From FCB group bacterium (GTDB lineage: Bacteria; Fidelibacterota; Marinisomatia; Marinisomatales; JAADGP01): 47,093 nt of DNA. Position numbers and translations under genes: made by a program. Under the pieces are notes generated by a model. It worked only from the letters and a program-made list of their open reading frames with translations. It was not told the origin of the DNA and ran no database searches. Location of the stretch: NCBI GenBank assembly GCA_013152315.1, contig JAADGP010000094.1:1-47093 (forward strand), written 5' to 3'. Below, in pieces: positions 1 through 47,093 of this stretch (its first letter is position 1; every line of letters starts with the position of its first letter).

Positions 1-2
1 CG

Positions 3-830
3 GAAATATTAATAGAGCGTCAATTAGCCGTAGTTGAGACGCTCGGGAAGGAGGGAATCGCCGTTAAAGTGAATACCGTACTCATACCGGGTGTAAATGA
101 CGAGCATGTTGTTGACATAGCGAAAAAGGCCGGTTCCCTGGGCGCTTATACCTTCAACGCCATGCCCCTTTATCCCTTGGCCGGCACCGAGTTTGAGGAC
201 ATTGAAGCGCCTACCGCAAAGGCGCTGTCCGCGATCCGTGAACAATGCGGAAAGTATCTTCGCCAAATGACACATTGTCAACGGTGCAGGGCGGATGCGG
301 CCGGCATGTTGAATGAACCGATGAGCGATGACCTGAAAAATAGTCTCCAACGTTTCGCTTCCGGTCCATTGGATCCTTTTTCGGAATACAAGCAATATAT
401 TGCCGCCGCCACCACGGATAATTTTTTCATCGATCAACATCTGGGAGCCACCCGGGAAATGAGTATTTATAAGGAAACGGAAAAGGGTTTTGAGTTTGTT
501 GAAAGGAGAGGGATGCCCGATCCCGGGTGTGGAGACGACCGCTGGAAAAACATGGCTGAAATTTTAAAGGACTGTAAAGCGATCTTTGTCAATCGTGCCG
601 GGGGCAGACCGAAGAAGGTTCTGCTGAATAGCGGAATAAAGGTGTACGAAGAACAATGCTCGCTCATTCAGGCTTTTTACCGGGTGTTTAAAGGTAAGAC
701 GGTTTCCGATCCTCAGGGCTATGTCCCCGAAGTATATCTTGCCGGCCGGGATTGTGGTGGCGGTGGCTGCAATCCCGGGGGCCACCCGGGATCGTGTTCC
801 ACTGGTGGCAATTCGCAGTTTTGTGGGTAG
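3..830 (+). CDS. nifB: NifB, nitrogenase FeMo-cofactor biosynthesis protein (5' end outside window)
   Basis: This is the C-terminal 275 residues of NifB, the radical SAM enzyme that builds the NifB-co iron-sulfur-carbide precursor of the nitrogenase cofactor. The frame is open from the window edge, so the N-terminal radical SAM CxxxCxxC motif is not visible. What is visible is the end of the SAM barrel (VKVNTVLIPGVNDEH, then a Cys pair in HCQRCRAD, typical of NifB) followed by a NifX/NafY-type cofactor-binding domain from about the IAAATTDNFFIDQHLG stretch. The tail is Gly/Cys-rich (CGGGGC ... CSTGG). A GTG at 69 could be mistaken for a start, but it lies inside the conserved barrel. The ferredoxin gene follows 104 bases downstream. 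Family identity is firm; that the organism actually fixes nitrogen is inference, since nifHDK are not in the window. Confidence 0.93.
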   Translation, partial: EILIERQLAVVETLGKEGIAVKVNTVLIPGVNDEHVVDIAKKAGSLGAYTFNAMPLYPLAGTEFEDIEAPTAKALSAIREQCGKYLRQMTHCQRCRADAAGMLNEPMSDDLKNSLQRFASGPLDPFSEYKQYIAAATTDNFFIDQHLGATREMSIYKETEKGFEFVERRGMPDPGCGDDRWKNMAEILKDCKAIFVNRAGGRPKKVLLNSGIKVYEEQCSLIQAFYRVFKGKTVSDPQGYVPEVYLAGRDCGGGGCNPGGHPGSCSTGGNSQFCG

Positions 831-934
831 TTTGATTGGATTATCGCGAAAAAGGCGCCCGGATTTGTGGAAAAACAATTTCCCGTGGGGAACAATGAAG
901 TTTGGTAAAGAAATATCAAGAACAGGAGCACGAA

Positions 935-1240
935 ATGGAAAAACCTGATTATCATTTCTTTGTTTGTTGCAGCTACAGAGTACAAGGTGAACCGAAAGGC
1001 ATTTGCCACAAAAAAGAAGCGGTGGGAATAATTCAATATTTGGAAGAGGAATTAATGGAACGTGACCTGGAAAACACCGTGATCTCAAGCACGGGTTGTC
1101 TGAATGTCTGTCGCGAGGGACCGGTAATGATTGTTTATCCCCAGGGCCATTGGTACGCCGGTGTCGATGAAAATGCCATTGATGAGATTCTTGACGCCCT
1201 GGAGGAAGGCCGCGTAGCCGAACAGTATTTACTTACGTAA
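935..1240 (+). CDS. Thioredoxin-fold [2Fe-2S] ferredoxin (Clostridium pasteurianum type)
   Basis: A 101-residue small ferredoxin that carries electrons on one [2Fe-2S] cluster. Four cysteines, C11, C24, C55 and C59, fall at the cluster-ligand positions of the C. pasteurianum [2Fe-2S] ferredoxin, a protein known to interact with nitrogenase. The surrounding motifs also match (STGCLNVC, then GPVMIVYPQGHWY near the C-terminus). A fifth Cys at 12 is extra, and the non-ligand Cys14 of the clostridial protein is Tyr here. The start chosen is the ATG at 935, with AGGAG at 924-928 six bases upstream; a longer reading from 902 has no ribosome site. Its place directly after nifB supports a role as electron donor in nitrogen fixation or cofactor assembly, but that role is inferred from context. 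Confidence 0.88.
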   Translation: MEKPDYHFFVCCSYRVQGEPKGICHKKEAVGIIQYLEEELMERDLENTVISSTGCLNVCREGPVMIVYPQGHWYAGVDENAIDEILDALEEGRVAEQYLLT

Positions 1241-1250
1241 CCTCATAAAA

Positions 1251-1289
1251 AGTGTTACCCATGTTCTGACACTAAAGTGTTACCTATGT
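1251..1289 (+). repeat. Paired AGTGTTACC(C/T)ATGT direct repeats, possible IS-end remnant
   Basis: AGTGTTACCCATGT (1251-1264) and AGTGTTACCTATGT (1276-1289) are direct repeats differing at one base, 25 bases apart start to start. Tandem short repeats like these are typical of transposase-binding ends of some insertion sequences. No transposase gene is nearby, so this would be a solo or relic end. The assignment is inference from pattern. Confidence 0.4.
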
Positions 1290-1357
1290 ATTGATTCCAC
1301 ACGAGCGTGATATGTGATGCGTGAGACGTGTCGTAGCGCAGCGGGCGGAGATCCCGA

Positions 1358-1393
1358 CGGAGCGTAGCGACTGTCGGGAAAACGTGAAACGTG
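1358..1393 (+). repeat. Dispersed repeat, copy 1 (36 bases)
   Basis: These 36 bases are the exact reverse complement of 21566-21601. They sit in a longer, less conserved element that includes CCCGAC...GTCGGG arms around GGAGCGTAGCGA and a following tract related to TTTTGGTTCNTGG. Such GTCGGAGCGTAGCGA-type elements are non-coding dispersed repeats. The element lies between genes here. Confidence 0.8.
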
Positions 1394-1656
1394 TTTTGGT
1401 TCATGGCTCTTGGTTTTTGGCTCTTAAACCCTTGTTTTTATCCTGTTCGTCGGGCGGATGCTTTTCCGTGTCTTCTATAGTGTATCTACCGTAATTTTTA
1501 ATCTGAATTTCTCTGTTTTTTAATCGGGAAAAAAAGAATATCACGAATGCCGGTTATCATTGAGCATTTTTCAACAGGCGGGGATTAGTTGTTTGTGCTT
1601 AACCGAATAAAAAACAGAGTCCAGTATGAACGGTTTATTTTGAAAGGTTTATTGTT

Positions 1657-3024
1657 ATGATGAATCCATACATATTTCGCGAATATGATATTCGTGGTAA
1701 AGTGGTCGAAGATTTTCCTCCCGAGGTTGTTGAATTATTGGGGAAGGGATTCGGGACGTTTGTCCTGCGGAACGGAGGACGGGAAATTTCCCTGAGTGGT
1801 GATGTTCGCTTAACGACACCGGATCTGATTGAGCATTTTAAAAATGGAGTTCTTTCCACCGGGGTTGACGTGATTAAACTGGGGTTGATACCCACACCGG
1901 TGAATTATTACAGCATGTATAAGTTAAATGTTGCCGGTGCGGTCCAGATTACCGGAAGTCATAACCCGCCCGAATTCAATGGGTTTAAGCTGTCCTTATT
2001 TAAAAAGGCCGTTTACGGGGATGACATTCAAAGAATCCGGGAACTGATTGATAATCAGGATTTTGAAACCGGGGAAGGCAGTGAAGTGCGGCATGATATC
2101 CGGGAAGAGTATGAAGAAATGATCCTCGGTAAAATTAATATCGCCCGTCCGGTGAAAGTGGTCATGGATTGCGGGAATGCCGCCGGCGCCCTTATGGCCC
2201 CGGAATTGTTTAAAAAAATGGGTGTTGATCTGACCGAACTGTATTGTGAAGTCGATGGCACCTTCCCCAATCATCACCCGGATCCGACGGTAAAGGCGAA
2301 CCTGCGGGATCTGATTGATTTGATGAAAAAAGGGGAACATGAAGTAGGGGTGGCTTTCGACGGGGATGCCGACCGGATAGGTGTTATCGATGAGACGGGG
2401 GAAATCATATGGGCTGACCAGCTCATGGCGTTGTTCCTGCCGGAAGTGATTTCGCCGGGTGATGAGGTTTTGTTTGACGTAAAATGTTCCCAGGCCCTGG
2501 AAGATATGATTCTACGTTACGGTGGTAAACCGGTGATGTGGAAAACCGGTCATTCCCTGATTAAGCAGCGAATGTCCGAATTGGGGTGCAAATTGGGGGG
2601 CGAAATGAGCGGTCATATCTTCTTCGCGGACGATTATTTTGGCTACGATGATGCGATTTATGTCGCCGCTCGGCTGGTGCAGATGGTTTCCCGTTCGCAA
2701 AAGACCCTTTCCGAGATGAAGGCGGAAATTCCCAAGTATTATTCGACGCCGGAAATGCGTATGGGGTGTGAAAGTGATGAAGAAAAATTCAGGATCGCGA
2801 AGGAAGCAGCCGAATACTTCAAGGCCCATTATGAATGCATTACCGTGGACGGTGTCAGGATTAAATTCGGGGACGGATGGGGTTTGGTGCGTTCATCCAA
2901 TACCCAACCGGTAATCGTTTGCCGGTTTGAAGCGTCCACGCCGGAAAGGATGGAAGAAATTAAAACCCTCGTATTAACAAAATTGCAATCGATTGGAAAA
3001 CTGGAAATTGAGGCAGGCCACTGA
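1657..3024 (+). CDS. manB: Phosphomannomutase/phosphoglucomutase (alpha-D-phosphohexomutase)
   Basis: A 455-residue enzyme of the alpha-D-phosphohexomutase family, which moves phosphate between C6 and C1 of mannose or glucose phosphate in the cytoplasm to feed nucleotide-sugar synthesis. All four family signatures are present: the phosphoserine loop TGSHNPP (Ser101), the Mg loop DGDADR (235-240), the sugar-binding loop GEMSGH (315-320) and the phosphate-binding loop RSSNTQP (412-418). Length is normal for the PMM/PGM (AlgC/ManB) branch. Two adjacent ATGs are possible; 1657 is preferred because AAAGG lies nine bases upstream. It overlaps or touches the prenyl synthase gene and lies two genes upstream of a phosphoglucose/phosphomannose isomerase, which fits a joint role in hexose-phosphate interconversion. 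Whether glucose or mannose is preferred cannot be read from sequence. Confidence 0.92.
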   Translation: MMNPYIFREYDIRGKVVEDFPPEVVELLGKGFGTFVLRNGGREISLSGDVRLTTPDLIEHFKNGVLSTGVDVIKLGLIPTPVNYYSMYKLNVAGAVQITGSHNPPEFNGFKLSLFKKAVYGDDIQRIRELIDNQDFETGEGSEVRHDIREEYEEMILGKINIARPVKVVMDCGNAAGALMAPELFKKMGVDLTELYCEVDGTFPNHHPDPTVKANLRDLIDLMKKGEHEVGVAFDGDADRIGVIDETGEIIWADQLMALFLPEVISPGDEVLFDVKCSQALEDMILRYGGKPVMWKTGHSLIKQRMSELGCKLGGEMSGHIFFADDYFGYDDAIYVAARLVQMVSRSQKTLSEMKAEIPKYYSTPEMRMGCESDEEKFRIAKEAAEYFKAHYECITVDGVRIKFGDGWGLVRSSNTQPVIVCRFEASTPERMEEIKTLVLTKLQSIGKLEIEAGH

Positions 3025-3025
3025 T

Positions 3026-3994
3026 TTGAGTTCGTTTCAGGAGCATATCCGGAATTTACAGGCGGAAATTAATGAGGGCTTGCGTACGCTATCGCTTGCC
3101 GACCGGCCGGATTATTTATACACACCGGTAAAGTACGTTCTTAAAGGTACGGGGAAACGATTACGGCCCATCCTGGTTCACCTGGTCGGTGAAACCTTCT
3201 CCGCCGATCCTGAGGATTTGCTGCATGCCGGTCTGGCCGTGGAACTGTTGCACAATTTTACCCTCGTTCATGATGATATAATGGATGCCGACAGCACCCG
3301 TCATGGCCAGCCGACCGTTCATGAGAAATGGGATGAATCCACGGCGATTTTGGCCGGCGATGGTATTTACGCTTTGGGACAATTGTTGATTTCCCGTGTA
3401 AAAATAAACACTTTACAAGCCATTCAGGCTTTCAATATCGCCACTCTGATGGTTTGTGAAGGGCAGGCCTACGATAAGGAATTCGAACACGATCATAACA
3501 TATCGCTGGACCAGTATTTCACCATGATTGAGAAGAAAACCGGATGGTTAATCGGGTTGTGTGCGGAGATCGGCGGTATTCTTGGAGATCAGAATGAGGA
3601 AGTGCGTTCGCATCTGCGATCCTACGGCCTCAATCTGGGGAAAGTTTTCCAGATTCAGGACGATATTCTGGAAGTTTACGGCAATGAAAAATCGATGGGT
3701 AAAAGTCTTGGCAGCGATTTGGTGGCGGGGAAACAGACCGTCCTGACGGTTTTAGCGCGGGAACTATTTCCCGCTGAGTGGGCCGGGTATTGGCAAAAAA
3801 TTCAACAGTTGGAGATTGATAAAGCTTTATCGGAATTAAGAGGATACCTGGAGGAAAAGAAAATTTTACAACGCGCGAAGGAATTGGTGGATACGTACAA
3901 TGAACGGGCGCGCGAGGATTTGAAATCAGCCCTCGGGGAACGCCGGCATATTTTAATGGAGTTCACCGATATGGTCGTAAACAGGAAGAAATAA
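3026..3994 (+). CDS. Polyprenyl diphosphate synthase (trans-isoprenyl family)
   Basis: A 322-residue trans-prenyltransferase that condenses isopentenyl diphosphate units into a longer chain. It has the GKRLRP substrate motif, the first Asp-rich motif DDIMD (83-87) in LVHDDIMDAD, and the second Asp-rich region IQDDILE (210-216). Five bases before the first motif sit Leu-His-Asn-Phe rather than bulky aromatics alone, so product length cannot be judged. The start is uncertain: TTG at 3026, just past the stop of the mutase gene and with GAGG at 3010-3013, is preferred over a TTG at 2993 that would overlap the mutase by 32 bases and lacks a ribosome site. The product could be a quinone side chain (octaprenyl/heptaprenyl) or farnesyl/geranylgeranyl diphosphate. 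The respiratory genes in the window make a quinone side chain plausible, but that is inference. Confidence 0.88.
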   Translation: MSSFQEHIRNLQAEINEGLRTLSLADRPDYLYTPVKYVLKGTGKRLRPILVHLVGETFSADPEDLLHAGLAVELLHNFTLVHDDIMDADSTRHGQPTVHEKWDESTAILAGDGIYALGQLLISRVKINTLQAIQAFNIATLMVCEGQAYDKEFEHDHNISLDQYFTMIEKKTGWLIGLCAEIGGILGDQNEEVRSHLRSYGLNLGKVFQIQDDILEVYGNEKSMGKSLGSDLVAGKQTVLTVLARELFPAEWAGYWQKIQQLEIDKALSELRGYLEEKKILQRAKELVDTYNERAREDLKSALGERRHILMEFTDMVVNRKK

Positions 3995-4018
3995 ACAATT
4001 CCTGCGAAATTGCGCTGT

Positions 4019-4034
4019 CTTGGGAATCCCCAAG
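4019..4034 (+). other. Short perfect hairpin between operon genes
   Basis: CTTGGG (4019-4024), loop AATC, CCCAAG (4029-4034). It is followed by AGGAAACC and not by a T-run, so it is not a convincing terminator. It could shape mRNA processing between the prenyl synthase and isomerase genes. Confidence 0.35.
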
Positions 4035-4084
4035 AGGAAACCTTTAAACAAGAATCACATACATAAATTACTGAAGAGGTAACA

Positions 4085-5131
4085 ATGATCAAAAGTCAAC
4101 GAAAAGATCCCGGAAAGATGTTTGAAGCCATTTACGATTTCCCCGGACAAATGCAACAGGCCATTGAAATCGGCGAACGGATTGAGTTAAAAAATACTTA
4201 TGAGAAAATACGGAATATCGTGGTCGCCGGAATGGGGGGATCGGCGATAGGAGGGGACGTGGTACGGATGTTGATAAAGGACGATCTGAAGATTCCTTTT
4301 GTCGTCAGCCGAAATTATACCCTTCCGAACTGGGTGAATGAAAATACATTGGTAATCTGTTCATCCTATTCGGGGAATACGGAAGAAACATTAAGCGCGT
4401 ACGAAGAAGCCAAATCGAAAAAGGCCCAAATTTGTGGTATTTCAACCGGGGGTGTTTTAACCGAAAAATTGCGCGCCGCAGGACTGGACCTGGTGTCCAT
4501 TCCCGCCGGTCTGCAGCCCCGTGCCGCCTTGGCATTTTCATTTATTCCCATGCTTTTCCTTTTACGTAAAATCGGGCTGATCGGCGATGGTTTTCGTGCC
4601 GGACTGGATTCAGCGATTGCAGTCTTATCGACGGAAAGGGAAAAATATTCCACGGAGAATGAAGATAACCCAACTTATAAACTTGCCCGGCAAATATACA
4701 ATACGATTCCGATAATATATGGTGAGGCGGATTCCACCGCCATTATTGCTAACCGTTGGAAAGGACAATTTTGCGAAAATGCCAAGATGTTGGCGTATGC
4801 CAATGAATTGCCGGAAATGAACCATAATGAGATTGTCGGCTGGGAGAACAATGCCTCGCTTTTCGCGGATTTATCGGTTATTTGGCTCGTGGATGAATCC
4901 AACCACCAGCGTGTGTTATTACGCCAGAAGGTTACGCAAAATATTTTGCAGGATCTGGGTTCCCATCAGCAAGTTGTGTCTTTCCCCGGTAAAAATCGAA
5001 TCGAAAGATTAATCCACCAGATCCATTTTGGTGATTGGGTTAGTTACTGGTGCGCCATGGCCCATAATACCGATCCTTCGCCGGTAAAAAAGATCGATCT
5101 GCTGAAAAATGAATTAAAAAAACATGAATAA
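4085..5131 (+). CDS. Bifunctional phosphoglucose/phosphomannose isomerase
   Basis: A 348-residue SIS-fold isomerase of the PGI/PMI type, interconverting glucose-6-phosphate or mannose-6-phosphate with fructose-6-phosphate. The first SIS domain shows the glycine-rich loop GMGGSAIGGD (49-58) and the phosphate-binding SSYSGNTEET (93-102). The NELPEMNHNE segment (240-249) holds the Glu and His (His247) that act in catalysis in this family. Length matches the archaeal and bacterial bifunctional enzymes and is far shorter than classic PGI. The ATG at 4085 has GAGG (4076-4079) upstream. Together with the upstream mutase it would make mannose-1-phosphate or glucose-1-phosphate from fructose-6-phosphate. 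It may be the cell's main PGI if no classic enzyme exists elsewhere, which the window cannot show. Confidence 0.9.
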   Translation: MIKSQRKDPGKMFEAIYDFPGQMQQAIEIGERIELKNTYEKIRNIVVAGMGGSAIGGDVVRMLIKDDLKIPFVVSRNYTLPNWVNENTLVICSSYSGNTEETLSAYEEAKSKKAQICGISTGGVLTEKLRAAGLDLVSIPAGLQPRAALAFSFIPMLFLLRKIGLIGDGFRAGLDSAIAVLSTEREKYSTENEDNPTYKLARQIYNTIPIIYGEADSTAIIANRWKGQFCENAKMLAYANELPEMNHNEIVGWENNASLFADLSVIWLVDESNHQRVLLRQKVTQNILQDLGSHQQVVSFPGKNRIERLIHQIHFGDWVSYWCAMAHNTDPSPVKKIDLLKNELKKHE

Positions 5132-5183
5132 TGATTGTGAGAAGGGGTCTGACTTTATATATTAAGAAGTAGGATAGCTCACA

Positions 5184-5738
5184 ATGATTGCCGTAAAAGT
5201 TGATAAAATATCTTTCCATCCGCCAAGCCGCAGTTACGCTGTAATTTTGAAGGAAATCAGCGGTATTCGGAAGCTGCCGGTTATCGTGGGAGCCTATGAA
5301 GCGCAATCCATCGCGCTTGCTCTGGAGTATATGGAAACCCCTCGTCCTTTGACCCATGATTTGATCGGTTCCATCATCCGCCAGATTGAGGGAAAGCTTG
5401 TGGCGGTCAAGATTACGGAACTGATCGACGGGGTGTTTTATTCCCGTATGGAGCTGAGAGGCAAATTGATTGGTAAACGGTCCATTGATGCCCGGCCAAG
5501 TGACGCCATCGCGGTCGCGTTGCGGATGAATACGCCGATTTTGGTCGCTGATCAGGTCATGGATGAGGCAAGTGTTGTGGAGGAAATCCCCAAGGAAACA
5601 CCCGTGGAAGCCCTGCGCAAAGAGCCGACGCGGGAGAAGTTGGAAAGCCAATTACAAGCTGCTATCGAGGCGGAAGAGTACGAAAAAGCGGCTATATTAA
5701 GAGATAAAATAAAAGAATTGAAAGAATTGAAATCTTAA
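5184..5738 (+). CDS. Bifunctional nuclease (DUF151) domain protein with C-terminal UVR motif
   Basis: A 184-residue protein with an N-terminal bifunctional-nuclease (BFN/DUF151) domain, residues about 1-140, including the family's most conserved stretch DARPSDAIAVALR (102-114). It is followed by a charged UvrB/UvrC-type (UVR) helical hairpin, about 151-184, with EEYEKAAILRDKIKEL. This two-part architecture is common in Bacteroidetes and related groups. Plant and bacterial relatives have been reported to cut DNA and RNA, but the physiological role is poorly known. AGGA (5171-5174) precedes the ATG. It is the last + strand gene before the convergent rnc gene, 20 bases away, with no clear terminator between them. 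Confidence 0.85.
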   Translation: MIAVKVDKISFHPPSRSYAVILKEISGIRKLPVIVGAYEAQSIALALEYMETPRPLTHDLIGSIIRQIEGKLVAVKITELIDGVFYSRMELRGKLIGKRSIDARPSDAIAVALRMNTPILVADQVMDEASVVEEIPKETPVEALRKEPTREKLESQLQAAIEAEEYEKAAILRDKIKELKELKS

Positions 5739-5758
5739 TTACCTACCAGCTCAGGAAA

Positions 5759-6469
5759 TTAATTCTGAAGCATCTCCAAAGCATTTTGCGCTGCCGCCTG
5801 TTCGGCGGTTTTTTTATTCGATCCTAAACCGGCGGGAAAAACATTGTTCCCGATTTTGACATGTACTTCAAAGACTTTCTGATGGTCCGGTCCGCTTACG
5901 TTGGTAATCTGGAAACGGGGACTTCCGATCGAATGGGAATGACAAAATTCAATTAAACGGCCTTTGAAATTGGTGGCCTGCCAAGCTTCCTCCCGATGTG
6001 TCCAGACCGTATTCAGGATTAGATTCAGACAGGGTTTTAGTCCCCCGTCCAAATAAAGAGCACCCAGTAAGGCCTCGTATAAATTCGCGAGCTGCCGGTC
6101 CGCTATTTTTTCCATTTTCAGGTTTACGGTCGATTCGATTTCCAGGTAATCCAGCAGGTTTAAAAGATGACCCATGGATGCAAGGTATGGTTTTTGTACC
6201 AGCGACGCTCGTTTTTGAGTCAATAACCCTTCGTCGCCTTCCGTGAATTCTTTCATTAACAGTTTGGTGACCACGATATCAATCACGGCATCGCCCAGGA
6301 ATTCAAGGCGTTCGTAATTTTCCCGGGGACGGGGGTTTATCGAGCGGTGGGTAAAAGCCTGATGCAGTAAGCGGTGATCTTTAAAAATATAGTTTATCTG
6401 TTTTTCAAGTGGGGTAAAGCGATGTTGGGGTCTGAATATATGTCGGATCGATTGTAAAAAGGATCCCAC
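5759..6469 (-). CDS. rnc: Ribonuclease III
   Basis: A 236-residue RNase III that cuts double-stranded RNA in rRNA and mRNA processing. The endonuclease domain carries the signature ERLEFLGDAV (53-62), with the catalytic Glu56 and Asp60. The double-stranded RNA-binding domain occupies about 169-234. At the second metal-site pair, the usual Asp of the E. coli ADTVEA motif is Asn129 here (LANLYEA, codon AAT) while Glu132 is kept; Asn at this point is, from memory, common in Bacteroidetes-like enzymes. It starts with GTG, immediately after the TGA of fabF, and ends the fatty acid operon. The 5' extension of about 20 residues before the conserved core is normal for the family. Confidence 0.94.
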   Translation of the reverse strand: MGSFLQSIRHIFRPQHRFTPLEKQINYIFKDHRLLHQAFTHRSINPRPRENYERLEFLGDAVIDIVVTKLLMKEFTEGDEGLLTQKRASLVQKPYLASMGHLLNLLDYLEIESTVNLKMEKIADRQLANLYEALLGALYLDGGLKPCLNLILNTVWTHREEAWQATNFKGRLIEFCHSHSIGSPRFQITNVSGPDHQKVFEVHVKIGNNVFPAGLGSNKKTAEQAAAQNALEMLQN

Positions 6470-7714
6470 TCACGCACTCCAGCGGCGAATCAATACAACC
6501 GCATTATGTCCTCCGAACCCAAATGTATTTGACATGACCACATTAATTGGAAATGATTCCGCTTTGTTGGGCACGTAATACAGATCGCATTCCGGATCGG
6601 GGGTAGTATAATTAATGGTAGGGGGAGCGAGGTTGTTTTCGATAGCCTTGATGGCTGCGATGGCCTCAATCGCCCCGCTGGCGCCCAGCAGATGTCCGGT
6701 CATCGATTTGGTTGAACTGATTTTAAGGGAAGCGGCATAATCGCCGAACACTTCTTTAATGGCCGCGGTTTCATTTTTATCATTGTAGGGTGTTGAAGTC
6801 CCGTGGGCATTGATGTAATCGACGTCTTGCGGTGTAAGTCCTGCGTCATGGATGGCCCTTTTCATGGCCATGACGGCTCCCGCCCCTCCGGGAGCAGGTT
6901 GGGTAATGTGAAAGGCGTCGTTGGTGGAGCCATAACCGGCTATTTCCGCCAGGATCGTAGCGCCGCGGGCGCGGGCATGCTCTTCGGATTCGATAACCAG
7001 GATACCCGCTCCTTCCCCTAAGACGAAACCGTCACGATCCTTGTCAAAAGGACGACTGGCTTCGGTGGGAGAATCGTTGCGGGTTGACAAAGCCTTCATA
7101 TTGGCAAAACCCGCGATTGTCAGGGGGGTGATGCTGGCTTCCGTTCCTCCGGTAATGACCATATCAGCGTCCCCTACCTGAATAAGTCGGGTAGCGACAC
7201 CCACCGCATCGGTGGCCGATGCGCACGCCGTGGTCACCGTCTGGTTGGGACCCTGGAGTCCCCACCGGATGGCAATTTGACCGGAGGCGATGTTCGCAAT
7301 CATTTTGGGAACGAACTGGGGAGATACCCGGCGTGGTCCGCGATTTAGTATCACGGTATGTTGTTGCTCTAAAGTCTGAATACCGCCGACGCCGGTTCCC
7401 AGTGTGACACCGATTCGGTGTTTTTCAACTGTGTCCCAATCAATGGCAGCCTGGGAAATGGCTTCCTGAGCCGCCACCAAAGCCAGAACGGAGAAGCGGT
7501 CTAATTTCCGGATCTCACGGGGTTCAAGGAATTGCTCCGCGTCAAAATCCGTCAGTTCGCCGGCGAACCTAACCGGGAAATTTTCAGTGTCGAAGGTTGT
7601 GATTTTATTGATTCCACTCACGCCGGCGCATAAAGCTGACCAGTATTCATCAACATTATTCCCATTGGGAGCCAAGACCCCCAGTCCGGTGATCACTATC
7701 CGTTTTTTGCTCAT
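6470..7714 (-). CDS. fabF: 3-oxoacyl-[acyl-carrier-protein] synthase II
   Basis: A 414-residue KAS II condensing enzyme that elongates acyl-ACP with malonyl-ACP. The Cys-His-His triad is clear: Cys164 in TTACASA, His304 in NAHGTSTP and His341 in KSMTGHLLGASG. The near-terminal GFGGHNAV motif is also present. Length is standard. It lies 15 bases downstream of acpP and abuts rnc, the usual acpP-fabF-rnc order. No anomaly was seen. Confidence 0.96.
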   Translation of the reverse strand: MSKKRIVITGLGVLAPNGNNVDEYWSALCAGVSGINKITTFDTENFPVRFAGELTDFDAEQFLEPREIRKLDRFSVLALVAAQEAISQAAIDWDTVEKHRIGVTLGTGVGGIQTLEQQHTVILNRGPRRVSPQFVPKMIANIASGQIAIRWGLQGPNQTVTTACASATDAVGVATRLIQVGDADMVITGGTEASITPLTIAGFANMKALSTRNDSPTEASRPFDKDRDGFVLGEGAGILVIESEEHARARGATILAEIAGYGSTNDAFHITQPAPGGAGAVMAMKRAIHDAGLTPQDVDYINAHGTSTPYNDKNETAAIKEVFGDYAASLKISSTKSMTGHLLGASGAIEAIAAIKAIENNLAPPTINYTTPDPECDLYYVPNKAESFPINVVMSNTFGFGGHNAVVLIRRWSA

Positions 7715-7729
7715 ATCAGGAAGATTTCT

Positions 7730-7960
7730 TTATTTTTTGCTTTCAATGTATTCGACGGCGGCTCCAACTGTGGTAATCTTTTCTGCGTCTTCATCAGGAA
7801 TCTCAATACCGAATTCTTCTTCGAATTCCATGATCAATTCGACGGTGTCCAAAGAATCAGCACCTAAATCATCCACAAATGAGGCTTCCATTACTATCTT
7901 GGATTCTTCGACACCAAGCTTATCCATAATGACCTCTTTAACTTTTTCAAACGTGTCCAT
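7730..7960 (-). CDS. acpP: Acyl carrier protein
   Basis: A 76-residue acidic carrier that holds growing acyl chains on a phosphopantetheine arm. The attachment site is Ser36 in the invariant [13 protein letters not shown] motif. Two ATGs are adjacent (7963 and 7960); 7960 is preferred because AAGGAG then sits six bases upstream instead of three. It is placed between fabG and fabF, as in most bacterial fab operons. The small acidic product and strong ribosome site fit high expression. Confidence 0.96.
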
Positions 7961-7976
7961 CATGTTCTCCTTCGTT

Positions 7977-8723
7977 TTAATTCATGACCATTCCACCGTC
8001 AACCGTAAAGGTTTGTCCGGTGATATAATTTGCTTCATCGGAGGCAAGGAAGTGTACCATTACGGCTATATCCTGTGCCTTACCGATTCTACCTAAAGGT
8101 ATTTGTTTTAACAGTGTTTCCCGGCTTTTTTCCGGCAAATTTGTTGTCATATCGGTTTCAATATAACCGGGCGCGATACAATTTACAGTGATACCCCGCG
8201 CTGCCAGTTCCTTGGCGGCGGCCTTGGTAAGGCCGATTAACCCGGCTTTGGAGGCGGCATAGTTTACTTGTCCGGCATTGCCGATTAATCCCACGATGGA
8301 AGAAATATTGATTATTCTCCCGGATCGTTGTTTCATCATCGGGCGCGTAACCGATTTGACACAATTAAAAGCGCCCTTTAAGTTAATATTTAACACCGTG
8401 TCCCAATCATCTTCCGACATACGCAGGAGCAATGTGTCCCGTGTTATACCGGCGTTATTCACTAATATATCGATACGACCATGACGTTCGATAAGGGACT
8501 TCACTAATTTGTCAACCGATTGTAATTGTGACACATCGCAGGTAAACGCTTCTGCTTTAAAACCCGCCGCGTTAATATCGGCAGCAGCTTTTTCAATTGC
8601 GGATGGGGTTCTGCTGACACATATTACCAACGCTCCGGCTTGTGCCAATTGCTGTGCAATAGCCAGACCGATTCCGCGCGAAGCGCCGGTGACGAGAGCA
8701 ATTTTATCTGCTAAATCAAACAC
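7977..8723 (-). CDS. fabG: 3-oxoacyl-[acyl-carrier-protein] reductase
   Basis: A 248-residue short-chain dehydrogenase that reduces 3-ketoacyl-ACP with NADPH. It has the nucleotide loop TGASRGIG (12-19), the NNAG motif, and the catalytic Ser with Tyr155 and Lys159 in YAASKAG. The C-terminal [13 protein letters not shown] is typical of FabG. The start chosen is GTG at 8723, which overlaps the end of fabD by eight bases and has AGGA eight bases upstream; a TTG at 8729 is the alternative. The operon position between fabD and acpP removes doubt about which SDR this is. Confidence 0.95.
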
Positions 8724-9639
8724 GATCAAATTCCTGAATAGCTTTTAAATTATCAATACTTTTTATATTTAATCGACGGTTAATCCGACGATTTAACCCC
8801 TGCAACACTTTACCCGGACCGACTTCCAGGAAGTCGGTAATTCCATTTGTGTGCATCCTGGTAATGGTTTCATGCCAGCGAACCGGATTTTCTAACTGTT
8901 GAATCAAACCTGTACGTATTTCTTCACTGTTTTTTATCGGTTTGGCTGTAACGTTTGAGTATACAGGCAAATTAGCGTCCCGAATTTCGATGGAATTCAA
9001 TTTCTCTGCAAGGGCTTCTCGGGCCGGCGCCATGAGCGGTGAATGGAAAGCGCCGCTTACGTTCAGTTCAATTGCTTTCCGGGCGCCCTTATCTTTGGAA
9101 CGGTTCATCGCTTCGTGAACAGCCTTGGTTTCCCCGGAGATTACCACCTGTCCGGGGGCATTGTAATTGGCCGCCACCACGACTCCTCCATCGTAATCTT
9201 CCGAACAAAGTTGTGTTACCTGATCATCATTCAATCCGATGATTGCCGCCATGGTTCCCGGATTAATCTCTCCGGCCTGTTGCATGCTTTCGGCCCGAAG
9301 TTTTACCAGGGTCAGACCGGTCTCATAGTCGAAGGCTCCGGCGATTGTCAGGGCTGAGTATTCCCCCAAACTATGTCCGGCCGCGGCCGCGGGAGTCACT
9401 CCTTTTTCCAGCAGAAGTTGACCGATTATCACACTCACGATATAAATGGCAGGTTGTGTGTTCCGGGTTTGCTTTAACTCTTCCTCCGGACCATTAAAGA
9501 TGATGTCCCGGAGGTTATATCCCATGATTTCGTTGGCCCGGTTGAAATAGTGTTTCCCCAACTCGGTTTCAGAATACAGGTCGACTCCCATTCCAACTTT
9601 TTGGGAAGCCTGACCCGGGAAAAGGAAAGCTAAACTCAA
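8716..9639 (-). CDS. fabD: Malonyl-CoA:ACP transacylase
   Basis: A 307-residue transacylase that loads malonyl groups from CoA onto ACP. The nucleophile Ser90 lies in GHSLGEYSAL, and the partner His199 in SGAFHSPLM. LFPGQASQ at the N-terminus is the family opening motif. The gene begins with TTG at 9639, whose bases overlap the TGA of fabH in a TTGA arrangement, pointing to translational coupling. No ATG occurs near the conserved N-terminus, so the rare start is well supported. Confidence 0.95.
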   Translation of the reverse strand: MSLAFLFPGQASQKVGMGVDLYSETELGKHYFNRANEIMGYNLRDIIFNGPEEELKQTRNTQPAIYIVSVIIGQLLLEKGVTPAAAAGHSLGEYSALTIAGAFDYETGLTLVKLRAESMQQAGEINPGTMAAIIGLNDDQVTQLCSEDYDGGVVVAANYNAPGQVVISGETKAVHEAMNRSKDKGARKAIELNVSGAFHSPLMAPAREALAEKLNSIEIRDANLPVYSNVTAKPIKNSEEIRTGLIQQLENPVRWHETITRMHTNGITDFLEVGPGKVLQGLNRRINRRLNIKSIDNLKAIQEFDRV

Positions 9640-10625
9640 CTGTCAAACCCCCAACGAAACAGCATGCTGCCCCAGGTGAATCCGGCGCCGAAGGCCGCCA
9701 AGAGCAGTAAGTCCCCGGTTTTTAGACGTTTTTCTTCTACGGCTTCGTCTAAACCAATAGGAATCGTGGCCGCGGTTGTGTTGCCGTATTTATTAATATT
9801 AATCAAGACTTGATCATCGGTAAGACCACATCTTTTAGCGGCCGCGTCTATGATCCGCTTATTAGCCTGGTGAGGGATAAATAATTTTATTTCTTTTCCG
9901 GAAATTCCATTCCGTTCCAGAATATCGGCGCAGACTTCCGCCATGCCTTTAACGGCGAACTTGAAAACGATTTTCCCATCCTGCCTGATGTAGTGCATAC
10001 GTTTATCCACGGTTTCGTGGGTAGGTGGATGAAGGCTGCCACCGCCGGGCATGAGTAAATATGCTCCCCCCGATCCATCAGTATGCAAAATGGAATCGAT
10101 GAATCCGTATGAATTTTCAGATGGTTCCAATAGTACCCCGCCGGCGCCGTCCCCGAAAAGAACGCAGGTATTGCGGTCGGTAAAGTCAAGGATTGAACTC
10201 ATGGTGTCGACACCAATAACCATGACTTTTTTATAGCCACCGGATTGGATCAGTCTTGACCCGGTTTCCAGGGCGTATAAAAAGCCGGTACAGGCCCCCG
10301 AGAGATCGAATCCCCAGGCGTTGGTGGCGCCGATATTGTTCTGAACCAACGCGGCGGTGGCCGGGAATAACATATCCGGGGTAACCGTGGCGACGATAAT
10401 CACTTCGATTTCATCCGGATCGCTCCCGGAGCGTTCCAATAAGGTATTGGCAACGTGGGTCGCCATGTGAGATGATGCTTGCCCTTCGGCAACAATGTGT
10501 CGTGTAACAATTCCTGTACGGGTACGAATCCACTCGTCGGAAGTGTCAACCATTTTCTCTAAGTCGGAATTCGTCAAAATCCGTTCTGGTAAATAACGCG
10601 CGGATGCTGTGATGGTTGCTTTCAC
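9636..10625 (-). CDS. fabH: 3-oxoacyl-[acyl-carrier-protein] synthase III
   Basis: A 329-residue KAS III that starts fatty acid synthesis by joining acetyl-CoA (or a branched primer) to malonyl-ACP. The Cys-His-Asn triad is Cys112 (DLSGACTGF), His252 (FIPHQANKRI) and Asn282 (NKYGNTTAA). The start is GTG at 10625, overlapping the plsX stop in a GTGA arrangement. Primer preference, which decides straight or branched chains, cannot be read here. It stands between plsX and fabD as in many bacteria. Confidence 0.95.
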   Translation of the reverse strand: MKATITASARYLPERILTNSDLEKMVDTSDEWIRTRTGIVTRHIVAEGQASSHMATHVANTLLERSGSDPDEIEVIIVATVTPDMLFPATAALVQNNIGATNAWGFDLSGACTGFLYALETGSRLIQSGGYKKVMVIGVDTMSSILDFTDRNTCVLFGDGAGGVLLEPSENSYGFIDSILHTDGSGGAYLLMPGGGSLHPPTHETVDKRMHYIRQDGKIVFKFAVKGMAEVCADILERNGISGKEIKLFIPHQANKRIIDAAAKRCGLTDDQVLININKYGNTTAATIPIGLDEAVEEKRLKTGDLLLLAAFGAGFTWGSMLFRWGFDS

Positions 10626-11626
10626 CGGTTGGCTCCTATATGTTCGGCTAATCCTATTCTTGTGTCTTCAATTAAATTAAAATCAATGCATTTGATTGCA
10701 ACTTGGATGGAATTTTTTATCGACTTGGGGCCGGAGCTTCCGTGGGCAACGATAGAAACACCGTTTACTCCTAACAGAGGCGTTCCCCCGTGTTCTTCAT
10801 AATCAAATTTTTTCCGTATTTCCCTGAAAACCGGTTTGAGGATCAGGGCTCCCAATTGGTAAAAAAGTTTTTTCCGGATTTTGTCCTTTATTTCCGATTC
10901 AAATATACTGATCCAGCTTTCGCCGAATTTTAACAGCGTGTTACCCACGAAACCATCACAAACAAGAACATCGGCCGGGCTGTCCAAAAGGTGTCGGCCT
11001 TCGATATTGCCGATGAAGTTGGGGAGCTCCGCCTTTAGGAGTTGGTGGGTTTCCTGATACAGTTCGCTGCCCTTATTGGGTTCTTCGCCAATATTGATGA
11101 GCCCGATCCGTGGATTTTTACATCCTTCCACGTGTTCGAGGTAATGCGCCGCCATGATGGCAAATTGCAATAAGTGGAGGGGCTTGGCGTCTGGATTGGC
11201 GCCGACGTCACACAGAATCTTACCACGGGTATTGGTGGGAATATAAACGCTTAACGCCGGTCGGTGAACGTTAGGGATACGCCCAAGAAGCAGGAGGGAA
11301 GCGGCAAGCATGGCGCCGGTATTGCCGGCACTGATAAAACCGTCGGCCTGGCCTTCCTTTACGAGCTTTATTCCCCGCACCAGGGATGAATCGGGCTTTG
11401 TTTTGATTACTTTTGAAGCCCGGTCGCTCATACTAACAACCTGGGTTGTGGGAAATATGGATAAACGGTCAGGGATCGGATGCGGCAATTCCTTGTCAAT
11501 AGCCTGCTCGTCTCCGACAAGAATCAATTTAACACTGTCGGGCGTCTCTGAAAGCGCTTGCAACGCTCCCTGAACGATTGCCTCCGGGGCAAAATCACCC
11601 CCCATGGCATCCAGGGCTAATATCAT
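10622..11626 (-). CDS. plsX: Phosphate acyltransferase PlsX
   Basis: A 334-residue enzyme that converts acyl-ACP to acyl-phosphate for phospholipid synthesis, acting at the inner face of the membrane. The family start ALDAMGGDFAPE and the conserved GFISAGNTGAMLA and DVGANPD blocks are present. The ATG at 11626 is preferred because the conserved protein begins exactly there; a longer in-frame reading would overlap rpmF and encode unrelated residues. The ribosome site is weak (GGAG about 13 bases away), so coupling to rpmF translation eight bases upstream is likely. Confidence 0.94.
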   Translation of the reverse strand: MILALDAMGGDFAPEAIVQGALQALSETPDSVKLILVGDEQAIDKELPHPIPDRLSIFPTTQVVSMSDRASKVIKTKPDSSLVRGIKLVKEGQADGFISAGNTGAMLAASLLLLGRIPNVHRPALSVYIPTNTRGKILCDVGANPDAKPLHLLQFAIMAAHYLEHVEGCKNPRIGLINIGEEPNKGSELYQETHQLLKAELPNFIGNIEGRHLLDSPADVLVCDGFVGNTLLKFGESWISIFESEIKDKIRKKLFYQLGALILKPVFREIRKKFDYEEHGGTPLLGVNGVSIVAHGSSGPKSIKNSIQVAIKCIDFNLIEDTRIGLAEHIGANR

Positions 11627-11633
11627 TATAGAG

Positions 11634-11816
11634 TTATGACTCCGTCGGGGAAATGACTGGGCGACCGCGATAATAACCGCAATTAGGGCAGGCACGATGG
11701 GGCATCTTGGTCTGCCCACATTGAGGACATGTCATATATGCCACTGTGGCTGCTTTATAGTGTGTCCGGCGTTTCCTGCTACGGGCTTTAGATTGTCGTT
11801 TCTTAGGTAATGCCAT
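11634..11816 (-). CDS. rpmF: 50S ribosomal protein L32
   Basis: A 60-residue basic ribosomal protein. It opens with ALPKKRQSKARSRKRR and has a zinc ribbon of two CxxC pairs, CPQC and CPNC. It therefore belongs to the zinc-binding form of L32 and not to the cysteine-free paralogue made under zinc shortage in some bacteria. AAGGAG lies five bases before the ATG. The yceD-rpmF-plsX order is the widely conserved arrangement. Confidence 0.97.
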   Translation of the reverse strand: MALPKKRQSKARSRKRRTHYKAATVAYMTCPQCGQTKMPHRACPNCGYYRGRPVISPTES

Positions 11817-11852
11817 TAATGCTCCTTAAAGTCTTTAATACCGATAAAATCG

Positions 11853-12350
11853 TCATCTGATTAATTTTTCAAGAGCTCCCCAAGGATTAGCGCCTTGGCG
11901 GGTCTCGCAAGTACAGGTATGCTTATTTTTATTGATACCACAGTGAGGACAAAGCCCCTGGCAATCTTCTTTGCACAATTTTTTCATAGGTTCTTCCAAA
12001 GCAACCAAATCATGAAAAACAGGATTAAGATCGATTTCCTCCATCGTATAGGGAAACCAGATAATGTCTGCTTCGGTTGCGCTGATAAGCTGATCGTTCG
12101 CGGTAAGCCATAATTCGAATTCAGCGTTACAAGCCCGCCGGTAATCTTCCAAACAGCGGTCACAAATTTCTATAAACGGTATTGAAATTATTCCTATTAA
12201 TTTGAACCCATCCGGAATGGGCTCGGAAGTGATTTCACACCGGATCGAATCCTTATAGAAATTGAGACCATCCAGCACAGGGGAGTCCGTTGGAATGTCA
12301 AAGAGCTTATGCTGGATTCCCCCTGCTAATTCGGAACGTAACAGCTTCAT
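11853..12350 (-). CDS. YceD/DUF177 family protein
   Basis: A 165-residue member of the DUF177 family, which is almost always encoded directly before rpmF. It has the family CDRCLEDY motif near the middle and a Cys-rich end (LCKEDCQGLCPHCG, then HTCTC) that may bind a metal. In plants a relative is needed for 23S rRNA accumulation, so a role in ribosome assembly is likely. It is the first gene of the lipid operon here. The 89 bases between it and the upstream membrane-protein gene could carry the operon promoter, but no confident -10/-35 pair was found. Confidence 0.88.
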   Translation of the reverse strand: MKLLRSELAGGIQHKLFDIPTDSPVLDGLNFYKDSIRCEITSEPIPDGFKLIGIISIPFIEICDRCLEDYRRACNAEFELWLTANDQLISATEADIIWFPYTMEEIDLNPVFHDLVALEEPMKKLCKEDCQGLCPHCGINKNKHTCTCETRQGANPWGALEKLIR

Positions 12351-12439
12351 TTTTAGCCCGGAAAAGTACCGCTTTATCTCAGTTTATACAAGCACAAATA
12401 GAAGATCTATCCGCGCTATTTTTGATATAAATTTACGCT

Positions 12440-13714
12440 TTAGTTCGTATCAGAAGAAGCAGCGTTTTCGTCGCCGTTATTATTTTTTTCGCTATCATCG
12501 GAATCGTTATCATCCGCTGTTTCTTTTTCGGAATCATCCTCGTCCGAAGATCCGTCTTCGTCCTCTTCTTCCTCTTCCGCCAGTTCCTCTTCATCTTTGC
12601 GTTCCAATAGATTATCATCATCGGAACGTTTCTTAAAGATTACAAACATAAGTGTTTCACCTACGGATAAAATTGATAATCCGTAGGAGACTACCGACAT
12701 CAACAACAGGAATAAGAATATCGCAATAATGACTCCCGCCGCTATTTCGGTTCCGTTAAGACTGGCAGTGGTAACCGGTACGGAACTCGGAAAAGCATGC
12801 CCGAATAATTCATTACAGGAATATCCGAAAAAAGTAACCGAATCGCACAAGGAACGGGGATTGATTACGGAAGCCGCCCAACTCGTGATCTTCGCCAGCT
12901 TTGCTCCCGTTAACCAGTCTAACCCGAACATATTATGTATCCATTCCAGACCGAAAACGATGTTGATTAGTTTGAAAGCGCCGATCCAGAATAGTTTGAA
13001 AACCTGGATTCCCAAATAGGCCAAAGGCAGCAACAGGACGTGATAGAGAATGATTCGCCAGGGTTGAGACCAGGTGATGGAATAGCTCTGGAAAACGGTG
13101 CCCATGGTGTCTTCTTCATAGGCGGCGACGATTGCCGGTGTGTAAATGAAAGAGATTAACAAGACGATACCCGTGTAAACCGTAAACACGGAGCCGAAAA
13201 AGTATAAGAGATACGGCAGGGCGAACAGGAATTCACCAAGGTAGGGAATATTCCCGAACAAAGCAAATACGGCGGCCATAATTACAAAAAAGATGACAAT
13301 CAGTAGAATTGACACGGAAGTGAAAATAACCGGATGCCAATGTTTCTTTAAATATTCCCAGGCATCTTTGGACGAATAAAACTCATCGCCCTTGAGTTGT
13401 TTATAGGTCACCCGGGCCACTGCCGTGCAGGACAGGTTAAGCGTGAAAAACCAAAAAATGATCCCTACCCAATAAACAATATATCCGAACCAACTCAGGG
13501 GTTCACAGACCAGATAAGGATACAGACCGTATCGTCCCCAGGCTTCGCTAAAACCGACTCCGGAAAATCCTAACGCCAGGTACGATAAAACCCAGTAAAC
13601 CGCGAAGCCGATAATGTTTCCTATTAAAAAGATCCAGATTTTTTTACCACTCAGAGCGAGCCGTGGTGCGCGGAATATATCCCGCACATCAAAATAGAGT
13701 TTCATAGGTCCCAT
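12440..13714 (-). CDS. Multi-pass membrane protein with long acidic tail, function unknown
   Basis: A 424-residue integral membrane protein that I do not recognise. Hydrophobic segments fall at about 25-50, 75-95, 128-153, 160-195 (likely two), 221-255 and 324-358. The C-terminal 60 residues (about 365-424) are almost entirely Asp, Glu, Ser, Asn and Lys, a low-complexity acidic tail. Part of the layout resembles DUF4013-like or YIP1-like membrane proteins, but no motif settles this. GAGG lies eight bases before the ATG at 13714. It is 17 bases downstream of the SPOR lipoprotein gene and probably co-transcribed with it, which suggests an envelope role. The tail could bind cations or a basic partner. 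Confidence 0.6.
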   Translation of the reverse strand: MGPMKLYFDVRDIFRAPRLALSGKKIWIFLIGNIIGFAVYWVLSYLALGFSGVGFSEAWGRYGLYPYLVCEPLSWFGYIVYWVGIIFWFFTLNLSCTAVARVTYKQLKGDEFYSSKDAWEYLKKHWHPVIFTSVSILLIVIFFVIMAAVFALFGNIPYLGEFLFALPYLLYFFGSVFTVYTGIVLLISFIYTPAIVAAYEEDTMGTVFQSYSITWSQPWRIILYHVLLLPLAYLGIQVFKLFWIGAFKLINIVFGLEWIHNMFGLDWLTGAKLAKITSWAASVINPRSLCDSVTFFGYSCNELFGHAFPSSVPVTTASLNGTEIAAGVIIAIFLFLLLMSVVSYGLSILSVGETLMFVIFKKRSDDDNLLERKDEEELAEEEEEDEDGSSDEDDSEKETADDNDSDDSEKNNNGDENAASSDTN

Positions 13715-13731
13715 GTTATTTACCTCTAAGT

Positions 13732-14601
13732 TTAACGGTTGGTTTTTGTTTGGTTTTCAAGGCGGACAAAGTCAACCCAGGTAGGCGCGTTCCGGAATTT
13801 TGCGATTGCCTTAGCCACCGCAGCCGCCGTTTCACGGTTTTCATAACTTCCGACCCTGACCCGATACCACAGGTCGTCCGTTTCTTTAAAATAGGCTTTT
13901 TGAATATACGCGTCGAAACCGGCTTCGATTAATTCGGCGGCAACGACTTCGGCATCCTTCAGGGTCTTTTTTGCCGCCACTTGAATGGTAAACCGGTTTT
14001 TATCATAGGGAATCGATGCTCCGGGAACAGGCTTTTTCGGAACCGGTTTGGATTTAACAACCGGTTTGGTTGCTTTGGCAGCCGCCTCTTCGGTAATGGT
14101 TTTAACAGCCGGCTTTGGTGTTTCAATCGTTACGGATTCCGAAAGTGGCTCGGTATCTTCCTCAATTTCTTCATTCAGCCATTCTTCTTCGCCGGCGACG
14201 GGCACTTTCCCGGCAAGAGTGTCTTCACCGGAGCGTTCCTTTTCGCCGGCATACGATTCCTCGGTGTTTTCTTCACCGGGGAGAATATTGAAGGTAAAGG
14301 ATTGCGTAGAGAGCTCATCGCCATATTGAAATATACTTACCTGGAAGGTATACTTACCCTCCGCGTCCGGAATGAACGTAACCTCGGAACTATCCCCGGA
14401 AAATTCCAGGTCGTGGACGCTGAGGAGGCTGGCATCCGGTTGATCCGTAATTTCCCAGACAAAATCGAAATCGTCACCTTCGTCCGGCAATTCGGCAATT
14501 ATCTGGTATGCCTTACCCACATAACCTTCTCCTTCTTTTTGGCCGCAGCTATAGATGAACAGGAGGAATAAGGGTAAAATTATGAGAAAACGGTATTTCA
14601 T
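13732..14601 (-). CDS. SPOR-domain lipoprotein
   Basis: A 289-residue secreted protein. Residues 1-18 form a signal peptide ending in a lipobox-like IYSC, so Cys19 is the likely lipid-modified residue. Residues about 28-107 look like a PKD/Ig-like beta domain (repeated aromatic and acidic strands, DAEGKYTFQVSI). A Glu-rich then Pro/Lys-rich linker follows (110-200), and a SPOR domain at 203-279 that in known proteins binds peptidoglycan stripped of stem peptides at the division site. The ATG at 14601 gives a clean signal peptide; a GTG at 14628 would add nine residues and has no ribosome site. It is followed closely by the unknown membrane-protein gene. It may act in division or wall remodelling, inferred from the SPOR domain. 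Confidence 0.8.
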   Translation of the reverse strand: MKYRFLIILPLFLLFIYSCGQKEGEGYVGKAYQIIAELPDEGDDFDFVWEITDQPDASLLSVHDLEFSGDSSEVTFIPDAEGKYTFQVSIFQYGDELSTQSFTFNILPGEENTEESYAGEKERSGEDTLAGKVPVAGEEEWLNEEIEEDTEPLSESVTIETPKPAVKTITEEAAAKATKPVVKSKPVPKKPVPGASIPYDKNRFTIQVAAKKTLKDAEVVAAELIEAGFDAYIQKAYFKETDDLWYRVRVGSYENRETAAAVAKAIAKFRNAPTWVDFVRLENQTKTNR

Positions 14602-14683
14602 TGTAAGAATAGTTGTTTTTTTATGCACTTAAGCCAATGGAATTTGGTCGGTAGGGATGAAAAATGCAATTCGAATTTGTACT

Positions 14684-15109
14684 TTACTCGTTTGCAATCA
14701 ATTCCGCTTCGGAAAAGAAGAAAGCAATCTCCTTGATCGCATTTTCATCGCTGTCGGAGCCATGAACGGCATTTTCCCCCAGGCTGGTGGCAAAATCTTT
14801 GCGGATTGTACCTTCGGCGGCATCGGCGGGGTTGGTCGCACCGATGGTTTCACGCCAGGCGGAAACCGCCTGTTCCTTTTCGAGCGCCAATACCATGCAG
14901 GGCGCTGAAGACATGAAGGTGGTCAGTTCCTCATAAAAAGGTTTACCACGGTGGATGGCGTAAAATCCTTCAGCCTGGGCTTTGGTCATTTTTAACAGTC
15001 GTGCTCCTAAAATTGTAAAACCTGCTTTAATAATACGATCATAAATTAATCCGGTATAGCCATTTTTTATAGCATCAGGTTTAATAATCGCAAGCGTTCG
15101 GTTTCCCAT
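14684..15109 (-). CDS. ndk: Nucleoside diphosphate kinase
   Basis: A 141-residue kinase that transfers the gamma-phosphate between nucleoside triphosphates and diphosphates. The phosphohistidine is His116 in ENAVHGSDS, and the IIKPDA opening motif is present. The ATG at 15109 is preferred over 15115 because GAGG then has nine-base spacing. It follows sucD by 27 bases, so it may use GTP/ATP from succinyl-CoA synthetase, an association seen in several bacteria. Confidence 0.95.
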   Translation of the reverse strand: MGNRTLAIIKPDAIKNGYTGLIYDRIIKAGFTILGARLLKMTKAQAEGFYAIHRGKPFYEELTTFMSSAPCMVLALEKEQAVSAWRETIGATNPADAAEGTIRKDFATSLGENAVHGSDSDENAIKEIAFFFSEAELIANE

Positions 15110-15136
15110 AGTCATATACCTCTGTACTTTTGAAAA

Positions 15137-16018
15137 TTAAGAATTTGATTTAAGTGCTTCCGCCATGGTCTGACCAATATCAGCCGGGTTGGTTACTACC
15201 CGGATATTGGCGTTTTTCAAGACCGCCATTTTTTCCGCCGCGGTTCCTTTGCCACCGGCGATAATCGCTCCGGCGTGTCCCATCCGACGTCCGGGCGGGG
15301 CTGTTTGGCCGGCAATGAAAGCGACGATTGGTTTCGTAAAGTTGTGGTCAATCACCCATTGCGCCGATTCTTCTTCCGCGGTTCCGCCGATTTCCCCGAT
15401 CATCACGATGCCCTCGGTTTCGTCATCCGCGGCGAACAGTTCCAGAAGATCGATAAAGGTGGTGCCGATAATCGGATCACCGCCGATTCCGATGGAAGTC
15501 GATTGTCCCAACCCAAAGGCGCTGATCTGATGAACGGCCTCATACGTTAAGGTGCCTGATCGGGACATAATTGCCACCGTACCGGGAGTATGTATGAATC
15601 CGGGCATGATTCCGACTTTTGCCTGGCCGGGGGTGATTACACCCGGACAATTCGGTCCCACCAAACGGGTGGATTTATTTTTTAAATAGTTATTTACCGT
15701 CACCATGTCTTTGATCGGAATACCTTCGGTAATACAAATAATTAATTGGATACCGGCATCCGCCGCTTCCATAATCGCATCGGCGGCGAAAGCCGGCGGT
15801 ACGAAAATTATCGACGTGTTGGCATTCGTCTGATCGATCGCGTCGGCTACGGTATTGAATACCGGGACTCCCAGGTGTGTTTGACCCCCCTTACCGGGCG
15901 TGACGCCCCCGACGACATGGGTGCCATATTCAATCATTTGCCGGCCATGAAAGGAACCCTCTTGTCCCGTTATGCCCTGAATAATCAAGCGCGTGTCATT
16001 ATTCACTAAAATGCTCAT
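15137..16018 (-). CDS. sucD: Succinyl-CoA synthetase, alpha subunit
   Basis: A 293-residue subunit carrying the CoA-binding fold (residues about 1-120, with GITGQEG) and the phosphohistidine His248 in [10 protein letters not shown]. With SucC it makes ATP or GTP from succinyl-CoA in the citric acid cycle. It overlaps the sucC stop by four bases (ATGA), giving coupled synthesis of the two subunits. The PNCPGVI and SRSGTLTYE motifs are as expected. Nucleotide preference is not decidable from the sequence alone. Confidence 0.95.
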
Positions 16019-17187
16019 TTTGCCTCCGTTACTGCTGCCTTTACGGCCTTTTGCGCTGCATCTTTGAAACTGGTCGATACGATGAAATCCAACGGTGAAT
16101 TATTCAGTAGATCAGCGGCTTCCTTGGCGTTGGTGCCTTCCAAACGAATAATCACCGGTTCTTCCACGGCCACGGTTTGCATGGCTTTGATGACTCCCTG
16201 GGCTACGCGGTCACAGCGGACAATCCCTCCGAAGATGTTGATCAGGATGGATTTCACGTTCGGGTCGGACAAGATAATTTTGAATCCGTCGGCGACCGAT
16301 TCCGGATTGGCTACGCCGCCCACGTCGAGAAAATTTGCCGGTTCGCCGCCGTACAACTTAATGATATCCATCGTGGCCATTGCCAGACCGGCACCGTTTA
16401 CCATGCAGCCGACATTGCCATCCAATTTAATGTAGTTGAGTTTGTACTTGCTGGCTTCGACTTCCGCCGGATTTTCTTCCGAAATGTCCCGCAAGTCCAG
16501 CACCTCCTTATGACGAAACAGCCCATTGTCGTCGAAGTTGATTTTTGCGTCCAGCGCCAACACGTGGTTATCATCCGTAACCACCAGGGGGTTTATTTCT
16601 ATGAGAGAGCAATCCTTGGCCTGAAAAACCGACCAGAGGGCCATGAATATTTTTACGGCATGTTTTACTTGTTCTCCCTCAAGCTCCAATGCAAAAGCCA
16701 ATTTCCTGGCCTGGAAGGGGAGTAAACCGGTTGATGGGTCAATCCATTCCTTTATGATCCTTTCCGGGGCCTCGGCGGCGACTTTCTCGATTTCGACGCC
16801 ACCTTCGGTGGAAACCATAAATACGTATTTACCAACAGTCCTGTCCAGTACGATCCCGGCGTATAATTCCCGACGAATATTAATTCCCGATTCGATAAGC
16901 AAACGCTGGACGATTTTACCCTTCGGACCGGTCTGGTGAGTTACCAGGCGCATTCCCAACATTGATTGGGCTACCTCGCGCACCTCGTCCCTGCTATGCG
17001 CCAGTTTAACGCCTCCGCCTTTTCCCCGACCGCCGGCATGGATTTGAGCCTTGACAACGACGGTCTTTGATTTCAATTTGTCATAGGCCTCCAGTGCTTC
17101 CTCAACACTGAAAGCGGGATATCCTTCCGGTATGGCGACACCATAGGCCCGGAATAGTTCTTTTGCCTGGTATTCATGTATCTTCAA
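16015..17187 (-). CDS. sucC: Succinyl-CoA synthetase, beta subunit
   Basis: A 390-residue beta subunit with an ATP-grasp nucleotide-binding domain (about 1-240, beginning [12 protein letters not shown] and with the [11 protein letters not shown] loop) and a CoA-ligase-like C-terminal domain with GGIVRCD. It pairs with SucD, whose gene overlaps it by four bases. It starts with TTG at 17187, with AAGGAG six bases upstream; no ATG lies at the conserved N-terminus, so the rare start is convincing. Confidence 0.95.
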
Positions 17188-17233
17188 AGTCTTCTCCTTA
17201 TATTATAATAAAAGTATGGATTGAAATCATGGT

Positions 17234-18226
17234 TTATGAGTTTCCCTTAACGATCCTCGTTCCCGCTTCTCCTGCGAGCGCGGCTTTCACTTTTGGTATC
17301 GAAGTTATAATCACTCTTTCTCCGTAATGCCGGAGGAAATAAATAGCAGCTTCGATTTTCGGGGCCATGCTTCCTTTTTGAAAATGTCCCTCGGATAAAT
17401 ATGATTTCGCTTCCTCTGATGTCATCCGGAAAATAGCTTTTTGGTTCGGTTGATTGTAGTTCAAATATACGCAATCTACATCGGTAATTATCCATAGTTC
17501 ATGGGCGCGAATGATTCTCCCCATCAGGGCGGCGGCGTAATCCTTATCGATGACGGCATCCAATCCTTCCAGATTTCCATGTTCGTCATAGTACACCGGA
17601 ATTCCTCCTCCGCCGGCAGCCAATACGATGGTTCCCCGATCCACCAGGGCGCGAACGCTGGCGCCGTGCATGATGAATTGCGGAATCGGACTGGGAACGA
17701 CTCGGCGCCATTCACCGGGATTCTGTTCGGCTATTTTCCATCCGAATTGCTTTGCCAAAGCCGACGCTTTCTCCTTGGGGTAAGGGTGCCCGATGAATTT
17801 CGTCGGGTTTGCAATGGAAGGATCGTCGGGATCAACAACAACCTGGGTGACAAGGGTTACCACTTCGCGATCAATGTTCTTGTGTTTAAGACGGTTTTGC
17901 AATGATTGCTGCACCATGTAGCCGATGGTACCCTGAGTACTGGCAACACAGACTCCCAGAGGCAAAGGAGAAACGATTTCATGGGTCAGATCCATTCGCA
18001 AAAGTTCATCCCCGACCTGCGGAGCGTTTCCGTGGGTCAGACAAATATTGTACCCTGATTCCACGAAATGCATGATGGCTTCCAGGCTTTCCCGCGTATG
18101 CGCGAATTGCTGTGCTATGGTACCGGATTCCCCGCGCGGGGACAGGGCATTACCACCAAGAGCAATAATTACTGTCCTTGTCCGCAATTCGGGTTCAGGT
18201 TGGTCCTTGTTCACCGTGTTTCTCAT
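17234..18226 (-). CDS. arcC: Carbamate kinase family protein
   Basis: A 330-residue amino-acid-kinase-fold protein. It shows ALGGNAL (22-28), HGNAPQVG (65-72, where most relatives have GNGPQVG), NPTKFIG (140-146), the ATP loop AAGGGGIPV (203-211) and DAVIDKDYAA (223-232). The NPTKFIG motif is typical of carbamate kinase, which makes ATP from carbamoyl phosphate in arginine or purine breakdown, or runs the other way. About 15 residues precede the conserved core, slightly more than usual. No arginine deiminase or ornithine carbamoyltransferase is near; instead it is paired with a cyclic-diphosphoglycerate-synthetase-like gene 56 bases upstream. Function beyond the family assignment is not certain. 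Confidence 0.9.
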   Translation of the reverse strand: MRNTVNKDQPEPELRTRTVIIALGGNALSPRGESGTIAQQFAHTRESLEAIMHFVESGYNICLTHGNAPQVGDELLRMDLTHEIVSPLPLGVCVASTQGTIGYMVQQSLQNRLKHKNIDREVVTLVTQVVVDPDDPSIANPTKFIGHPYPKEKASALAKQFGWKIAEQNPGEWRRVVPSPIPQFIMHGASVRALVDRGTIVLAAGGGGIPVYYDEHGNLEGLDAVIDKDYAAALMGRIIRAHELWIITDVDCVYLNYNQPNQKAIFRMTSEEAKSYLSEGHFQKGSMAPKIEAAIYFLRHYGERVIITSIPKVKAALAGEAGTRIVKGNS

Positions 18227-18282
18227 GTTTCAGGATATCGTAGTATCTTCCGCCAAATAATCGTGAAAATGATGAAATGCAT

Positions 18283-19599
18283 TTATCGGATGAAAGGTTT
18301 CAGTACTTCATCCAACGTGGGTTGTCCGATTTCCTGTAAGTCGTAGGTGACTCTCACCGACGGCTGTTCGATATGTATTACGCGCCGAAGGTCGATGGGC
18401 GTTCCGATGATCACCACTTCACAATCGGTGTTGGCAATGGTTTGCTCGAGATCATGCATTTGTTGTGATCCATAACCCATGGCCGGTAACAGGGTGCCGA
18501 TATCGGGATATTTTTCGAACGTTTCAGAAATTGTGCCCACGGTATAGGGCCGCGGATCGACCACATCCTCCGCTCCGAATTTTTCGGCTGCCAGCATCCC
18601 GGCGCCGAATTGCATTTCGCCATGCGTCAGCGTCGGACCGTCTTCGATTACCAGGGCCTGCTTACCGGAGATGAGGGTGGGATTATCAACGGTAATAGGC
18701 GAAGCGGCTTCTATGATCAACGCTTTCGGGTTCGTTTCACGGATGTTCCACCGAACTTCATCAATGGATTCAATATCAGCCGTAACAACCTTGTTGATTA
18801 TGACCACATCCGCCATCAACAGGTTTGTCTCTCCGGGATGATAAGTCAGTTCATGTCCGGGCCGGTGAGGGTCCGTTACGACAATGAGAAGATCAGGGGC
18901 ATAAAAAGGCATGTCGTTATTGCCGCCGTCCCACAAGATAATATCGGCTTCCTTTTCCGCTTCACGCAATATAGCTTCGTAATCCACACCGGCATACACG
19001 ATGTTTCCCCGCGTGATATGCGGTTCGTATTCTTCCATTTCCTCGATTGTGCAATTATATTTTTTAAGGTCGTCCAATTCGGCAAAACGCTGAACTTTTT
19101 GCGCTACCAAATCGCCGTAGGGCATGGGATGTCGGATAACCGCAACCTTTTTGCCGGAAGCTTTTAACAGCTTGGCGACTTTTCGCGTGGTTTGGCTTTT
19201 TCCGCAACCGGTCCTGACCGCGCACACAGCGATAACCGGTTTTGTAGATTTAAGCATGGTAGGCGCCCCGCCCAGTAGTTTAAAGTGTGCTCCGGCGGCC
19301 GTTACTCGTGAAGCTTTGTGCATCACGGTTTCATGGGAAATATCCGAATAGGCGAAAATGACTTCTTCCACCTGTTTTTCCCTGATCAACGTGACCAATT
19401 CGGATTCGGCATAGATCGGTATGCCGTCAGGATATAATTCACCCGCCAATTCAGCGGGGTAGGCCCGCCCGTCAATATCCGGTATTTGTGCGGCCGTGAA
19501 GGCCACGATTTCGGTGGTTTTATCGTTACGATACAAAACATTGAAATTATGAAAGTCGCGCCCTGCGGCGCCCATGATCACGATACGTTTCCGTTTCAT
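18283..19599 (-). CDS. Cyclic 2,3-diphosphoglycerate synthetase-like P-loop protein
   Basis: A 438-residue cytoplasmic protein of the family that includes archaeal cyclic 2,3-diphosphoglycerate synthetase (COG2403 type). Residues 1-110 form a Rossmann-like domain (MGAAGRDFHNFN at 9-20), and a P-loop domain follows with TGCGKSQT (130-137) and a NKV segment that may read the base. AAGGA lies five bases from the ATG. Cyclic 2,3-diphosphoglycerate is a compatible solute of some hyperthermophilic methanogens, but most bacterial homologues have no shown product, so synthesis of that compound should not be assumed. The pairing with carbamate kinase and a downstream P5C dehydrogenase gene hints at amino-acid nitrogen metabolism instead; this is inference. 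Confidence 0.8.
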   Translation of the reverse strand: MKRKRIVIMGAAGRDFHNFNVLYRNDKTTEIVAFTAAQIPDIDGRAYPAELAGELYPDGIPIYAESELVTLIREKQVEEVIFAYSDISHETVMHKASRVTAAGAHFKLLGGAPTMLKSTKPVIAVCAVRTGCGKSQTTRKVAKLLKASGKKVAVIRHPMPYGDLVAQKVQRFAELDDLKKYNCTIEEMEEYEPHITRGNIVYAGVDYEAILREAEKEADIILWDGGNNDMPFYAPDLLIVVTDPHRPGHELTYHPGETNLLMADVVIINKVVTADIESIDEVRWNIRETNPKALIIEAASPITVDNPTLISGKQALVIEDGPTLTHGEMQFGAGMLAAEKFGAEDVVDPRPYTVGTISETFEKYPDIGTLLPAMGYGSQQMHDLEQTIANTDCEVVIIGTPIDLRRVIHIEQPSVRVTYDLQEIGQPTLDEVLKPFIR

Positions 19600-19665
19600 A
19601 TTAATCCTTCTTGTAAAATAAACGTTTGGTGAAATAATTATTGGTCGGAAATCAATCCCGCATCC

Positions 19666-19698
19666 CTTAGTTACGATATTATCATCGTTTAACTAAAG
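19666..19698. other. Imperfect inverted repeat between P5C dehydrogenase and COG2403-type genes
   Basis: CTTAGTTACGAT (19666-19677) faces ATCGTTTAACTAAAG (19684-19698), an inverted repeat with a small bulge and a six-base loop. It lies in the 142-base gap downstream of pruA on the minus strand. It could be a weak terminator or an operator for the following gene. Confidence 0.35.
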
Positions 19699-19741
19699 CC
19701 GAAGGATTGACGAAAGGATAATATATCAGCAATGAATTTGT

Positions 19742-21376
19742 TCATTCTTCAGCCATGAACGGATATCGATAATCTCTGGGAGGATCGAACGTTTCCTTGA
19801 TGGTTCTTTGCGATACCCATCTAAGCAAGTTAAACATTGATCCGGCCTTGTCATTTGTTCCGGATGCCCGGCTGCCGCCGAAAGGCTGTTGCCCCACAAC
19901 GGCTCCCGTCGGTTTATCGTTAATGTAAAAATTGCCCGCCGCATGAGTAAGGGCGGCCGTCGCGTCAATAATTGCCTGCCGGTCGTTGGCGAACACACAC
20001 CCCGTCAGTCCGTAGGGAGAAGTCTTGTCGACCAGTTTAAGAGTTTCATGCCATTGCCCCGGATCGTAGAGAAAGACAGTTAATACCGGCCCGAATATTT
20101 CTTCTTCCATGGTCCTGAAACGGGGGTTGGATGTCAATATGGTGGTTGGTTCAATGAAATACCCCTCGGAATCATCAAAACCTCCTCCGGTAATGATTTC
20201 TGCTTCGGGGGATTTTTGGGCGTAATTAATATAGTTTACAATGGAATTGAACGCGGAATGGTCGATTACGGCGTTCATGAAATTTGAAAAATCTTCAACA
20301 TCACCCATCTTAATACTTGAAACTTCTTCGAGATATTTACTACGGACGGTTTCCCAGATTGTGGTGGGAATATAGGCCCGTGAAAGGGCGGAGCACTTCT
20401 GTCCCTGGTATTCAAACGCGCCCCGGACCATGGCGGTAACCAGGGCGTCAATATCCGCCGATTCATGGGCAATGCAAAAATCCTTCCCGCCTGTTTCGCC
20501 GACGATGCGGGGATATGATTTGTAGTGTTGGATTTGTTTTCCGATCGTTTGCCACATGCTCTGAAAAGTCGCGGTTGAACCGGTAAAATGCACCCCGGCG
20601 AAATGTTCATTTGTCAAGGTGATCGGCCCGATTTTTGATCCGGGACCGGGAATGAAATTAATTACGCCATCGGGTAACCCGGCCTCATGGAATAGTTTCA
20701 TCAGAAAGTAGGCTGGGTACACGGCGCTTGAGGCCGGTTTCCACAGCGCCACGTTTCCCATCAGTACCGGAGCGGTCGGTAAATTCCCGGCGATGCTTAC
20801 AAAATTAAAAGGCGTTACGGCGAAAATGAATCCTTCCAGGGGGCGATGTTCGACCAGGTTCCATACGCCGGGGGGGGAATACAAGGGTTGTTGTTCATAT
20901 ATTCCCTGGGCATACCAGCTATTGAAGTTGAAGAAATCAATTAATTCGCAGGCGGAGTCGATTTCAGCCTGGAAAGCATTCTTGCTCATATTCAACATGG
21001 TGGCGGCATTCAACAGATAGCGATAAGGCCCCGCTAACAGCGAAGCCATTTTCTTGAAGATTGCAACCCGGGCTTCCCACGGAGTAGTCGACCACTGTTT
21101 CCAGGCCTTTAATCCCGATTCCACCGCCATCGCCACTTCCTGTTCACCTGCCTGATGATACGTTGCCAATACATGCCGATGACGATGCGGCATAACGCAG
21201 GTCGCGGTTTTTCCGGTAAAAATTTCTTTGCCGTTAATGATTAAGGGGATTTCAATTTCTTGGGTGCGTAATGCTTTTAATTTTTCTTTTAAGGCGATTC
21301 TTTCCGGTGAATCAGGAAGATAGGATTTGATCGGTTCATTAACGGCCCGTGGTACACGTACGATTGCATTTGGCAT
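19742..21376 (-). CDS. pruA: L-glutamate gamma-semialdehyde (1-pyrroline-5-carboxylate) dehydrogenase
   Basis: A 544-residue aldehyde dehydrogenase of the ALDH4A1 type, which oxidises glutamate semialdehyde to glutamate with NAD, the second step of proline breakdown. The general base Glu294 is in VGETGGKDF and the catalytic Cys328 in YQGQKCSALSR. The N-terminal stretch of about 45 residues (PIKSYLPDSPER) and ending RTIKETFDPP are features of the stand-alone P5CDH form seen in animals and Bacteroidetes-like bacteria. GGAGAGG precedes the ATG. No proline dehydrogenase gene is in the window. Related aldehyde dehydrogenases are possible but less likely given the ETGGKDF motif. Confidence 0.92.
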   Translation of the reverse strand: MPNAIVRVPRAVNEPIKSYLPDSPERIALKEKLKALRTQEIEIPLIINGKEIFTGKTATCVMPHRHRHVLATYHQAGEQEVAMAVESGLKAWKQWSTTPWEARVAIFKKMASLLAGPYRYLLNAATMLNMSKNAFQAEIDSACELIDFFNFNSWYAQGIYEQQPLYSPPGVWNLVEHRPLEGFIFAVTPFNFVSIAGNLPTAPVLMGNVALWKPASSAVYPAYFLMKLFHEAGLPDGVINFIPGPGSKIGPITLTNEHFAGVHFTGSTATFQSMWQTIGKQIQHYKSYPRIVGETGGKDFCIAHESADIDALVTAMVRGAFEYQGQKCSALSRAYIPTTIWETVRSKYLEEVSSIKMGDVEDFSNFMNAVIDHSAFNSIVNYINYAQKSPEAEIITGGGFDDSEGYFIEPTTILTSNPRFRTMEEEIFGPVLTVFLYDPGQWHETLKLVDKTSPYGLTGCVFANDRQAIIDATAALTHAAGNFYINDKPTGAVVGQQPFGGSRASGTNDKAGSMFNLLRWVSQRTIKETFDPPRDYRYPFMAEE

Positions 21377-21565
21377 ATGAAACCTCTCCTAAAGGATAAA
21401 TATCGTCAATATCTTCATAAAAAAGCGGCGAAATTTACCAGTTCCGACGGGTGGGATCAAGGGATCAAGAAGAAGGGGAGATTCTTACGATCCATCAGTT
21501 ACGGGTGAGGGGGATGATAGTGAAAATATCCAGGAGTTAAGAACCAAAAACCAAGAACCAAAATT

Positions 21566-21601
21566 CACGTTTCACGTTTTCCCGACAGTCGCTACGCTCC
21601 G
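21566..21601 (-). repeat. Dispersed repeat, copy 2 (36 bases)
   Basis: Exact reverse complement of 1358-1393, inside a longer repeat-rich stretch (about 21541-21660). That stretch contains further related pieces: GTCGGAGCGTAGCGA occurs again near 21641-21655 (minus strand), and CCCGACGGAGCGCAGTGG lies between. The stop codon of the dus gene lies inside one of these pieces (21644-21646). No coding role was seen for the rest. Confidence 0.8.
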
Positions 21602-21643
21602 ACACGCATTCCCGACATCCACTGCGCTCCGTCGGGATCTTCG

Positions 21644-22651
21644 CTACGCTCCGACACTTATCACGTTTCCGTGTTTAAGAGAATCCAATTCTTCCTTAAT
21701 AGCGTCTAAGTTTACGGCCGTGACCAACCTCTTCCGAATGGATGCCGCTCCCGGAAAACCCTTGAGATACCAACCAAAATGTTTTCGCATGAGATTAATT
21801 CCCGTTTTTTCACCGTGTGATTCGATTAACAGTTCCAGATGTCTCTGTCTCTGACAGGCGGAGATTTTTCCCCGCAAAGAGGGTGGAGGAGGCAATGGTT
21901 GTCCTTTTAACAGGGCCATCACGTCGCGAAAAAACCAGGGATTGCCCAGGGCCGCGCGTCCGATCATGACAGCGTCACAGCCGGTTTCGGCAAACATTCG
22001 TAAGGCGTCCCGGGGCTGAATGACATCGCCGTTGCCTATTACCGGGATTGAGACGGATTCTTTTAATAATTTGATCAGGGACCAGTCGGCTTGTTTCCGG
22101 TATGTCTGCTTGGTTGTGCGCGGGTGTAACGTGATGGCTTTTACGCCGGTTTTTTCCAACCGTACGCCGGCTTCGGGAATGACGATTGATTTGGAATCCC
22201 AACCCGCCCGCATTTTTACCGTGACCGGAGTTCCCGGGATTGCTGTGACCACCGCGGCGGTTATTTCTTCCATGAGATCCAGGTTTCGCAGGGCTGCCGA
22301 CCCGGCCCCTTTCCTGGTAACTTTAGGGACGGGACATCCGTAATTAATATCCAAAATATCGGGGTCGAATTTTTCCACTACGTATTGTGCGGCGGCGGCC
22401 ATTACCTCCGGATTATCACCAAAAATCTGTATCCCGATCGGACGCTCGGAAGCTCCGAACCTGATCATATTCAATGTTTTAACGTTTTCACGAATGATCC
22501 CGTGGGCGGATACGAATTCGGAGTATACAACACCGGCGCCCTGTTCTTTGCATAATATTCGGAAAGAATAATCGGTGACGCCGGCCATGGGCGCTAAAAA
22601 GACCGGGGACTCTATTTTAACGTCGCCAATATGTAATTGGTTATGTTCCAT
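21644..22651 (-). CDS. dusB: tRNA-dihydrouridine synthase (DusB/NifR3-like)
   Basis: A 335-residue FMN enzyme that reduces uridine to dihydrouridine in tRNA. It has the opening APMAGVTD (20-27), the catalytic Cys106 in DINYGCPVPKV, the VKMRAGW strand and an NGDV flavin-phosphate motif. The ATG at 22651 is used; it overlaps the GNAT gene by 11 bases and coincides with the conserved N-terminus. A start at 22687 would add 12 unrelated residues. The last few residues (about ISVGA) and the stop codon come from a copy of the dispersed repeat, so the original C-terminus may have been replaced. The catalytic domain is intact. Confidence 0.9.
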   Translation of the reverse strand: MEHNQLHIGDVKIESPVFLAPMAGVTDYSFRILCKEQGAGVVYSEFVSAHGIIRENVKTLNMIRFGASERPIGIQIFGDNPEVMAAAAQYVVEKFDPDILDINYGCPVPKVTRKGAGSAALRNLDLMEEITAAVVTAIPGTPVTVKMRAGWDSKSIVIPEAGVRLEKTGVKAITLHPRTTKQTYRKQADWSLIKLLKESVSIPVIGNGDVIQPRDALRMFAETGCDAVMIGRAALGNPWFFRDVMALLKGQPLPPPPSLRGKISACQRQRHLELLIESHGEKTGINLMRKHFGWYLKGFPGAASIRKRLVTAVNLDAIKEELDSLKHGNVISVGA

Positions 22652-23108
22652 CCAGGTTATCTTCGAACAACAGGTAATGTGATTCATTCATCCCCAGGTT
22701 AAAATAGGCTTTTTGGGCGGTAGTATTGTTTTTGTCCACATATAACCGTATACCGCACACGGAAGTTTCCTGTTGGGCCAATTCTTTAACAAATTGATAC
22801 AGCGCCCGGTAAACGCCCAGCTTTCGAAATTGTGGCCGTACGTAAACGGATTGAATCCACCAGAAACAGCCGTTTCTCCAATCGGACCATTCGTTCGTAA
22901 TCATGAGTTGCCCGGCGATTTCACCATCGCTTTCAGCGATGAGATAAATACCCTTCCGGGGATCATTCAGGACTGCTTCCACCCCGGAAATAACTATTTT
23001 TTCATCCAGATGGAGTTCTTCGGTTTCCGCGGCTAAGGCGATATTATGTTTCACCAAAGCGTGTATATCACTTTTGTGAGCGCGTCGGACGGTCAGCTTT
23101 CTTTTCAT
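22641..23108 (-). CDS. GNAT-family N-acetyltransferase
   Basis: A 155-residue GNAT protein. It shows the beta4 strand VYVRPQFRKLGVYRALY, whose RKLGVYRAL segment forms the acetyl-CoA pyrophosphate loop, slightly degenerate from the usual R-x-x-G-x-G/A. The closing motif is LYVDKNNTTAQKAYFNLGM. Its substrate, whether an amine, peptide or antibiotic, cannot be inferred. It overlaps dus by 11 bases, so the two are translated together, but GNAT neighbours vary and this says little about function. Confidence 0.82.
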   Translation of the reverse strand: MKRKLTVRRAHKSDIHALVKHNIALAAETEELHLDEKIVISGVEAVLNDPRKGIYLIAESDGEIAGQLMITNEWSDWRNGCFWWIQSVYVRPQFRKLGVYRALYQFVKELAQQETSVCGIRLYVDKNNTTAQKAYFNLGMNESHYLLFEDNLDGT

Positions 23109-23414
23109 TGTTTAAGGCTTTTGATTTGATAGAAGTTAATAAACCAAATCTACATTTTGTTTGTGATAATTTAATCCGGAGATTTCCCTGGACATCTTTC
23201 AGTAGTGCTTAAGTAATATAATTATAAATATTTATATCAAATAAATGTTTAGTATTTCCCGATACGTCCGGTTCCATGGCGGCATAGTCACCGATAATAT
23301 ATGGAAGAATAACCGGGGCTATGCGGTATTGATTTCCTTTTTAGAAAGGGAAATTATTAAATTGCACCTGATTGATTGTTGTTGAATTTTGAATTAAGGG
23401 AGATATGAATACAA
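23109..23414. other. Divergent intergenic region upstream of the cytochrome operon
   Basis: This gap of about 306 bases separates GNAT/dus (minus) from the Rieske operon (plus), so both promoters should lie here. A near-perfect inverted repeat, ATTTCCTTT (23332-23340), loop TTAG, AAAGGGAAAT (23345-23354), is a candidate operator or mRNA hairpin about 60 bases before the Rieske start. AT-rich sequence at 23220-23260 could hold a promoter. No gene or RNA was recognised. Confidence 0.5.
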
Positions 23415-23888
23415 ATGAACTCAGATTATTCTGATATTGTGAACACATCAAAAAAGCAAACGCGTCGAAAATTTTTAGATGTGATTCTGGGCGCCGGTTT
23501 TTTTGCCTGGATTGGCGCTGTTCTTTACCCGATCGGGAAATATTTGGTTCCACCAAAAGTAGCGGACATAAGTGTTGATAGTGTCGAAGCTGGTGTGATC
23601 GGTGAATTTCCACCCAACTCTTCCAAGATTATTCGTTTCGGTCGGCGACCGGTTATTGTTTTTAGACAACATAACGGAGATTTCCATGCGTTGTCAGCCA
23701 CATGCACACATTTGGATTGCACTGTCCAATATAAATCGGAAACGGAACAGATTTGGTGTGCCTGCCATAATGGTTTGTACGATATTGAGGGTCGGAACAT
23801 TTCCGGTCCACCACCCAAACCGTTAGCGCAATACCAGGTCGTTTTACAAAATGATAAAGTAATCGTCACTCGTGGGGAGATGACCTAA
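23415..23888 (+). CDS. Rieske iron-sulfur protein of a cytochrome bc-type complex
   Basis: A 157-residue Rieske [2Fe-2S] protein. Near the N-terminus is a twin-arginine-like TRRKFL followed by a hydrophobic anchor (about 22-43). The cluster site has Cys97 and His99 in CTHLDC, and Cys115 and His118 in CACHNG; Cys102 and Cys117 can form the usual disulfide. In a bc complex it takes the first electron from quinol at the outer side of the membrane. GGGAG precedes the ATG at 23415. Its stop shares a base with the cytochrome b start (TAATG), so the two subunits are co-translated. Length is normal for a bacterial Rieske subunit. Confidence 0.93.
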
Positions 23889-24952
23889 TGGGGATATACG
23901 AGAGTTTAAACGAACGATTATATCTGGATAAGATAGTTGAATTTTCCAAAAAGAAAAAAGTGCCGGTTTTTTACGGCACTATTTGGTATTACTTAGGGGG
24001 AGTTTCCCTCTTTCTTTTTATTACCCAGGTTGTATCCGGAATCCTGCTATTACTTTATTATCAACCGGGAGTAGCCACTGCTTTTGAAAGCGTCCGGTTT
24101 ATTGTAAGCAAGGTGGAATTCGGGTGGTTGATCCGGGAGATTCATAGTTGGTCGGCAAACCTGTTTATTTTCTTTGTTTTCATTCACATGTTCACGGTTT
24201 TCTTCGCGAAAGCTTATCGAAAACCACGTGAACTCACCTGGTTTTCCGGAATGTTGCTTTTGTTCCTGGCGATGGGATTTGGATTCTCGGGATATTTGCT
24301 TCCCTGGAATGAACTGGCGTTTTTCGCGACTAAAGTCGGATCCGATATTGCCGGATCGATTCCCGGTATTGGTGACTTTTTACTGCGGTTACTGCGCGGG
24401 GGCGATGAGGTCAGCGGAGCCACTTTATCAAGATTCTTTGGAATTCACGTAGCCATTATTCCGGCCGTGTTCACGGTGTTGCTGGGAATTCACCTGGTTT
24501 TGGTTCAGGTCCAGGGTATGAGCATACCTCCGGAATTGGAAAAAGTACCTGAAAAGGACCGTCGGTATATGCCCTTTTTCCCGAACTTCGCGCTCCGCGA
24601 TGTGCTGACTTGGTTGATCATTCTAAATGTCGTGGCTTTACTGGCGGTTTTCTTTCCCTGGGAATTAGGTGTAAAGGCGGACTTCTTAGCACCAGCTCCC
24701 CCTGGTGTCAAACCCGAATGGTATTTCATGTTCATGTATCAGACCTTGAGGCTGTTACCTGCCCATGTCTGGTTTATCGAAGGGGAATTACTGGGTATCC
24801 TCACCTTTATGGTGGGAGGATTAATTTGGTTTTTTGTACCGTTACTGGATAAAAAAGCCAAGGTTGGTGAACGCTCAAAATTCTGGAATTGGTTCGGAAT
24901 AATATTAATCATCTACATGATTGCGATGACTATCTGGGGGTATTTGGTATGA
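23888..24952 (+). CDS. Cytochrome b, b6-type N-terminal half plus PEWY-containing C-terminal half
   Basis: A 354-residue polytopic membrane protein that carries two b hemes and the quinone sites of a bc-type complex. The heme ligands His86, His100, His187 and His202 have the numbering and spacing of cytochrome b6. The Qo-site motif PEWY is at 276-279, so the subunit-IV-like part is fused to the b6-like part. The C-terminal part is shorter than in mitochondrial cytochrome b (about 380 residues or more), with roughly three helices after PEWY. It overlaps the Rieske gene by one base and the nonaheme cytochrome gene by four (ATGA). No cytochrome c1 gene follows; a multiheme cytochrome takes its place. 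Confidence 0.93.
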
Positions 24953-26226
24953 AAAGTTTACAATTGTTGGGTGCGATCCTGATTTTTATGGGATTTCTTG
25001 TGGCGGAACAATCTAATCCCAAGGAAGATGCCTGCATTCGTTGTCATAAAGAGATGGATGAAGAACAGGAAGAAGGACAAAAATTATTTCCGGACATATT
25101 AAACGACGTTCATCTGAAGCGTGGTTTGAGTTGCGCCGATTGTCACGGTGGAAATCCGGAAGCGTTTGACGATGAAGATGAAGCGATGTGGGAAAATGAT
25201 ACGTTCGGCGGTGAGGTCTCCCGGACAGACGAGATTGTAATGTGCGGAAGCTGTCATAGTGACCCGCGTTTTATGAGGCAATATTCGACGGCCATCAGAA
25301 CCGACCAGGTGAAACAGTACTGGACCAGTAAACATGGAATGGAATTAAAACGTGGAAATGAAAAGGTGGCGATTTGCACGGACTGCCACGGTGTTCACGG
25401 TATTCTTCCCGTGGATGATCCGCGTTCGCCTGTTTATGACATGAATGTACCCTCGACCTGTTCTAATTGCCACAGTGATTCCGAATACATGGCTGAATTC
25501 GGAATTCCCACCGATCAATATTATAAATATCGAAAGTCCGTCCATGGGGAAGCTTTACTGGATAATAGCGATACCGGCGCCCCGGCTTGTAATGATTGTC
25601 ATGGTAACCATGGCGCGATTCCTCCCGATGTTTCCCATATATCGGATATTTGCGGGACTTGCCATGTCAATAATGACAAATTATTTCAGGAAAGTCACCT
25701 GAAACCGATTTTTGTTAAGCGCGGTTTTGGGCAGTGCGAAGCATGCCATGGTAATCATGGCATATTGAAACCGACTGACGAATTTTTAAACTGGGATCAC
25801 GGGTCGGTTTGTGTTCAATGTCATCGGGACAAGGGGGGAGAAGCCAAAATTATGGCAGATCAGTTCTACACCTTGCTTGATAGTTTGAAAGGACAAATCG
25901 CGATCGCAAATACCTTTGTTGAAAAAGCTGATCAGAAAGGGATGGAAGTCTCCGATCTTCTATTTCCCTTGGAAGAAGCCCATAAGGTTTTGATTCAAAC
26001 CAGAACAAGTATTCACAGTTTTAACAAGGATTACGTTGAGGAAATCGCGAAACCTGGATTCGAGGCTACTCAGGCGGCAATTACAGGTGGCAAGAAAGCC
26101 CTGGAAGAGTTTGATTTCCGACGCAAAGGATTGTTTATTTCTTCCTTAATTATCACCTTTTTGGCGCTTGCCTTGTACCTGAAGATTAAAGATATCGAGA
26201 AAAAGCAATCAAAGGATAAATCCTAA
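24949..26226 (+). CDS. Nonaheme cytochrome c, membrane-anchored, bc-complex partner
   Basis: A 425-residue exported cytochrome with nine CxxCH heme sites, at 29-33, 62-66, 99-103, 143-147, 171-175, 214-218, 235-239, 263-267 and 288-292. The sites from 143 on form repeating modules of the type SxHG...CxDCHGxHGI...CxxCH. A signal peptide covers about 1-20, a helical stretch about 300-390, and one C-terminal transmembrane helix at 394-411, so the hemes face the periplasm. The ATG at 24949 overlaps the cytochrome b stop (ATGA) and marks the mature N-terminal signal; a longer reading from 24889 lies inside cytochrome b. Operon position implies it takes electrons from the Rieske/cytochrome b core in place of cytochrome c1. 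I know no named family for it with certainty. Confidence 0.88.
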
Positions 26227-26304
26227 ATACAGGCCAGCTTTTATACGAATAGTTCAAAAAAAGCGCTACCGGTATCAACGCGGGCGATTTTCCCGGTCAT
26301 TTTG

Positions 26305-26321
26305 CAATTGCATCGCAATTG
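26305..26321. promoter_or_regulatory. Inverted repeat upstream of the octaheme cytochrome gene
   Basis: CAATTGC (26305-26311), spacer ATC, GCAATTG (26315-26321): a perfect 7-3-7 inverted repeat in the 192-base gap between the nonaheme and octaheme genes. It lies about 98 bases before the start codon. It may be a regulator-binding site, or a hairpin that separates expression of the two genes. It does not match the usual FNR half-site TTGAT. Confidence 0.35.
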
Positions 26322-26418
26322 TTCGACCCAATACCTTTCCTTACCAAGGTTATTTCTTATATGATACTCTAAAGACACTATACTAACCAGTGGGGGAATA
26401 AGGAGAAAGGGAAATGAC

Positions 26419-27666
26419 ATGAAACAGATCAAACAAATGTTAATCCTGATTGGTATCATGTTCGTTGGGATAGGTTGGGCCGCGGATTGTGTTCAATGCC
26501 ATAACGAAGTGACGCCGGGAATCGTAAACGACTGGAAGTTGAGCAAACATTTCGTGGAAGATGTGGGATGTGAGACTTGCCATGGTGAAGAGCATACCAC
26601 CATGAAAGATGCCGCGAAAGCCGCTATTCCTACTCCGGAAACATGTAACGATTGTCATGAAGAGCAGGTGAGGCAGTACACGGCCGGGAAACATGCCTTT
26701 GCCTGGGCCGCAATGAAGGCCATGCCGACCACGCATTGGAAACCGATGGCTCTTATTGAGGGAATGAAAGGTTGCGGTGGTTGCCATAAAATCGGGCTCA
26801 AATCGGTAGAAGAGATAGAGCAATTAAAGGCCGATGGTCAACGGTTCGGAATCGCATCCTGCGATGCCTGTCATACCAGGCACACCTTTTCGAAAATTGA
26901 AGCGCAACAACCACAGGCGTGCCAAACCTGTCATATGGGATTTGACCATCCTCAGTGGGAGATGTATTCTTCGTCCAAGCACGGTGTGCGATTCCTGCTA
27001 AAACAAAACGGAACGTTGCCGGAAAGCGCTTCCGCACCTACCTGTCAGACCTGTCATATGCCGAAAGGTGATCACGAGGTCAGAACCGCATGGGGCTTTT
27101 TGGCGGTCCGTACGAATGGATTGGCTCCTTATCCCGGAGAAGATGAAGAATGGTGGGCAAACAGGGTAACGATTTTGCAGGCTTTGGGCGTGTTGGATCC
27201 TGATGGAAATCCGACTGCCCGGTTGGATATTGTTGACAAGGCGCAGGTGGCCCGTCTGAGCGCCGAAGGATTTGATAAGGAACGCGCGAAAATGATCGAA
27301 GTCTGCAGTCAATGTCATTCGGAAAATTTCGCTCGTGCGGAGTTGGCGAAAGGCGATGATATTATTCGTCGCGGTGACAAACTTCTAGCGGAAGCCATCC
27401 GGGTGGTTGCCGGACTGTATAAGGACGGTATTCTGGAAAAACCGAAAGAATATGCCTATCCGTTCCCGGATCTGTTAGCTTTTAGTGATGCTCCGACCCC
27501 AATCGAGCAAAGGTTGTTTTTAATGCATTTGAAACACAGAATGCGGCTTTTTCAAGGGACGTTCCACGCAAATCCCGACTACGCCTTGTGGTATGGTTGG
27601 AGTGAAATGGTACAGGACCTGACGGAGATTAAATATAAGGCAAAAGAGCTTCGTGAGGGACATTAA
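26419..27666 (+). CDS. Octaheme cytochrome c, hydroxylamine oxidoreductase (HAO)-like
   Basis: A 415-residue exported cytochrome with a cleavable signal peptide (about 1-22, no anchor) and eight CxxCH sites, at 24-28, 51-55, 76-80, 119-123, 148-152, 168-172, 209-213 and 296-300. The pattern of seven close sites, a long gap, then one distant site, followed by a C-terminal helical region ending HANPDYALWYGW, matches the HAO family. Members either oxidise hydroxylamine or hydrazine or reduce nitrite and hydroxylamine. Oxidative enzymes carry a Tyr that cross-links the P460 heme; candidate tyrosines exist after the last site (334, 345, 347, 388, 392), but alignment is needed to judge. The AGGAGAAAGGG stretch serves the ATG at 26419. 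It sits downstream of the bc-type genes, so it may exchange electrons with them. Confidence 0.85.
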   Translation: MKQIKQMLILIGIMFVGIGWAADCVQCHNEVTPGIVNDWKLSKHFVEDVGCETCHGEEHTTMKDAAKAAIPTPETCNDCHEEQVRQYTAGKHAFAWAAMKAMPTTHWKPMALIEGMKGCGGCHKIGLKSVEEIEQLKADGQRFGIASCDACHTRHTFSKIEAQQPQACQTCHMGFDHPQWEMYSSSKHGVRFLLKQNGTLPESASAPTCQTCHMPKGDHEVRTAWGFLAVRTNGLAPYPGEDEEWWANRVTILQALGVLDPDGNPTARLDIVDKAQVARLSAEGFDKERAKMIEVCSQCHSENFARAELAKGDDIIRRGDKLLAEAIRVVAGLYKDGILEKPKEYAYPFPDLLAFSDAPTPIEQRLFLMHLKHRMRLFQGTFHANPDYALWYGWSEMVQDLTEIKYKAKELREGH

Positions 27667-27692
27667 AGAAAACCGGTCCGCGTAGAAAATGA

Positions 27693-27720
27693 GAAAGGGT
27701 GGGGATTTCCCCACCCTTTC
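27693..27720. terminator. Hairpin between convergent cytochrome genes
   Basis: A perfect 12-base stem, GAAAGGGTGGGG (27693-27704) and CCCCACCCTTTC (27709-27720), with an ATTT loop. It follows the octaheme gene by 26 bases and lies between it and the convergent diheme gene. There is no strong T-run on the plus side, but stem strength and position fit a two-way terminator. Confidence 0.75.
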
Positions 27721-27787
27721 GCGTTTAGCAATCGATTTATTAAATACGATTTAAATCAATCTTCGATATTGCAAAACAGCATGGAAG

Positions 27788-28555
27788 TTACTGTGGCAAT
27801 TTTTGCGAATAAGCAAGGATATCCGCACAATCCTGGTCGGATTTCCCTTTTTCAACCATGCTGGGCATTTCCGGGTCAGACCCCGGATGTCCCCAACGGA
27901 TCTTATGCAATATTTCCTGCGGATTGTCATTCGCGGCCCAACCTACACCCTGAATACCATCATCGCTCTTGAAATCGAGCGAGTTGCCATCCGAACCGTG
28001 ACAAGATGCGCAAGCCGACTCATACAACGATTTTCCATTGGTTGTATCGCCAAGCGCGACACCATTTGCATCAACATACAGGGTTATGTCAACCAATCCA
28101 TCCAGGATGAATTTGGTTAAATCGAGTACATCGTTATCGGATAGTTCTGCCGACAGATCATGATTTCCACCATCATCCTTTATTGCGTCAAACACATCAG
28201 CTTTATCTTTTAAACGGGCCTCCCATACTCCTTCGAATCCGGTATAGTGACTCCCGGATGAATAACGACCATTCTTTCCGATATAGTCCCATCCGTGACA
28301 TTCTTTACAACGCCAAGTGGCGCTTCCGGACCTGCTGTTAGTGGTTTGGGAAGACCAGATCGGGTCAAAATTACTCGTCGGTTCAGCCACGCTATTAATT
28401 TTCCACCATTTATCATAGAGTAATCCCCCACGAACCAAATTTGCATCCGACCAATTGTCATCGACAAAACTAACGGCCTTTTTATCCTCACACCCAACGT
28501 TTAGGATGATTACGATCGTCGCAATTATGCCTAATCCTAACGTCCTGTTCCTCAT
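27788..28555 (-). CDS. Diheme cytochrome c lipoprotein
   Basis: A 255-residue exported cytochrome with two heme sites, CKECH (83-87) and CASCH (182-186). Residues 1-21 are a lipoprotein signal ending in NVGC, so Cys22 is probably lipidated. The second half resembles a class I cytochrome c domain, with a likely Met ligand in PEMPSM near the C-terminus. AAGGAG lies five bases before the ATG at 28555, which gives the intact signal; a longer reading from 28600 is unlikely. It converges on the HAO-like gene. It may be a soluble-side electron acceptor or donor for the cytochrome cluster, but its own promoter means co-function is inference. Confidence 0.85.
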   Translation of the reverse strand: MRNRTLGLGIIATIVIILNVGCEDKKAVSFVDDNWSDANLVRGGLLYDKWWKINSVAEPTSNFDPIWSSQTTNSRSGSATWRCKECHGWDYIGKNGRYSSGSHYTGFEGVWEARLKDKADVFDAIKDDGGNHDLSAELSDNDVLDLTKFILDGLVDITLYVDANGVALGDTTNGKSLYESACASCHGSDGNSLDFKSDDGIQGVGWAANDNPQEILHKIRWGHPGSDPEMPSMVEKGKSDQDCADILAYSQKLPQ

Positions 28556-29014
28556 GTTTTCTCCTTCGTTATTATGCTCTCGCCAGCAGAAATGAAACAT
28601 ATCCTCTATGTGTATCTCTAATTACCTTATGCGGAAAATTAGCTGCCGACTGTTATTGTAATGCTACTTTCATATAAAATATAGGTTTATTGAGGGACAA
28701 AAGGAAATGGAATCGAAATAATCTATATTATTAATATAACAAAATCTGTATTATAAAATTTAGTTATGATCCTGACGTGTACGAAATACGGAAATAAATT
28801 AATGAAAAATATTTTCCGTTCGTTTTTAACCTTCTCTCCGGAAATGTCCAATCCGATGATTTTCCGGAAGCTCGTATTTTGAACATATGTGAAATTTGCC
28901 GAAGCTTTTCGTTTGTCAGTATTAACAATCGACGTAAATTCGCGACCCTAAAAGGGTTTATATAAAAGTAGTTATTAACGAAATAAATGGAAAAATTATT
29001 CTTTCGAGGACAAT
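28556..29014. other. AT-rich divergent intergenic region
   Basis: About 459 bases upstream of both the diheme lipoprotein gene (minus) and rpmB (plus). It is AT-rich and holds promoters by position, but no box was assigned with confidence. A small palindrome, ACCCT-AAA-AGGGT (28945-28957), precedes TTTATATAAAA about 60 bases before rpmB. No gene or structured RNA was recognised. Confidence 0.5.
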
Positions 29015-29251
29015 ATGAGTAGAATTTGTGATGTCACCGGCAAAAAACCGATGTTTGGTAATAACGTTAGTCATGCTCACAATAAAACCCGGCGTCGGTT
29101 TAATGTGAATTTACAGCGCAAACGATTTTGGCTGCCTGATGAGAATCGTTATATCACGCTGACAGTGTCAGCCAAGGGCATGCGTATTATTGATAAAAAA
29201 GGTATCCGGAAGGTGGTGCACGAAATGCGTGCCGCCGGGAAAAGGATTTGA
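29015..29251 (+). CDS. rpmB: 50S ribosomal protein L28
   Basis: A 78-residue basic ribosomal protein of the large subunit. It opens [28 protein letters not shown], with the usual L28 core, and has no second CxxC pair, so it is not the zinc-binding form. GAGG lies just upstream of the ATG. It stands alone rather than with rpmG, and a strong hairpin terminates it 40 bases later. Confidence 0.96.
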
Positions 29252-29292
29252 TCCGACCGGATTGAATTTACATCTCCGTTAATTATTCGAAA

Positions 29293-29323
29293 AAAAACCC
29301 CTTCTCAAAAAGAAGGGGTTTTT
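29293..29323. terminator. Two-way rho-independent terminator between rpmB and ftsZ
   Basis: AAAAACCCCTTCT (29293-29305), loop CAAAA, AGAAGGGGTTTTT (29311-29323). The stem has GC pairs at its core and T-runs on both strands, so it can end rpmB from the left and the dcw cluster from the right. Confidence 0.9.
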
Positions 29324-29358
29324 CACTTTTCAACTGTCTCCAACTATACGTTTATTCA

Positions 29359-30558
29359 TCATTCATGCTGACGACGAATGAAGGCGGGGATTTCCAAATC
29401 CTTACCATAGATTACCGGGTTTGTATCATCAAAAAAGAATTTGGATGGTTTGGTTTTTCTTATCGGTTCAGTGTCTTCTCTATCATCAACCTTTTGATTA
29501 TGTAACGGCATATTCAGTTGTTCCGCCAAAATGCGCGTGTCGGCGGGACGCTTTGTCTGTACTACATCCGAGGAATGGTCGTGAGTTTCCACCGGCATGA
29601 CTTGGTTAAATCCGGTCGCGATTACGGTAACCGATATTTCCTCTTCCATTTGCGGATCAATCACAGCACCGAAGATAATATTGGCATCGTTACCTGCTTC
29701 CTCGAAAATAATGGAAGTTGCTTCATCGATTTCATGTAGGGTCAGGTTCGGACCACCGGTAATATTCACCAACACACCCTGGGCGCCGCTGATGCTGGCG
29801 TTATCCAGTAACGGACTGGAGATGGCTTGTTGTGCCGCCAGTACGGCCCGTTCCTCACCGGTAGCAATCCCGGTGCCCATAATGGCTTCGCCCATGTTCC
29901 TGGTTACGGTTTCGACATCGGCGAAATCGAGGTTGATCATGCCATGCACGTTGATAAGATCCGATATGCCTTTGGCCGCCTGATGCAAAATGGAATCCGC
30001 CAGCTGAAACGCCTCCGTTAAGGTGGTGTTTTTATCCACAATGGACATGAGTTTTTGGTTGGGAATTACAATCAATGTGTCGCAGGCTTTTCGTAGTTCC
30101 GAAATACCGGACAAAGCCCGGTTCATCCGCTTGGGACCTTCAAAGTTAAAAGGCAGGGTTACGATACCCACGGTAAGGATTCCCAATTCGCGCGAAATCT
30201 GCGCGATTACCGGCGCGGCTCCCGTTCCCGTGCCGCCTCCCATCCCGGCGGTGATGAAGGCCATGTCTGAGCCCTCAAGCATCGTCTGGACAGCTTCCCG
30301 GTCGGCTTCAACGGCTTCCCGGCCGACTTCCGATTTAGCACCTGCTCCCAGGCCCTTGGTCAAATTTTTTCCGATCTGGATCTTGTGCTCGGCCGCGTTA
30401 TTATCGAGATCCTGCGCGTCGGTATTGATAACGATAAAATCAACCCCTTCCATGCCGGCCGTGATCATCCGGTTAACGGCATTTCCACCGGCTCCACCGA
30501 CACCCACTACTTTAAGTTTAGCTTTCTGCTCTGCAAGACTATCGAACTCAAATAACAT
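29359..30558 (-). CDS. ftsZ: Cell division protein FtsZ
   Basis: A 399-residue tubulin-like GTPase that forms the division ring. The GTP-binding signature GGGTGTGAAP is at 107-116, and the N-terminal VVGVGGAGGNAVNRM loop is intact. The T7-loop NLDFADV, needed for GTP hydrolysis between subunits, is present. A variable linker of about 60 residues leads to the terminal peptide EIPAFIRRQ, which binds FtsA and other partners. GGAG precedes the ATG. It is the last gene of the dcw cluster, after ftsA, and is followed by a terminator. Confidence 0.97.
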   Translation of the reverse strand: MLFEFDSLAEQKAKLKVVGVGGAGGNAVNRMITAGMEGVDFIVINTDAQDLDNNAAEHKIQIGKNLTKGLGAGAKSEVGREAVEADREAVQTMLEGSDMAFITAGMGGGTGTGAAPVIAQISRELGILTVGIVTLPFNFEGPKRMNRALSGISELRKACDTLIVIPNQKLMSIVDKNTTLTEAFQLADSILHQAAKGISDLINVHGMINLDFADVETVTRNMGEAIMGTGIATGEERAVLAAQQAISSPLLDNASISGAQGVLVNITGGPNLTLHEIDEATSIIFEEAGNDANIIFGAVIDPQMEEEISVTVIATGFNQVMPVETHDHSSDVVQTKRPADTRILAEQLNMPLHNQKVDDREDTEPIRKTKPSKFFFDDTNPVIYGKDLEIPAFIRRQHE

Positions 30559-30603
30559 ATCCCATCTCCTTGTTTTTTAGTTTTTTATTGCTTCTATAAT
30601 GGT

Positions 30604-31875
30604 TTAGAAAAAATCTTTGAACCAGGTGGCAATTCTTGTTACCAACGTTCTGGCTGAAAATTCCGATCGGACCATAATGCTCATCTCTTCCTGGTGTAAA
30701 GACCACTGTAGCAGTCCGAGCGCGGCGGCGTAAAGGGGACTGTTTGCGACTTCAACCACACCGCTGATTCCTTTGGGCTTTCCGATCCTGACGCGCATTT
30801 TTAACACTTCTTCCGCCAAACCGGTTAAATTCTTCAGTTGGGCGCCACCACCGGTTAAAACGATACCGTACGTAAGTTTTTCACGAATATCCGCCCTTGA
30901 TATTTCACGCGCCACGAGCTGGAGGATCTCCACCATCCGCGCTTCCACATAACGGGACAATTCATGTTCGGAAACCTGGCGGGAAATGCCACCGTTTTTC
31001 ACCGGCAGTTCGAAATCCAACTCGGGCGATGCCATGGATGCCTTGGCGGAAGCATATTTCAACTTGATTTTTTCCGCATCCTCGGTTCCGATCTGGAGCA
31101 TTACCGCGATATCGTTGGTAATGCTGCTGGCGCCAATCGGTATTACCCCGGTGTGACGTATTCCTTCTTCATGATAGACCGTGATTTCCGTCGTCCCGCC
31201 GCCGATATCGACCAGGGCTACGCCCAATTCCTTCTCATCCTTATCGAGTGCGGATAAAGACGATGCCAGACCCTGGAAAACCAATCCGTCAACCACGATT
31301 CCCAGTTCCTCGGCGCAACTTGTTAAATTGGAAGCGGCCGAGGTGGCAACGGTTACCAGGTGTACCCGGGCTTCCAGTCGTCTTCCGGACATTCCCACCG
31401 GGTTTTTAATGCCGGTCATGGTGTCAATCACGTATTCCTGGGGCAATACGTGCAAAATATCACGATCAACAGGGAAAGAGATGGCTTTTGCCAGTTCCAG
31501 AACTTTTTGGACATCTTCCTTGCGAATATCCTGTTCGACCGGTAATGTGGAATGCCGGTTTTTTTGGATGGCAATGGCTCCCTGGGTATTAATCCCGCGA
31601 ATATGATCGCCGGAAATCGAGAGGATAGCGCGATTTACTTTTGTGTCAGCCATTGTCTCCGCTTCGGCTATCGCTTTTTCGATTTCTTCGATCACTTTAT
31701 CGCGATGGATGATGGAACCGTGTTTTATGCCGGTTGATTTTGCCAGACCAATCCCCAGGAGTTTTACTTCTTTCGATTGTGGTATTACTTCGCCGATGGC
31801 GCAAACGATCTTGTCGCTTCCCACGTCTATGCCGACGCGGATATTTTTGTCCTGGCTTAAATTCAGGTTCTTCAT
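30604..31875 (-). CDS. ftsA: Cell division protein FtsA
   Basis: A 423-residue actin-like protein that anchors FtsZ to the membrane. The first phosphate loop is GIDVGSDKI (15-23) and the second VDIGGGTTEI. The 1C subdomain typical of FtsA follows the first actin lobe (HVLPQEYVID). The last 20 residues include a short amphipathic helix (LVTRIATWFKDFF) suited to membrane binding. The start overlaps the ftsQ stop (ATGA), and ftsZ begins 45 bases downstream. Confidence 0.95.
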   Translation of the reverse strand: MKNLNLSQDKNIRVGIDVGSDKIVCAIGEVIPQSKEVKLLGIGLAKSTGIKHGSIIHRDKVIEEIEKAIAEAETMADTKVNRAILSISGDHIRGINTQGAIAIQKNRHSTLPVEQDIRKEDVQKVLELAKAISFPVDRDILHVLPQEYVIDTMTGIKNPVGMSGRRLEARVHLVTVATSAASNLTSCAEELGIVVDGLVFQGLASSLSALDKDEKELGVALVDIGGGTTEITVYHEEGIRHTGVIPIGASSITNDIAVMLQIGTEDAEKIKLKYASAKASMASPELDFELPVKNGGISRQVSEHELSRYVEARMVEILQLVAREISRADIREKLTYGIVLTGGGAQLKNLTGLAEEVLKMRVRIGKPKGISGVVEVANSPLYAAALGLLQWSLHQEEMSIMVRSEFSARTLVTRIATWFKDFF

Positions 31876-32633
31876 ACGTGTCTTTCCCGGGCGATTACCT
31901 GATTTTCGTAACGCAAGTCCAGATATGTATAATCGGTTAATTTTCTCAGCGGTGTTATCGATTTTTCGAATTCCTTTAATATCAATAGCTTATTCCATAT
32001 ATCATCGGATCCCAGAACAATACGGGTCGGTTCTTCGGATAAAATCAATTCGTATTCGTCCCGATGGTTCAGACGTACTTCAGACAAATTGCGGTATAAT
32101 GTCGGGTATTCCCGCCGGATGTGGGACACGATCTTTGTGGCCTCGATTACTTTTTGGGATAAAGCGTGTTTCCCGACCGGATAGAGTTGTTTTGCCGGAT
32201 TAAAATTGGAAAGACAGGGAAGCTGGAAATTGAGAGTCTTATCCGTTTCCGGTAAAATAACTCCTTCCTCATCGATCAGTACCATGGGAGGTATATTGAC
32301 CATTGCCACGGGTTTCCTTTCAACCAGCTCTATTTTAATGGTGTTGGGATAATGACGGCTTACGCGTATGGCCCGCACATAAGGATGAGCCGCCATGGTT
32401 GAACGTATCTCATCCAGCTTGATCTGAGCGATGGGGGTATCCGTAATATCGCCCAGCAAATCAAGATACTCCCTTGGTTCAATGATAGACGCCCCCTGTA
32501 TCCTGATTTGATTTATCGACAAATAGGAATTATAGTCAGCCCATTTGAAAGCGGTCCAGATCAACCCGATAATGAAGGGCACCAATACGCTCCCGATAAT
32601 CCACCGCTGTTTGTTATTGTTTTTCTTTTTCAT
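31872..32633 (-). CDS. ftsQ: Cell division protein FtsQ
   Basis: A 253-residue bitopic division protein. A short Lys/Asn-rich cytoplasmic end precedes one transmembrane helix (about 11-30). A POTRA domain follows (about 38-110, INQIRIQGASIIEPREYLDLL) and then the FtsQ/DivIB beta domain. FtsQ links early and late divisome parts through FtsL and FtsB. The gene overlaps murB and ftsA by four bases each (ATGA), strong evidence of coupled translation in the dcw cluster. Confidence 0.92.
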   Translation of the reverse strand: MKKKNNNKQRWIIGSVLVPFIIGLIWTAFKWADYNSYLSINQIRIQGASIIEPREYLDLLGDITDTPIAQIKLDEIRSTMAAHPYVRAIRVSRHYPNTIKIELVERKPVAMVNIPPMVLIDEEGVILPETDKTLNFQLPCLSNFNPAKQLYPVGKHALSQKVIEATKIVSHIRREYPTLYRNLSEVRLNHRDEYELILSEEPTRIVLGSDDIWNKLLILKEFEKSITPLRKLTDYTYLDLRYENQVIARERHV

Positions 32634-33550
32634 GAGCTAAATATTTCCGATTCAAATCCCAGTGTTTTTATTTCCAGTTCCAATTTGATGTTAAATTTTT
32701 CGAACACCTTGGTCCGGGCCAGTTTGATTAATTGCACCATATCGTTTGCGGTTGCGTGTCCATGATTGATGAAAAAATTGGCGTGTTTCGCGGAAATCTC
32801 CGCGTCGCCGATTCGCGTTCCCTTTAATCCGGCTTTGTCGATTAAATATCCGGCAGCCAAGTCGGGTCGGGGATTTTTAAACACACTGCCGGCGGACCGG
32901 AACCGCAAAGGTTGGGAGGCCTTGCGTCCGGAGCTGGCCCGTTCCTGTTTGTTCTTTATTTCCTCCGGTGAACCGTTTACCAATTCGAATTCGGCGGCAA
33001 CGATAATTTCATCCGGCGGGAAGGAAGAAGACCGGTACCCGAAGTTGATATCTTCAGCAGGTATTATCGTTTCCTGTCCCTGCCTGTTTATTAAATGTAC
33101 TTTGGACAGGCAGTCGGATATTTCGCTACCGAAAGCGCCGGCATTCATAATCAGCGCTCCCCCTAATGTCCCCGGTATTCCGATCAGGTTCTCCAATCCG
33201 GACAGGTTCCGTTTTATTGTCATCTTCACCAAATGGTCAAGTTTCACCCCGGCTTCGGCATACACCCGGTTACCGTCAAATCTCAGGCCGGTAAACGTTT
33301 TATTCAGCGCGATAATAATTCCATCGACGCCGCGGTCGGCGATCAGCAGATTTGATCCGGAACCGGCGAAATAGACGGGGACCTGGTTTTCATTCGCAAA
33401 GTTGAGCACGGAAGCCAGATCTTCGCGGTCCGCGGGTCTAACGTAAGCCGCCGCCGGTCCGCCAATTCCATATGAGGTATGACGGGCCATCGGCTCGTTT
33501 AATAAGCAGGTCCCTTTTACCAATGTTGCCAATGGACGTAAATCCTTCAC
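32630..33550 (-). CDS. murB: UDP-N-acetylenolpyruvoylglucosamine reductase
   Basis: A 306-residue FAD enzyme that reduces UDP-GlcNAc-enolpyruvate to UDP-MurNAc. It has the FAD-binding RHTSYGIGG and GSGSNLL motifs, the catalytic Ser222 in AGSVFKNP and the likely catalytic Glu293 near the C-terminus. The start is GTG at 33550 with AGGA four bases before; the GTG is needed because the first ATG lies too deep in the conserved region. It follows murC after a 72-base gap, the largest in the 5' half of the cluster. No ddl gene lies between murB and ftsQ. Confidence 0.94.
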   Translation of the reverse strand: MKDLRPLATLVKGTCLLNEPMARHTSYGIGGPAAAYVRPADREDLASVLNFANENQVPVYFAGSGSNLLIADRGVDGIIIALNKTFTGLRFDGNRVYAEAGVKLDHLVKMTIKRNLSGLENLIGIPGTLGGALIMNAGAFGSEISDCLSKVHLINRQGQETIIPAEDINFGYRSSSFPPDEIIVAAEFELVNGSPEEIKNKQERASSGRKASQPLRFRSAGSVFKNPRPDLAAGYLIDKAGLKGTRIGDAEISAKHANFFINHGHATANDMVQLIKLARTKVFEKFNIKLELEIKTLGFESEIFSS

Positions 33551-33622
33551 TTCATCCTGTTATTATTAATAATGTGGAGATCCCGGTAAAAAATTTTGTT
33601 TTGCCATTCATTAATGGTCTTG

Positions 33623-35014
33623 TCAATCACCTTTAATCTCCGTGCTTTGCAGGTGGTTGAAATAAGCATCGCAGTAGCGCCATATATTCCCCGCGCCGAT
33701 GGTAATGACCATATCGTTCGGCTGGATGATTGAATCCAGAGTGTGTTCCAGGCGATCCAGCTCCGGAAGATAGTACACAGATTTATGACCGGAGTCTTTC
33801 GCGGCCTGTGCCACCAGTTCGCCCGTGATACCCGGTATGGCGCTTTCCCTGGCCGGGAATATGTCGGTGACAATCAGGATGTCGCTGTTCAGGAAGGCCG
33901 TTGCGAACTCGGCATAAAAATCGCGGGTACGGGTATATAAATGCGGCTGAAACACGGCAATAATTCGTCGGTCCCACCCTTGCCGGGCCGCCTTTAAAGT
34001 TGCGCGTACTTCGGTGGGATGATGGGCATAGTCATCCACGACCATGACGTCCCGGGCAATGCCTTTTATTTCGAATCGTCGGCGAACACCTTCATAGGTA
34101 GCCAATCCCTTGGCGATGATGTCGAACGGGATTCCCATTTCCATGCCCAAGGTAACGGCGGCCAAAGAGTTTAACACGTTGTGTATCCCGGGAACCTGGA
34201 GTTGTATTGTTCCGATTTCTTCCCCGTGGTGATTCACGGTATAAGTGGAAGTGGCTTCGGAGAAGGCCGGATTTTCGGCCCGGTAATCCGCCTGCTTGGA
34301 AAAACCATAGGAGACAACCGGTCGTTTTATTTCCGGCAGAATACCCTGAACGCCGGGGGAATCCAGGCAAGCTATCAAAACGCCGTAGAAAGGTACCGAA
34401 TTACAGAACTGGGTGAAGGCCGCTTGCAGGTCTTTCAAATCCCGGTAACAATCGGTATGTTCCAATTCAATGTTGGTTACCACCGAGATCGTGGGGCGCA
34501 AGGCCAGAAAACTGCGGTCGAATTCATCGGCTTCGACGACAATGACATCACCCGCCCCCAGGAGGGAATTGGTGTCCAGCGTTTTAACCAATCCGCCGAC
34601 GACCAGGGTAGGGTCCATCCGGGCGGCCGATAGAACCGCGCCGATCATCGAGGTGGTGGATGTTTTCCCGTGTGTTCCGCCGATGGCGATACTGGTTTCT
34701 TTCACGGCTATTAATTCACCCAGCATTTCGGCCCGTCGGATGACCGGAATACCTTGGTTACGGGCGGCGACGAGTTCGGGATTGTCCTCCTTGACCGCAC
34801 TGGAATAAACCAACACATCGGCATCACCTACGTGTTCGGCCTTGTGTCCCTGGTAGATCTTCGCGCCCTTGGCGCGCAGGTTTTTAATGATTGAGGACTC
34901 GTTTACGTCCGATCCCGTAACTTCGAAATCCAGATTTAATAATAGTTCGGCAATTCCGCTCATGCCGATTCCACCAATTCCTACAAAATGAACTTTATTG
35001 ACTGAACGAAACAT
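33623..35014 (-). CDS. murC: UDP-N-acetylmuramate--L-alanine ligase
   Basis: A 463-residue Mur ligase that adds L-Ala to UDP-MurNAc. The N-terminal Rossmann loop GIGGIGMSGIAE (12-23), the ATP loop GTHGKTST (113-120) and the C-terminal DDYAHHPTE motif, typical of MurC, are present. The start codon shares a base with the murG stop (TGATG). Length is normal. Confidence 0.95.
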   Translation of the reverse strand: MFRSVNKVHFVGIGGIGMSGIAELLLNLDFEVTGSDVNESSIIKNLRAKGAKIYQGHKAEHVGDADVLVYSSAVKEDNPELVAARNQGIPVIRRAEMLGELIAVKETSIAIGGTHGKTSTTSMIGAVLSAARMDPTLVVGGLVKTLDTNSLLGAGDVIVVEADEFDRSFLALRPTISVVTNIELEHTDCYRDLKDLQAAFTQFCNSVPFYGVLIACLDSPGVQGILPEIKRPVVSYGFSKQADYRAENPAFSEATSTYTVNHHGEEIGTIQLQVPGIHNVLNSLAAVTLGMEMGIPFDIIAKGLATYEGVRRRFEIKGIARDVMVVDDYAHHPTEVRATLKAARQGWDRRIIAVFQPHLYTRTRDFYAEFATAFLNSDILIVTDIFPARESAIPGITGELVAQAAKDSGHKSVYYLPELDRLEHTLDSIIQPNDMVITIGAGNIWRYCDAYFNHLQSTEIKGD

Positions 35015-35574
35015 CAGGCTTCCGCAATTTCCAGAATATGATTAACAATAATTTCCACCGCATCCGGCTTTCCCAGGGATTTCGCATTTTGGGCTAATCG
35101 TTCCAGCTCGGATTTATTTTCCAACAGACCCAGGACCAGATTTTTTAAGCCCTCCGGGGTCAGGTCCTTTTCCGGAATCATCTTTGCGGCCGAATTGGCA
35201 ACCAGGGATTGTGCATTCTTCGTTTGATGGTCACCGGCCGCGCCGGGTAAAGGCACCAGGATACTCGGCTTGCCGCAGGCGGTAATTTCCGCCAGCGTTA
35301 GCGCGCCGGCCCGGGAAATAACCAAATCCGCAATGGCATAGGCGTCTGCCATGTGTTCGATGAACGCGACCACCCGTACCGTATCGGAATCGAAACCCGA
35401 ATAATAATTGTATTGACCACTGCCGGTTTGCCACAGGACCTGGACATCTTTCAGGTCGGGTTGTTCCAAAATGGTTTGCATGGTGCGATTCAGCATTGCC
35501 GATCCCTGACTGCCTCCCATCAGGAAAACGACCGGACGTTCCGGATTCAAATTAAACCGATTAAAGGCTCTCAT
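35014..35574 (-). CDS. murG: MurG, C-terminal part (frame-split gene)
   Basis: The C-terminal 186 residues of the glycosyltransferase that adds GlcNAc to lipid I to make lipid II. It holds the second Rossmann domain: the UDP-GlcNAc-binding GGSQGS, the SRAGALTLAE motif and PLPGAAGDHQ. The small ORF starts at an ATG that overlaps the TGA of the N-terminal part (ATGA). The true reading frame continues upstream to the A10 run at 35627-35636; joined there by one added A, the whole is a 367-residue MurG, normal for the family. The split could be an assembly error, a frameshift mutation or programmed slippage. If reinitiation at this ATG occurs, the two halves would lack the linking segment of about 17 residues. 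Confidence 0.9.
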   Translation of the reverse strand: MRAFNRFNLNPERPVVFLMGGSQGSAMLNRTMQTILEQPDLKDVQVLWQTGSGQYNYYSGFDSDTVRVVAFIEHMADAYAIADLVISRAGALTLAEITACGKPSILVPLPGAAGDHQTKNAQSLVANSAAKMIPEKDLTPEGLKNLVLGLLENKSELERLAQNAKSLGKPDAVEIIVNHILEIAEA

Positions 35575-36116
35575 GCGGTCACCATCCCTGATTTCCGGTC
35601 GGATTGGATTTCCTGTGAGAACAACGTTTTTTTTTTAAGGTATTTGCACGCATCGGAAAAGGCGATACAAACACGCCGGGCCTTATCCGCGAACATCCGG
35701 GTTGTCAAACCCGGGTATGAATTCTGTTCCTGAATCAGGATGGGAATATTGCTTTTCACCGCGAGTTTTAAGGGAATAGCGCTGGCATAGCCCCCGGTAC
35801 CGACGATTACCTGGGGATTAATCGTGTTAAATATCTTTTTTGCCAGGTAGTAGGAACGGAGTAACCGGAAGGGGAGTGCCAGATTGCGTGCCAGGGCTTG
35901 CGCGCTGAGTCCTCTTTGGAGTCCCCGAATGGGTAACAAGGCGTGGGCCAGTCCTTTTTTCGGAAGAATCCGGGCTTCAATACCGAATTTCGAACCGATA
36001 TAAAAAACCTGTGCTTCCGGTCGTTTCCTGATAAGCTGCGCGCCTATGGCCAGGGCCGGAAACAAGTGCCCGCCCGTTCCTCCGCCGGCGATGATTATGT
36101 TTGGTTTTTTCGTCAT
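35571..36116 (-). CDS. murG: MurG, N-terminal part (frame-split gene)
   Basis: The N-terminal 181 residues as read from the raw sequence, ending in an early TGA. They hold the first domain of MurG: the GGGTGGHLFPA loop, the GTGGYASAIP motif and EQNSYPGLTTRM. The last 16 or so residues (TLFSQEIQSD...) are out of frame. In the -1 frame the same bases encode NVVLTGNPIRPEIRDGDRM, the conserved MurG link that leads straight into the C-terminal part. The frame change therefore lies in the A10 run. The gene is preceded by ftsW with a 16-base gap and its ATG is at 36116. Confidence 0.92.
   Translation of the reverse strand: MTKKPNIIIAGGGTGGHLFPALAIGAQLIRKRPEAQVFYIGSKFGIEARILPKKGLAHALLPIRGLQRGLSAQALARNLALPFRLLRSYYLAKKIFNTINPQVIVGTGGYASAIPLKLAVKSNIPILIQEQNSYPGLTTRMFADKARRVCIAFSDACKYLKKKTLFSQEIQSDRKSGMVTA
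35627..35636 (-). other. A10 run at the murG frame change (slippage site)
   Basis: Ten T on the plus strand, read as AAAAAAAAAA in murG after CTT. In zero frame this gives Lys-Lys-Lys-Thr and a stop 23 codons later. A -1 shift, or one added A, gives Lys-Lys-Lys-Asn-Val-Val and the full protein. Runs of nine or more A are known sites of polymerase slippage, and A AAA AAA is a known -1 slippery string. No Shine-Dalgarno-like stimulator was seen upstream and no obvious hairpin downstream. Confidence 0.85.
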
Positions 36117-36132
36117 TATTTCTTCTTTGAGT

Positions 36133-37284
36133 TCAAATTTTAACCTTGGGACTCCAGCCTTTACGATGGATGATGGACCGTTTCGACTGGCTGATGTTTA
36201 ACAGGATTCCGATGCTGGCGAAATTGATAACCATTCCGGAGCCTCCGTAGCTGATCATGGGCATTGGTAGACCGGTGACCGGGAAAATGCCGGTGACAAC
36301 GGCCGCATTGACAAAAGCGTAAAGGATAAAACTGAAAGAGATTCCAATCGCCAGCATAACCCCGAACGGATCAGCACATTCCTTGGCTATTTTGATACCC
36401 CGTTGGAAGATGAACAGAAAAAGCGTCAGAATGAAGACGGTGCCGATCAATCCGATTTCCTCGCCGATGATGGCAAAAATAAAGTCGGTATGAGGTGTCG
36501 GCAGAAAGAGGTTTTTTTCCATGCTGTTCCCTAATCCCATCCCGAAAATTCCGCCGTTGCCTAAACCGATCAGGGATTGCGTTACCTGGTAACCGGCGGC
36601 TCCTTCATCGCTCCCGAAGAACCACGTCAGAATCCGTTCACGACGATAGGGCATGGCCAGCATCACCGGAACGGCAACGGTTATCGCTACCGCGGCCGTT
36701 GCCAGAAGATGAGGGATCCGTGCCCCGCCGATAAATAACATCATTCCGCCCACAATGGCCAGCATGGCCGTGGTGCTGAAATCGGGCTGAATAACAATCA
36801 ACCCTAAAATAACGGCTAAAATCACCAACGGTGGAAATAAACCGGAATAAAAATCTTTTATTTGATCGCGTTTATGATCGATGTACGCGGCCAGAAAGAT
36901 AATCAGTGCCAGACGCGTAATGTCCGCCGTCTGAATCGAAATCGGGCCGAAATACAGCCAGCGGGCCGGGGCGGATATTCCCTTTATCAGGAAAATCCCC
37001 TTGGTTAAAAGCAACAAACCAATGGAACCAAAAAGCAGGTGGGGAGCGATTGTTTTCAGTTTTCGATAATCCAGGAGGACAAAGGCAAATAACACAAGCA
37101 CGCCGACTAATAATCTTTTCAGGTGGGCTTGCAAAAAGCGCATATCGGTACGGCCGCCGGTTTCAAATATGGAAAGGGAAACACTGGCGCTGTAAAGCAT
37201 GACGATCCCGATCGTGCATAAAATGATTATCGCCACCAACAGCGGCCGATCGTACTTTTTTATTATGACATTTAAGTGGTTCAT
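36133..37284 (-). CDS. ftsW: Lipid II polymerase FtsW (SEDS family)
   Basis: A 383-residue SEDS protein with about ten transmembrane helices that polymerises glycan strands at the division site with FtsI. Family blocks are GYQVTQSLIGLGNGG (231-245) and PTPHTDFIFAIIGEE (262-276), the latter containing conserved Asp and Glu residues near the active site. The ATG at 37284 overlaps the murD stop (ATGA). A longer reading from 37311 would sit inside murD and is rejected. Confidence 0.94.
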   Translation of the reverse strand: MNHLNVIIKKYDRPLLVAIIILCTIGIVMLYSASVSLSIFETGGRTDMRFLQAHLKRLLVGVLVLFAFVLLDYRKLKTIAPHLLFGSIGLLLLTKGIFLIKGISAPARWLYFGPISIQTADITRLALIIFLAAYIDHKRDQIKDFYSGLFPPLVILAVILGLIVIQPDFSTTAMLAIVGGMMLFIGGARIPHLLATAAVAITVAVPVMLAMPYRRERILTWFFGSDEGAAGYQVTQSLIGLGNGGIFGMGLGNSMEKNLFLPTPHTDFIFAIIGEEIGLIGTVFILTLFLFIFQRGIKIAKECADPFGVMLAIGISFSFILYAFVNAAVVTGIFPVTGLPMPMISYGGSGMVINFASIGILLNISQSKRSIIHRKGWSPKVKI

Positions 37285-38660
37285 TTCTTTACTCTCAATT
37301 CCCGAACCCATTCCTTGAATTTTTTACCCCGTTCTTCATAATTATCGAATTGGTCGAAACTGGCGCAGCCCGGGGAGAGCAAAACGACGTCCCCCGGGCC
37401 GGCCAGCTCTTGGCTCAATGTTACTGCCTCCTTAAGACCCATTACGGGAATAGGTCTCACCGCATCCTCGAGCGCAGCAACGATTTTCTGTCGAGCCTGG
37501 CCGTAGGCGATTACGGCCTTTGTGTTGTGGGTATGTGGGATTAATTGGGTGAAATCGCCCCCTTTATCCTTACCTCCCAGAATTAAAATTATAGGTTGCG
37601 AAAAACTGTCCAGGGCAACTTTAACGGAATCCACGTTTGTTGCCTTCGAATCGTTGAAATAAGTAACACCATTAATATCGGTAACCTTTTCCAGGCGGTG
37701 CTCAATACTTGTAGTGGTAGCGCAGGCGCGGGCGATAATTTCTTTAGGAATTCCCATTACGTGGGCCGTGGTAGCTGCCGCAAGCAGGTTGGCGAGATTA
37801 TGGCGCCCCGGCAAAGCGATTCTGTCCAGGTCTATCAACTTTTCGTGCTGTCGGTCATGAATACAAGTCTGATTTATACTGAAGATCGTATCGCTATGCG
37901 GCTGTAGACTAAATGGTATCGTAGTTGCGGAATGGGATGACAGGTGTTTGGAAAGCACGGGATCGTCCGCGTTGTAAATGATATAATCCCGTTCCGTCAG
38001 GTTGCGACTCATATCCAATTTTCGATTCAGATATTCCTCGAAAGTATAGTGCCGGTCAAGATGGTCGGGAGAAATATTCAGATACACGGCGAAGTGGGGT
38101 TTGAAACGGTCAATAAACTCCATCTGGAAACTGGATATTTCAAGAATATAGGTTCGCAGGGGATCCGGATTCTGTAATTCCTCCAGCACTTTTTGTGAAA
38201 AGGGAATTCCGATATTACCGGCCATCACACCGTGAACGTTTTCCGATTGGCACATGGCGTTTAAAATGTTTACGGTAGTGGTTTTTCCGTTGGAACCGGT
38301 TACCGCAATGATGGGTGACTGGGTAAACCAACTGGCGAATTCGATTTCACTGACAATAGGGATGTCTTTTTGCCGGGCAATATTCACGATTTTGGCGTCC
38401 CTGGGAACACCCGGGGAAATAACCCATAAATCGGCGGCGTAAATGCGATCGCTGTGGTCGCCAAGTTCACCTTCGATGCCTAACGGAGAGAGCAGTCCCA
38501 GGTTGTGTTGCAGTTGCCGGGCAAAGCCAGGATCACTGACAAATACGTCGGCACCCACGTAATGCGCCAAGCGGGCGGCCCCCAGGCCGCTCCGGCCTAA
38601 ACCGATAACGACTACCGAACGGTCGGCGATGTCAATATTTTTACCGGTGGAAATATCCAT
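37281..38660 (-). CDS. murD: UDP-N-acetylmuramoylalanine--D-glutamate ligase
   Basis: A 459-residue Mur ligase that adds D-Glu to UDP-MurNAc-Ala. The N-terminal VIGLGRSGLGAAR (18-30), the ATP loop TGSNGKTTT (121-129) and the C-terminal NDSKATN motif identify it as MurD. The start at 38660 shares a base with the mraY stop (TAATG). A reading from 38747 would add 29 residues that overlap mraY and is rejected. Confidence 0.95.
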   Translation of the reverse strand: MDISTGKNIDIADRSVVVIGLGRSGLGAARLAHYVGADVFVSDPGFARQLQHNLGLLSPLGIEGELGDHSDRIYAADLWVISPGVPRDAKIVNIARQKDIPIVSEIEFASWFTQSPIIAVTGSNGKTTTVNILNAMCQSENVHGVMAGNIGIPFSQKVLEELQNPDPLRTYILEISSFQMEFIDRFKPHFAVYLNISPDHLDRHYTFEEYLNRKLDMSRNLTERDYIIYNADDPVLSKHLSSHSATTIPFSLQPHSDTIFSINQTCIHDRQHEKLIDLDRIALPGRHNLANLLAAATTAHVMGIPKEIIARACATTTSIEHRLEKVTDINGVTYFNDSKATNVDSVKVALDSFSQPIILILGGKDKGGDFTQLIPHTHNTKAVIAYGQARQKIVAALEDAVRPIPVMGLKEAVTLSQELAGPGDVVLLSPGCASFDQFDNYEERGKKFKEWVRELRVKK

Positions 38661-39763
38661 TACCTGATCTTGAAAGTGGTTAATGAGAATAATGCCAACA
38701 ACAATCCGATAATCCAGAAACGAATAACAACTTTGGTTTCCGGCCATCCTTTGAGCTCAAAGTGATGGTGAACGGGCGCCATTCGGAACAGACGGACTCC
38801 GGTTCCGTATCGTGTCCGGGTCCAGCGAAAATATCCGACCTGTAATATGACGGAAACAGCTTCCCACACAAACACGCCCCCGATGATAAACAGGAGCAAT
38901 TCCTTTTTTAACAAAACCGCCAGGGTGCCTAAAGCGGCGCCGGTGGATAGGGAGCCGACGTCACCCATAAAAATTTGGGCCGGGGCGGAGTTAAACCAGA
39001 GAAATCCCATGCACGCGCCCGCCACGGCGGCGGTAAAGATGGTGAGCTCGCCGGCGCCGGGTAGGTAAAGAATGTTCAGATAATCCGAAAAGTCCACACG
39101 TCCGCTTATGTAAGCGATGGCCGAGAATACCGTGAATGAAATCGCCAGCAAACCGGCGGCCAGTCCGTCCAGACCATCGCTGAAATTCACCGCATTGGAA
39201 GTTCCGGTAATCACAAGAATGATGATCAGGGGGTAGAACCAGCCGAAATCAAGCTCCAGGTTCTTGAAAAAGGGAACGGAAGTGACGCTTTTTATTTCCG
39301 CGAATTCGGGCGCGCTGAAAATCCAATAGCTGATGATGATTCCCAGCAACACTTGCCCGGTCAGTTTATAGCGGGCGATTAAACCGCGTTTTAATTTTTT
39401 CATCACCTTCAAATAGTCGTCCAAAAAGCCGATTAGTCCCATCCAGACCGTGGCGAAAAGAATAATTTGAACGTAAATGTTGTCCAACTTGGCAAAAAAG
39501 AGGGTGGGGAGGAGTATCGCAGCAAGGATGAGTACTCCTCCCATAGTTGGCGTGCCCTTCTTTTTCTGATGTGACGCGGGTCCCGTGGGACGGATTTCTT
39601 CACCGATTTGGTATTGTTCCAACTTGTGAATCACCCAGGGACCGATAAGGAAACTGATAATCAACGCCGATATGGCGGCGATGGCCGCGCGAAACGTAAT
39701 GTATTGAAATAAATTCAACGCCGACCAATATTCTTTCAGGGGATATAAAAAATGGTATAGCAT
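38660..39763 (-). CDS. mraY: Phospho-N-acetylmuramoyl-pentapeptide transferase
   Basis: A 367-residue polytopic enzyme that moves phospho-MurNAc-pentapeptide onto undecaprenyl phosphate to make lipid I. It has the GPASHQKKKGTPTMGG block (61-76), the Asp-rich NFSDGLDGLAAG (193-204), FMGDVGSLS (265-273) and the APVHHHFE motif (329-336). Length and motif order match the bacterial enzyme. It shares stop and start bases with murD and murF (TAATG on both sides). Confidence 0.96.
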   Translation of the reverse strand: MLYHFLYPLKEYWSALNLFQYITFRAAIAAISALIISFLIGPWVIHKLEQYQIGEEIRPTGPASHQKKKGTPTMGGVLILAAILLPTLFFAKLDNIYVQIILFATVWMGLIGFLDDYLKVMKKLKRGLIARYKLTGQVLLGIIISYWIFSAPEFAEIKSVTSVPFFKNLELDFGWFYPLIIILVITGTSNAVNFSDGLDGLAAGLLAISFTVFSAIAYISGRVDFSDYLNILYLPGAGELTIFTAAVAGACMGFLWFNSAPAQIFMGDVGSLSTGAALGTLAVLLKKELLLFIIGGVFVWEAVSVILQVGYFRWTRTRYGTGVRLFRMAPVHHHFELKGWPETKVVIRFWIIGLLLALFSLTTFKIR

Positions 39764-41106
39764 TACTTCCGGAAAACCTCCTCAATGATCGTTTCCATGG
39801 CCATTCCCCGGGAACCTTTGAATAATATTTTATCTCCCGCCTGCAGATCGGCTTTCAAAGCTTGCGCTAAATCCGACTTGTTTTCAAAATGCTCGTGGAA
39901 GGCTACGTTGTTAAGAACATCGTCGGTATAAACAGTATCTTTTCCGACGGTGTATACGGCATCCAGACCGACCTGATTGCATTTATTCCCTACTTGCCGG
40001 TGCAGTTCGGCCGACCCTTTGCCCAGTTCATACATGTCGCCGAATACCAGTATCCTTCGTCCGTTTCCGCTGAAGGCGTTCAAGTAATCGATGGCGGCCA
40101 GGGTTGATTCCAGGTTCGCGTTATATGTGTCGTCGATGACGGTTACCTGTTTTATGTCTTTAATCTGGCATCGTCCGGCGGGGGGGACGAAGGACAGTAT
40201 TTGTTCCTGGAATGTTTCCCAGGTAATGCCGTTGGTAATGGCAACCGCCGCCGCGGCGATGACGTTTTTGGCGAAAGACAGGTTGCGCGAGTTGGTGGCA
40301 ATTTCTTCCGCTTCGATGGTGAGGGAGATAGTTCCATCGCGGTCATGGTGCAGATCGGCGGGAAAGTCGCAATCCGGTGTAAGTCCATAGGTCACCTCGC
40401 GACCGACCCGCGGCAGCGATTTGACCCGTTCGTCAGCCATGTTTACGTAGGCCAAACCGTCCTTCAAAGCCTGAAACAATTCGCTTTTTTCCCTGGCCAC
40501 GGCCTCGATGGTACCGAATCCTTCCAGGTGAGCGGGTGCGATGTTGGTAATTAACCCCTGGGTTGGTTCGGTGATTTTACACAGATAAGCGATGTCGCCC
40601 GGTTGATTGGCTCCCATTTCCAAAATGGCGAAAGAGTGTTTCGCGTCCATTCGCAGTAATGAAAGCGGCAGGCCGATGGAGGTATTATAGTTGCCCTCGG
40701 TGGCATGGACATTGTATTGCCTTTGGAGCACGTGTTTGAGCAATTCTTTGGTTGAGGTTTTCCCGTTTGTTCCGGTAATCCCCAGGATCGGGAAGGTAAA
40801 TTGTTTCCGCCAATGATGGGCAATCCGGCCGATGGTGAGCAAGGGGTCCCGCACTTCAATTTGCTGCATTTTCCTGATGTTCCCGTCAGCGTTGGCGACC
40901 AGGGCGGCGGAACAGCCCGCGATTTCGGCGGTCTCGAGAAATTGATGTCCGTCGACGCGGTTGCCGCGCAGAGCGATATACAGGTCGCCCGGCCGGCATT
41001 CCCGGGAATCGGTGACGATACCGGTGACGGCCTCATGAAAATCGATTCCCGTTACGTCGGAAAAGATTTGGGCGAAGAGGGAAGGATTCGGAAGATCAAT
41101 GCGCAC
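39763..41106 (-). CDS. murF: UDP-N-acetylmuramoyl-tripeptide--D-alanyl-D-alanine ligase
   Basis: A 447-residue Mur ligase that attaches D-Ala-D-Ala to the UDP-MurNAc tripeptide. The ATP loop GTNGKTST is at 112-119, followed by EMGANQPGDI, the hallmark of MurF, and the C-terminal DDTYNANLES. The start is GTG at 41106 with GAGG nine bases upstream and an 11-base overlap with murE. A longer reading to 41202 lies in murE and is rejected. No D-Ala-D-Ala ligase gene is in the window, so its substrate must come from elsewhere. Confidence 0.94.
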   Translation of the reverse strand: MRIDLPNPSLFAQIFSDVTGIDFHEAVTGIVTDSRECRPGDLYIALRGNRVDGHQFLETAEIAGCSAALVANADGNIRKMQQIEVRDPLLTIGRIAHHWRKQFTFPILGITGTNGKTSTKELLKHVLQRQYNVHATEGNYNTSIGLPLSLLRMDAKHSFAILEMGANQPGDIAYLCKITEPTQGLITNIAPAHLEGFGTIEAVAREKSELFQALKDGLAYVNMADERVKSLPRVGREVTYGLTPDCDFPADLHHDRDGTISLTIEAEEIATNSRNLSFAKNVIAAAAVAITNGITWETFQEQILSFVPPAGRCQIKDIKQVTVIDDTYNANLESTLAAIDYLNAFSGNGRRILVFGDMYELGKGSAELHRQVGNKCNQVGLDAVYTVGKDTVYTDDVLNNVAFHEHFENKSDLAQALKADLQAGDKILFKGSRGMAMETIIEEVFRK

Positions 41107-42553
41107 GACAAAATTCCTCGATAATCTCAAAATCGGAATAGGGAATCCTCTCGCCCCGGATTTCCTGGTAATTTTCGCGTCCCTTCCCGAGAACAACAAC
41201 AATATCGCCGGGGTTCATTTCATTCAAAGCTTTTCGCAGGGCCTGACCACGATCTTCAAAAATAGTGTAACAGTCCCGGGTGAACCCTTTTACCACTTCG
41301 GCGTTAATTTGCGCCGGATCTTCGAAGCGGGGATTATCGGGTGCGACGAAACAACGGGTGGCGTAGGATTCGGCGATTGCCGCCATCAACGGACGCTTGG
41401 AAGCATCGCGGTCGCCGCCGGCGCCGAAAACAACCGTGATTTGACAGCCTTCGGGCGCCAACTTCCGAATAGTGGATAAAACTTTTTCGTAGGCATCGGG
41501 GGTATGGGCATAGTCCACGATAACCTTGTTTCCCGAAGGAGTGGTAATAATTTCCATGCGTCCCGGCACCACGGTACAGGCTTTAATCCCGGTTTCAATC
41601 GCCGTGGGCGGAAGCCCTAATATGTGAGCGGCCGCCACGCCGGACAAAATATTTTCCAGATTAAAAGAGCCGATCAGCGAAGATTCTATCTGATAACGGT
41701 GTTCGCCGGCCCGGATTTCACCCTTTATTCCGTCCAACGTCGAATCAATCCTGGTAAAGTGTACATCCGCTTCGGAGGCGATGGAAGTGGTTACCACCGG
41801 AGCCGTGCTCTCCGATTTAATGGCTTCCCCGTAACGGTCATCCACGTTAACCACGGCCGTGGCGGTGATGGAAAGCATCTTGAAGAGTTTGGCTTTAGCG
41901 TGAAAATATTCCTCCATGGTGTGGTGATAATCCAGGTGTTCGGGAGTCAGATTGGTATAAATCGCCAGGTTGAAATCCACGTCGGCCACCCGGTATTGCT
42001 GGAGGGCGTGGGAAGACACTTCCATTACCAGGTGGGTAAAACCGTGACGGACCAGGCGGTGGAACGTTTCCTGGAGGGCCACCGGCTCCATGGTCGTGAG
42101 GGTTTTTTGCCGGGGGAAATCCTCCGCGATCAGCCCCAGGGTGCCCATTTGCGCGGTTTTGAGCCCCGCCGTTTTCAGGATCGAGAATATCAGCGATGCC
42201 GTTGTTGTTTTTCCGTTCGTCCCGGTAACGCCGATTACCGTCATTTTGCGGGAGGGATGATCGAAAAATTCGGCCGCAATAAGCGAAGCCGCCCGGCGGG
42301 GGTTTGCTACTTTTATTTGGGGGACCGGCAAATCTCCCAGGTCACGTCCGTTGGTGATCACGGCTACCGCTCCCCGATCGATGGCCGTGGGGATGTAGTT
42401 GTGTCCATCGGCCCGCGTGCCGGGAATGGCGATGAACAGGTAGCCCGGTCGGACGTCATCGGTGTGACTGGTGACCCCCAGCACTTCGATAGCGGGAAGT
42501 GTTTTACTTGAAGGAGTTAAACCTGCGACTAATCTGTTTAAGGGCTTTTTCAT
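41096..42553 (-). CDS. murE: UDP-N-acetylmuramoyl-tripeptide synthetase (meso-DAP type)
   Basis: A 485-residue Mur ligase that adds the third amino acid of the stem peptide. The ATP loop GTNGKTTT is at 111-118. The specificity motif DNPR (406-409) is that of the meso-diaminopimelate enzymes, where lysine enzymes carry other residues, so the wall is probably of the DAP type. The start overlaps the ftsI stop (ATGA). Confidence 0.95.
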   Translation of the reverse strand: MKKPLNRLVAGLTPSSKTLPAIEVLGVTSHTDDVRPGYLFIAIPGTRADGHNYIPTAIDRGAVAVITNGRDLGDLPVPQIKVANPRRAASLIAAEFFDHPSRKMTVIGVTGTNGKTTTASLIFSILKTAGLKTAQMGTLGLIAEDFPRQKTLTTMEPVALQETFHRLVRHGFTHLVMEVSSHALQQYRVADVDFNLAIYTNLTPEHLDYHHTMEEYFHAKAKLFKMLSITATAVVNVDDRYGEAIKSESTAPVVTTSIASEADVHFTRIDSTLDGIKGEIRAGEHRYQIESSLIGSFNLENILSGVAAAHILGLPPTAIETGIKACTVVPGRMEIITTPSGNKVIVDYAHTPDAYEKVLSTIRKLAPEGCQITVVFGAGGDRDASKRPLMAAIAESYATRCFVAPDNPRFEDPAQINAEVVKGFTRDCYTIFEDRGQALRKALNEMNPGDIVVVLGKGRENYQEIRGERIPYSDFEIIEEFCRAH

Positions 42554-44547
42554 TTCAGTCCTATTTCACATATCGATCCGGGAGCGACTTTTGTTCCCGG
42601 GGGCGGGCTCTGCCATATAACCCGGCCGGAGCCATTGATTTTGGACTTCAGTTGTCTTTGTCTTAGTAACGAAACAGCTTTTCGCAGACTCATCCCCCTT
42701 ACCTCGGGTACGGTAATGGTTTTCCGGTTCCAATCCGGTTGATATAAGGCTGTGGTTTGCAGGGTGGTTATCTCGGCGCTGATCGGGCTCCCCAGGGAGC
42801 GATTATTTTCCGCGATTATCGGGTTATGGGGCGGAACGCTTTCCCGCGGCGCCGGTGGCGGCGGCACATCAAGGTTATCGTCCATATTAATAATGCGTTC
42901 CATAACGCGTTTAAATAATGGTGCGGCGCCGACTCCGCCCCAATGGTAACCGTATTTCGGTTCGTTCAGTACAAATACTCCCAGCAATTGGGGATTTTCA
43001 GCGGGGAAGAAACCAACAAAATCGGAAATGAATTTGGTGTTTGAGTAACTACCGTCGATAAACTTTTGGGCGGTACCGGTTTTTCCGGCAATCGACCAGC
43101 CGGCAATACGGGCGTTTGTTCCGGTGCCCGATTCGACTACTTTTACCAGCATTTGTTTCAAGGTGGTCATAACGTCCTCGGACGCAACCTTGCGGACTAC
43201 TTCGGGACGATCGGCGTAAATGACATTGCCGTTATTGTCCACTATTTGTTGTATTAACCGGGGTCTGATCAGGAAACCGCCGTTGGCAACCGCGGCATAG
43301 GCGGTGGCCAATTGCAAAGCGGTGACGCCTACTTCGTGCCCCATGGCCACTTCGGCCAGGGATATCCGGCTCCAATCCGACACTTTCCTTAATTTGCCCG
43401 ATATTTCACCGTTTAAACTGATGTTTGTCGGCGAACCAAATCCGAAATCCCGAACAAAGCGGTACAGGTTCTTTTCGCCCAGCGTTTCGGCGATTTTAAT
43501 CACCCCCACATTGCTCGAAAATTCGATTATTTGTGAGAAGGTCAGTAAACCGTATTTCTCATGGTCATTAATAAGAACATCCTTGTATCGATAGCTTCCG
43601 TTTTCGCAGTTGAATTCCCGGTCTAACGATACGGTGTTCAGGGCCAAAGCCGCGGTGGCGGCTACGATTTTGAAGGTCGAACCCGGCTCAAACTGGTCGG
43701 TAATTGCCCTTATTTTTTGATTTTCGGTTTCGTAGCGGCTGGGATTATTGGGGTCGTAATCGGGAACCGATGCCATCGCCAGAATGGCGCCGTCCTGGGG
43801 ATCCATAATGATGCCGATGGCGCTGCGGGCTTTTGTTTCTTCAAGCCGTTGCAATAGTTCTTCGCGAAGGATCGATTGGTATTCCAAATCGATTGTTAAT
43901 TGAATATTGGCACCGTCCACCGGTGGTTTTACCGGATAATTGTTTTTCGGTTGGACGCTTCCCCGGCCGGTCCGCTGTTTGATCACCCAACCGGGAATAC
44001 CCCGCAGGTATTTATCATATCGTTCTTCGATGCCGGTGATTCCTTTGTCGTCGACGTTGGTAAAGCCCACCAATTGGCCGGCGATATTCCCGTGCGGATA
44101 GTAGCGGCGGGAATTTCGTTCCACCACCAGGTTTTTGACCACGGAAGCGGGAATTTTGTTAAAAGTACTTTTCCTTAGATTCCGTTCCAGGTAAATGAAG
44201 CTTTTTTTCGAATCCAATTTGCGGAGATAATAATCGATCGGGCGCCCGGTAGCTTCATTCAGAGTTTTGGCCAGCGCTTGCTTATTTTTTATTGTGGCCG
44301 GGTGAACGCCGATGTTATAATGAATAATGTTGCGGGTCAGAGATGTGTTGTTGCGATCGTAAATATTTCCTCTGACCGCTGATAACGGTTCCTGGGTCTG
44401 TCCCTGTTTATATCCCCGCAGACGGTACGTTTCCCCGTTCAAAACCTGAACCTGGAATAATCTTATCGTCAGTCCCACCCAACTGAAGATAACCACACAG
44501 GAAATCAGCTTTATGCGGGAACGATATTTTAAATACGTTTTAGTCAT
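42550..44547 (-). CDS. ftsI: Division transpeptidase FtsI/PBP3-type with C-terminal PASTA domain
   Basis: A 665-residue class B penicillin-binding protein that cross-links septal wall. A transmembrane helix (about 15-36) leads to a dimerisation domain and then the transpeptidase. The active-site motifs are SxxK (Ser290 to Lys293, in PGSTFKI), SSN (344-346) and KTGT (489-492). The last 55 or so residues form one PASTA domain (VPEVRGMSLRKAV ... PPPGTKVAPGS), as in SpoVD-type proteins and many Bacteroidetes FtsI proteins. The ATG at 44547 is chosen over a TTG at 44559; it overlaps ftsL by eight bases. Confidence 0.94.
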   Translation of the reverse strand: MTKTYLKYRSRIKLISCVVIFSWVGLTIRLFQVQVLNGETYRLRGYKQGQTQEPLSAVRGNIYDRNNTSLTRNIIHYNIGVHPATIKNKQALAKTLNEATGRPIDYYLRKLDSKKSFIYLERNLRKSTFNKIPASVVKNLVVERNSRRYYPHGNIAGQLVGFTNVDDKGITGIEERYDKYLRGIPGWVIKQRTGRGSVQPKNNYPVKPPVDGANIQLTIDLEYQSILREELLQRLEETKARSAIGIIMDPQDGAILAMASVPDYDPNNPSRYETENQKIRAITDQFEPGSTFKIVAATAALALNTVSLDREFNCENGSYRYKDVLINDHEKYGLLTFSQIIEFSSNVGVIKIAETLGEKNLYRFVRDFGFGSPTNISLNGEISGKLRKVSDWSRISLAEVAMGHEVGVTALQLATAYAAVANGGFLIRPRLIQQIVDNNGNVIYADRPEVVRKVASEDVMTTLKQMLVKVVESGTGTNARIAGWSIAGKTGTAQKFIDGSYSNTKFISDFVGFFPAENPQLLGVFVLNEPKYGYHWGGVGAAPLFKRVMERIINMDDNLDVPPPPAPRESVPPHNPIIAENNRSLGSPISAEITTLQTTALYQPDWNRKTITVPEVRGMSLRKAVSLLRQRQLKSKINGSGRVIWQSPPPGTKVAPGSICEIGLK

Positions 44548-44875
44548 GTTCGTTGGCAAACAGATCCGGCTCGATATAGACGGTTATGGATTCCGGTTGG
44601 GCGGTTACCATTCCCAATTCCCGCTGGGCTTTGGTGGCGATAACATCCGCCCGTTGTAAATATTCGATTTTGCTTTGCAGTTCCTTAATGTCGTCAACCA
44701 ATTCATCCACGGTGGAATTTTGTATTTCGAGGGCCATGAGGGTTTCATCCACTTCGGTATAAACCCAGAGATAGGTAATCAGCCCGGTGATTGATAAAAT
44801 CGTCACCAGAAAAAAGGTAATGGTTTGCAGGTATTCTTTTTGTCGCTTGGAACGTCGGTGAAATTTTTTCTTCAT
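44540..44875 (-). CDS. ftsL: FtsL-like division protein
   Basis: A 111-residue bitopic protein. A Lys/Arg-rich start is followed by one transmembrane helix (about 17-38) and then a heptad-rich coiled coil (about 41-76) with many Leu, Ile, Asp and Glu. FtsL has little sequence identity between groups, so the call rests on size, topology and the position between rsmH and ftsI. The coiled coil pairs with FtsB in known divisomes. The start shares a base with the rsmH stop. Confidence 0.82.
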   Translation of the reverse strand: MKKKFHRRSKRQKEYLQTITFFLVTILSITGLITYLWVYTEVDETLMALEIQNSTVDELVDDIKELQSKIEYLQRADVIATKAQRELGMVTAQPESITVYIEPDLFANEHD

Positions 44876-45765
44876 TACGCAATCCTTTCCGCGGCTCGTA
44901 GTTTGGCGCTACGCGAGCGACGGTTCGCCTGAATCTCCATCGCCGAAGGGCGTAACGGTTTTTTCGTCAGGATCAGGGCCTGTCCTTTTTGTTTGAGTTC
45001 GCGGAATTTCAATTTGACCAAACGGTCTTCCAATGAATGGTAACTGAGGATGACAATCCGACCGCCGATTACCAGGTAATCGATAAACAGATCGAGGAAT
45101 TTTTTTAATTGATCCAATTCATTGTTTACGGCAATTCTTAGCGCCTGGAATACCCGGGCGTAAGTGCGATTCCGGTGGCTTGGCGGAGTACAGCGCCGGA
45201 TGGCTTCTTTTAGTTCGGACACACAGGAAACCCGTTTGGCCAGCTTCAGGTATTTCGCGATCCGGCGGGCATACCGTTCTTCGCCGTATTCCCAGATAAT
45301 CCGGGCCAATTCCTTTTCGCTTGAGTCGCGAATTAATTCTTCGGCTGTGATTGTCCCCTGTGATGAGAAGCGCATGTCCAGGGGGCCTTCGCACGAATAG
45401 GTAAAGCCGCGCTTTCGGCTGTCGAGCTGCAGGGAGGAAAGCCCCAGGTCCAGTAATATCCCGTTCACCGCTGACACTCCGGCGCGGGCAAGAATTTGAG
45501 GAAAAGCGCTATAGGAAGCGCGGAAGAGAGAGACGGATGAAGAGGCGTGGAGATTCTGTTTGCAGATATCCAGAGCCTCTTCATCCAGGTCAATCCCGAT
45601 AATCCTCCCGTTGAGGCTTAATTGCGAGAGGATTTGCTTGGCGTGCCCTCCAAGGCCTATCGTCCCATCCAGATATATTCCATCCGGATGGATATCGAGG
45701 AGAGAAATAACTTCTGAAACCATGACCGGAATGTGATGTGCAGCCGTATCCGATTTGGATTCCAT
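44875..45765 (-). CDS. rsmH: 16S rRNA (cytosine(1402)-N(4))-methyltransferase
   Basis: A 296-residue SAM methyltransferase that modifies C1402 in the ribosomal P site. The opening HIPVM motif, the SAM loop DGTIGLGGH (33-41) and the LLDLGLSSLQLD stretch typical of RsmH (MraW) are all present. The C-terminal basic end NRRSRSAKLRAAERI is the usual one. Its start codon shares a base with the mraZ stop (TGATG). Confidence 0.95.
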   Translation of the reverse strand: MESKSDTAAHHIPVMVSEVISLLDIHPDGIYLDGTIGLGGHAKQILSQLSLNGRIIGIDLDEEALDICKQNLHASSSVSLFRASYSAFPQILARAGVSAVNGILLDLGLSSLQLDSRKRGFTYSCEGPLDMRFSSQGTITAEELIRDSSEKELARIIWEYGEERYARRIAKYLKLAKRVSCVSELKEAIRRCTPPSHRNRTYARVFQALRIAVNNELDQLKKFLDLFIDYLVIGGRIVILSYHSLEDRLVKLKFRELKQKGQALILTKKPLRPSAMEIQANRRSRSAKLRAAERIA

Positions 45766-46229
45766 CAGAGAATGATTTTTTCTGCCAGCTCGTCATAAGA
45801 ACTTTGTTCGATTTCCAGATTTTGTTGATCCACGATGTCCAGTTTGGACGGATTCCAGATTTCTATTTTGTTGACCATTCCGATGATCAATATTTCCTTT
45901 TCCAAACCGGCGTATTGAATCAACTTAGGGGTTAACTGGATACGCCCTTGTTTGTCGTAGGTAGTAAACGTCGCGTACCGGACGGTATTTCTAATAAAGG
46001 TCCGGTTTATAGCTGATAAGGAGGACAGGTTTTTCAAGGCCGTTTCAATTTCATTCCAGACCACTAAAGGATAGACCCAAATGCAGGGATCCATCCCCTG
46101 GGTGATGACAAACGTGTTATGATTGTCTTCCGTAAGGGACTGGCGAAATTTGGCCGGAATATTGACTCTACCCTTGGAATCAATGGTATAAGAATATTCC
46201 CCCGTGAATGTATTCTGATTTAACGTCAT
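45765..46229 (-). CDS. mraZ: Transcriptional regulator MraZ
   Basis: A 154-residue AbrB-like DNA-binding protein that regulates the dcw cluster by binding repeats in front of its own gene. The two MraZ repeats are visible: DSKGRVNIPAKFR (17-29) and a second with DKQGRIQLTPKL. The ATG at 46229 is chosen since it gives the normal N-terminus; a start further upstream, to 46259, would overlap its operator boxes. The ribosome site is weak (AAAG). It is the first gene of the dcw operon. Confidence 0.93.
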   Translation of the reverse strand: MTLNQNTFTGEYSYTIDSKGRVNIPAKFRQSLTEDNHNTFVITQGMDPCIWVYPLVVWNEIETALKNLSSLSAINRTFIRNTVRYATFTTYDKQGRIQLTPKLIQYAGLEKEILIIGMVNKIEIWNPSKLDIVDQQNLEIEQSSYDELAEKIIL

Positions 46230-46251
46230 CTTTAAAAAGAAAGGGAAAATT

Positions 46252-46288
46252 ACCCACAACTACCCACGACATTATGAAATTGACCCAC
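46252..46288 (-). promoter_or_regulatory. MraZ operator boxes (GTGGGT repeats)
   Basis: Three GTGGGT boxes on the minus strand: 46252-46257, 46262-46267 and 46283-46288. The first two are 10 bases apart and the third 21, i.e. one and two helical turns, on the same face of the DNA. MraZ is known to bind TGGG(N) repeats of this spacing before its own gene. A lone GTGGGT on the plus strand lies at 46366-46371. Confidence 0.8.
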
Positions 46289-46297
46289 TGAAGTCAA
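46271..46297 (-). promoter_or_regulatory. Candidate promoter of the dcw operon
   Basis: TTGACT (46292-46297) as -35 and CATAAT (46271-46276) as -10 on the minus strand, with a 15-base spacer, slightly shorter than ideal. A GTGGGT box (46283-46288) sits within the spacer, so MraZ binding there would block polymerase. Placed 42-68 bases before the mraZ ATG. Confidence 0.5.
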
Positions 46298-46551
46298 TAT
46301 TTTTTTTCAATTTTATTCAGAAAAATGCACGTTTTGGCACTTTTTATTGAGGAAACCCGCAATAAGTGGGTAAAAATTCGGATCGAAACCTTGTGTGGAG
46401 TGGAATTTTAGCCGGATAAAAGGGATAGAATGGGAAAATATTTTCGTATTAACTGTTGAAATTATTCTCTTATTATGTGGCTCACTTTAGAGAACGCAGC
46501 GGGGATTTACAAATTTGTTTCATCTATAATTTCGTCAAGTTTATGATCCTG

Positions 46552-46565
46552 TAGTCCGCGGACTA
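46552..46565. repeat. REP-like palindrome A
   Basis: TAGTCCGCGGACTA, a perfect 14-base palindrome. It is the element nearest mraZ of the set downstream of the transposase and is preceded by GATCCTG, which recurs in the other elements. Confidence 0.65.
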
Positions 46566-46590
46566 ACCTTGCAGTGGGATGAATTTTGTT

Positions 46591-46614
46591 CCGCAGGATC
46601 GGGAGATCCTGCGG
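46591..46614. repeat. REP-like hairpin B
   Basis: CCGCAGGATC (46591-46600), loop GGGA, GATCCTGCGG (46605-46614), a perfect 10-base stem. The 14-mer GATCCTGCGGGATC (46605-46618) recurs at 46702-46715. Confidence 0.8.
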
Positions 46615-46649
46615 GATCAAGGTCTCTGTTTTTCTTATATATCCCCATT

Positions 46650-46673
46650 GTTCATGGTCGGGAGACCATGAAC
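46650..46673. repeat. REP-like hairpin C
   Basis: GTTCATGGTC (46650-46659), loop GGGA, GACCATGAAC (46664-46673). The stem bases differ from hairpin B but the stem length and GGGA loop are identical, a sign that structure is conserved and not sequence. Confidence 0.8.
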
Positions 46674-46701
46674 GATTGGGTAGGGAGTAATTAAAATATA
46701 T

Positions 46702-46729
46702 GATCCTGCGGGATCTCCTGATCCCGCAG
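46702..46729. repeat. REP-like hairpin D
   Basis: CTGCGGGATC (46706-46715), loop TCCT, GATCCCGCAG (46720-46729), a perfect 10-base stem. It is overlapped on the left by GATCCTGCGGGATC (46702-46715), shared with hairpin B. It ends 13 bases before the transposase stop codon. Confidence 0.8.
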
Positions 46730-46742
46730 TGGGAGAGTATCA

Positions 46743-47093
46743 TTAATATATCCTATCCACGATAAACAGATCGTCAGTACCATTATATTGGGAAGAAAAG
46801 GGATAACGTCGAATGTCATCTACCAGACCTTTTCTTACCGGATTCAAATGGATATAATTCATTTTCTGTTCAAATATGGATTCCGATTCGATAACCTCCG
46901 GGATATCATCCGATCGCCAAAGCGTGAAACGGTGATTGCCCTTTTTCGGATGATGAGACAATTTTTTCAAGACGGTCTTTGGGTCAGGGGAATTGAATGA
47001 CCCATGGAAAAAAGGGTGTATTTCGGAGGATTGCGATAGAAGAATTTCTTTGATGGTTCGGCTTAGAAATTTTTTAAGATCGCGCTGGAAATC
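46743..47093 (-). CDS. REP-associated tyrosine transposase (RAYT), 5' end outside window
   Basis: The C-terminal 116 residues of a Y1-type (IS200-like) transposase of the RAYT family. Reading from the window edge gives FQRDLKKFLSRTIKE, which matches the region that normally holds or follows the catalytic Tyr helix, then FTLWRSDD and the family signature EQKMNYIHLNPVRKGLV, followed by RYPFSSQYN. The His-hydrophobic-His motif lies further upstream, outside the window. The frame is open to the edge and contains no internal stop. RAYTs are domesticated single-strand transposases tied to REP palindromes, and a set of such palindromes follows this gene directly. An internal TTG at 46970 is not its start. 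Confidence 0.85.
   Translation of the reverse strand, partial: DFQRDLKKFLSRTIKEILLSQSSEIHPFFHGSFNSPDPKTVLKKLSHHPKKGNHRFTLWRSDDIPEVIESESIFEQKMNYIHLNPVRKGLVDDIRRYPFSSQYNGTDDLFIVDRIY

Follow-up and report, generated by a model that had tools for sequence, protein, structure and literature searches.

How an enzyme that is essential in peptidoglycan-making bacteria can be encoded in two reading frames is the question raised by the murG gene described here. The gene lies in contig C57 of a 2.08-Mb draft genome (163 contigs, about 48% G+C) from the phylum Fidelibacterota, that is, Candidatus Neomarinimicrobiota or Marinimicrobia. The window, by which we mean the whole stretch of DNA analysed, is this contig, 47,093 nucleotides long. 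No second murG was found in the 2.08-Mb genome.

The murG frame break in the dcw cluster

The dcw cluster occupies positions 29359..44559 of the minus strand and is formed by a presumed ftsI (42550-44559, minus strand, named by position only and not scanned), murE, murF, mraY, murD, ftsW, murG, murC, murB, ftsQ, ftsA and ftsZ. All scanned genes (murE, murF, mraY, murD, ftsW, murC, murB, ftsQ, ftsA, ftsZ) are in a single frame each, murG being the exception, in agreement with the initial annotation, which described the cluster as otherwise intact. The upstream neighbour of murG, ftsW (36133..37311, minus strand), is unbroken, and the start of the downstream neighbour, murC (33623..35014, minus strand), overlaps the murG stop by one base.

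The whole murG gene (35014-36116, minus strand) consists of two frames meeting at an A10 run. The frame-0 part (35571..36116, minus strand) spans 181 codons, with a match to the GT28 N-terminal domain PF03033; past this domain it contains the lysine codons AAA AAA AAA, followed by a tail of about 17 codons and a TGA. The run itself (35627..35636, minus strand, T10 on the plus strand) is read in frame 0 as CTT AAA AAA AAA A-CG. The -1-frame part (35014..35634, minus strand) starts with KKNVVLTGNPIRP, continues to the end of MurG, is open for 206 codons and matches the GT28 C-terminal domain PF04101. A TAA of the -1 frame (35635..35637, minus strand) at the 5' edge of the run shuts this frame upstream of it. 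The TIGR01133 profile matches the gene as two hits. In the alignment with PDB 3s2u the N-part corresponds to residues 2-154 and the C-part to residues 157-356, hence the break falls in the interdomain linker. With one base corrected at A10, the frames join into a MurG of 367 residues. Thus the open reading frames and domain matches bear out what had been read from the raw sequence, namely a stop after 181 codons, a break at this run, and a full-length enzyme restored by one added A or a -1 shift. Both GT28 domains and the dcw neighbours identify the gene as MurG (GT28).

The linker between the run and the frame-0 stop (35575..35626, minus strand; VVLTGNPIRPEIRDGDR) is conserved in the -1 frame, and no canonical start codon was found in it in that frame. 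It is followed by ATGA (35571..35574, minus strand), the overlap of the two halves pointed out earlier, in which the frame-0 stop TGA overlaps an ATG of the -1 frame, a candidate coupled restart for the C-domain.

Recurrence of the break in the phylum

The search for murG covered 130 genomes of the order and 245 of the phylum, of which 225 phylum genomes gave a murG match; all compared genomes are consensus assemblies. Split genomes were recognised by a pair of partial matches that adjoin at one shared position of the profile, and their DNA was then read. The murG break sits at an identical codon in 37 of the 225 genomes (that of the window and 36 others), belonging to ten family-level groups (f1, f3, f4, f5, f8, f9, f16, f19, f24, f25). 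The initial annotation had suggested checking whether related genomes keep at least nine A at this codon, and these do: the run is A9 in 9 genomes, A10 in 26 and A11 in 2. In all 37, three in-frame AAA codons of frame 0 lie inside the run, the C-domain is in the -1 frame, and the correction needed is one extra A or a -1 shift; an opposite shift or a run shorter than nine A was seen in none of them.

The genome of the window contains only three A10 runs, the expected number being about 70-80 under first- to third-order Markov models of the window and about 6 from base composition alone. Of the two others, one is intergenic (C15) and one is in frame in a FliF-like linker (C97). The latter (L260, G000:C97:14083-14092) is the sole other coding A10; the linker is Lys/Pro/Glu-rich, and a FliG-like gene comes after it (both named by eye). 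Among the runs of A9 and longer in this genome, only that of murG parts two long frames of one gene. In the relative G009, with 0.79 Mb covered, murG has the only A10 and is the only gene broken at a run of length eight or above; a single A8 exception looks like a normal boundary between two genes, complete with a ribosome-binding site. General homopolymer trouble in these genomes was rejected, as other long runs in G009 and in the genome of the window leave genes unbroken. The rarity of A10 in the genome, the absence there of any other gene break at A9 or longer, and the recurrence at the same codon place the murG break beyond chance.

An assembly or sequencing error in the homopolymer, one of the options considered initially, would be in keeping with a draft of 163 contigs. 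However, the same break, constant in direction, is found in 36 further genomes, including records of different projects (SCKK01000005.1, JADFPG010000029.1, DKQU01000042.1); in-frame A9 and A10 runs exist in relatives, and the other runs of A9 and longer in the same genome leave genes intact. Hence this option is rejected as extremely improbable.

The wall biology of the phylum is unusual: some members have lost peptidoglycan synthesis and live on muropeptides, Fidelibacter multiformis on imported ones (PMC11652737), which would speak for murG decaying into a pseudogene. Yet the dcw cluster is complete, and every split genome tested for murA has it in a single frame; a handful of partial hits come from contig edges or from pieces of one and the same frame. 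The conserved C-domain motifs are kept, and both halves are under purifying selection, with substitutions at codon positions 1/2/3 distributed as 86/36/350 in the N half and 84/51/203 in the C half, that is, 350 of 472 and 203 of 338 at the third position. Decay can hardly be entertained against these data; the initial annotation, too, held loss of murG to be unlikely. Muropeptide dependence as a cause of a relaxed murG was rejected as well, since murA is found in every split genome tested.

The unbroken rows of the tree set (n=78) comprise 69 with runs of at most eight A (66 from the phylum and three outgroup rows) and nine with an in-frame A9 or A10, hence the A-run by itself does not imply programming. 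Seven genomes of g21 in f9 (L018, L023, L025, L029, L146, L159, L161) carry an in-frame A9 or A10 at the same codon, where slippage would lower the amount of full-length MurG, not make it. In f15, the murG of L166 (G065:C2:129835-130873) is in three pieces with the breaks away from the A-run, a possible error or decay. Four genomes rated more than 90% complete (G002, G011, G040, G043) are without a murG match, which may be a gap or may reflect lineages without lipid II synthesis.

On the tree there are about nine changes between the split and the unbroken state. A phase-variable locus, with the genomic run toggling in and out of frame as in surface genes, would draw on the mutability of long A-runs, and one genus indeed has two states, G008 (L024) with A10 in frame and G056 (L049) with A9 out of frame. 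A near pair is also found in f25, murG being in frame in g66 and out of frame in g67. But random toggling would mix the states, whereas in g9, g30, g25 and g39 murG is out of frame in every member genome in the tree: it is split in 8/8 genomes of g9 and g30 together and in 6/6 of g39, at a protein divergence well above zero. Moreover, MurG is essential where peptidoglycan is made, and the split genomes tested have murA. Phase variation is thus very unlikely. Indels are frequent mutations in long runs, and one added A would restore the murG frame. Several genera being uniformly out of frame despite such easy reversion, the split state is, in large marine populations, probably harmless and may be useful.

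Proposed passage of the run and possible restart at the stop

Fourteen pairings of split genomes, in which some rows occur twice, served to count substitutions in the 39 bases around GNP. They number 14/6/42 on positions 1/2/3 of the -1-frame codons (p=4e-8), and in most genomes used these bases fall between the run and the frame-0 stop. The third-position excess indicates that the stretch from the run to the stop is translated in the -1 frame and is under selection. In the window, the TAA at the run and the lack of a canonical start before the ATG at 35574 mean that the GNPIR segment is reached only via the run. We infer that full-length MurG is made and selected, through passage of the run.

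From the comparison of genomes, we consider it probable that the murG break marks a conserved site of recoding within an essential gene, slippage of RNA polymerase being likelier than a -1 shift of the ribosome. The DNA is one base short in an A9-A11 run at the linker between the MurG domains, and standard reading yields an N-domain fragment ending shortly past the run. Most likely, RNA polymerase would stutter on the T-run template and add one A, joining the frames into the 367-residue enzyme; alternatively, the ribosome would step back one base on the A-run, with the same result. Of the options listed initially, programmed or tolerated slippage is supported by the comparative data, run length favouring polymerase over ribosome.

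The run exceeds the seven A needed for a ribosomal heptamer by two in every lineage. In many bacteria, avoidance of such runs sets in at nine, a pattern read as selection against transcriptional slippage (PMC1088944). All runs having at least nine A though seven suffice for the heptamer, RNA polymerase is favoured. As expected for transcriptional slippage, about nine or more A stand at the junction in 37/37 split genomes, and both the run and the break are conserved among orthologues. Both shift directions, the GeneTack criterion, were not observed among orthologues, since only -1/+1A occurs in 37/37, and with about nine state changes on the tree this is a weak test. The GeneTack authors regard a constant direction as a sign of ribosomal shifting rather than of transcriptional slippage (PMC3711429); the few state changes leave this rule little power for murG.

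By that rule, the constant direction would speak for -1 ribosomal frameshifting or sliding on A AAA AAA of a faithful mRNA. The heptamer A_AAA_AAA (of the type X_XXY_YYZ) is in register at every site, a poly-A gene with a -1 shift gave 63, 40 and 10% frameshifting in E. coli reporters with 11, 9 and 7 As (PMC3711429), and E. coli ribosomes slide in vitro on A11 and longer (PMC4363877). On the other hand, the shortest run has nine A where A7 would be enough, and all lineages retain two further A's on the 5' side, even though lysine at that place is uncommon in unbroken relatives. Neither a Shine-Dalgarno-like signal upstream nor downstream structure above background was seen: anti-Shine-Dalgarno energies and folding z-scores of pseudoknot-free structures are much alike in split genomes and unbroken relatives, with a single folding outlier, L153 (z -3.0). 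Some -1 frameshift genes are without stimulators. Overall, we regard the ribosomal shift as a possible but not the favoured explanation. Slippage itself would be the way past the run, with RNA polymerase the likelier slipping machine, the ribosome a less likely candidate, and both could act.

The start codon at the frame-0 stop suggests, as far as the sequences go, a coupled restart. Within -1..+8 of the frame-0 stop, 30/37 split and 6/76 unbroken genomes have a -1-frame ATG, which in the split ones falls at several different codons. A frame-0 TGA always makes an NTG in the -1 frame, so the overlap is partly built in. After tree correction, 3.4 independent pairs are for and 1.1 against, which is not significant, as expected of trait correlations with few independent origins (nine state changes). 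The restart codon as an independent adaptive signal was rejected, the raw enrichment being strong and the independent pairs not significant. In L171, L173 and L178 (f25) the frame-0 stop is 3 bases after the run and an ATG is 5 bases on, just before GNP; restart there would yield nearly the entire C-domain, including the linker.

The restarted product would contain the entire PF04101 domain, and Alg14/Alg13 and EpsE/EpsF are homologues that exist naturally in two pieces (PMC8993221), so that N- and C-domains made by termination-reinitiation at ATGA, with no frameshift, could form a two-piece MurG. Together with the ATG enrichment this agrees with the reinitiation route raised in the initial annotation. 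However, the GNPxR region ahead of the restart shows -1-frame conservation, of which two separate pieces would make no use, and the A-run would be left without a role. Hence reinitiation as the sole route is contradicted by the shifted-frame conservation upstream of the ATG, and a two-piece MurG is improbable; as an event added to slippage, restart is plausible. It might add a separate C-domain, and might also keep ribosomes on the operon mRNA, sparing polarity from murC to ftsZ. We would give rather little credence to a scheme in which one murG, divided at the boundary of the GT-B domains, makes three proteins, the N-domain by standard reading, the C-domain by termination-reinitiation at the overlapping ATG and the full-length enzyme by slippage, their ratio setting lipid II synthesis; if true, this ratio would act in a phylum some of whose members rely on muropeptide import.

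Judged from the compared genomes, murG probably belongs among the poly-A recoding genes; it encodes an essential enzyme, and its break recurs across the phylum. A literature search of limited reach found no description of poly-A recoding for murG. If slippage on the run is the correct explanation, an essential peptidoglycan enzyme depends on it, and lipid II capacity is tied to the fidelity of polymerase or ribosome. Gene callers split such a murG and would report it as broken or missing. The near pairs G008/G056 and g66/g67 allow one to ask whether a slippage-dependent MurG is selected or merely tolerated.

Comparison with known systems

Full-length RF2, the product of prfB, requires a +1 frameshift. 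In prfB, as proposed for murG, the full-length product depends on recoding; unlike in murG, the shift is +1 and ribosomal, autoregulated by the product, with a different signal.

The closest likeness in the run itself is dnaX of Thermus thermophilus and the Chlorobi, where a coding-strand run of A9-A10 changes the frame, in the Chlorobi in a two-ORF form as in murG (PMC3711429, PMC1088944). In T. thermophilus, however, ordinary reading already gives the full-length protein, which slippage cuts short, while murG would need slippage for the full-length enzyme. The magnesium chelatase (chlD) poly-A genes share the -1 direction, runs of A7-A11 and conservation over genera, and in E. coli reporters their shift becomes more efficient as the run lengthens (PMC3711429, PMC9227772). 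They differ in that both products are proposed subunits, and in the gene and the lineages concerned.

Genes of Buchnera and Blochmannia, including cell-wall genes, are rescued by polymerase slippage at poly-A, with 12-50% of transcripts corrected (reviewed in PMC5009743). These are AT-rich endosymbionts with many long runs, whereas here G+C is about 48%, A10 is very rare, and one site recurs across families. Finally, in Alg14/Alg13 and EpsE/EpsF the N- and C-domains of a GT-B enzyme resembling MurG are found on two different chains (PMC8993221). Those are separate genes, whereas the shifted frame of murG is conserved across the joint, which points to use of the fused protein.
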